Below are positions 1-38,389 of a stretch of 38,389 nt of DNA, one piece after another (the first letter of the stretch is position 1; each line of letters opens with the position of its first letter). The DNA lies in contig JANQSP010000016.1 in the NCBI GenBank assembly GCA_028283955.1, forward strand, positions 1-38,389. Direction: 5' to 3'. The notes under the pieces were generated by a model that made no database searches, was not told the DNA's origin, and saw only the letters and a list, made by a program, of their open reading frames with translations. Made by a program: the position numbers and the translations under genes. This stretch comes from Bdellovibrionales bacterium (GTDB lineage: Bacteria > Bdellovibrionota > Bdellovibrionia > Bdellovibrionales > UBA1609).

Positions 1-113
1 TTGAAAAACATTTTCCATTCAGGTGGAGTTTGGTCCGGATTTTTTCTGTACTGTTGAAACAGGTTCTCAATATAATCCAGGTTGCCCCGATTTAAATAGT
101 CTAAGTGCGCCAA
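1..113 (-). CDS. sucA: 2-oxoglutarate dehydrogenase E1 component, N-terminal fragment (runs off the window start)
   Basis: Only the first 37 codons are inside the window. They read as the small N-terminal helix typical of 2-oxoglutarate dehydrogenase E1: 'GNLDYIENLFQQYRKNP' followed by a PPEWKMFF segment, matching the family pattern of xxYIExLYxxYxxNPxxVxxxWxxFF. This helix is thought to dock E1 onto the E2 core of the TCA-cycle complex. No ATG lies in frame after the upstream stop. The best start is TTG at 113, with AAAGG eight bases upstream, and it gives the expected short lead before the helix. The thiamine-diphosphate domains lie outside the window, so the call rests on this helix alone. 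The gene is divergent from the MscS gene. Confidence 0.7.
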   Translation of the reverse strand, partial: MAHLDYLNRGNLDYIENLFQQYRKNPDQTPPEWKMFF

Positions 114-345
114 AACAAAAAACCTTTGTTTATGATTTTTTAATGAAGTTTCTTTATAACAATTAAGACTTTGTTCGGCAAAACCAAAGATTTCATGGAG
201 AGGGAGATCTATAAGTATCTGTTTTTACTAAAAAATTTGCTTTTATAAAATATAATGTGATTGTTTTTTAAAGGGCTTTTCTGTTCGCTGTTTTATTTCA
301 TCATGTCTTGACCCATCGTAAAGTTGCTTTCAACATAAAGATATC

Positions 346-1275
346 ATGTGGAAAGCCCTTTGGTATCAGATAGACCTTATTATTACGGATCTGTGGTCAA
401 AAATACCCGGTATTTGGAATTGGGTTTTATTTAAAATAGATAAAAATACCATTACATTGGGACAACTGGTGGTGGGGATTACTCTTCTCATCGCCGGTTA
501 TTTTGTTTTGCGCCAACTCACTCGCCATTTGGAAAAACTGATTTTAAGAAGGCTGGATGTTCAGGAGTCTGTCGGACACGCCATCTCTACTTTTATTCTT
601 TATTTTTTAATGGTTGTTCTATGCCTTTTTACTCTAAGGCTTTTAAATATACCTATTACTATTTTTACTGTGATTGGTGGAGCCTTGGCTGTGGGTATTG
701 GTTTTGGTTCCCAAAATATTATGAACAATTTTATTAGTGGCTTGATTCTCATTTTAGAGCAACCCGTTCGTGCCGGGGATATTTTGGAAATAGAGGGTTT
801 GACAGGAGAGGTGGAGCGGATAGGCGCCAGAGCGACAATCATTAAATCTATAGACAATACTCAGATTGTGGTGCCTAACAGTTCTTTTTTGGAAAAAAAT
901 ATTTTGAACTGGACTCTGTCTGATTCTGTAGTGAGGAGGCGGGTGAATGTAGGTGTCATCTACGGTTCCCCCACTCGAAAAGTGGAAGAACTTCTTTTGA
1001 AAGCCGTGAAAGAGCATAAGATGGTCCTAAAAACCCCTAACCCTATTGTGTTTTTTAAGGAGTTTGGTAATCACTCATTGAACTTTTCTGTTTCTTTTTG
1101 GGTAAAGGTGCAGCATATTATTGAACTGAAAAGGATTCCCAGTGATATTCGTTTTCGTGTGGATGAGTTATTTAGGGAAAATAATATTATCATTGCTTTT
1201 CCTCAGCAGGATATGCACTTTCGCACCCCTCTTCAGGTGGAAGTGACAAAAAACACCTCTTCTTCATTATCTTAG
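346..1275 (+). CDS. MscS-family small-conductance mechanosensitive channel
   Basis: An inner-membrane channel of 309 residues that should open under membrane tension to release solutes during hypo-osmotic shock. Predicted membrane segments are at about 38-57, 80-98 and 103-127. The third is the Gly/Ala-rich pore helix and runs into the family signature GIGFGSQNIMNNFISG (117-132), then LILEQPVRAGD. The following beta domain (about 145-200, with EVERIGARAT and the VVPNS motif) and the alpha/beta cage domain (to about 295) are complete. The length is close to E. coli MscS (286), with a slightly longer N-terminus. It lacks the large periplasmic domain of MscK/MscM. No strong ribosome site is seen before the ATG. 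It stands alone between a divergent sucA-like gene and folE2. Confidence 0.93.
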   Translation: MWKALWYQIDLIITDLWSKIPGIWNWVLFKIDKNTITLGQLVVGITLLIAGYFVLRQLTRHLEKLILRRLDVQESVGHAISTFILYFLMVVLCLFTLRLLNIPITIFTVIGGALAVGIGFGSQNIMNNFISGLILILEQPVRAGDILEIEGLTGEVERIGARATIIKSIDNTQIVVPNSSFLEKNILNWTLSDSVVRRRVNVGVIYGSPTRKVEELLLKAVKEHKMVLKTPNPIVFFKEFGNHSLNFSVSFWVKVQHIIELKRIPSDIRFRVDELFRENNIIIAFPQQDMHFRTPLQVEVTKNTSSSLS

Positions 1276-1299
1276 CTGGAGTTGGCCGGGAAGTTGGAT

Positions 1300-1345
1300 T
1301 GTCATCTCCGTATAGGTATGTCAATTCCCGTGCAGGCGGGAAAAA
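1300..1345. repeat. dRS3-like short inverted repeat (ATTCCC-N8-GGGAA)
   Basis: Positions 1324-1342 read ATTCCC, eight bases, GGGAA, with a perfect TTCCCG/CGGGAA stem (1325-1330 with 1337-1342) around a six-base loop. A degenerate half copy (GTCATCTCCGTATAGG) lies just upstream at about 1302-1317. The architecture is the same as neisserial dRS3 repeats and the widespread 'GTCATTCCCG' intergenic elements. A second copy lies after uvrA near 4956. It sits in the folE2 leader. Confidence 0.6.
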
Positions 1346-1403
1346 GTGGGGCAGGCTTATATAATTTGACAGTGTATTACCTTTAAAAGTAAGAGTTTTA
1401 TTT

Positions 1404-2336
1404 ATGGATAAATCAGATGTGGAAAAAATTGAAGAGGATGTTTCAAAACAAAAACCATTTATAGGTGGAAAGATAGACCGTGTGGGAATCGAAGACCTGG
1501 AGATACCCATAAAGATACAAGATGGTTCTCAAACTCTTCAGTTGCAATCCAAAGTGACAGCTATGGTGTCTTTGGACAATGAAAGTATGCGGGGTATTCA
1601 TATGTCCCGTATCTACTTGGGTTTACATGACTTTCTAAGCAATCAAACACTTAATTTACAGGAAGTGGAAAAACTTTTACATCGACTTGTGGAGTCACAG
1701 AAGGGAGTCTCCAAAACAGCCTATCTTAAGTTTGATTGGAACTGGCCGGTGAAGAGAAAAGCACTGAAAAGCGACTCACTGGAAGGTTGGCGATATTACC
1801 CTGTTTTTTATAAAGGCCGCTTGTTAAAAGGGGGAAAAGTGGAATTAATAATGGGGATGACAATCACCTATAGCTCCACCTGTCCTTGTTCGGCTAGCCT
1901 GGCTCGTGCATTGATTCAGGAAAAATTTCAGGATGATTTCTCTTCTTTCCCGGTGGATAAGAGTAAGGTTTTTAATTGGCTGGGAAAAGAACAATCCATC
2001 TCGGCGACTCCTCATGCTCAAAAAAGTCTTGCGTTTATAAAATTAAAAATTAAGGAGGAAAAACAAAATTTGATTGATTTGATTAATGAAGTGGAATCTG
2101 TGTTGGGAACCCCTGTTCAAACGGCTGTGAAGAAAGCGGATGAACAGGAGTTCGCAAAACTCAATAGTGAAAATTTAATGTTTTCTGAAGACGCGGCTCG
2201 AAGGATTAAGGACCTGTTCAATCAAAAATCCTGGATTGAGGATTTTTATGTTTATGTAAAACATTTTGAAAGCCTGCATCCGTTTGAAGTGGCCTGTCAT
2301 ATCACAAAACAGATTCCTGGTGGTTTTTCGTCCTAG
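1404..2336 (+). CDS. folE2: GTP cyclohydrolase FolE2 (type IB)
   Basis: Metal-dependent GTP cyclohydrolase IB (COG1469 family) that makes 7,8-dihydroneopterin triphosphate from GTP, the first step to folate and queuosine precursors. It is 310 residues, slightly longer than typical. Family landmarks are RGIHMSR (63-69), the CPCS motif (Cys160/Cys162) carrying the metal-binding cysteine, TPHAQKS (202-208), the DEQ..N.E..MF.EDA block (246-264) and FESLHPF (288-294). The ATG is preceded by AAGTAAGAG. uvrA begins 21 bases downstream on the same strand, so the two are probably co-transcribed. FolE2 often replaces or backs up zinc-dependent FolE under zinc limitation, but no Zur-like operator could be identified here. 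Confidence 0.93.
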   Translation: MDKSDVEKIEEDVSKQKPFIGGKIDRVGIEDLEIPIKIQDGSQTLQLQSKVTAMVSLDNESMRGIHMSRIYLGLHDFLSNQTLNLQEVEKLLHRLVESQKGVSKTAYLKFDWNWPVKRKALKSDSLEGWRYYPVFYKGRLLKGGKVELIMGMTITYSSTCPCSASLARALIQEKFQDDFSSFPVDKSKVFNWLGKEQSISATPHAQKSLAFIKLKIKEEKQNLIDLINEVESVLGTPVQTAVKKADEQEFAKLNSENLMFSEDAARRIKDLFNQKSWIEDFYVYVKHFESLHPFEVACHITKQIPGGFSS

Positions 2337-2357
2337 CCCTCTTGCAAAGGAAAAACA

Positions 2358-4886
2358 ATGGCGGATGGAATTTATATTTATGGTGCCAGAGAACATAATC
2401 TTAAATCCATTAACACTTTCATTCCCCGTAATAAGATCAGTGTTGTAACCGGTCTGAGTGGCAGTGGGAAGTCTTCCCTTGTGTTTGATACTGTGTATGC
2501 GGAGGGGCAGCGCCGTTATGTGGAAAGCCTTTCTTCTTACGCACGGTTTTTTATTTCCCAGATGAAAAAACCGGATTTGGATGCGATTACAGGTCTGTCA
2601 CCCGCTGTGGCTATTGATCAAAGGTCCATCAGCCATAGTCCCCGTTCCACTGTGGGTACGGTGACGGAAATTTATGATTATCTTCGATTGTTATTTGCCA
2701 GACTGGGGACTCCTTATTGTGTAGAACATCAAAAACCTTTGGAAAAAAGCTCTGTTAATCAGATTGTAAAGGAAATCATGTCTCTTCCAAAAGGCACACG
2801 TTTTTTTGTATTGGCTCCTGTGGCTCAGGGGAAGAAAGGGGAATTTTTAAGGGAATTTGAAAAATTTTTATCAGTTGGTTATACCCGTGCCCGTGTAGAT
2901 GGGAAATGGATTGAATTGGCTACAGCAAAAAAACTTTCCAAAAGAAAAGATCACTTTATTGATCTTCTGATTGATCGTCTGATTGTGGAACCCGGGTTTC
3001 ATTCCCGTTTAAAAGAAAGTGTGCAAAAAGCGGTGGATTTAACAGAGGGGCGGATTAAAGTGGAACTGGTGGGTAGGGAAGGGGCAGTGAAAAACTATTC
3101 CATTCATGCCACCTGTCCGGTATGTCTTGCCGGCTTTCCGGAATTGGAACCGAAGCTTTTTAGCTTTAACAATCCCAAAGGGGCTTGTACGGAGTGCAAT
3201 GGACTTGGGTATTTATACGAAGAGGAGGTAGAGGATACAGATAGAAATGCCGATTTGGAAAAAGAGGATATTTTAAAAGTGTGTTCTTATTGTGAGGGCA
3301 CACGCCTTCAACCTTTCGCTCTTAATGTGAAGATCAAAGATAAAAATATTGCTGAACTGTCTTCTCTCAGTATGGATGCATTATATACATTTTGTTCCCG
3401 TTTAAAGTTTCCTTCGCAGTATAAAATGGTAGCGGACAAGATTTTAAAAAAAATCAATTCTGATTTGGGTTTTTTAAGTAAGATGGGGTTGGGCTATCTT
3501 AGTTTGGATCGCCCGATTCAAACTTTATCAGGTGGAGAGGCACAAAGAATCCGCCTTATGTCTCAAATCTCCTCACCTTTAATTGGTGTTTTATATGTGT
3601 TGGATGAACCCAGTATCGGCTTACATCCGAAAGACCATGATCGTCTTTTAAATATTTTATTTCGTATAAGAGATCGTGGAAACACGGTTTTAATGGTGGA
3701 GCATGATGAAAAAACCATTCGCTCTGCTGAACACCTTATTGATCTGGGACCCTTGGCGGGAACAAAAGGGGGGCATATTATAGCGGAAGGGTCTGTTAAG
3801 GATATTATGAAATCTTCAGATTCCATCACAGGTCAGTATTTGTCCGGTAGAAAAAAAGTTCCTCTTCCAAATAGAAGAAAGGTCAACAAAGGAAAGGTGC
3901 TGGAAGTGAGAGGGGCTGAGGGGAATAATTTAAAAAAAGTGAATGTGAAAATACCCTTATCCTGTTTAGTGGGGGTGACCGGAGTTTCAGGAAGCGGGAA
4001 GAGTACTCTTATTATGGATACTCTTTACAGAGCCCTGTTAAAACATTTGAATCGATATTCTTTTATAGAACCTTGTGCTTATCAGGAAATAAAGGGGTTG
4101 GATTACCTGGATAAGGTTGTAGCGGTTAATCAAAAGCCTATCGGGAGAACTCCCCGTTCCGTGCCGGCCACTTATGTGGGTATTATGTCTTCCATTCGTT
4201 CCTTAATGGCTCAGGTTCCTGCGGCCCGTGTTCGTGGTTATACCCCCGGGGATTTTAGTTTTAATATTAAAGGAGGGCGCTGTGAACAATGTTCCGGTAC
4301 AGGGCAAATTAAACAGGAGATGCTGTTTTTACCTTCGGCTGTTTTACCTTGTGATATTTGTCAGGGACGTCGTTATTCGAATGAAATTTTAAGTGTTTTA
4401 TATAAAGGGAAAAATATAAACGATATTTTGAATATGGATATTTCCACGGCTCGAAAGTTTTTTGCCCACCACAGGCTTATTCAATATCAACTCAGTTTAT
4501 TGGAACAGGTGGGGTTGGGTTATCTGACTTTGGGGCAAAATTCGATGACTCTTTCAGGAGGGGAGGCACAGAGAATCAAGCTGACTCGTGAACTGGCAAA
4601 GAAAAACACCAGTCGAACTCTTTATATTTTGGATGAACCCACTACGGGACTACACTTTAAAGATATTGAACAGCTTATTTTTGTTTTAAAAAAGCTAACG
4701 GAAAAAGGCAGCACAGTAATAGTCATAGAACATCAAATGGATGTCATTAAATCCTGTGATTATCTTATTGATTTAGGTCCTGGAGGAGGAAGGCATGGAG
4801 GGAAAGTGGTGGCTACCGGTACACCGGAGCAATTAGCTCAGTCTTCCAAGAGTGTAACGGCTCCTTTTTTAAAATCAGCTCTTTAA
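2358..4886 (+). CDS. uvrA: Excinuclease ABC subunit A lacking the insertion domain
   Basis: Damage-sensing ABC ATPase of nucleotide excision repair, which loads UvrB at lesions. Both ATPase halves are intact: Walker A GLSGSGKSS (32-40) and GVSGSGKST (542-550), two LSGGEAQRI signatures and two LDEP Walker B motifs. The UvrB-binding domain (about 120-250) is present and close to E. coli. The first zinc module has CPVC (253-256) and CTEC (277-280); the second has CEQC (642-645) and CDIC (665-668). At 842 residues it is about 100 shorter than the usual 940. The deficit is confined to the stretch between GLG (282-284) and CSYCEGTRL (309-317), about 24 residues here against about 120 in E. coli. 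This is the insertion domain. The AAAGG ribosome site lies 21 bases after folE2. Confidence 0.95.
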   Translation: MADGIYIYGAREHNLKSINTFIPRNKISVVTGLSGSGKSSLVFDTVYAEGQRRYVESLSSYARFFISQMKKPDLDAITGLSPAVAIDQRSISHSPRSTVGTVTEIYDYLRLLFARLGTPYCVEHQKPLEKSSVNQIVKEIMSLPKGTRFFVLAPVAQGKKGEFLREFEKFLSVGYTRARVDGKWIELATAKKLSKRKDHFIDLLIDRLIVEPGFHSRLKESVQKAVDLTEGRIKVELVGREGAVKNYSIHATCPVCLAGFPELEPKLFSFNNPKGACTECNGLGYLYEEEVEDTDRNADLEKEDILKVCSYCEGTRLQPFALNVKIKDKNIAELSSLSMDALYTFCSRLKFPSQYKMVADKILKKINSDLGFLSKMGLGYLSLDRPIQTLSGGEAQRIRLMSQISSPLIGVLYVLDEPSIGLHPKDHDRLLNILFRIRDRGNTVLMVEHDEKTIRSAEHLIDLGPLAGTKGGHIIAEGSVKDIMKSSDSITGQYLSGRKKVPLPNRRKVNKGKVLEVRGAEGNNLKKVNVKIPLSCLVGVTGVSGSGKSTLIMDTLYRALLKHLNRYSFIEPCAYQEIKGLDYLDKVVAVNQKPIGRTPRSVPATYVGIMSSIRSLMAQVPAARVRGYTPGDFSFNIKGGRCEQCSGTGQIKQEMLFLPSAVLPCDICQGRRYSNEILSVLYKGKNINDILNMDISTARKFFAHHRLIQYQLSLLEQVGLGYLTLGQNSMTLSGGEAQRIKLTRELAKKNTSRTLYILDEPTTGLHFKDIEQLIFVLKKLTEKGSTVIVIEHQMDVIKSCDYLIDLGPGGGRHGGKVVATGTPEQLAQSSKSVTAPFLKSAL

Positions 4887-5437
4887 AATTTGGGAGAGGG
4901 ATTGTCGTTCCTGTGTAGTGTATCTTGTGTACTCTGATCATCTTTGTGTAGTTTCGTCATTCCCGTTTACGCGGGAAGGACAAGTCTTACTGGAATGACA
5001 TCTGAAAATGTATATAACTGATTACATATATAATTAAACTGTGTTTATGCATATTAGTATAATCAAGGAGTTATACAGTTTATTATCTGAGTTTATAATA
5101 AATCTCCTCTTTCATTTAACAATTCGATGGTCTGGGAGTTATAGATTTTGTAATATTCCGGTTTCAGATGGATGAGTTTTTAATGTAAACGAATCCAAAT
5201 ATTCGGTTAAATATCCCTTTTTTTATGTATTTTAGCTTGAGATCTTTAGGTTAAATGGTTGTTATAAGTAATTTATTTATAACTATTATAAGTTATTTTT
5301 ATAGAAGTAAGTTTATTTCAGGTCGAGCATGTTGTAAAAATTTCAACATTGTATTACTACGCTGTAATATTTTTATTGTTTAGTTTAGATTAAATTGTAA
5401 GCGGACAGTTCACTAATAAATGAAAGGATAAAAATAA
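4887..5437. other. AT-rich intergenic region (551 bp) downstream of uvrA
   Basis: No convincing gene or RNA is seen. It holds a dRS3-like repeat (4955-5000) and a related degenerate piece (GTCGTTCCTGTGTAG, about 4902). A cluster of TTATAA-type repeats lies at about 5260-5302. A weak hairpin near 5352-5370 (TATTAC/GTAATA) is followed by T-rich sequence. The latter part presumably holds the promoter of the large lipoprotein gene, but no clear -35/-10 pair could be fixed. Confidence 0.5.
4955..5000. repeat. dRS3-like inverted repeat, second copy
   Basis: ATTCCC at 4959-4964, eight bases, then GGGAA at 4973-4977, with a TTCCCG/CGGGAA stem. An outer pair, GTCATTCC (4956-4963) and GGAATGAC (4992-4999), encloses it, so the whole element can fold as nested hairpins. 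Both copies flank the folE2-uvrA pair. Confidence 0.65.
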
Positions 5438-8400
5438 ATGAAATATGCAGAGAAAGTCATTCGAAACGAAATCCGTAATATATACTCCCTTAACTTTCAT
5501 TTTTGGATAGGGTGTGCATTGATGTTGTTTTTAAACACATCCTGTATCAGGCCGGAGGCAACACCTACTGAAGAGGAACAAAAACGTGGTGTGAAAGATG
5601 TTTTTGCTCCGGGAACAGCGGATGGCATATACAGTGTTAAAAAATTTCGTGTTATTGAATTCCCTTCCAGTCAATTGGATAAAGCTGTACTGGATAATAA
5701 AGCTTTAAAGGTAAAAACAGTTAAGACGGGAGAGCCTGCCAAGATCTCTATTAGTACGGAAGGGACTTTTGTTGATCCTGCATCTAATATTTCTTTTGTT
5801 AATCAATATTATTTTCTGAAATATAATCCTATAGGGGTGGACCCGGAAAATGAAGATCAGGATCTGTTGATTCGTCTTTTAGGTAAAGTGGAAAAGTTTA
5901 AAGGTTTTCCGGATACGGTTTATCATATTGTCCCTCATTTAGAGGATAATTACCTTATTTTGTATCGTCTGTCTGATCCGGAGAAGGTGCCTTATGATGA
6001 ACTGCCTATTTCCATTAAAGTAGGTGATAAAGTGGCCACACCTCTTGTGGGCTATCCCGTTGATTATTGTGAAGCTGAAAAAATATTAAATGCCAATCTT
6101 GAAGAAACAGGACAAAGTCGTCCTAGATGTATAGGGGTGTCGAGGAAGACGGCTACATATATTCACCTGGTGGAAGACAGTAAAGCAGTTTTTGAATACC
6201 TACCAAAAGTGGATATTTTTCCAAGTGATTTCTTTGATGGCGAGTGGTTTTTTGTAAAAACGATCATTAAATCTTCCGGAGATCGGGCAACAGGATTCCA
6301 TCAGTCTTTCAATTCAGCCAATCTTGTGGAGTTTGATAAAACTCCTGACAGTTTAAAGGTGTTGGATGCCAGCGGATATGAAATAGATGAAAAGGATCAG
6401 GTTACCGGTTTTTCTATTCCTGTGGAGTGGAAAGAGTATGAAATGGCACGTGATTCGGATATTATTCATCGGTTTGCAGAAAGGGAAAGTGAAACAGGTA
6501 CAGATATCACCAGGGATTATTTTAGAATTAAATTCCAGGAATTGGTACAGAATGAAGTGAGTGTAAGCTCAAGCACTGTTGCAGAGACGGACAGTGTTTT
6601 TATTACAGATGACTATTTTAGTTTTACTATTAAAGTAAGTGGTACATCAAATAGATGGGTTAAATATGCTTTTAAAAAAGCGGTTAAAAATACAAATTAT
6701 GTTGAGAAAAGATGGTTTGAAACAGACAGCTCTCAGTTTTTTCCTGCGTTTTCCGTTGCCAGGAAATATTATGATAGACAAGCGTCCTTTCATACAGAAG
6801 AAGATAAAAAGAAGTTTGAACGTGTTACTCGTTTTGATCCATATACACTAGATGATTCAGTAACAGTAATAAAATGGTATTTTTCAAAACAGACTCCTAA
6901 AGATGATTGGGTACGTGATTTTGGGCGTACTGCGGTTGATTATTGGGATAAAGCGTTTCAGGAAGCGGGAAAAGGTTCAAACTATAAAATCCGGGTTGTA
7001 TTGGATGAAAGTACGGATAGAGAGTTAGGGGATATACGGTATAATATAATTAACTTGATTCAGTCTCCTCAGTCTGATGCCTTTCTCTTGGGTCTTGGAC
7101 CTAATATAGCGAATCCCATTACAGGAGAGGTGTTATCCGCGACGGCTAATGTTTGGGTCACTAATGTTATTGACATGTATGTTCGGTTATTAAGAAAATA
7201 CATTCGTTTTCACATTTATCCTCCTCCCTGGAAACCTCTTCCTGATTCACCTGGAGTCACTGATTTTATGCATGAAAAAATTAAAAAACTTTGTGCATCA
7301 CGTGATGATAACCATCCTGACGTTCCCAGTGTGACTGAGTTTATCAGTGATAAAAAGAAAGCAGGCAAAGTTTTTCATCATCCCACTGCTCCCATTTTAG
7401 GGGATAATAAAGTCATAGAAGTTTGCGCTCATAAAATAGGAGCTATTGACGTTTTAAACACAACATTACATGAAATGGGTCATGGTTTTGGGTACAGGCA
7501 TGTCTTCTCTGCTTCAGCGGATAAAGATAATTTTTATGAAAACTATGATGAAGTTAAACAGATTTTCGGTGAGCATGTTGCAATGGATGTGACACATAAT
7601 CATAAACATCCGGCAAAATTTTCTTCTGTAATGGATTATGGTAACAGTCAGTTTCCCGGATTAACCGTTCCAGGAAAATATGACATAGCGGTTACCAAGT
7701 TTTTGTATTTTGATAAAGTGGATTTGGCAAATGGGGGAACCTTGGATATTCCGGCTGGAGCTGATAATGATCCAAACAACCTTCAAAAAGATATTTTAAC
7801 AGTGGCCAGAGAACAGAGTAAAGAGGTGAAAAAGTACAGAGTTTGTGGAGGTAAGGCACTTGAAAAGTCTGATTCAGAAATTCATCCGGATGATGCCCTT
7901 TGTGCTCGGTGGGATTATGGAACGACTCCATTGGAGGTATTACAGAATGCTATTCGTAATAACTGGGATAGTATAATGATAGGTAGAAATCGTTACGACA
8001 GTCGATTTCTTACATACAGGATACGAGGCGGTACAAGTGTTACACAACATATTCCCAGGTTGTATAACAGATGGTCGTGGTATCGTAGTGAATTACTTCA
8101 GTCAAAAGGGCTAAATTTGGCGGATTTTTCCTTCTTAGATTCTGGCGATGTTACACGCTATAAAGGTTTGATGGAAGCGGAAGCGGCAGCCGATCCAGAG
8201 TTTAAGCTTTATTATGAAATAACAGAACCTCTTTTTGAGTTTTATAAAAAGTTATTTTTCCTCCCTGTTAAGCATTGCGTTTATAACAAGGATGGTGAAT
8301 ATCAAGCTGTGGCTTTGGAAATCATAAAGAAAAACGTGGAGAATGATTATTTAGAGAGTTCCAGGGAGCTATTTGTAGATTGTCAGTCTCCGGCCGTCGG

Positions 8401-9367
8401 GAAGTGGGCTGATAAGAATAGTATGGGAAGCCTTGTTGCAGAAGTGGGGTACTTGGGCAGACATACAGAATATTTCTTAAAAGCCAAGCAGGAAGACCCT
8501 TATGATGAGTTGTCCATCTTTATGGCTCCTGTGGACACTATGAATAAACCTGTTTTCCTTGCGCAAATGGAAGGGAAGAATCCACGTTCTGTGTGGGAAA
8601 GTCTCATTAGTCTTATGCAACCTCTTATTTATGAACCTGATTTTGGTAACCGGTTTATGGAAGCACAAATAGCGTATTTGTTGGAGGGAACGGATATAGA
8701 CACCTATATTGATCCTGGAAAGTGGGTTGAAAAGTCAGAGGAATTAGGTAGAGATTTACCTCGCCCACTGCCTCGTATCTTATCTTATCAGATAGACTCT
8801 GGGATAGCTCAGCATATAATGGTGCACATGCAGCAACCGGTTGTGCCAATAGATTTACTTTTAAGAAGAAATAGTTTTCTTGAAAAACTGAACACAGACG
8901 CATCAAAAATAGACTCTATGAGTGCGGATAAACAAGCGGCGAGGAGAAGGAAGTTTGGCATGCTTGGATTCGCAGTTAATCAACAGTTTGTTGATATGCT
9001 TACAAGCCCTCATCAATACGCAAGAGCATATCCTGTTCTCGCTGAGATTTATAATGAATATGAGAGTAAAGCAGCAAGAGGTGAACTCCCTACTCAAACA
9101 GTAACAACACCCTCTGGAGAGGAAGAAGCGCCAATTACAGTTTTGGACTATCTATTGGATCACCCTGATGTGTGTGTAGATCAGAACAAGCAGAACGCCG
9201 TTGCACCATATGTTCTTGGTGAGGAAAGTCACCGTGCAAACTTATGTCGAAGATTTAATGAATATAGTAAATGTATCAATGAACATGCTACAAACTTTTG
9301 TGAAGATATAGAGAATAAAAAAGCATATATTCGATTTATACATGGTGTGATGGGATTGTCACAGTAG
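5438..9367 (+). CDS. Very large metzincin-type zinc metalloprotease, putative lipoprotein
   Basis: A 1309-residue exported protein. The N-terminus has a long signal (hydrophobic about 18-33) ending at LNTSC, with Cys36 as likely lipidation site; the lipobox is imperfect (Asn at -3). The catalytic motif HEMGHGFGYRH (His678, Glu679, His682, His688) fits HExxHxxGxxH, and SSVMDY with Met732 is a plausible Met-turn, both defining metzincins. Upstream, GDIRYN (about 531), GPNI..P.TGEVLSA and WVTNV resemble the 'zinc-dependent metalloprotease' DUF4953/DUF5117 group. About 500 residues follow the catalytic region without a recognised domain. The substrate is unknown; cell-envelope location is inferred. 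AAAGG lies ten bases before the ATG. The following barrel-like gene on the same strand, 149 bases away, may be functionally linked. Confidence 0.85.
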   Translation: MKYAEKVIRNEIRNIYSLNFHFWIGCALMLFLNTSCIRPEATPTEEEQKRGVKDVFAPGTADGIYSVKKFRVIEFPSSQLDKAVLDNKALKVKTVKTGEPAKISISTEGTFVDPASNISFVNQYYFLKYNPIGVDPENEDQDLLIRLLGKVEKFKGFPDTVYHIVPHLEDNYLILYRLSDPEKVPYDELPISIKVGDKVATPLVGYPVDYCEAEKILNANLEETGQSRPRCIGVSRKTATYIHLVEDSKAVFEYLPKVDIFPSDFFDGEWFFVKTIIKSSGDRATGFHQSFNSANLVEFDKTPDSLKVLDASGYEIDEKDQVTGFSIPVEWKEYEMARDSDIIHRFAERESETGTDITRDYFRIKFQELVQNEVSVSSSTVAETDSVFITDDYFSFTIKVSGTSNRWVKYAFKKAVKNTNYVEKRWFETDSSQFFPAFSVARKYYDRQASFHTEEDKKKFERVTRFDPYTLDDSVTVIKWYFSKQTPKDDWVRDFGRTAVDYWDKAFQEAGKGSNYKIRVVLDESTDRELGDIRYNIINLIQSPQSDAFLLGLGPNIANPITGEVLSATANVWVTNVIDMYVRLLRKYIRFHIYPPPWKPLPDSPGVTDFMHEKIKKLCASRDDNHPDVPSVTEFISDKKKAGKVFHHPTAPILGDNKVIEVCAHKIGAIDVLNTTLHEMGHGFGYRHVFSASADKDNFYENYDEVKQIFGEHVAMDVTHNHKHPAKFSSVMDYGNSQFPGLTVPGKYDIAVTKFLYFDKVDLANGGTLDIPAGADNDPNNLQKDILTVAREQSKEVKKYRVCGGKALEKSDSEIHPDDALCARWDYGTTPLEVLQNAIRNNWDSIMIGRNRYDSRFLTYRIRGGTSVTQHIPRLYNRWSWYRSELLQSKGLNLADFSFLDSGDVTRYKGLMEAEAAADPEFKLYYEITEPLFEFYKKLFFLPVKHCVYNKDGEYQAVALEIIKKNVENDYLESSRELFVDCQSPAVGKWADKNSMGSLVAEVGYLGRHTEYFLKAKQEDPYDELSIFMAPVDTMNKPVFLAQMEGKNPRSVWESLISLMQPLIYEPDFGNRFMEAQIAYLLEGTDIDTYIDPGKWVEKSEELGRDLPRPLPRILSYQIDSGIAQHIMVHMQQPVVPIDLLLRRNSFLEKLNTDASKIDSMSADKQAARRRKFGMLGFAVNQQFVDMLTSPHQYARAYPVLAEIYNEYESKAARGELPTQTVTTPSGEEEAPITVLDYLLDHPDVCVDQNKQNAVAPYVLGEESHRANLCRRFNEYSKCINEHATNFCEDIENKKAYIRFIHGVMGLSQ

Positions 9368-9516
9368 GGTAATCGATAGTGGGTGTTATAAGACATATTA
9401 TATTTACTTATGCTGCAGTTACGTTTTGTGAAAATAGTATGGACTTATGTTTGAGGTGTGTTAAGTTTTTGCAATGAAGATATATTTATATTGTAAATGA
9501 GCATATTATATATAGA

Positions 9517-10476
9517 ATGAATAGTTTACGACTTCTGGTTTTCTTTTCTTTATTTGCCTTTTCCCTGGAAAGCGGGGCTGTTGCCGGTTCTATTACTGAT
9601 CCCGCTTTATCTACGGAATCATCTGTCTCCTCTTCTCAATCCTTGCGTGGCTCTATTAAAACAAGAATCACTCGTAATATCAGGATTAGTGCCGATAGTT
9701 TTACGAGAGCGGATCGGCAGGATGGTCTGTTTGATACTTTATTTACAAGAGAGGACTTAAACCTTAGTTATCCATTGGCTTTGGCTCTTCCTTTCTTGGA
9801 GAATGTTTCTTTTTTTGATGATGTGGATATGTTTTTTGTTTTAGGTTATCAGCGACCTATATATGCAACAGCTCTGGAGATTAAAGAATATTGCTGGAGT
9901 TCTTATATTTGTTTCAATGATATTAACCTGGGAGCCTCTAAACCTATTATTCAAGGTGATCGTTTTTCAGCCGGGTCTTCTGTGTATTTGAGTTTACCTT
10001 TTTCAAGGAGTTCTTTTAAGCGGTCTTTTCTAGGGGGAGTGGGTGCTTCATTAAATATGAGTTATAACTTGTTTTCTCACTCTTATTTTAAACTATCCAC
10101 TATTTCCATTCATTCTTTAGATTTAAATTTTCACACATATAAAATGGCTAATGTTAATGGAACGGCTTATAATGTGCCGCTTACTACATTTAATCAGTTG
10201 GGTTTTCAATTTAAATATTCAAAATCGGCTTTTATTCCTGCATTGTTTTTTTATGGCAGTCATAGTCTTGCGGTCAATTACATTGGTAACCTCTATCATA
10301 GGGTTAGTTTAAATATGTCTGCGGCCTGGTCTATTAACAAGAAGATCAAAATTGTTGCAGGTTTAAACTGGGGAGATCGTATACTGAAGCCAAAAGGTTC
10401 ATCTGTGGCTGAGGATACTGTTGTATTTCATGCTGATCGCACTTTTTTAAGTTTTGGTGCCAGTTATTCTTTTTAA
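9517..10476 (+). CDS. Putative outer-membrane beta-barrel protein
   Basis: 319 residues, no recognised family. The N-terminus is a signal peptide (hydrophobic 4-16, likely cleavage after AVA at 23), followed by a Ser/Thr-rich stretch. The rest alternates short amphipathic strands rich in Tyr, Phe and Ser, and the last residues are FGASYSF, the terminal-Phe pattern recognised by the BAM machinery. One Cys pair (about residues 130-137) might form a disulfide. The leader is very AT-rich and shows no Shine-Dalgarno sequence. The gene converges on birA, four bases away. Function is unknown; it could be a porin-like or surface protein. Confidence 0.7.
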   Translation: MNSLRLLVFFSLFAFSLESGAVAGSITDPALSTESSVSSSQSLRGSIKTRITRNIRISADSFTRADRQDGLFDTLFTREDLNLSYPLALALPFLENVSFFDDVDMFFVLGYQRPIYATALEIKEYCWSSYICFNDINLGASKPIIQGDRFSAGSSVYLSLPFSRSSFKRSFLGGVGASLNMSYNLFSHSYFKLSTISIHSLDLNFHTYKMANVNGTAYNVPLTTFNQLGFQFKYSKSAFIPALFFYGSHSLAVNYIGNLYHRVSLNMSAAWSINKKIKIVAGLNWGDRILKPKGSSVAEDTVVFHADRTFLSFGASYSF

Positions 10477-10480
10477 ACCT

Positions 10481-11056
10481 TTAAGTTTTTATACAAAGTC
10501 TGATTTTTTTGTTAATTTGTTTATTCCATTCATCTAAAAATAAAAACCATTCTTTCTCATTAATTTTTTTGGTGATATGTTCCTGTAAATGAGTAAAGGG
10601 ACCGGGTGTTGGATGGTTGAATATATTCATGCCTACACCAATGATGAGTTGTTGAAGATCTCCTTTACTTATTGCTTCTATGAGTAAACCGGCTAGTTTT
10701 CTGTTGCTAATATAAATATCGTTTGGTTTTTTTATCTCAAAAGGGCATTTTTTCCATGAATGGTTAAGAGCTTCATATAAAGCCAGGCACATTAAAGTAG
10801 TTGTGACAGGTTGCGGAGCTTTTTTAAGAGAATAACTCCAGCTAACCATCATATCACTGTTGATCCATTGCTGGTTTCTCCTACCCCGTCCTTTTGTTTG
10901 CGATTCAGCAATAAAAAGAAGAGATTTATATTTTTTATTATTAGTGAAGTGTTCTTTGGCTTTGTCATTGGTGCTGGTAGTTTGAATGTAGAATAAAAAA
11001 GGATAGTTCCTTTTTTCAGCCCATTTTTTTGTCCATTGTGCAATTAAGGAAGGCAT
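10481..11056 (-). CDS. birA: Short biotin--[acetyl-CoA-carboxylase] ligase
   Basis: Attaches biotin to the carrier domain of acetyl-CoA carboxylase through biotinyl-AMP. Visible family motifs are TTSTNDKAK (26-34), the adenylate loop GRGRRNQQW (56-64), KKPNDI (109-114) and RKLAGLLIE (119-127) with the catalytic Lys at about 120, then IIGVGMNI. At 191 residues it has neither the N-terminal winged helix of regulatory BirA nor the C-terminal SH3-like domain, so it should be a minimal ligase without repressor function. The usually invariant Trp of KWPND is Lys here. It starts 21 bases after the receiver-domain gene, with no obvious ribosome site, suggesting coupling to that gene. Confidence 0.85.
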   Translation of the reverse strand: MPSLIAQWTKKWAEKRNYPFLFYIQTTSTNDKAKEHFTNNKKYKSLLFIAESQTKGRGRRNQQWINSDMMVSWSYSLKKAPQPVTTTLMCLALYEALNHSWKKCPFEIKKPNDIYISNRKLAGLLIEAISKGDLQQLIIGVGMNIFNHPTPGPFTHLQEHITKKINEKEWFLFLDEWNKQINKKIRLCIKT

Positions 11057-11077
11057 ATAGAAAGAGATGGTAGTGCT

Positions 11078-12664
11078 TTATTCGTCATTGTCATTTGGAT
11101 TTTCTTCTTCTTTCAGCAGTTTATCCAGTTCTTTTGTGATGAGTTGTTTTGCCAATTCGGGTACTACCTGCCATACAGCCTTTTCTGTTGTTGTTTGGAT
11201 GATGTCTCGACTGCTTTCCTTAATGAGATGCTCTAGTTGTTTTTCCACTTCTTCTTTGATTTTCCTGTTAGCCCATTGTTTAATTTCCTCAGTTATCTGA
11301 TCTTTCAAGGTGTTTAAATCAGATTCTTCTAGTTTATCTTCTTTTATTTTTGTGGGTTCCGGCTCTGAAGGAACCTGTAAAATCTTTACGTCTGTAGCAC
11401 TCTTTTTTTCTTCATCAGGGGAAGTATCCGTTTCCGGTTGGTCCGATGTTTGTGTGGTCGTGACAGATTTAGCCTCCTCCTCTTCGGGGAATAAATCAGC
11501 AGTTTGTTTTTGTTGTTTTACAGGTGGCGGTTCTGTTTCCTGTTGTACTGATGTTTGTGTGGTCGTAATAGGTTTAACTCCCTCTTCTTCCGGGAATATG
11601 TCAGTGGTTTGTTTTTGTTGTTTTACAGGTGGCGGTTCTGTTTCCTGTTGTACTGATGTTTGTGTGGTCGTAACAGGTTTAACTCCCTCTTCTTCGGGGA
11701 ATAAATCAGCGGCTTGCTTTTGTTGTTTTACAGGTGATGATTCCATTTCCAGTTTATCTGATACTTGCTCTTCAGTTGTGACCGGTTTGATTCCTTCCTC
11801 TTCGGGAAATAAATCGGCGGATTGTTTTTGTTGTTTTTCAGGGGGCGGTTCTGTTTCCTGTTGTACTGATGTTTGTGTGGTCGTAACAGGTTTAACTCCC
11901 TCCTCTTCGGGGAATAAATCAGCGGCTTGTTTTTGTTGTTTTTCAGGTGGTGATTCCATTTCCTGTTGTACTGATGTTTGTGTGGCCGTAACAGGTTTAA
12001 CTCCCTCTTCTTCCGGGAACATGTCGGTGGTTTGTTTTTGTTGTTTTGCAGATGATGATTCCGTTTCCGGTTGATCCGTTGTTTGTGCAGCGATAGGTTG
12101 AATTGTTTCATTAGAGGCTGGTTTTTTATCGTCGGAAGCACTGTCTTTTTGGTTTAATTCAGATTGTTTTACAGTGGTCTTGGAGGAAAACTCAGGACTT
12201 TGCTTTGTACCGCTTTCTTCTTTGAAGTCAGGGATAGAAGGAAATTTAAGATGTTCTGTCAATACGTTACTTTTTGTTTTTGGTATAAAACGGTTAACAA
12301 GCTCTCGAAGTTTACCCGCCTCAATGGGCTTTTTTAAAAAGTCCTGTGCAACAGAGGTTTTCAGCTCTTCGTGACTCAAATCTTCTTTTGCCATTAGAAT
12401 AATGGGGATATTTTTTAATTGTTCTTTTTTTTCATTAATTTGATTTTTTATATCATCCGAAAAAGCGGCGTCTATAAATATAATATCCGGAACACTGTAT
12501 TGAACTTTCTCGACCAGTTTGGAAGTTTGATCTATTCGATGCACGATTGGACGATAAGGATATAAAATGTGAAAAAAAATCTTTTGAGTAATAGGAGATG
12601 AGTCATATAAAATAATTTCGATTCCCATAAGAAGGAATAAACTGCTTTTGTGTGATTTAGTCAA
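11078..12664 (-). CDS. Receiver-domain protein with tandem repeats and conserved helical C-terminus
   Basis: 528 residues in three parts. Residues 14-128 form a response-regulator receiver domain: Asp21 of the acidic pocket, probable phospho-acceptor Asp65 (IIFIDAAFSD) and Lys in FLKKPI (109-114); the usual Thr/Ser switch residue is not conserved. Residues about 195-415 are six near-identical 35-residue repeats plus a degenerate seventh, centred on KQQKQ..DLFPEEEG and rich in Pro, Gln and Glu, probably disordered. The last about 75 residues are helical, with VWQVVPELAKQLITKELDKLL, a motif resembling the C-termini of some deltaproteobacterial receiver proteins and PopZ-like proteins (recalled, not searched). 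The start is TTG with AAAGGA upstream; ATG at 12628 is an alternative. No output DNA-binding domain is present, so a scaffold or adaptor role is inferred. Confidence 0.75.
   Translation of the reverse strand: MTKSHKSSLFLLMGIEIILYDSSPITQKIFFHILYPYRPIVHRIDQTSKLVEKVQYSVPDIIFIDAAFSDDIKNQINEKKEQLKNIPIILMAKEDLSHEELKTSVAQDFLKKPIEAGKLRELVNRFIPKTKSNVLTEHLKFPSIPDFKEESGTKQSPEFSSKTTVKQSELNQKDSASDDKKPASNETIQPIAAQTTDQPETESSSAKQQKQTTDMFPEEEGVKPVTATQTSVQQEMESPPEKQQKQAADLFPEEEGVKPVTTTQTSVQQETEPPPEKQQKQSADLFPEEEGIKPVTTEEQVSDKLEMESSPVKQQKQAADLFPEEEGVKPVTTTQTSVQQETEPPPVKQQKQTTDIFPEEEGVKPITTTQTSVQQETEPPPVKQQKQTADLFPEEEEAKSVTTTQTSDQPETDTSPDEEKKSATDVKILQVPSEPEPTKIKEDKLEESDLNTLKDQITEEIKQWANRKIKEEVEKQLEHLIKESSRDIIQTTTEKAVWQVVPELAKQLITKELDKLLKEEENPNDNDE
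11435..12080 (-). repeat. Six-copy tandem repeat, 105-bp period, inside the receiver-domain gene
   Basis: The anchor TGTTGTACTG recurs at 11541, 11646, 11859 and 11964, that is 105-base spacing with one 213-base (105+108) interval where a variant copy lies. Each unit encodes 35 residues around FPEEEG. All units stay in frame, so copy-number change would lengthen or shorten the protein without disrupting it. Confidence 0.9.
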
Positions 12665-12844
12665 TAATTTCCTTTCAGAAAGGAAAGGAGTCCTTTTTAG
12701 GCGGCAGGCTAAATATAATTTGTAGCTGTTTTTATAGAAGGAAATAAGGGAATACGTCTTTGAGTGTAGGAAAAAAACGAGCTTACTAAAATAGTGACAT
12801 ATTTGTTATTTCTTAGTATTTTTTTAGAAGAAAGGTAGAGGGAA

Positions 12845-13426
12845 ATGGCTGTATTGGAAATCCTGAAATTTCCTGATTCGCGGTTAAGGCGTAAATGCAC
12901 TCCTGTTGAAAAAGTGACGGATGATTTAGTGCGGCTGGCTGATGATATGCTGGAAACCATGTATGCTGCTCATGGTTTGGGCCTTTCCGCTATTCAGGTA
13001 AATCATTTTGTACGTCTTTTAACGGCGGATACGCGGGCACTTCAATCTAATGAAAGTGAACGATATGAAAGTACAGAGATGGGGCAGTATGAAAAAGAGA
13101 TTATCCAGCCGGTTGTTTTGTTTAATCCGGAAATAATCAGTAAATCGGGAGAAATAATTTTTAAAGAAGGGTGTTTGAGTTTTCCTTCTTATTATGCGGA
13201 TGTAAAAAGGTCCGCTGTAATTGAAGTACAGGGAATGGATAAATCAGGGAAAGTGGTGACAATCAAAACAGATGGAGTACTGGCCGTGTGTATTCAACAT
13301 GAGATTGATCATTTGGATGGAAAATTATTTATAGATCATTTAAGCCCTGTCAAAGCGGATCTGCTTCGTGCTCAAATTAAAAAATATGGATATCCTGATT
13401 CTGGCAGACAAGAAGAAATGTTGTGA
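12845..13426 (+). CDS. def: Peptide deformylase
   Basis: Removes the formyl group from N-terminal formyl-methionine of new proteins in the cytoplasm. All three motifs are present: GLGLSAIQV (44-52, Ser replacing the usual Ala), EGCLS (108-112) with the metal-binding Cys, and QHEIDH (151-156) with the two His ligands and catalytic Glu. At 193 residues it is longer than E. coli Def (169), mostly through an insertion at about 63-90 between motifs I and II. The ribosome site GAGGG precedes the ATG. The stop codon overlaps the GTG start of fmt, so the deformylase and formyltransferase are translationally coupled. Confidence 0.97.
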   Translation: MAVLEILKFPDSRLRRKCTPVEKVTDDLVRLADDMLETMYAAHGLGLSAIQVNHFVRLLTADTRALQSNESERYESTEMGQYEKEIIQPVVLFNPEIISKSGEIIFKEGCLSFPSYYADVKRSAVIEVQGMDKSGKVVTIKTDGVLAVCIQHEIDHLDGKLFIDHLSPVKADLLRAQIKKYGYPDSGRQEEML

Positions 13427-14388
13427 AACAACAAATATTCCCTATTGTATTTCTTGGTACAGATAAGATATCCCTTAAGGGTTTAAATCATCTTTTACAT
13501 CATCCCGAATTCGAGATTAAAGGGGTTGTGACACAAAAAGAGAAACGAAAGGGAAGAGGTTTGTATTCCCGCCTTCCTCCTGTGGCACAAAGAGCGAAAG
13601 ACCTGTCTCTGCCTGTGTTAATGCCGGACAATTTAAAAGATCCGGGTTTTTTATCTGATGTGAAAAATTTAAAAGCCCGGTGGGCTGTTTTACTGTCTTA
13701 TGGGAAAATACTACCACCTGAATTCTTATCTTTATTCCCAGGTAGAGCCTTGAATTTTCATGCCAGTCTGCTTCCTCGTTGGAGAGGGGCGGCCCCTGTT
13801 CAAAGGGCTATTATGGCAGGGGATCGGGAGCTGGGAATGAGTCTTCAGGTTATGAAAGCTCAATTGGATGCGGGGCCTTTGATCGGAGTGCGTGCATTTG
13901 AATTGACAGAACAAATGGATGCTATAGACGCTTTTAAAAAGATGGAGTTTTTAATTAAAGAACTTTTGTCGGATTTACTAGGATATATGAAAGGTCGTTG
14001 TGTTCCTGTTCCACAAAAGGAGGGTGAGGTTATATATGCAAGGAAAATTGATAAAAAGGAGAGTCAAATTGTATGGAATGAATCAGCTGTTAATATATTT
14101 AACAAGGTGAGAGCTTTGGTTATGGGGCCTCAGGCTTATACCTTTTACAAAGGAAAAAGAGTAAAAATATATAAAGCAAAATCTTGTCTTGAAAGTGAGG
14201 GTGAAGCTTGCCCCGGTCAGATTGTGGATATAGGCTCTGACTATATTAAAGTAGCTTGTCAAAAATCTACATTGTCCGTTCTCCAGCTTCAACCGGAGTC
14301 TAAAAAAATAATGTCTGCCGGAGACTATATAAGAGGTTATAATTTAAAAGAAGGTGTTTACCTGGGAAAGGATGAAAAAAAACAATGA
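13423..14388 (+). CDS. fmt: Methionyl-tRNA formyltransferase
   Basis: Formylates initiator methionyl-tRNA using 10-formyl-tetrahydrofolate. The N-terminal catalytic domain shows the Asn111/His113/Asp149 triad in NFHASLLPRWRGAAP and the following LDAGP, and the SLLP loop. The C-terminal OB-like tRNA-binding domain (about 205-315) is present, so the 321-residue protein is full length. It starts with GTG whose last bases form the TGA stop of def (GTGA overlap), and it ends in an ATGA overlap with rpe. The def-fmt pairing is common in bacteria; the addition of rpe follows the same tight spacing. Confidence 0.97.
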   Translation: MKQQIFPIVFLGTDKISLKGLNHLLHHPEFEIKGVVTQKEKRKGRGLYSRLPPVAQRAKDLSLPVLMPDNLKDPGFLSDVKNLKARWAVLLSYGKILPPEFLSLFPGRALNFHASLLPRWRGAAPVQRAIMAGDRELGMSLQVMKAQLDAGPLIGVRAFELTEQMDAIDAFKKMEFLIKELLSDLLGYMKGRCVPVPQKEGEVIYARKIDKKESQIVWNESAVNIFNKVRALVMGPQAYTFYKGKRVKIYKAKSCLESEGEACPGQIVDIGSDYIKVACQKSTLSVLQLQPESKKIMSAGDYIRGYNLKEGVYLGKDEKKQ

Positions 14389-15059
14389 TATTGAACAAAG
14401 AACCACATCATTTGGTGGCACCCAGTATTTTATCAGCTGATTTTTCCCGTTTGGGAGAAGAGGTGCGGAATGTGGAATCAGCTGGAGCGGATCGTCTTCA
14501 TATTGATGTGATGGATGGTCATTTCGTACCCAATCTGACAATAGGCGCTCCTGTCGTTAAGAGTTTAAAAAAAATCAGTACTCTCCCTTTGGATGTGCAC
14601 TTGATGGTAAGCAAACCGGAAAATATCCTTTCCTCTTTTATTTCCGCCGGTGCGGATTCTATTACTATTCATTTGGAGTCCACTAATTATCCTGAAAAAG
14701 TGTTGAAGCGGATTCGTCAGGAAAAAGTGTTGGCAGGCCTGACTTTGAAGCCGGCTACTCCTGTAGAAAGAATGTTTCCTTTTTTACCTTTTTTGGATTT
14801 GGTTTTGGTTATGACCGTTGAGCCCGGATTTGGAGGACAGTCTTTGCTTCCGGATCAGGTTTCGAACATTTCGGCTGTAAAAGAAGAACTGGTTCGACAG
14901 GGTTTGAATAATGTGCCTGTCCATGTTGATGGGGGGGTTAATCTTCAGACGTTGCCGCTTTTACCTTCTGCCGATGTGTTAGTGGCCGGTCATTTTATAT
15001 TTACTCATAAAAGCTATAAAGAGGCCATTTCTCTTCTGAAAAGTGGAAGTGTTTCTTGA
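14385..15059 (+). CDS. rpe: Ribulose-phosphate 3-epimerase
   Basis: TIM-barrel enzyme interconverting ribulose 5-phosphate and xylulose 5-phosphate in the pentose phosphate pathway. Metal and catalytic residues are visible: Ser near PSILSAD (13-19), His39 and Asp41 in LHIDVMDGHFVPN, His72 in DVHLMV, and the Asp of HVDGGVN near residue 183, with the phosphate-binding loop VEPGFGGQ. The length of 224 residues is normal. The ATG overlaps the stop of fmt by four bases. Confidence 0.97.
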   Translation: MILNKEPHHLVAPSILSADFSRLGEEVRNVESAGADRLHIDVMDGHFVPNLTIGAPVVKSLKKISTLPLDVHLMVSKPENILSSFISAGADSITIHLESTNYPEKVLKRIRQEKVLAGLTLKPATPVERMFPFLPFLDLVLVMTVEPGFGGQSLLPDQVSNISAVKEELVRQGLNNVPVHVDGGVNLQTLPLLPSADVLVAGHFIFTHKSYKEAISLLKSGSVS

Positions 15060-15095
15060 TTTTTTATGGTACAATCATGTTTGAGAGGGATGGGA

Positions 15096-15335
15096 ATGAT
15101 TGTAATAAAGTGTCTTGCCTGGTCTTATCGTTTTTTTTATTTTAATAAAACAGTCAATCGAATTAGAGGGAGCAAAGGAGCTGTGATACTGGAATATGTT
15201 CTTCTCCTGGTGGCCTGCCTTGGATGTGCCATGATTATTAAGGAAGCGGTCGAGATAAGTAGCAATAGAGATGATTCAGGATGGTTTATCAAAACCTGGA
15301 TGGCTGTCATTACTACAATAGCTGAAGATATTTAA
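15096..15335 (+). CDS. Flp/class IVb-type pilin-like small protein
   Basis: A 79-residue protein with one membrane segment. The segment begins with a prepilin-like junction, RGSKG followed by AVILEYVLLLVACLG: counting from the Gly, Glu is at +5 and Tyr at +6, the hallmark of Flp (type IVb, tad) pilins. Cleavage would give a mature peptide of about 51 residues, in the Flp size range. The start chosen is ATG 15096, seven bases after GAGAGGG; ATG at 15066 is in frame but has no ribosome site and lies too close to the rpe stop. It follows rpe directly and ends two bases before the radA stop on the other strand. No tad genes are nearby, so the identification rests on the motif. TadE-like or unrelated membrane peptides remain possible. 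Confidence 0.6.
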   Translation: MIVIKCLAWSYRFFYFNKTVNRIRGSKGAVILEYVLLLVACLGCAMIIKEAVEISSNRDDSGWFIKTWMAVITTIAEDI

Positions 15336-15337
15336 GG

Positions 15338-16714
15338 CTAATCAGTGTCTAAATCTTTTATGGATTTTATCCATTGTAATTGCACCTTTTCAGCGATTTT
15401 TTTTATATTCAGGTGCTTTTTATTTCCAACGGGAAGATAAATCTTTTTAAATCCCAGTTTTTGGGCTTCCCTTATTCTTTCTTCTGAAAAAGTGCAGGCT
15501 CTTATTTCACCTGTTAAACCTATTTCTCCAAAAAAACAGCTCAGTTCATCAATTGGTTTTTGTTTTTTTGCGGAAATCAGCGCTTTGGCTATAGCCATAT
15601 CCGCTGCCGGCTCTGTTATCTTTAGTCCCCCCACCATATTTAAAAAAATATCACATTGAGAAAGCCCTGTGTTTAAATAACGATCCAGTACGGCGGTAAT
15701 CATGTGTAAGCGATTTATGTCCAGGCCAATGCTGGTTCTTCTTGGAATAGACAAGTAACTGCGCAAGCTCAATGCCTGTATTTCGCAAAGAAGCGGGCGA
15801 GAACCCTCCATTGCGGTGAACACAACAGAACCAACCAGAGTTTCTTTTCTCTCCTCTAAAAAGAATTCAGAGGGGTTGGATACCTCTTTCAAACCCTGGG
15901 AGGACATTTGAAAAACACCTATTTCATTTACAGCCCCAAAACGATTTTTCAAAGCTCTCAACAAGCGAAAATGGTAGTGGGGATCTCCATCAAATGATAA
16001 AACAGTGTCCACCATATGTTCTAACAGCCGGGGTCCGGCCAGTTGTCCGTCTTTGGTAATGTGGCCGATAACAAATACAGTGGTTTCCGTACTTTTTGCA
16101 AAACTCATCAATTGTCCGGCACATTCCCGCACCTGTGATATGGTTCCGGAGGTAGAAGACAGTTCGGATAATTGCACTGTCTGTATGGAATCCACAATAA
16201 GCACATTTGGTTTTATCTTTTCAACATGATGAAAAATACTTTCCAAAGACGTTTCATTGAGTATAAAAATATTATGTTTGTCTTTTAAATTTAACCGTTT
16301 TGCCCTCAAACTGGTTTGTTGAAGGCTTTCTTCAGCAGAGACATAAAATACCTTTAAACCTTGTTGAGCCAGACCTTCGGCCATTTGTAATAAGAGAGTA
16401 CTCTTACCTATCCCTGGTGCCCCTCCTAACAGGATATAGGAGCCGGATACCAGACCTCCGCCTAAAGCTCTATCTAATTCTGTCATGCCGGTGTGATTTC
16501 TTGTTTTTGATTGGTACTCCTGTTGATTCAGCAAGGCAGGTTCTTGTGGCTTTACTTTTCTTTTGTTGGAGTGGGAAAAAGAAGGTGCTTTTGTCAGTAC
16601 CTCCTCAATCAGGCAATTCCATTGTCCACAGTGAGAACATTGCCCTTGCCATTTGGGACTGGACACACCGCATTTAGTGCAAACAAAACGAGTTTTTACT
16701 TTTAGCTCTTTCAT
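15338..16714 (-). CDS. radA: DNA repair protein RadA
   Basis: RecA-like ATPase that promotes branch migration of recombination intermediates. The N-terminal zinc finger has CTKC (12-15) and CSHC (26-29). The RecA core has Walker A GGAPGIGKST (97-106) and Walker B VLIVDSIQT, then the RadA-specific KNRFG motif (256-260). The C-terminal part (about 290-458) is the Lon-protease-like domain. At 458 residues it is complete. AGG lies just before the ATG. It is divergent from the secreted-protein gene at 16878 and converges with the Flp-like gene. Confidence 0.97.
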   Translation of the reverse strand: MKELKVKTRFVCTKCGVSSPKWQGQCSHCGQWNCLIEEVLTKAPSFSHSNKRKVKPQEPALLNQQEYQSKTRNHTGMTELDRALGGGLVSGSYILLGGAPGIGKSTLLLQMAEGLAQQGLKVFYVSAEESLQQTSLRAKRLNLKDKHNIFILNETSLESIFHHVEKIKPNVLIVDSIQTVQLSELSSTSGTISQVRECAGQLMSFAKSTETTVFVIGHITKDGQLAGPRLLEHMVDTVLSFDGDPHYHFRLLRALKNRFGAVNEIGVFQMSSQGLKEVSNPSEFFLEERKETLVGSVVFTAMEGSRPLLCEIQALSLRSYLSIPRRTSIGLDINRLHMITAVLDRYLNTGLSQCDIFLNMVGGLKITEPAADMAIAKALISAKKQKPIDELSCFFGEIGLTGEIRACTFSEERIREAQKLGFKKIYLPVGNKKHLNIKKIAEKVQLQWIKSIKDLDTD

Positions 16715-16877
16715 TCAACCTGCAGAGAATAACTTATTTTGTGAAGGATCAAAACAAAAAACAATGTGAAATATTTTTACTGTTGAAATTGGAAAAAAGT
16801 CCACAAAAGAGAAGGGAATAGTGAAAAACCTTGATCCTTTTTAATGTAGATAGTGAAATAAAGATATAGGTATTGAT

Positions 16878-17807
16878 ATGAAAAACTTACTTATCTGGCT
16901 TACTTTTTTTCTTTTATTTTCTTTTTCTGCCGCTCACTCAGCAGTAATCGTTAAAATTAAGGGGCGAAAGGCTCTTGTGGATCTGGAGGGGGTGCCGGCG
17001 GCAAAAGGGGATAAATTTGATGCACTTAATCTTTATGGAAAGCCTCTTGGGGTATTGGAAATAAAAAAGGTGAAGAAAGGAAAGGCTATTGCTGTTCTGC
17101 TAAAAGGGAAAATGGGAATGAATTGGATTTTAGAGCCTTCTGCACAAGAGACAGGTGCTTTCAATACAGAAGATGAGGATGAGTATGATCCGGCAAGAAG
17201 GGACAGTATTTCTGATTCTTCTTCCTCTGTTGATTCTGATATTTCCTCTAAAGGATCCCCCTTTTCTTCAAACGGGTTTGGCTTAATGTTGGGAGCCAAT
17301 TTTAATACAATTACTATATCAGCAAATAAGAGTGTAGCCGGATGGGGATTTCAGGAAGCCCTGAATATAGATTTCTCGCTTGTAGGTCCATTAGGGCTGC
17401 GTCTGTTATTGGGGCATCAAACTTTGATTGCTACTGGAAGTAATTGTGGTCTTCCAAGATGTAGCCTTCTTATTCATTATCCTGGTGCCGGATTGATTTT
17501 AAGGGGAGTTTTTTTAAGACACTTAATGTTTCAACCTTGGGTGGGAGCGGGAGGTTTTATGTTCTGGCCTCTTGTGGATAAACAGCATGACTTGGGTTTT
17601 GATAAAAAAAGCTTTTCCAGTTTCCATGGTTCTGTAACGGCCGCTGTAGGGGTGGATATCCGTTTTGGTGGTTTTTACCTACCCGTTCAATTGGATGCCA
17701 GTTGGATCAACCCAATCACTATTTCCATTCAATCACTCAAAGAAGGGTCAAAGGAATTTAAACCCTTGTATATAGGGCTAAAAGTGGGAATCGCCTTTTC
17801 TTTTTAA
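16878..17807 (+). CDS. Secreted protein with C-terminal beta-barrel-like region
   Basis: 309 residues, no recognised family. The signal peptide occupies 1-22 (cleavage after AHSA). Residues 23-90 are a small Lys/Gly-rich beta domain (VKIKGRKALVDLEG), resembling SH3-like or ribosomal-type folds only in composition. A Ser/Asp/Glu-rich linker spans about 93-135. From about 138 to the end there are alternating Gly/aromatic strands ending GLKVGIAFSF, the pattern of an outer-membrane barrel. A nearby Cys pair (about 190-196) could be oxidised. The protein may present a periplasmic domain from an 8-strand barrel, but this is inference. It converges on ssb. Confidence 0.65.
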   Translation: MKNLLIWLTFFLLFSFSAAHSAVIVKIKGRKALVDLEGVPAAKGDKFDALNLYGKPLGVLEIKKVKKGKAIAVLLKGKMGMNWILEPSAQETGAFNTEDEDEYDPARRDSISDSSSSVDSDISSKGSPFSSNGFGLMLGANFNTITISANKSVAGWGFQEALNIDFSLVGPLGLRLLLGHQTLIATGSNCGLPRCSLLIHYPGAGLILRGVFLRHLMFQPWVGAGGFMFWPLVDKQHDLGFDKKSFSSFHGSVTAAVGVDIRFGGFYLPVQLDASWINPITISIQSLKEGSKEFKPLYIGLKVGIAFSF

Positions 17808-17813
17808 TTGGAA

Positions 17814-18233
17814 TTAAAATGGCAATTCTTCTTTTGCCGCAAAATCCGGTTCTTTTTTAATATGTGTAGTGGTTTCCATATCATCTTTACCTGCATTTTG
17901 CGGTGATCTTCCCAAAAATAAAACCTGCCCGGCCACTATTTCTGTTGTAAACCTTTTTTGTCCTTGCTCTGTCTCCCATGAACGGGTTTGTAAACGGCCT
18001 TCTATAAAAACCTGGCGCCCTTTGGCTAAATGTTTTGCACAGGTTTCGGCCAGTTTTCCCCAAACGACAACCCGATGCCATTCGGTTTTCTCTTGTCGTT
18101 CTCCATCTTTATTTACCCAGCTTTCACTGGTTGCCAGACTGAATTGAGTGACAGTTTGCTGATTAGCGGTTTTTCTTACTTCTGGATCAGCTCCCAGATT
18201 ACCTACTAAAATGGCTTTATTTACTCCAAACAT
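17814..18233 (-). CDS. ssb: Single-stranded DNA-binding protein
   Basis: Binds and protects single-stranded DNA in replication, recombination and repair. The OB fold covers about residues 1-105 ([20 protein letters not shown], then the [12 protein letters not shown] and [13 protein letters not shown] stretches). A short linker leads to the acidic C-terminal tip EELPF, the partner-docking peptide usually seen as DDIPF. The start is set at ATG 18233, preceded at seven bases by AAAGGAG; the open frame extends to 18254 but those extra residues are not conserved in SSB. Length is 139 residues. The upstream interval holds a palindromic repeat. Confidence 0.96.
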
Positions 18234-18577
18234 AACTATCTCCTTTCGTGACACCTACCGGATAAGCTTATACCATAGAAGGGATAATATATGCCCAAAA
18301 AGTCATTCGCTTACCGCTAAGTGTTAATATGGTTTTTTTTATCTTTCACGGGAATAAGCAAAATGTGTGCCAGTTTGTATTTAGAGATTGATTACACATT
18401 CTCTTAAGTCAAAAGTCAGCTCAAAAGCTCAGACATGCGTTTTGCCACAGAGCAGACTGGCCGCTCATGTGTCAAAGCCGAACTCGTTTTGACCTGCTTT
18501 TGCCTTAAGAGAATGTATTTCATCAATATTCAAAAGTTAGCTTAAAAGCTTGGACATGCGTTTTGCCACAGAGCTAT
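18234..18577. other. Intergenic region between gspN and ssb
   Basis: 344 bases without a gene. It contains the ssb leader with its AAAGGAG site (about 18240-18246). The larger part is the inverted and direct repeats at 18396-18574. No tRNA-like or T-tailed terminator structure is clear. Confidence 0.6.
18396..18574. repeat. Palindromic 121-bp element with a second, partial copy
   Basis: Thirteen-base arms ACATTCTCTTAAG (18396-18408) and its exact complement (18504-18516) flank a unit whose inner sequences continue to pair imperfectly for about 30 bases (CAAAAG.CAG.TCAAAA). A 44-base stretch inside it (18410-18453) recurs at 18531-18574 with four differences, all transitions, including an identical GACATGCGTTTTGCCACAGAGC. 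The second copy ends four bases from the gspN stop. It looks like a MITE- or REP-like mobile repeat, or a structured RNA; no transposase is in the window. Confidence 0.75.
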
Positions 18578-19612
18578 TTAGAATGTTTCGTCATCTGTGG
18601 GGTTTTGGATTTCCTGTAAGGTAGGTAACTTGGAAACAGGAGTCGGGGGATTAAGAAAATTAGCCGTGTTGCCTTTTAAATGGCCTAAATAGTGCCACCC
18701 CTGTGGGGTTTTGGATTTAATGTTTTTTAACAGTAGGTCCAAAGGGCGTTCAAGTTGTTGCCAATCCTCACCTATTAAAATGTCGAGTCCCAGGTTGTAG
18801 CTTTTAAACAGAGGTCGAATTTTTTTGGAAAAGCCCTTCTTTATAAAATTAACGGAAACGATTCCTCTGGATTTTATCTGAAACACATCTGTCTTTTCTC
18901 CAAAAGAGATATCAGAAATGGTTATTTCACCTTTTTTTATCTGTCCTATAGAATTGATTCGGCTCCATTTAAAATCAGGCAGGCTGATAACATCCATACC
19001 GTTTGGGAATGTATAGGAAAACGCCTGGCTATAAATGTTTTCGCCACTTAAACTCCATGATCCTTCCGGTTGGGTTTCAAAGGTGGGGTCAACAACAACT
19101 TCCATATCGATATTTATTTTCCCTTTTGTTTTTGAAAGGGGAGATACAAAAGCTTTGATGAGAGAGGGATTAAAGTTATGGGTTTTTAACTTTAAGAACC
19201 AACCCGATAGATCTTTTTTAATCTGTTTTTTTCGGATAGTTGCTTTTACTGTGGATGCAGGCCATTTTAAAGTGACAACAAACCCCTCTTTTAACTGGAG
19301 TAAAGATTTGTAGGAAGGTCGTACGTTTAGTTGTTGTGCTGTAAAGGTGCTTTGATTTACAGGTGTTATAATTTTTGGATTGCTGAAAACAAGGGCAGGA
19401 CCTAACGGGTTAATATGGAAGCTGTCATATCTTAGTTGTATAGAGGATTTTGTTTGCTTTTGTAGTTGATTCATTAAATATAAAACAGTTTCTTCATAGG
19501 GAAAGCGGATAAGAAAAAAAACAATAGAAAATAAAATAAAGACAAGCCATTTTCCTTTATGGTGTTTTAGAAACTGATATAGTATTTTGATATACTTGGT
19601 TAATATTTTCAT
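18578..19612 (-). CDS. gspN: Type II secretion system protein GspN
   Basis: 344 residues with one N-terminal membrane segment (about 19-38) and a large periplasmic part of AsmA-like beta strands. The stretches LNVRPSYKSLLQLKEGF and the glycine/isoleucine-rich repeats fit the GspN family, found mainly in deltaproteobacterial-type T2SS. Its precise role is unclear; it is not required in all systems. It is the last gene of the gsp cluster, starting six bases after gspM. The Pro-rich C-terminal tail ends at the repeat element. Confidence 0.8.
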   Translation of the reverse strand: MKILTKYIKILYQFLKHHKGKWLVFILFSIVFFLIRFPYEETVLYLMNQLQKQTKSSIQLRYDSFHINPLGPALVFSNPKIITPVNQSTFTAQQLNVRPSYKSLLQLKEGFVVTLKWPASTVKATIRKKQIKKDLSGWFLKLKTHNFNPSLIKAFVSPLSKTKGKINIDMEVVVDPTFETQPEGSWSLSGENIYSQAFSYTFPNGMDVISLPDFKWSRINSIGQIKKGEITISDISFGEKTDVFQIKSRGIVSVNFIKKGFSKKIRPLFKSYNLGLDILIGEDWQQLERPLDLLLKNIKSKTPQGWHYLGHLKGNTANFLNPPTPVSKLPTLQEIQNPTDDETF

Positions 19613-19618
19613 TTTGTA

Positions 19619-20701
19619 TTACTTTTCTTCTTCTTTTGTATCATCTTTCTTGGGAATTTCAATTTCATTGGAAGAAGGTAGGGGGGGAGGGGGTGGTAAG
19701 TCAGATGGAAACAGCTTATCCTCCATCTTTTTTGGTATAGATGGTTTTGGTAGTAAATCTCTTTCTTTTACTTTTTTTGGTCTATTTTCAAAATGAGCAC
19801 TATCATTGGGAATATCCTCTTTTTTTAATTTTAACAGTGGAACATCCTGTGTTTCCCTATTTATGTTTGGGATGGGATTATCAGAATCAGCTTTTTTTAA
19901 GTCCATGATAGGTGTGGAACCTGTATCCATCCTGTCCAATGTTTTTTTATTTTGCGGGGGAGAAGGGGGTGGAAGCGGAGTGCTTTTTGTTTTTAAGTTA
20001 TCGAAGAGTTTATTGTTTTCCGTGTTTGTGGAAGGAGGTGATTTTTCTTTTAATTTTTTGTTTTCGGAAAAAACTTTTTTTTGTTTTATATTGAAGAAGC
20101 TTAGGATGTAAGAGACATTGAAATAGTTATCCTGTTTTAGGTTTTCAATCATGTGTAAATTTGTCAATTTTATATTTTTGGATAATTGTTCCAACTGATG
20201 TCCATACTCAATAACCTCTTTTAAATTAAGGTTTTCCATTGCCACCTCCACTGTCTGAATCGTTGTGGGCATGGAAAAGGTGGTGGTTGACTCTTGGGGA
20301 GGAGCGATTTTCGGTTTTTTTACTTCTTTTATCTGATTTTTTGGTATGCGGAGGGTGATGATCTTTTGGTTAATGAATTGAACCGGATCCCGATCAGGAG
20401 TGTAAGCTCGTGAAGTGCTGGTTTGTGTGGAGATAGAAAGGTCAATCAAGTCATGAGTAAGTTTTTTTTTCGTGTTAAAACTCCACATGTTTTTCCAGGA
20501 GGAATATAGATGAGCAGAAGGGTAGTACAGGAGAATACAGGCTAATATCAAAAAACCGGAAACATAAATTGTTTTTCGGTAAAAAGAACTAAGATTGTCA
20601 TATTTTTCTTTAATCAAATGGAAAAAAGGACTGTCTATAACAGTGTTGCTAAGATTTTTAAATGTATTAGCAAATTCATCTTTAAGATTATTGAAATCCA
20701 T
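19619..20701 (-). CDS. gspM: GspM-like T2SS platform protein with a long proline-rich tail
   Basis: 360 residues. A short cytoplasmic N-terminus is followed by a membrane segment (about 44-62) and a region that resembles the PilO/GspM ferredoxin-like fold (about 165-215, with LEQLSKNIKLTNLHMIE then YFNVSYILSFF). From about residue 220 to the end it is low-complexity, rich in Pro, Lys and Asp/Glu with PPP runs, which ordinary GspM (about 160-180 residues) lacks. The assignment relies on position between gspL and gspN plus topology; sequence identity to GspM is weak. GspM normally stabilises GspL at the inner membrane. Gene gaps are six bases on either side. Confidence 0.65.
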   Translation of the reverse strand: MDFNNLKDEFANTFKNLSNTVIDSPFFHLIKEKYDNLSSFYRKTIYVSGFLILACILLYYPSAHLYSSWKNMWSFNTKKKLTHDLIDLSISTQTSTSRAYTPDRDPVQFINQKIITLRIPKNQIKEVKKPKIAPPQESTTTFSMPTTIQTVEVAMENLNLKEVIEYGHQLEQLSKNIKLTNLHMIENLKQDNYFNVSYILSFFNIKQKKVFSENKKLKEKSPPSTNTENNKLFDNLKTKSTPLPPPSPPQNKKTLDRMDTGSTPIMDLKKADSDNPIPNINRETQDVPLLKLKKEDIPNDSAHFENRPKKVKERDLLPKPSIPKKMEDKLFPSDLPPPPPLPSSNEIEIPKKDDTKEEEK

Positions 20702-20707
20702 TATTGG

Positions 20708-22369
20708 TTAACCTCTTTTTTGGATAAATGAGTATTTGAAAACTACTGTATCAGATGTGTTTGTTTCAGTGGAATCGTCTTTTGGTTGTTCTGTTGTTAG
20801 TGTCTTTAAGGTCCCGTTTTCTGCCAAGTCAGTTAAATTATTTTTAAAAGTGTTTAAGTAGGTTGAAGAAATATTCCCTTTTATCTCTACTTTATTGCCT
20901 GCAACGTTTAATTCCTGAATCTCTAAATTCCATGCTTCCTGTTTCTTTATTGCAACGCTCAGTTTTTTTACTTTGTCCAGGGCGGAAGGAATATCATTTA
21001 ATTTTTCTGTTAACTCGTTTTGTTTTGACCATTCTTTTTTACTATTAATGAAATGTTGTACTCTTTCAATAGTGACTTGTTTTGGCTGTAATTTGGCAAT
21101 TTGTATGGAACGATTTCGAAAAATCCGGTTTATTTTATCTGATAGTTTTTCAGATTGATGGCTTCTAAAAACAGCATATACGGAAAATAAAACCAAAACA
21201 CTGATTCCCAGTGTAAGAGGCTGTTTCCATTGGTTAATGACCAGGGAAACGGGATTGAACCTGGTGGCGAACTCTTCCCTTAAGAAATTGACAGCCGGCC
21301 TTTTTGGTTTTTTTAACCCTTCCATGGCGGCTCCCAGCGCTGTGATGAAATTATTTTGTTTTATATCGTTGTTTCTCAAATTCCATTGTGGAAAGTTGGG
21401 AGGATTTTCCACGCGTGACACCGGAATATTAAGTCGTGTGGATAATAAGGTTTGCAGATTTCTGACTTGTGCCCCACCTCCGCATAGAAGTATCTTTTTA
21501 CATTTATAAGATTCCTCTCCTTCCATTTGCAGTAATAATAAGCGCAGTTTATCAATGAGGTTTTCAAATGCTTCCTGAATGACTTTTGAGAATTCGATTT
21601 GGCTTCCTGTGTATCCTCTGGTTTGTGTTAGGACGAAAGCTTTTTCACAAAACTGCTCCATAGCTTTATGAAATGGAATTTCGTATTTAACAGCTATTTT
21701 TCGAATACAAGAGGCGGCTCCCCATTCAAAGCTATATACATTCTGTAGGTGATTGTTGGCAAGAATCATTGCCATTGTATGTGTATGACTGATTTTTAAG
21801 TACAAATGACATTCCTCTTTTATTTTCTGTCCTTCTTCCTTTTGATGGTGTTCTTTTGCAGGTTCTTTTTTTCTTTCAAACAAATTAGATATAGCGGAAG
21901 CTTCACAAGTAAGGATAGTTGGCTCTATTCCCAGGGGTTTAATGTCATTAAGTAAATTGGATATATTTTCTTTGAAGGTGGAAAAAACAAGAACACCCTT
22001 TTTCTCTGTTGAAAGGTCTGTCATTTTAATGTCGGAAATCATCTTTTTGTAATCAAAAAGAGATAGCTTTTCCTCCATTTCAAAAGGAAGGCTTTTCATT
22101 ATTTTATATTTTTCTTTAAACGGAAAGGTGAGCTTTTCCGTGCTTACTTCATTTTGTGACAGGCAGAAAATATATTTTGTCTCACGACTTTGATATAAAT
22201 TAGCCAAACTTTTTAAGTGGCCCAGTATGAGGAGTTTTTTTTGTTCTTCCTTTTCATCTGCTTTAATGGGAAAGAAATGTGTCTGAAGAATATTAAATGT
22301 TTTACCGGCTTTTTTTATAGCTACTGCTTTTACAGCACAAGAGCCTATATCTATACCTACGCAAATCAA
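20708..22369 (-). CDS. gspL: Type II secretion system protein GspL (PilM/PilN-like)
   Basis: 553 residues. The N-terminal part is an actin-like (ASKHA) fold as in PilM/GspL: GIDIGSCAVKAVAI (5-18) for the phosphate loop and ILLCGGGAQ (about 290) for the adenosine loop. A single membrane segment at about 384-403 leads to a periplasmic coiled and ferredoxin-like PilN-type domain. It recruits GspE to the platform. The start is TTG, with GGAGGAGG seven bases upstream; no ATG is closer. The C-terminus (about residue 545) ends six bases before gspM. It is longer than Proteobacterial GspL (about 400), as in the PilM-PilN arrangement. Confidence 0.85.
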   Translation of the reverse strand: MICVGIDIGSCAVKAVAIKKAGKTFNILQTHFFPIKADEKEEQKKLLILGHLKSLANLYQSRETKYIFCLSQNEVSTEKLTFPFKEKYKIMKSLPFEMEEKLSLFDYKKMISDIKMTDLSTEKKGVLVFSTFKENISNLLNDIKPLGIEPTILTCEASAISNLFERKKEPAKEHHQKEEGQKIKEECHLYLKISHTHTMAMILANNHLQNVYSFEWGAASCIRKIAVKYEIPFHKAMEQFCEKAFVLTQTRGYTGSQIEFSKVIQEAFENLIDKLRLLLLQMEGEESYKCKKILLCGGGAQVRNLQTLLSTRLNIPVSRVENPPNFPQWNLRNNDIKQNNFITALGAAMEGLKKPKRPAVNFLREEFATRFNPVSLVINQWKQPLTLGISVLVLFSVYAVFRSHQSEKLSDKINRIFRNRSIQIAKLQPKQVTIERVQHFINSKKEWSKQNELTEKLNDIPSALDKVKKLSVAIKKQEAWNLEIQELNVAGNKVEIKGNISSTYLNTFKNNLTDLAENGTLKTLTTEQPKDDSTETNTSDTVVFKYSFIQKRG

Positions 22370-22418
22370 AAGAAGACCTCCTCCTTGTATCCATCTATGT
22401 CTTTTTTAGATTATCCTC

Positions 22419-23711
22419 TCAGAAAGTTTCTTTCCAGTAAATTATAACGGGTTCCTGATTTTGATTCGAAGGAGAGGGAAGGTTTGGACGGGGACCTGGT
22501 TGTGATTCTCTTTTTGGTTTTTCTTGACCTAAAACCCTTTTTTTTTCTTCTGCCATTAATGTATTAAAACGTTTAATGAAGTGAGGAGTGTGAAAGTAGG
22601 TAGCTGTTATGGTCTTTTGACTTTTACCGGCAAGGCCAACACTTGTCATTTTAAAATTATATGGAGCATCAAAATTAATATAGGAAACGGGTTGCTCCTC
22701 CGGTGCGGTGTTTTCCTGCCTTTCAGGAGGGAAGAAATATTCCTGCAGGTTACTGAATCCCTTTTCATTTAGTAATTGGGAAAAAGTTTGTTTCGTAAAA
22801 ACAAATGGGTTTAAAGGGTTGGATGTTATTGCGGCTATTTCCCTGGCTAGCTCTATAGGGAATGCATCGTGTAGAGCTTGTATTAATTCGGCCGAAGCCG
22901 TATTGATATTTAATCCTTTTTCGCCATATACGGTAATAAAAGGGGCGATGGCTTTATAGAGTATATCTGACATTCCGGCAACCTGATGAAGCTCCTGTAG
23001 ACTGATAAAGGATCGGTTGGGTGGAAGAGTTTCCTGACTGTATAAACTTTTTTCCGAAAAGGTGCTCTGCATTGCCTGTTGGTTATCAGGGTCCACCCAG
23101 TCTGCGATATTGTGTAAAACTTCAATAATATTTTGTTCGGTTATTTCGTCAGCCAGTTTTTGATCATTCAGTCTTAAATAAAAAATCAGACGATAGAGAG
23201 TTTGAAAAGTCCACTTTCTCAGGGAAGGTATAGGTGAGGCAAGATCATTAATGTCAATGCGGCTGCTTTCAGGTTCAATAGATGTAATAAACTCAGCTTG
23301 CATAAAAGAGTCTTCTTTTATTTTGGAAAACTCACTTTGGTTTATGGAGTTTAGGTTTTCAGGTATAGGTGGTGGCCACTGGAAGGGAAACTGATAAATA
23401 AGGTCAATGTAGGCACGGAACTGCTGTATTTGTTGACTGTAGTTTGTGGTTAACTTTATGTAATTTTTTACCCTTAAAATATTCACTTCCATTCCCGCCT
23501 TGGCGGCGTAGTAGGCTCTGAGGGAATTCAGCTCAGCTGTAGCGGAACGATATTCTATTTGTGTTTCAAACACTGTTTCCTGTATCAATAGAATAATAAA
23601 AACTATAGTGGACAATACCATTATGAGAGCCATTCCCTTTTGCCGTGTTTTGGAAAAAAGAAAATGAGTGTGCTTTTTTATGTTGGATAAGAAAACTTTA
23701 TTTATTGTCAT
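22419..23711 (-). CDS. gspK: Type II secretion minor pseudopilin GspK
   Basis: 430 residues. The prepilin site is KGMALIMVLSTIVFI with Gly26; position +5 is Met rather than Glu, the usual GspK trait that lets it cap the pseudopilus. The large globular insertion follows, with conserved SRIDINDLASP, WVDPD, and a helix-hairpin-helix-like INTASAELIQAL (about 266-277). The Pro-rich C-terminal tail is disordered. It overlaps nothing but starts one base after gspJ ends. GspI, GspJ and GspK normally form the tip complex. Confidence 0.9.
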   Translation of the reverse strand: MTINKVFLSNIKKHTHFLFSKTRQKGMALIMVLSTIVFIILLIQETVFETQIEYRSATAELNSLRAYYAAKAGMEVNILRVKNYIKLTTNYSQQIQQFRAYIDLIYQFPFQWPPPIPENLNSINQSEFSKIKEDSFMQAEFITSIEPESSRIDINDLASPIPSLRKWTFQTLYRLIFYLRLNDQKLADEITEQNIIEVLHNIADWVDPDNQQAMQSTFSEKSLYSQETLPPNRSFISLQELHQVAGMSDILYKAIAPFITVYGEKGLNINTASAELIQALHDAFPIELAREIAAITSNPLNPFVFTKQTFSQLLNEKGFSNLQEYFFPPERQENTAPEEQPVSYINFDAPYNFKMTSVGLAGKSQKTITATYFHTPHFIKRFNTLMAEEKKRVLGQEKPKRESQPGPRPNLPSPSNQNQEPVIIYWKETF

Positions 23712-23712
23712 T

Positions 23713-24618
23713 TTATATATTCTTCTCTACCGGTAAAATAAATTGTTGATGGAGGGGTACATGTATCTCCTGTTTTACAGATTGTTTTTTTTTGTTTTCA
23801 AATTCAAGCTCTATGTAAATGGCTGAAGGCAGAAAGGCTTTCTGATACGTAAGTACGGGCAGCCAGGAATTTCTAGTGGGGGTGGTTTCCCATTCTTTTA
23901 CCCATTCGTTGCTGGATTTATTATAGTAGGAAAGCTGAAATTTTTTTACTTTCTCCAATAGTACGATTTCGTCGTAATCTTTTAAATTACCCAGGTTTTG
24001 ATGGATTACAGAAGAAAACTTTCTCCATAAACAGGAAGAGGTTTCTGCTTTTTTGTTTTCTCTGTTTTTGCATGGCTTTAGATAATAAACAATAGCATTT
24101 TGGTCACTGTTCTTTGAGTTTTCACCGGTATATATATTAGATAGAGATACTATATGGAGGCTGTTTGTTTTTCCTATTATTCCACCTGAAACAGGAGCTG
24201 TTTGAGATAAATAAGGCTCCACTTCCCTGTCAAATTTATTAAGTTTAGCTTGTTCCTCTTCCTGTTTCTGAGATGTTTTTGGGTTGGGGTTTGACCTGGA
24301 TGTTGTGCTGCTTTCCGGATTGGCTCTGGATTTTTTTTGATTCTCTTTTTTAAGTAATACATGTGCCAAAGCATTCATATCTTTTGTATAAAATGCGTTA
24401 CGAATGTCCTTTCTGATTATTTGTAAAATATTTCTGCTGTACTTTGTATCCTGTATGTTTTGTGTGATTTTTTCTCTATATTGTGTGGTTTTGTTTGTCA
24501 TACGTATAAGGGAAATGGAAATAAATGTGAATAAAGTCAGCGCAATAAGCACCTCCAATAAGGTAAGCCCTTTTTTATTTATTAATATTTTTAAAGAATA
24601 GAGTGTCGTTTTTCTCAT
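23713..24618 (-). CDS. gspJ: Type II secretion minor pseudopilin GspJ
   Basis: 301 residues, larger than most GspJ (about 200). The prepilin motif is NKKGLTLLEVLIALTLF with Gly17 and Glu22 (+5). The N-terminal helix continues to about 75, with DIRNAFYT typical of GspJ. A Ser/Lys/Glu-rich insertion lies at about 90-130. The remainder is the beta-rich head (including LLEKVKKFQLSYYN), as in GspJ/GspI tip pilins. AGGAAGAG precedes the ATG. A prepilin peptidase (GspO/PilD) for processing is not in the window. Confidence 0.88.
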   Translation of the reverse strand: MRKTTLYSLKILINKKGLTLLEVLIALTLFTFISISLIRMTNKTTQYREKITQNIQDTKYSRNILQIIRKDIRNAFYTKDMNALAHVLLKKENQKKSRANPESSTTSRSNPNPKTSQKQEEEQAKLNKFDREVEPYLSQTAPVSGGIIGKTNSLHIVSLSNIYTGENSKNSDQNAIVYYLKPCKNRENKKAETSSCLWRKFSSVIHQNLGNLKDYDEIVLLEKVKKFQLSYYNKSSNEWVKEWETTPTRNSWLPVLTYQKAFLPSAIYIELEFENKKKQSVKQEIHVPLHQQFILPVEKNI

Positions 24619-24664
24619 AGGTTTCTCTTCCTATAGCCCCTTTTTTATAAATAAAAAAAGTATC

Positions 24665-25165
24665 TTATTGTGCTGAAAACTGTATTTCTTTTCCATGATT
24701 TACGATATATGTAGTCAATGAGTAGGCACTCTCCAAAGATCCTTTTTTATAGTGAATGGTTAGTTTTGTTTCAAGTATGGATTGTGATAAAAATTGAGTG
24801 GTTTTTTGGGCTACCTGAACTGCTGTGTCCTGGTTTTGACCAAGTAGACTCATGATTTTTTGAGGATCTGGCAGAGTAAGAGGTTGAGTTTTAACGCTCC
24901 AGGAGAAATATTTTTCCTCTTCAAAGTCACCTTTTTGTTCCTTGGGTATGGAGTCAAAATTTTGTTTTTGCCATTCAAACTCCAGTTCAGCTATTTTTTT
25001 TTCCATAAGCTGCGTAATTTTATGATAGTCACCGATTTTTTCGACCCTCTGTCTGTTTCCTGACCATATTCCTGAAATAATAATCATGGCTCCGGCCAAA
25101 ATCACCAGAGCCACTAAAATTTCAATTAAGGTAAAACCTTTATTTTTTTTTATACACCAAGGCAT
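24665..25165 (-). CDS. gspI: Type II secretion minor pseudopilin GspI
   Basis: 166 residues. Prepilin site KNKGFTLIEILVALVILAG with Gly10 and Glu15 at +5. The family pattern of a helix followed by MEKKIAELEFEW (about 49-60) and a small beta head, SWSVKT, fits GspI. AGGA lies just before the ATG. It is the third of five consecutive pseudopilin genes, 46 bases ahead of gspJ. Confidence 0.9.
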   Translation of the reverse strand: MPWCIKKNKGFTLIEILVALVILAGAMIIISGIWSGNRQRVEKIGDYHKITQLMEKKIAELEFEWQKQNFDSIPKEQKGDFEEEKYFSWSVKTQPLTLPDPQKIMSLLGQNQDTAVQVAQKTTQFLSQSILETKLTIHYKKGSLESAYSLTTYIVNHGKEIQFSAQ

Positions 25166-25255
25166 ATCCTGTTTCCTGAGTAAGGGTTATTCTTATATTA
25201 AATCATTTTTTTTAAATAGTAATTCAATTTGATGCATTTTGATGATGTGTTGATG

Positions 25256-25840
25256 TTATTGTTCAAATTCCTGCAATTTTTTTTCCCCGTTAAAAAAGGT
25301 GAGTTCCCCATGTAGCCGATCAATAAAAAGAGACCAATATACTTTTTTACCTTTTATTTTTAATAAGGCTTGGCTTAATTGTCCCTCCGGAAAGTAGTAA
25401 ATATAAGCCTTCCCGTTGGTGACGGGCCGTTCCTGTCCTTTCACTTCCAGACTTTCAAATTTCAGTCCTCCTGGTAATGTTTGAGGCTTTTCAAAAAAAT
25501 CAGTGTCCATAATAAAACCGGAAGGCGGGAGAGATTGATTTTCCGGAACGGAGGAATCTTGAGGTATTCGGTTTTCAGGGAGTTTTTTTTCCACCCAGAA
25601 GGAGTTTTCCTTTTCGTCTATATTGATGACCAGCCTATAGGTTTCCCTTTTTAAACGGGCAAAGTGATCCAGTTGGCGATTCAGGGCAACAAGTCGTCTA
25701 AAAGTTTTTTTTATACTGTTATCTTTTTTTTTAATGAAAGAGGCACCTATAATCACAGTGCTTACCAGTAAGGTCAGCGCAATTAACAACTCCAATAATG
25801 TGAATCCTTTAATGTTTGTTTTATTAAAGGGCTTTTTCAT
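25256..25840 (-). CDS. gspH: Type II secretion minor pseudopilin GspH
   Basis: 194 residues. Prepilin site NIKGFTLLELLIALTLL with Gly12 and Glu17 (+5). The head domain carries YIYYFPEGQLSQALLKI (about 148-164), similar to the late GspH strand-turn 'F.P.G....'. Its ATG overlaps the stop of gspG by four bases (ATGA), so the two are translated together. Exact family assignment between GspH and FimT-like is set by position. Confidence 0.88.
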   Translation of the reverse strand: MKKPFNKTNIKGFTLLELLIALTLLVSTVIIGASFIKKKDNSIKKTFRRLVALNRQLDHFARLKRETYRLVINIDEKENSFWVEKKLPENRIPQDSSVPENQSLPPSGFIMDTDFFEKPQTLPGGLKFESLEVKGQERPVTNGKAYIYYFPEGQLSQALLKIKGKKVYWSLFIDRLHGELTFFNGEKKLQEFEQ

Positions 25841-26298
25841 AGATCCTTAGAGGAGATGTCAGCGGCAAAGTCTTCGCCACCAGGTTTTCCACCTTTTCCC
25901 AGGCTGATGATTTCAAATGATCCGGAGGATTCATCGTATTGGTATATAAAATCATTTTTCCAAGGGTCTTTTGGTATTTTTCCATTTTTTAGATAGGGTT
26001 TTGGTCCCCATGATTCACATTTTTGCGGTGCTATAACGAGTGCTTCCATGCCTTCCGCATTGGAAGGGTAGTAACTGCAATCCATATAGAAAGTTTCAAC
26101 AGCGTCCACCAGGCGGCTGATGGTGAGTTTAGCGGTACTGACCGCACCTTTATCTCTTTGTTGTGTGAGACCTGGAAGAAAAAAGGCTACAAGCCCCGTT
26201 AAAAGAACGAGAACAATCATTATTTCCATTAAGGTGAAGCCTTTATTGTTATTTCTGTAAGATATTTTAAATATTTGTAATGTTTTTTTATAAAACAT
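25837..26298 (-). CDS. gspG: Type II secretion major pseudopilin GspG
   Basis: Main subunit of the periplasmic pseudopilus, 153 residues. Prepilin site NNKGFTLMEIMIVLVLL with Gly20 and Glu25 at +5. The classic GspG head follows: YYPSNAEGMEALV (78-90), WGPKPYLKN and IPKDPWKNDFIYQY (about 109-122), then SLGKGGKPGGEDFAADI, the calcium-binding loop with Asp/Glu ligands. A strong AGGAGG ribosome site is six bases before the ATG, consistent with high expression. It ends in a four-base overlap with gspH. Confidence 0.97.
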   Translation of the reverse strand: MFYKKTLQIFKISYRNNNKGFTLMEIMIVLVLLTGLVAFFLPGLTQQRDKGAVSTAKLTISRLVDAVETFYMDCSYYPSNAEGMEALVIAPQKCESWGPKPYLKNGKIPKDPWKNDFIYQYDESSGSFEIISLGKGGKPGGEDFAADISSKDL

Positions 26299-26361
26299 AA
26301 AACCTCCTAAAGAATAATTTTAAACCCAAAGGGCTTGAGCTGTCATAAGCTTTGTAAAAGA

Positions 26362-26383
26362 TTTATCCTCAGAGGAGGATAAA
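26362..26383 (-). promoter_or_regulatory. Nine-base-pair hairpin between gspF and gspG
   Basis: TTTATCCTC (26362-26370) pairs perfectly with GAGGATAAA (26375-26383) across a four-base loop, in the 219-base gap between gspF and gspG. On the transcribed strand no T-run follows, so it is not a classic terminator. It could protect the gspG-N message end after cleavage and raise the level of the major pseudopilin; this is inference. Confidence 0.35.
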
Positions 26384-26517
26384 AAACAACCGGAATTTTC
26401 AACTCTGATCAATATATACTTATACATTAAAAACACATTGGGTAAAAGAGAGAATTGTTAATATTGTATTAAATTATTCTGAAATTTTCAGTGAGGAGAA
26501 CAGAAACAAAATCAATA

Positions 26518-27723
26518 TTATAGTTGATTATACATTTCCATAAGAGGGGTCATTACTGAAAAAATAATAAAACCCACCACCATTCCCATGAACATTATCA
26601 TAGCCGGCCCTAAAAGGGAGGTTAGAGTGTTGACTTCTGTATTGACCTGAAAATCGTAGGTATCACTTATTTTTACTAACATGTCTTCCAGTTCACCTGT
26701 TTTTTCACCTATTTTTATCATTTGAATGGTCATGGGGGGAAATTGCCCGGATTCCTGTAAAGGGCGGGCAATCGGTTCACCTTCACGGATATTGGATTGA
26801 GCATTTTTGATGGCTTGTTTTAGTACGGTATTTTTTGCCACATTTTGTACGATGTCCATAGCTGTTAACATAGGGACACCCCCCTTCAGCAAGGTGGCTA
26901 AAGTGCGGCTGAAACGGGAAATGGCAGAGGATCGAATAATCTTTCCGACTAAAGGCAGTTTAAGATAAAGTGCATCCACTTTTTGTCTTCCCTTATCTGT
27001 TTTTGTCCACCGGAGAAAGATAAAAATAAATGTGACAATTCCAATAAGCAGTTGAGGCCAAAAATGAATGATGTTTTGGCTGACGGATATGATAAAAGCA
27101 GTGTGCCATGGGATCAGGTTTTCATCTTCAAACAGTGTTGTGATTTTAGGTATGACATAGGTAAACAAAAAGAGTACCACACAGGAGGTGAAGGCGATAA
27201 TAAGTGCCGGATAAGCTAACGCAGAACGAATCTTGTTGTTGAGTTCAGCCTGGTTTTCAGTAAATTCAGCCAGTTTTAAAAGTATAATATCCAGTGTTCC
27301 GGAACTTTCTCCCGCTTCACACATGGATATATAAGTTGTATTGAAAATTTTCGGGTACTGAGCCAAAGCTTTATGGAAAGCGATACCTTCGTTCACCTGA
27401 TTCCTTACTTGGACCAGGGCAGGGGATAATACGGGGTGGGAAGTTTGTTGAATAATCGTTGTGAGCGAATCCACTAAAGGTACATTGGATTTGATTAAGG
27501 TAGCCAATAATCGGGTCATGGTACAAAGAGTTTTAATGTCCACTTTTTTTCCGGACAGAATATTCAGGCGTTCTTTTTTTTTCTCTGTTTTATTATTGAT
27601 CTCAAATATAAAAATATTATCTTTTTTTAATTGTGTTTTGGCTTGCTGTATATTTTCCGCCTGCAAAGAACCACTGGTATGTTGTCCCTTGGCTGTTGTC
27701 CCTTTGTATTCAAATACCGGCAT
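26518..27723 (-). CDS. gspF: Type II secretion inner-membrane platform protein GspF
   Basis: 401 residues, the normal length, polytopic platform protein of the T2SS. It has the N-terminal MPVFEYKGTTAKG start typical of the family, then two repeated cytoplasmic helical domains: TRLLATLIKSNVPLVDSL (about 69-86) and FSRTLATLLKGGVPML (about 272-287). Membrane segments follow at about 170-195, 220-240 and 372-395. It bridges GspE, GspL and GspG. AAAGG precedes the ATG. The gene would usually follow gspE immediately; here two opposite-strand genes separate them. Confidence 0.96.
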   Translation of the reverse strand: MPVFEYKGTTAKGQHTSGSLQAENIQQAKTQLKKDNIFIFEINNKTEKKKERLNILSGKKVDIKTLCTMTRLLATLIKSNVPLVDSLTTIIQQTSHPVLSPALVQVRNQVNEGIAFHKALAQYPKIFNTTYISMCEAGESSGTLDIILLKLAEFTENQAELNNKIRSALAYPALIIAFTSCVVLFLFTYVIPKITTLFEDENLIPWHTAFIISVSQNIIHFWPQLLIGIVTFIFIFLRWTKTDKGRQKVDALYLKLPLVGKIIRSSAISRFSRTLATLLKGGVPMLTAMDIVQNVAKNTVLKQAIKNAQSNIREGEPIARPLQESGQFPPMTIQMIKIGEKTGELEDMLVKISDTYDFQVNTEVNTLTSLLGPAMIMFMGMVVGFIIFSVMTPLMEMYNQL

Positions 27724-27871
27724 TTTTTAATCCTTTACTTAGGATAACTTGTAAAGTAGTTATTAAAGTAGAACAATATATTAATGTTTTCAATTCCTCT
27801 TTATTTCTTGTTTTAGACTATAATTCTTAATAGTTCCAATTATTTATAAATTAAGTGTTTTAGGCTTTAAA

Positions 27872-27900
27872 TTGACTGTGAGTCTCTAAATACATATATA
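27872..27900 (+). promoter_or_regulatory. Predicted sigma-70-like promoter for the small lipoprotein
   Basis: TTGACT (27872-27877), a 17-base spacer and TATATA (27895-27900). The start of transcription would fall around 27907, on the ATG of the lipoprotein, implying a leaderless message. No Shine-Dalgarno sequence is present between promoter and ATG. Confidence 0.45.
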
Positions 27901-27906
27901 CACTGT

Positions 27907-28071
27907 ATGCTTCATATTTGGTTCTTTTTTATTTTTTTGTTTTTATTTCAAAACGCTTGTGAAAAAACATGCCACCTCCAAACAAGTTGTGATCGAAAAA
28001 AATACACGGAAGAAGAATGCCAAGCATCTTACGACAAAGCAAAAGCGGAGTGTGAAAAAGGCAATTGGTGA
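27907..28071 (+). CDS. Small cysteine-rich lipoprotein (54 aa)
   Basis: Encodes 54 residues from ATG 27907 to TGA 28071. The first 14 residues are almost entirely hydrophobic (LHIWFFFIFLFLF), followed by QNAC, a plausible lipobox with Cys18 for lipidation. The mature peptide is only about 37 residues with four further cysteines (CEKTC, TSC, EEC, AEC; spacing 4-6-10-11) and many charged residues, enough for two disulfides. No family is recognised. No ribosome site is visible. It sits on the opposite strand to the gsp genes, upstream of the DUF4143 ATPase. It is too short to be sure it is real, but signal, lipobox and cysteine pattern argue for it. Confidence 0.5.
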   Translation: MLHIWFFFIFLFLFQNACEKTCHLQTSCDRKKYTEEECQASYDKAKAECEKGNW

Positions 28072-28128
28072 TTTTTAGATATCGTTTTTTGAAGGCTATT
28101 TTTAATGACTTGAGTGATAAAATAAATC

Positions 28129-28162
28129 TTGACTTGTCTCCCAATTTATCCGATAAATTGGG
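28129..28162 (+). promoter_or_regulatory. Promoter and overlapping palindrome before the AAA/DUF4143 gene
   Basis: TTGACT (28129-28134), 17 bases, GATAAA (28152-28157). A perfect ten-base inverted repeat, CCCAATTTAT (28140-28149) and ATAAATTGGG (28153-28162) with a CCG loop, covers the spacer and the -10. Transcription would begin about 28164, two bases before the ATG. The palindrome could be a repressor site or an RNA hairpin. Confidence 0.5.
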
Positions 28163-28165
28163 AAT

Positions 28166-29326
28166 ATGATCCCAAGACATCAAAAATTGAAAACAAGGCA
28201 AAACCTGTTTTTATTTGGAGCCAGGGGAACAGGGAAATCCACCTTATTAAAAATGTTATTCCCTGCAAAAAGGAGTTTGTGGATTGATCTTTTAGACTAC
28301 AAACAAGAGTCCAGTTTGTCTAAAAATCCAGATCGTTTGTCTTTCCTTTTGGAAGGGAACTCATTTCAAAGAGTCATTATTGACGAAATACAGAAAATTC
28401 CAAAGCTATTGGATGTTGTGCACAAAGAGACAGAAAAAAATAAAAAGATACAATTCATTATGACAGGGTCCAGTGCCAGAAAACTGAAGAGAGGACAGGC
28501 TAACCTTTTGGCAGGACGGGCTGTGGCCTGTTATCTTCATCCACTTTCTTGTTTTGAATTAGGAAAAAACTTTCATTTGTTGAAGTATCTCCAATTTGGA
28601 GGGCTACCAAAACTTTTAAACCTTCGATCACAAAAAGAAAAAATTCTGTTCTTGGACAGTTATGTGCAGAGCTATTTAAAAGAAGAAGTGTTGCAAGAAC
28701 AGATTTTAAGAAAAATTCAACCATTTAGGAATTTTCTGGAAGTTGTGGCTCAAATCAATGGGCAAATCATAAACTATTCAAAATTCTCAAGGGAAATTGG
28801 TGTAGATCACAAGACAATTCAAAATTATTTTTCCGTCTTGGAGGATACTTTACTGGGCTTCTTTCTTCCTGCTTATCATCGTTCTGTAAGAAAACAACAA
28901 CAAAAAGCCCCAAAATTTTTTCTTTTTGATCTAGGGGTGAAAAAAGCTCTTGAAGGGACCATAACTGTTCCCTTGAAACCAGGTACATATGCTTTTGGTT
29001 TGGCTTTTGAACATTTTATTTTATTGGAGTGTTATAAGTTAAATCACTATTTCAGAAAAGGTTATAGGCTTTTTTATCTTAAAACAAAGGATGGGTTGGA
29101 AATTGATTTGATTATTCAAAGGCCTGGGAAAAAAGATATTTTAGTGGAAGTAAAATCCACAAAGGAAGTACGGGAAGAGCATACAAAAAAAGTTCGTCAA
29201 ATTGCATCCGCCTGGAATAAACCTTGTGAGATTCAGGTTTGGTCTCAGGATTTTCAGGTACAAAAAATTAAAAAAGTACAATGCCTGCCTTGGCCCATGG
29301 CTCTAAAAACATTATTTACGAGATAG
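28166..29326 (+). CDS. AAA-type ATPase with DUF4143 C-terminal domain
   Basis: 386 residues. An AAA_14-type ATPase: Walker A GARGTGKSTLL (18-28), Walker B RVIIDEIQKIPKLL (69-82) and sensor-type FIMTGSSARKLKRG (97-110). The rest is a DUF4143-like domain with a winged-helix feel (YSKFSREIGVDHKTIQNYF, about 204-222) and a PD-(D/E)XK-like end: GLEIDLIIQ ... ILVEVKST (about 310-332). Family members are common in bacteria and archaea, patchily distributed and functionally unclear. The gene lies inside the gsp cluster on the opposite strand, with no homologous role there. It has no ribosome site, and its start fits a leaderless transcript. Transfer from elsewhere is inferred. Confidence 0.9.
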   Translation: MIPRHQKLKTRQNLFLFGARGTGKSTLLKMLFPAKRSLWIDLLDYKQESSLSKNPDRLSFLLEGNSFQRVIIDEIQKIPKLLDVVHKETEKNKKIQFIMTGSSARKLKRGQANLLAGRAVACYLHPLSCFELGKNFHLLKYLQFGGLPKLLNLRSQKEKILFLDSYVQSYLKEEVLQEQILRKIQPFRNFLEVVAQINGQIINYSKFSREIGVDHKTIQNYFSVLEDTLLGFFLPAYHRSVRKQQQKAPKFFLFDLGVKKALEGTITVPLKPGTYAFGLAFEHFILLECYKLNHYFRKGYRLFYLKTKDGLEIDLIIQRPGKKDILVEVKSTKEVREEHTKKVRQIASAWNKPCEIQVWSQDFQVQKIKKVQCLPWPMALKTLFTR

Positions 29327-29374
29327 GGATTTATAATTAATCTCTTTTATTTTTTATTGAGTATTGTAGCTTTT

Positions 29375-31081
29375 TTAAGCATCCAACTGGGTATTATAAA
29401 GAACCTCTTCAATGGTGGTGATGCCTTTGCAGATCTTTTCTATACCATTTTGACGAAAAGTAACCATTCCTTTTTTGGAGGCGGCTTTTTTAATAACATG
29501 GCTGTCTTTATGATTCATAATGAGTGTGCGTATGTCTTCATCCGTGATTAGTATTTCCTGTATCATGGTTCTGCCTACGTAACCTTTGAATTCACAATTT
29601 TTGCATCCTTTGGCTTTAAATATTTTGGAAGGTATTTTTATATCCGGATCTTCACTTGTGAGAAACTGTATATCCCGTTTTAAGGGTTTGTAAGCCTCAC
29701 GGCATTCCGGGCACAACACTCTTACCAATCTTTGAGCCATGACCCCCATAATAGAGGTGGCAATTAAAAAGGGTTCTCCACCCATATCAATAAGACGGGG
29801 AAACACAGAGGCGGCATCATTTGTGTGTATTGTGGAGAGAACAAGGTGTCCGGTCAAAGAAGCATTAATGGCGATTTTCATTGTTTCGATATCTCTGATT
29901 TCACCTACCATGATGGTATCAGGGTCTTGACGCAAAATAGAGCGGAGACCGCTGGCAAAGGTTAAACCTATTTTCGGGTTAACCTGAATTTGTCCAATGC
30001 CTTTAATGCGTCTTTCTACAGGATCTTCCACTGTAATAATGTTTTGATCTATAGAGTTAATTTGACTAAGGGCAGCGTATAGAGTGGTGGACTTTCCGCT
30101 TCCGGTGGGGCCGGTAATAAGAATAATTCCGTAATTTTTATCCAGAAGCGTATTAAAGGATTTGAGATTTTTTTTGGAAAAACCCAACTCATCTAGAGCT
30201 AACATCAGCTGGGTACGATCTTGTAAACGAAGGACCAGTCTTTCACCGAAAGGAGTAGGAATGGAACTGAGTCGGATCTCAATGTCTTTTCCCGCTAATC
30301 GCAGGTGGATTTGTCCGTCCTGTGGCAGCCTTTTTTCTGCAATATTTAAATCACCCATAATTTTTATTCTGGAAATAATGGCATTTTGTAGGCTTTTTGG
30401 AGGTTTAAAAACAGAGTAAAGAGCTCCATCCACTCTAAATCGCACCACCAGTTCTTTTTCATAAGGTTCAATGTGAATATCAGAGGCTCTTTCCTTAACA
30501 GCTTTGAAAAGCAAAGTATTAACCAGCTTAATAACCGGTGCGGAGTCTTCCGTGTCCAGAAGGTCAATGACAGTGCTTTCCAGGTCATATTCCTCTTTAC
30601 TTATGTCGGCGAACTCCTCCAGCTCACCTGAGCTTCTTTCATAGACACTGTTAATGGCTTCCTGAACTTTTGAACCTAAACTGATAACGGGGCGGACTTC
30701 CTTTTTAAATTTTAACTTTAAATCAGAAAACACATGGAGATTAAGAGGATTGGCGCTGAGAATATGGATAGCATGTTTATCCGATTTAAACGGAAGCACC
30801 ATGTTTGTTTTGGCATAGCTGATGGGAAACTGTTGTATAAGATCTTCTTCAATTTCCTGTACGGGAACTTCCTTTATGAATGGAATCTGTAAATGTTTGC
30901 ACAAAAAAGATAAAGCTTCCTCTCCGGAAGAAAAATCTTTTTTTTGCTTTTCGAGTGCTTGTTGAAGGCTGATTCCCCTTTTATTTTTGGAGTGTAAAAT
31001 GGATTGCAGTTGGTTTGCGCTGAGAGTGCTGGATTTTAAAATAAGGGATTCATAAGAATTGGTATCCATAAGAGGCATCAT
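29375..31081 (-). CDS. gspE: Type II secretion ATPase GspE
   Basis: Cytoplasmic ATPase of 568 residues that drives pseudopilus assembly. N-terminal T2SSE_N-like domains (1-150) are followed by the CTE core: Walker A GPTGSGKST (324-332), Asp box ITVEDPVE (349-356), Walker B DTIMVGEIRD (388-397) and His box TGHLVLSTIHTND (410-422). A C4 zinc module with CPEC (457-460) and CKNC (493-496) follows. Two in-frame ATGs lie at the start; the first was used. It is divergent from the M50 protease. It is the first gsp gene in transcription order, but gspF does not follow directly. Confidence 0.97.
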   Translation of the reverse strand: MMPLMDTNSYESLILKSSTLSANQLQSILHSKNKRGISLQQALEKQKKDFSSGEEALSFLCKHLQIPFIKEVPVQEIEEDLIQQFPISYAKTNMVLPFKSDKHAIHILSANPLNLHVFSDLKLKFKKEVRPVISLGSKVQEAINSVYERSSGELEEFADISKEEYDLESTVIDLLDTEDSAPVIKLVNTLLFKAVKERASDIHIEPYEKELVVRFRVDGALYSVFKPPKSLQNAIISRIKIMGDLNIAEKRLPQDGQIHLRLAGKDIEIRLSSIPTPFGERLVLRLQDRTQLMLALDELGFSKKNLKSFNTLLDKNYGIILITGPTGSGKSTTLYAALSQINSIDQNIITVEDPVERRIKGIGQIQVNPKIGLTFASGLRSILRQDPDTIMVGEIRDIETMKIAINASLTGHLVLSTIHTNDAASVFPRLIDMGGEPFLIATSIMGVMAQRLVRVLCPECREAYKPLKRDIQFLTSEDPDIKIPSKIFKAKGCKNCEFKGYVGRTMIQEILITDEDIRTLIMNHKDSHVIKKAASKKGMVTFRQNGIEKICKGITTIEEVLYNTQLDA

Positions 31082-31168
31082 AACCTGATTTTTTAAATTG
31101 GGGCAAGTTGAGTATATTTATCCTGCGGGCTTTTCCATTTTTGATCTTACTGGTATAAGAAGATTATT

Positions 31169-31831
31169 ATGTCAGATTCTGTTTATCAGTTATTTGCCCG
31201 CTTTTTTATTTTTTATTTGCCTTTGCTGTTTTCACTGTGTGTGCATGAATGGGCGCATGCGTGGGTGGCCTCTTTGAAAGGGGATAATTTAGCCCGCGAT
31301 GAAGGTCGTTTGAGTTTGAATCCTGTAGTGCATGCGGATCTGCTGGGAACGGTCTTTCTACCATTATTGTCTATTTTTACAGGGCTTCCGGTTTTTGGTT
31401 GGGCTAAACCGGTTCCTGTTAATCCTTCTGTTTTGGCAGATCCGAAAAATGATCTTTTTTGGATTGCTTTTGCGGGACCTTTGTCTAATTTCTGTTTATC
31501 CCTGATAGGGACTGTGCTTTTAATTGTTTTATATATCCTGTCAGGCACTTTGGGTCTGTATGTGGAAATATTAGGCCTCACTTTAGAGGCTTTTATTTAT
31601 ATCAATCTGCTTCTTGGTTTTTTTAATTTAATTCCTCTTCATCCCCTGGATGGGGGGAAGGTACTGGCTCGTTTTTTGCCGGTGGAATGGAACTGGCGTT
31701 TGGAGCAATGGGAAACCTACACTTCCTTTATTTTAATTGCTCTTTTTGTGACGGGAGGGTTTAGTTATTTGATATTTCCGGCTTATTGGCTTTCAGTGCA
31801 ACTGATTGCCTTTGCCCGTTTTTTTGCGTAG
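31169..31831 (+). CDS. Site-2 protease family membrane metalloprotease (peptidase M50)
   Basis: 220-residue polytopic membrane protease. The zinc motif is CVHEWAHAW with His26, Glu27 and His30; the third ligand is supplied by PLHPLDGGK (157-164) with Asp161 after Asn153. The FGWAKPVPVNP segment (76-86) and FAGPLSNFCLSL (101-112) are signatures of the small, core-only S2P group with four to five membrane segments and no PDZ or CBS domain. Substrates are unknown; such enzymes often cut anti-sigma factors or similar membrane proteins. AAGAAG precedes the ATG, and a TATAAG box at 31154 would start transcription only a few bases before it. Confidence 0.9.
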   Translation: MSDSVYQLFARFFIFYLPLLFSLCVHEWAHAWVASLKGDNLARDEGRLSLNPVVHADLLGTVFLPLLSIFTGLPVFGWAKPVPVNPSVLADPKNDLFWIAFAGPLSNFCLSLIGTVLLIVLYILSGTLGLYVEILGLTLEAFIYINLLLGFFNLIPLHPLDGGKVLARFLPVEWNWRLEQWETYTSFILIALFVTGGFSYLIFPAYWLSVQLIAFARFFA

Positions 31832-31924
31832 TTTGAATCCATAGGGCCGTGTTTTCAGGGGTCTGAGAATTCTATGGGGAAAGAGTGGTCAAAATTTTTA
31901 AATTGTTGGAAGAGGGCTTTTATT

Positions 31925-32740
31925 TTGGAAATTCAGATTAAAGAATTTACGGGTCCGTTGGATCTCCTTTTACAGCTTATTCGCAAGGAGGAAATGGATA
32001 TTTTTGATATTGATATCCATAAAATTACGGAACAGTATTTAGCTTTTATTGAAGAACATTCTATTAAGGATCTGGACTCAGCGGGTGACTTTATCAGGAT
32101 GGCGGCCCTTTTGATTTATATTAAATCCAGAAGTCTTTTTCCTTCTGAGTCCCCTGTAGAGTCTGAAATGGAGGAGGAAGAGGACCTTCAAAAAAATCTT
32201 GTGCAAAGTCTTTTAAAAATGCAGGTGGTGCAAAGTGTTTGTGAAAGGTTGAATCAGTATCCTATGTTAAACAGGGATGTGTGGAAGTCAGGATGGGAAA
32301 CAGAAGAGAATTGTTTATTGGAATTACAAAAAATGGATATGGGTATAAAGCAGCAGCCTATAGTAAAATTGATGAGAGCCTATCATCGTATTTTCCATAA
32401 GCGTTCCGCCCGCCCGGCTATGTTTATAAAAGACCCTCTTCCTTTTTTAGCTGACTGTATTCGTGCCATTCATGGTCGTTTGGTTGTGGGCTCTTCTTTA
32501 AAAATGAGTTCCCTGGTTGAGGCTGGAAATAAGCGTTTGTCTCATACTTTGGTTACTTTTTTGGCTCTTTTGGAACTAGGTCGTCTGGGTATTGTTTCTC
32601 TTGAGCAGGAAGAGGATTTTGCGGATATTGATGTTTCCGTAAAGAAACAATTTAGCGACAGGGATTTCAGCTCTATCCGTGAAATAGAGGGAGGGGGCGG
32701 CAGTGGACCTGCTATTAGAGCGGAGATAGGCGTAAATTAA
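31925..32740 (+). CDS. scpA: Segregation and condensation protein A
   Basis: Kleisin subunit of the SMC-ScpAB condensin. The family start is TTG at 31925, eight bases after GGAAGAGGG, giving MEIQIKEFTGPLDLLLQLI as in other ScpA; an upstream ATG at 31874 would add 17 unconserved residues with a poorly placed ribosome site. The N-terminal FTGPLDLLL and DIFDIDIHKITEQYL stretches bind the SMC neck, and the C-terminal winged helix (about 190-250; SLVEAGNKRLSHTLVTFLALLELG) binds the SMC cap. 271 residues. A Gly-rich tail ends it. scpB is downstream by 102 bases. Confidence 0.95.
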   Translation: MEIQIKEFTGPLDLLLQLIRKEEMDIFDIDIHKITEQYLAFIEEHSIKDLDSAGDFIRMAALLIYIKSRSLFPSESPVESEMEEEEDLQKNLVQSLLKMQVVQSVCERLNQYPMLNRDVWKSGWETEENCLLELQKMDMGIKQQPIVKLMRAYHRIFHKRSARPAMFIKDPLPFLADCIRAIHGRLVVGSSLKMSSLVEAGNKRLSHTLVTFLALLELGRLGIVSLEQEEDFADIDVSVKKQFSDRDFSSIREIEGGGGSGPAIRAEIGVN

Positions 32741-32842
32741 CTATATGCGAAGCGTCTTTGTAAGAGTCTTTGTGAATAAAGACGGAGTAAAATAAAACAT
32801 AAGGTATAGTAAATTAAGAGTGTTCAATGTGGGAATTTATAT

Positions 32843-33589
32843 ATGAAGCATAAAGAAAAACTATCCGTAAATGATTTACAATCTATAATAGAGAGTGCTT
32901 TTTTTGCCATGGGTCGGCCTCTATCCACTCGTGATTTACTACAGCTCTTTCATACTGAAAAAGTTTCTGTATTAAAAATAAAAGAAGCTTTATCCCTTTT
33001 AGAGGAAAAATATAAAAGATCATCTTGTGGGATAGAACTAACAGAAGTGGGGGGGGCTTATCAGTTGCGCACTAAAGAAGAGAACAAAGACTATGTTCGG
33101 CGTTTAATTAAAGGGCGTTTATTTCAGTTATCCGCTCCGGCTCTGGAAGTACTGGTTATCATTGCTTATCGTCAACCTTGTACAAAAGCGAAAATCGATA
33201 CCATACGAGGTGTGGAGTCAGGGCATTTACTAAAGACTCTTATGGAAAAAGATTTAATTTGTTTTGGGCCAAAAAGCTCAGAGCCGGGGCGTTATATGAC
33301 CTATAAAACAAGTCCGCGTTTTTTAGAGGTGTTTGGCTTAAAAAGTTTGAAAGACCTTCCTTCTTCAAATGACATTCAGGATCTTCTGGCTTCTGAAGAT
33401 GAATCTTTAGTGTCAGAAGAGGGTATAAAAACAGTATTGAGTGGTTTTCAAAATATAAAAAAATCCTCTTCCGGGAAGCAGAGTATTGCGGATGAATTAA
33501 AGAGGGTATCGCGGGAAATAAGTTCTGTAGATCCAAAGGGTTTGAGTTTTACAAACTCTGAAGCGGATCTCCCCATGGGAGAGAAGTGA
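32843..33589 (+). CDS. scpB: Segregation and condensation protein B
   Basis: Partner of ScpA in the SMC condensin complex, 248 residues. Two winged-helix domains are visible: the first at about 7-75 (LQSIIESAFFAMGRPLS), the second at about 90-160 (LSAPALEVLVIIAYRQPCTKAKID, then IRGVESGHLLKTLMEKDLI and YKTSPRFLEVFGL), ending in the ScpB-typical LKSLKDLP. About 80 residues of Ser/Glu-rich tail follow. GGGA lies eight bases before the ATG. The gap to scpA holds a 6-base hairpin (GTCTTT/AAAGAC, about 32768-32785), too small to be called a terminator. Confidence 0.95.
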   Translation: MKHKEKLSVNDLQSIIESAFFAMGRPLSTRDLLQLFHTEKVSVLKIKEALSLLEEKYKRSSCGIELTEVGGAYQLRTKEENKDYVRRLIKGRLFQLSAPALEVLVIIAYRQPCTKAKIDTIRGVESGHLLKTLMEKDLICFGPKSSEPGRYMTYKTSPRFLEVFGLKSLKDLPSSNDIQDLLASEDESLVSEEGIKTVLSGFQNIKKSSSGKQSIADELKRVSREISSVDPKGLSFTNSEADLPMGEK

Positions 33590-33640
33590 ATAGTCAAATA
33601 TTTGAAATACCGGTAAATATAAAGTGGAGTATAATATCCA

Positions 33641-34294
33641 ATGAAAAAGAAAATTAAAACTCCAGCTTTTTTAAAAGGGCAAATAAAGAACAAAAAACTT
33701 CGTGGAATTTTAAAATTTGTTCTTTCTCTTTTTATTCTCTATCACCTGGCAATGGTTTTTATTATGCCGCATTATATGTCCATGATTCATGAACAGCTTA
33801 GGCCTTATTTTATTTCCTATGCACATACTTTGTCTTTCACAACCAGTTGGGATTTTTATGCCCCCAATCCCACTTATTACTACTACTTTAAATATGAAGT
33901 GATCGATTCAAAAAATAAAGTGGGTACCTTTCGATGGCCACCTTCCCGTAAAGAGTCTAAACGTATTTACTTGAATCATAATCGCCTTATTTATCATGCC
34001 CGCTTTTTTATACTTTTAGGTCATAAAAATATACGGAAGCATTTTATGCCTTACCTTTGTTATCTGCATCCGGAAGCAACTGAAATTACTCTACAAGTGA
34101 ATTTTGAAGACCGGCCTCACTTTAAAAAAGCAAAAATTTTCGGCCCACGTGTTTTTTCAGCTGATAATGCGCAAAAGGATATGAAAGAGTGGTTGAAGGT
34201 CTCTTCCAATTGTAAAAAACGTAAGAAATCCAGAAATATAAATACTCTTGATGAAAGTTTGATAAATGACAGTGATGTGTTGGATGAGGAGTAA
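33641..34294 (+). CDS. Membrane-anchored partner of the HTTM protein (unrecognised)
   Basis: 217 residues. A basic N-terminus is followed by one membrane segment (about 24-42), a Tyr/Trp/Phe-rich exported region (TTSWDFYAPNPTYYYYFKYEV, about 66-86) and a basic/acidic tail. The WxFYAPNP-type motif occurs in small proteins encoded next to HTTM-domain proteins (a recollection of neighbourhoods, not a search). It ends four bases before the HTTM gene, whose ribosome site lies inside this gene's end, so the pair is translationally coupled. Function unknown. Confidence 0.6.
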   Translation: MKKKIKTPAFLKGQIKNKKLRGILKFVLSLFILYHLAMVFIMPHYMSMIHEQLRPYFISYAHTLSFTTSWDFYAPNPTYYYYFKYEVIDSKNKVGTFRWPPSRKESKRIYLNHNRLIYHARFFILLGHKNIRKHFMPYLCYLHPEATEITLQVNFEDRPHFKKAKIFGPRVFSADNAQKDMKEWLKVSSNCKKRKKSRNINTLDESLINDSDVLDEE

Positions 34295-34298
34295 GTGA

Positions 34299-35219
34299 AT
34301 GAAGTGGATAAAAAATAAAATTGTCGGAGGGGTGGAAAGCTGGGATGCTTTTTGGTTTAAGCCTGTTGATGTTGTTTCACTTTCCTTTTTTCGATTTTGC
34401 TTTTGTTCTGTATTACTTGTTATGTATGTTATTCGTTTTTTTGATATACGAATATTTTTTTATGAGTCAGGGTTAATGAGCAGTGGTTCCGCCAAAGCTC
34501 TCCATAAATGGCACACAGGTGAAGCTTTTAATTTTATATTTTCATCGGATACTCTCCTTTATCTGTGTTACTTGTCATTTCTTATTATTTTGTTTTTAAT
34601 GGTTCTGGGTCTGGCCAATCGTTTATTGACGGCTGTTGCTTTTATTCTTCATTTGGTTTTTTTGCAGAGAAATCCAAGCATCATTTTTGGAGCTGATGTT
34701 ATAGCCACTTTTTGGCTTTTTTACCTGGTATTTTCAAATTCCAACCGGCAAGTAAGGTGGGTTCATTACTTTTTAAGTAAAAAGAAAGGTCTGATCTCTG
34801 AACGTGTGGAAAAAGGGGATTGGCTTAATACAGTGTCCTTACGTTTTATACAGATTCAGTTATGTGTTATTTATATGTTTTCCGGTCTGGAAAAACTGAA
34901 AGGCAGTTCCTGGTGGGAAGGTACCGCTATATGGGAAGCCTTGTCTTTCTATGACTTTACTTTGTTTGATTTTTCCTTCCTTTTATCTGTGCCTTTGTTA
35001 TCAGGTGTTTTAGTGGTATTTACCGTGTTATTTGAAATTTATTTTCCGGTTTTGATATGGGTTCCAAAGTTAAGGAAAGTGCTTTTAATTTTAGGATTGC
35101 TTTTTCATTTGGGTATTGGTCTTAGTTTGAATATTTACTTTTTTTCCTTGATTATGCTTTCCGCTTATATTCTTTTTATTCCTTCAGAATCTTTGAGGCG
35201 ATTTTTAAGTAGATTTTAA
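34299..35219 (+). CDS. HTTM-domain membrane protein (vitamin K gamma-carboxylase-like)
   Basis: 306 residues with about seven to eight membrane segments. The pattern fits the HTTM family (horizontally transferred transmembrane domain; vitamin K-dependent gamma-carboxylase-like): FFRFCFCSVLLVMYVIR at the start, a long aromatic first loop, then RFIQIQLCVIYMFSGLEKLKG (about 182-202), SWWEGTAIWEAL and FHLGIGLSLNIYFF near the end. The Gly-Leu-x-Lys-Leu and Trp-Glu-Gly motifs are typical. No vitamin K-carboxylase catalytic domain is attached. Its function in bacteria is largely unknown. GGAG ribosome site, coupled to the preceding gene. Confidence 0.85.
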   Translation: MKWIKNKIVGGVESWDAFWFKPVDVVSLSFFRFCFCSVLLVMYVIRFFDIRIFFYESGLMSSGSAKALHKWHTGEAFNFIFSSDTLLYLCYLSFLIILFLMVLGLANRLLTAVAFILHLVFLQRNPSIIFGADVIATFWLFYLVFSNSNRQVRWVHYFLSKKKGLISERVEKGDWLNTVSLRFIQIQLCVIYMFSGLEKLKGSSWWEGTAIWEALSFYDFTLFDFSFLLSVPLLSGVLVVFTVLFEIYFPVLIWVPKLRKVLLILGLLFHLGIGLSLNIYFFSLIMLSAYILFIPSESLRRFLSRF

Positions 35220-35273
35220 GTACGGAATACAAGGTCTTTCTTGCATTATATGTAGAAGGGAGGAGAGCGTTAC

Positions 35274-35320
35274 GCCTTAAAAATATTTTAGCCTTAAGGC
35301 TAGTTTTGGTATTTTTCTTT
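35274..35320 (+). terminator. Possible terminator after the HTTM operon
   Basis: GCCTTAA (35274-35280) can pair with TTAAGGC (35294-35300). A perfect 14-base palindrome, TAGCCTTAAGGCTA (35289-35302), is followed by GTTTTGGTATTTTTC. The stem is only moderately strong and the T-run short, so it may be a weak terminator or an operator. Confidence 0.4.
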
Positions 35321-35390
35321 ATAGTTAGGAATGTTGTCTGAAAGATTAAGCAATGATGAAGTTTTTGCATATTGTCATTTTCATTTTAAT

Positions 35391-35418
35391 AAGATACCTT
35401 TAAAAGATATCCTTTAAA
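35391..35418 (+). promoter_or_regulatory. Tandem near-repeat upstream of the Cys-rich gene
   Basis: Two imperfect copies of AAGATA-(T)CCTTTAAA lie head to tail (35391-35404 and 35404-35418), about 55 bases before the ATG. They could be an operator for a dimeric regulator or chance AT-rich repetition. No promoter could be placed with confidence. Confidence 0.25.
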
Positions 35419-35471
35419 TTTATGTCTATTTTGGGTATTTGAATTTTATAATTCATAATGGGTTTTGTAGT

Positions 35472-36437
35472 ATGAGTGAGTGTCGTTTGTTTCTTATGTG
35501 TCACTTTTGGAAAGCGTTTTTGTTTATTATGTGCTTGTTTTTCCATGGTATGGGAAATGCAGGCGGATCGTGTAAGCCGAGTTCTGAGCTTATGTCCAGT
35601 CTACAGGATGTCGCTTGTGCCACTCCCGATTTACGAACGGCTATTCAAAAAAATGATTTATTGAGAAAAATCAGTAGCACCAATTTTTTCTCCAGTGTTA
35701 GTCCTATGGATGTTGTAAGATCTGTGGAAACTTTATCTTTTTTTAATCGGTCTTTGACAGACAAGATCCAGGAGACACATAAGTCTTATCAGGAATCCGG
35801 AGTGGATAATTATACTCTTAGTATTACCTCTTATCCGTCTGATGTAAAAAAAGGTAGTTGTTCAGAACATAAAACGATTGATTTTAATTCCGATACTTCC
35901 AGTGCTGATTTTCCCAATTATTCAGCTGTTCCGGGAAAAGAACCACGTTCTTTTCAAGTCGGTACATATAAGGGAAGATCCGTTATCTGTGAAAGGACGA
36001 GGACACCTTATAAACAGAGGGTGATGGCTTTTTGTGGCAGACCGGTAGTTGAGTGTAGAGATACGGGTAGATCAGAAGATTGTAGCGAAAAAATGGAATA
36101 CGAAAAGTGTAAAAGAAGTGTACCCATTTCCTGTTTGAGCACTACAGTGGATGACAAAAATGAGGGTAGGTGTATTTCCCTGGAGTCGTTTTCCGATTTA
36201 TCGCAAAACTTACTGCTTTCCAATGTATCCCTGGAGAGAAGATATTGTCCCGATGGCTGTTCATACTATACACAAACAGTTCAAAGAGTGTACAGGAACA
36301 GTGGAGCGGAAAACTATTGTTCTGATAACTACCTGATAGTACATTGTGGTCCTGAGAAAGATGCCAATAGCTATAACCTTAATATTCGTGAAATAAATAA
36401 TTTATGTAGCTATTTTGACTTGCCTTCCTGTAGCTGA
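35472..36437 (+). CDS. Exported cysteine-rich protein of unknown function
   Basis: 321 residues with 16 cysteines after the signal, an even number that suggests disulfides in an oxidising compartment. The signal peptide runs to about residue 30 (hydrophobic FWKAFLFIMCLFF, cleavage after GNA). The frame continues upstream to a TTG at 35439, but ATG 35472 gives the better signal. Cysteines are clustered in the C-terminal two thirds, with CPDGC and several CxxxC-like spacings. No domain is recognised. The stop lies inside the 3' end of the di-heme peroxidase gene on the other strand (28-bp tail-to-tail overlap). Periplasmic or surface location is inferred. The proximity to a haem protein may be fortuitous. 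Confidence 0.7.
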   Translation: MSECRLFLMCHFWKAFLFIMCLFFHGMGNAGGSCKPSSELMSSLQDVACATPDLRTAIQKNDLLRKISSTNFFSSVSPMDVVRSVETLSFFNRSLTDKIQETHKSYQESGVDNYTLSITSYPSDVKKGSCSEHKTIDFNSDTSSADFPNYSAVPGKEPRSFQVGTYKGRSVICERTRTPYKQRVMAFCGRPVVECRDTGRSEDCSEKMEYEKCKRSVPISCLSTTVDDKNEGRCISLESFSDLSQNLLLSNVSLERRYCPDGCSYYTQTVQRVYRNSGAENYCSDNYLIVHCGPEKDANSYNLNIREINNLCSYFDLPSCS

Positions 36438-38266
36438 TTTCTTTTTAAATATTTAAATTTTCCGAATGGTGGCAATTCTGTTTGTACTCCATGGTCTCTC
36501 GTAACAGAAGGAAGAAAACCACTGGGTACTCTGCGTGGATGACTAAGACGATTATTCAAGTACCCTCTGTGTACTGCTTTTTTGTCGTATAAACCAAAAG
36601 CCACAAAATCCAAAAGAGAATGGAGGGAGTTTTTATCCAGTTTAACAGGGTAATGTGTGGAACTTTCTCCTGGACCGAATTGCATTAAAATAGGAGGAAC
36701 CAAAGGGTCAATTTGAAAAAAAGGATCAAAAAAAACGTGTTTTGGTTGTAGAGTATTTACTCTTGTCATATCTACGGGGCCTCTTAAATGATATTGAATG
36801 GCACGTTTTAAGGCATATAAACTGATATTTTTAAATTGTTTGCTGTTTATAGACAGGTGAGAAGTCTTTGTTGAGGGGTTTAGGCCTGTTTCTGTTCCGT
36901 GATGAAAGTAGGGATAAGTTTCAATGACATTTCTCAGAGTTGGTGTTCGAAATTTGAAGCAGTCTTTTGTATCGGATGTGGCAATAGCTCTTCCGATGTC
37001 AGGGGAGGCGCCTGCCGCACTGGCGGAAACTTCTGCAATATGGCAGGCAGGCAAAGTACCATGTGTTGTTTGTACGTTGATCGCAAAACTTCCATTATTG
37101 GAAATGATACTGGGTTGGGATAAAGAACTGCGGTCGTCTCCTTTGATTCCCAAGGTGTAAAACTCAGATCCTCCGAAAAAAGGGGGGGAGTGGCAGTGAG
37201 CGCATCCGGCTCCGCGTAACTCCTGGTTATCTATAGTTGTTGTTTCACCAATAGGAGTCATAAAAATAGCCAGGCCTTTTAGTTGCTTGATGGAAAGAGA
37301 ATCGTAACCGGAAACGAAAAAATCATAAGGACTTTTATTGGCAATGTGTGTGCTCACGAAAGCAGCGAGAGCTTTTCCAATTAAAATATCAGTGACTTCG
37401 GATTGGTATATTTTTTTGAATTTTCGTTGATAGTAGGGAATTTTTCGGACCTTGGCTACAGCGATAGCAAGACATTCATTTCTGGCAGGATAAGTGATGT
37501 TTTTATTTCGTCGGAAACTTTTTACGGATGAAATGGTTTGAGGAGGGCTATTGAATGTAAAAATTTGTTTCCCGGACTCAGGATTAAAGAGGTGAGAGTG
37601 TTTGACGGTGATGGGTTGATCAAACAGTGGACCCTCTTTTGTGAAGGGGTTATTGGTGGTAGGTACGGGATTAACTCCACACATCTCTTCTCTTGTATGA
37701 ATGGGCAACAGTACCTGGAAAGCCAGTCTTCCGAACCGTCCATCCCATAACAGGCCTGAGTCTGTTCTTGGGTTGGCACGGTAAATGACATTGATTGTGG
37801 AAAGCGTGTTCCTGAACATGGGATCGTCACAATGGAAACCAAAACTGTCATCTGAACAAAAACGATTAAGAGATAGTTTTCCTGATCCCCATTTTTTTCC
37901 CACACTTTTTCCGGTGGGCCCTCCCGCTCCCAAGGCACCAAAGTTCAGTCGATTGCCATCAGCATATCCATGATTGGTTAAGTGACATGTGGCACAGCTT
38001 ACATCATTATTTCTGGAGAGCACTGTATCGTTAAAAAGCATCCTCCCTAAATTGGCTTCCGCTTTTGTAATCTCATATCCCAATATTTTTTTGAAAGGGG
38101 GTTTTGGTAACATTTTCAATTGTTCTTTGAACTTCTCTCTGACTTCGTGGCTGATTCTGGCTTTTTTGAATTCTCTTTTTGATAAGACGAGAAAGGAAGT
38201 AAAAAGAAAAATACCAATTAATAGGGACAAAAAAAACAGGAAAGCTTTTTTTACATTTGCTTTCAT
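36410..38266 (-). CDS. Membrane-anchored di-heme cytochrome c peroxidase (MauG/CcpA family)
   Basis: 618 residues. An N-terminal membrane segment (about 8-28) probably stays as an anchor, facing the haem part to the periplasm. Two c-type haem sites are present: CATCH (91-95) and CAHCH (355-359). Family landmarks include LLWDGRFGRL (172-181), FRTPTLRNV (439-447) and YFHHG (453-457), which may give an axial or catalytic His. The protein is longer than CcpA (about 340), with insertions at about 110-150 and 195-260 and several extra Cys (such as Cys137 and Cys146). Activity could be H2O2 reduction or substrate oxidation as in MauG; the sequence alone does not decide. It converges on the Cys-rich gene. 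No electron-transfer partner is nearby. Confidence 0.9.
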   Translation of the reverse strand: MKANVKKAFLFFLSLLIGIFLFTSFLVLSKREFKKARISHEVREKFKEQLKMLPKPPFKKILGYEITKAEANLGRMLFNDTVLSRNNDVSCATCHLTNHGYADGNRLNFGALGAGGPTGKSVGKKWGSGKLSLNRFCSDDSFGFHCDDPMFRNTLSTINVIYRANPRTDSGLLWDGRFGRLAFQVLLPIHTREEMCGVNPVPTTNNPFTKEGPLFDQPITVKHSHLFNPESGKQIFTFNSPPQTISSVKSFRRNKNITYPARNECLAIAVAKVRKIPYYQRKFKKIYQSEVTDILIGKALAAFVSTHIANKSPYDFFVSGYDSLSIKQLKGLAIFMTPIGETTTIDNQELRGAGCAHCHSPPFFGGSEFYTLGIKGDDRSSLSQPSIISNNGSFAINVQTTHGTLPACHIAEVSASAAGASPDIGRAIATSDTKDCFKFRTPTLRNVIETYPYFHHGTETGLNPSTKTSHLSINSKQFKNISLYALKRAIQYHLRGPVDMTRVNTLQPKHVFFDPFFQIDPLVPPILMQFGPGESSTHYPVKLDKNSLHSLLDFVAFGLYDKKAVHRGYLNNRLSHPRRVPSGFLPSVTRDHGVQTELPPFGKFKYLKRNQLQEGKSK

Positions 38267-38298
38267 ATACAGAAGTATTTCAATCCTTTAATTTTTAC

Positions 38299-38389
38299 TC
38301 AGCTTCCTTTTTTTGTATCTTTTTTTGGCTCTTCTTTTTTGGTTTCAGCCGGTTTTTCCGCTTCTTTTTTTGTGTCTTTTTTCGGTTCT
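38299..38389 (-). CDS. C-terminal end of a Lys/Glu/Pro-rich protein (partial)
   Basis: The last 29 codons before the TGA at 38299-38301. They encode an EPKKDTKK unit twice, separated by EAEKPAETKKE, a low-complexity charged repeat. The rest is beyond the window end, so no identity can be given. The peroxidase ATG starts 32 bases downstream on the same strand, so the two genes may be in one operon. Confidence 0.65.
   Translation of the reverse strand, partial: EPKKDTKKEAEKPAETKKEEPKKDTKKGS

Follow-up and report, generated by a model that had tools for sequence, protein, structure and literature searches.

A minus-strand open reading frame of 528 aa (11078-12664, TTG start at 12664) in the window, the whole 38,389-nucleotide stretch of DNA analysed here, raised the question of which protein joins a receiver domain to a repeat-filled linker and a helical C-terminus, and whether it is, as the original prediction had it, a scaffold with a receiver switch and a string of docking motifs. 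Its host belongs to the Bdellovibrionota and has a small genome (G000; 1.35 Mb assembled, 91% complete); with two congeners, G001 and G002, it makes up the window genus, represented here by three species. The gene is romR, encoding the polarity hub of Myxococcus and Bdellovibrio. The protein family is a known one, and what is new in the window is an altered receiver and a rebuilt linker. In our view this RomR orthologue probably acts as a scaffold at the cell pole without need of phosphorylation, its linker having been remade through the expansion of repeats.

Architecture and gene order of a RomR orthologue

Homologues started at a Met aligned with residue 13 of the 528-aa frame, corresponding to the ATG at 12628, and this start, giving a product of 516 aa plus stop (11078-12628, minus strand), is therefore likelier than the TTG at 12664. 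An antisense frame (11310-12074, plus strand, 254 aa) was rejected as a gene and judged a by-product of the repeat, probably kept open only by a period divisible by three. Three parts made up the protein: an N-terminal receiver fold, a disordered linker carrying six units of 105 or 108 bp in frame, and one long C-terminal helix. AlphaFold2, supplied with an alignment of the window protein and 55 homologues (mean pLDDT 64, pTM 0.40), returned a confident receiver fold up to residue 120 (block pLDDT 84-96), a linker with no secondary structure (37-53 over residues 141-420), and a single helix (81-95 from residue 441 on; 69 for 431-440). The receiver domain (residues 1-130; 12239-12628, minus strand) scored below the curated Pfam cut-off for Response_reg (E 5.8e-4), yet Foldseek searches of the PDB matched this part of the model to DivK (1mav, E 1.8e-7) and other receivers, bearing out the original assignment of the domain.

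Published descriptions have RomR begin with a receiver, continue through a linker that lacks structure and end in RomR-C, a helical region whose Trp and Pro are invariant (PMC3441718). In M. xanthus, RomR-C is reported to oligomerise, to be needed for polar position and to bind MglC (PMC10329633), with its Trp required for MglC binding (PMC12719032). The helix of the window protein (residues 435-509 of the 516-aa form; 11102-11326, minus strand), which the original prediction had rightly called conserved, is RomR-C: within the segment EKAVWQVVPELAKQLITKEL, Trp486 and Pro490 were the counterparts of the conserved RomR-C residues, matched against the published description of RomR-C and not against the M. 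xanthus sequence. The pattern W-x-hydrophobic-hydrophobic-P was present in 64 of 92 homologues and absent from 28, and was thus not invariant in the phylum.

Protein matches came from 34 of the 39 genomes searched, a set to which the window's own genome belonged. Profile A1 matched in all 12 genomes searched with it, including the five earlier misses; eight of the 12 were absent from the profile, and the window protein itself was part of it. These matches spanned receiver and RomR-C, and the only other hit in G000 was one weak receiver (E 4.7e-5), which speaks against a better RomR elsewhere in that genome. A scan of named genomes with 13 homologues as queries yielded 91 relatives, of which 80 were kept. 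A Bdellovibrio-type taxon was named in 74 of the 80 locus titles, among them B. bacteriovorus kdesi (L060), and the other six read bacterium, Oligoflexia, Proteobacteria (twice), Deltaproteobacteria and a metagenome bin labelled Streptomyces. L060 fitted the published RomR_Bd landmarks D11E12, D55, K107 and M20 with a constant offset of 2. As the named loci were fetched with the receiver patterns L[MI]WS[GH]FM[EDS] and L[RK]VLLADES, the share with D-E and Trp is inflated among them; a table of 37 genomes (the 39 without G014 and G038) was independent of these patterns. The 121 extracted proteins reduced to 96 distinct sequences, of which 95 entered the receiver table (L047 had no start) and 92 the linker counts (L047 and the truncated L056, L081 and L093 were dropped).

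Gene order was conserved around the locus. Downstream of romR lay a gene for a birA-domain biotin-protein ligase (10481-11056, minus strand), and divergently upstream lay def-fmt-rpe (12845-15059, plus strand). Among 49 loci of at least 12 kb, including that of B. bacteriovorus kdesi, birA was downstream in 49, def and fmt were divergent upstream in 46 and rpe in 45. The window carried the mirror image of the B. bacteriovorus order, without the intervening nadC and lptF/G-type genes. In 11 further regions, mostly from small-genome relatives, birA was beside romR in 11 and def in six; two of the five regions lacking def there end at contig ends, and none of def, fmt and rpe occurred within the 15 kb around romR in G002. 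The possibility that a different protein family had arrived at the receiver and helix layout by chance might draw on the low whole-length identity of the window protein to its 55 homologues (18-30%, alignment A3) and on the Pfam score below cut-off, but conserved gene order, profile matches over both receiver and RomR-C (though with the window protein in the profile) and the Trp/Pro of the helix leave it scarcely credible. Architecture, helix and gene order support the assignment to RomR, and with it the original suggestion of a scaffold, as RomR is known from experiments as a polar hub. A PopZ-like polar organiser, considered on account of the acidic linker and helical end, was dropped once RomR fitted.

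Several other features of the neighbourhood were recorded. No nadC lay beside romR in the window, G001, G002, G003, G015 or G018, whereas the other six of 11 regions had one; the lineages without it were those whose receiver retained neither the second acidic residue nor the family Trp (see below). Proteins of 1309 and 319 aa (5438-9367 and 9517-10476, plus strand) had no Pfam match and were conserved beside birA in G001. UvrA (842 aa; 2358-4886, plus strand) lacked 119 residues relative to a solved UvrA of 962 aa (reference 308-426), with 19 residues in their stead, at what is presumably the site of an insertion domain.

Alterations of the receiver

Receiver positions were assigned by aligning the family with structurally solved receivers. 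All 95 RomR receivers compared had kept the phospho-acceptor Asp and the Lys, so phosphorylation may still occur. The acidic pair in the window protein was D-S, with Ala at the Thr/Ser switch position and a deletion in the loop after the phospho-Asp. Across the three species of the genus the acidic pairs were D-S, D-P and S-S (the last in G002), the switch place was Ala and the loop carried a deletion. Since acid pocket, loop and switch position are all altered while Asp and Lys stay, a degenerate or pseudo-receiver is the likelier and simplest reading for the window genus, judged from these residues.

Trp occupied the place of the conserved receiver Thr/Ser (position 83, family numbering) in 88 of 95 Bdellovibrionota RomR proteins and in 30 of 37 in the unbiased genome table, the locus set being biased towards Trp by its search pattern. 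Seven homologues in the 37-genome table lacked this Trp; all belonged to the 11 genomes no larger than 2.1 Mb, and none to the 26 above that size (Fisher P 3e-5, uncorrected for kinship and with assemblies that vary in completeness). The second acidic residue was absent in 12 homologues. Six of these had D-N with the Trp retained, and some of the six came from genomes near 3 Mb, so loss of the second acid alone is no mark of small genomes. In a midpoint-rooted tree of birA, def, fmt and rpe, the window genus was grouped with a support of 1.0; it joined G003 and G015 at a support of 0.22 only, and G018 stood apart. Decay of the receiver in a single event was accordingly set aside as a claim, because with that grouping the neighbour-gene tree fits one loss as well as several.

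The original prediction saw the receiver as a switch; such a switch would alter by phosphorylation how linker and helix present their binding sites. The retained Asp and Lys and the high-confidence predicted fold are in its favour, but the missing acidic partner, the loop deletion, the Ala at the Thr/Ser position and the confinement of Trp losses to small genomes (with the caveat of kinship) tell against it, and we regard a working switch in the window protein as improbable. For M. xanthus, work cited in PMC6428892 disagrees on whether phosphorylation of the RomR receiver matters.

The start of the receiver was also compared between L060 and its relatives. Over RomR codons 2-20 (L060:6001-6060 and relatives), L060 differed from each of 11 relatives by 0-13 synonymous and 0-2 amino-acid changes, with few changes of any kind in its close relatives. 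Such constraint fits poorly with the published M20 start, which drops the acid pocket, in a comparison biased by the use of part of this stretch as a search pattern.

The repeat array and the linker motifs of the family

The linker contained a tandem array of 6.3 copies of a 105-bp unit (11427-12087, minus strand; TRF period 105, 82% matches, score 824), typically ESPPEKQQKQAADLFPEEEGVKPVTTTQTSVQQET. Six FPEEE cores followed one another at spacings of 35, 35, 36, 35 and 35 residues, the third unit having a diverged tail and then a 108-bp spacing. The six in-frame units of the original prediction were thus confirmed, with the frame always kept and one unit of 108 bp. Its description of them as near-identical was somewhat strong, as pairwise DNA identity among the six 105-base units was 60-96%, or 77-96% when unit 3 was left out.

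Arrays of this kind were rare in the family. TRF found some repeat in 13 of 96 distinct RomR genes, and units of more than 100 bp in only two: the window gene (105 bp, 6.3 copies) and that of G001 (117 bp, 2.0-2.3 copies), its sister in the neighbour-gene tree. romR of the third congener, G002, had none. The window's unit matched six times in G000, always at the romR locus, and had no match in G001, G002 or G003; a mobile element or genome-wide repeat was rejected because the unit was confined to romR in G000. Because the two congeners' arrays differ in unit and number and the third has none, the proposal that unequal exchange changes linker length is supported in outline, through a comparison between species of the genus.

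Within the unit, 14 of 35 columns never changed their amino acid, seven of them despite synonymous changes, and the FPEEE codons varied only synonymously among the six units. The other 21 columns changed amino acid, several solely through unit 3. FPEEEG itself, put forward as a docking core, fared poorly: FPEE[EG] occurred in one of 92 linkers, that of the window, which led us to discard it as a conserved core. The sequence shared by the genus was instead [IV]-x-P-[VI]-T, present in all three species and in five of the six window units. Its narrower form [IV]-[DNK]-P-[VI]-T occurred five, three and one times in the three congeners, where the chance of at least one occurrence in shuffled linkers was 0.007, 0.010 and 0.004, for a pattern chosen after viewing the sequences; a similar FDPVT was found in one other homologue (L018).

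Alternatively, the array may bind nothing and have arisen neutrally, through slippage or unequal exchange, in a disordered linker under relaxed constraint as the genome shrank. The 21 changing columns (several through unit 3 only) are what a passive spacer would show, the unit turned up in a single species when four genomes were searched, and linker length varied between 71 and 451 residues across 92 homologues, eight of which exceeded the window's. Weighing against neutrality are the 14 columns invariant in amino acid, half of them in spite of synonymous change and FPEEE among these, and the occurrence of the post hoc [IV]-[DNK]-P-[VI]-T pattern in all three species. Neutral origin and persistence is a serious possibility, if not the one that we favour.

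In the wider family, linkers carried motifs of their own. Compared with shuffled linkers, [DE].?F..[VILM].[LF] occurred in 65 of 92 linkers (mean 4.0 when shuffled), W.{4}[LITS]..[FYH] in 48 (mean 1.7) and W.[MLI][DE].[FL] in 35 (mean 0.4), while [FYI][VI][ILVFT]P[EQD][ED] occurred in 12 (0.2 when shuffled) and FL.[FMLH]P in none of the 92 linkers as cut. The contrast with shuffled linkers is descriptive only, because the patterns were chosen post hoc and the homologues are related. The pattern scan of the 92 linkers found none of the three recurrent motifs in the window genus. For B. bacteriovorus, the central region of RomR has been called non-conserved relative to M. xanthus (PMC6428892). 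Among the literature matches listed for RomR with repeats or linear motifs, PMC12719032 was the sole paper with the word RomR, which is weak evidence of absence.

Partner genes, proposed role and comparison with known systems

G000 encoded MglA, with a match of E 3.1e-64 to solved MglA structures, the best of which we take to be from M. xanthus. The Arf model matched in 14 of 14 genomes, in frames of 196-212 aa; further checks covered the G000 frame only. The model was unspecific, being also positive in 12 of 14 control genomes. PilT-family pilus ATPases scored above cut-off in 12 of 12 genomes, and a related ATPase in the window itself (29375-31081) scored below the PilT cut-off. Roadblock proteins of the MglB/MglC type (PF03259) were found in none of 14 genomes and in three of 14 control genomes, so that MglC, the known partner of the RomR-C Trp, may be absent; MglB is reported to be absent from B. 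bacteriovorus (PMC6428892).

We postulate that RomR-C, as in M. xanthus, oligomerises the window protein and places it at one pole, so that by analogy the helix would anchor and cluster it. The receiver would offer a surface for docking instead of switching by phosphorylation, and the disordered linker may space and recruit the partners through which MglA and type IV pili are directed at that pole. The linker of the window genus, without its relatives' common motifs, would have been rebuilt by tandem duplication, with the six repeats setting its reach and charge and perhaps, via the shared [IV]-x-P-[VI]-T core, the number of sites for one partner. A bolder extension is that RomR in small-genome Bdellovibrionota passed from a regulator whose conserved linker motifs each occur once to a scaffold with a dead receiver and a binding valency set by its number of tandem repeats, a copy-number-tunable hub evolving by concerted evolution, which we think rather unlikely. 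The units of 35 aa in one species and 39 aa in its congener, with their common [IV]-x-P-[VI]-T core, could be read in this way, again with low probability.

In B. bacteriovorus, romR is reported to be essential and its product to be an early marker of the prey-invading pole (PMC6428892, PMC11025332), with several likely direct partners (PMC11025332). In a set of small-genome lineages, receiver residues and linker motifs have gone while romR keeps its place next to birA; in one lineage repeats have filled the linker anew. The side results of most use are the motifs that recur in RomR linkers and the group of lineages without them. Motifs, losses and refilling make testable which part of RomR recruits and whether its receiver is needed.

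Among known systems, FrzS of M. xanthus offers a pseudo-receiver in a polar protein, the rest of which is not known to be related to the window protein. The FrzS receiver (PDB 2i6f) shares the receiver fold and ranked 40 among the structural matches of our model. M. xanthus RomR (MXAN_4461) is alike by description, with a REC domain, a Pro-rich unstructured linker and a Glu-rich helical RomR-C bearing the conserved Trp and Pro (PMC3441718, PMC12719032), but it works with the MglB/MglC roadblock proteins and Frz, whereas roadblock matches numbered zero in the 14 Bdellovibrionota genomes. B. bacteriovorus RomR (Bd2761; L060 in strain kdesi) shares its gene neighbours with the window and, like it, combines a receiver, a variable linker and a conserved C-terminus with the presence of MglA; its receiver is reported not to be regulated by phosphorylation (PMC6428892). 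L060 differs from the window protein in having D-E and Trp where the receiver of the latter is altered, a linker of 172 as opposed to 321 residues with no TRF repeat, and the family motifs, recognised by eye as EEFSAVPL and WAHQDLTKF.
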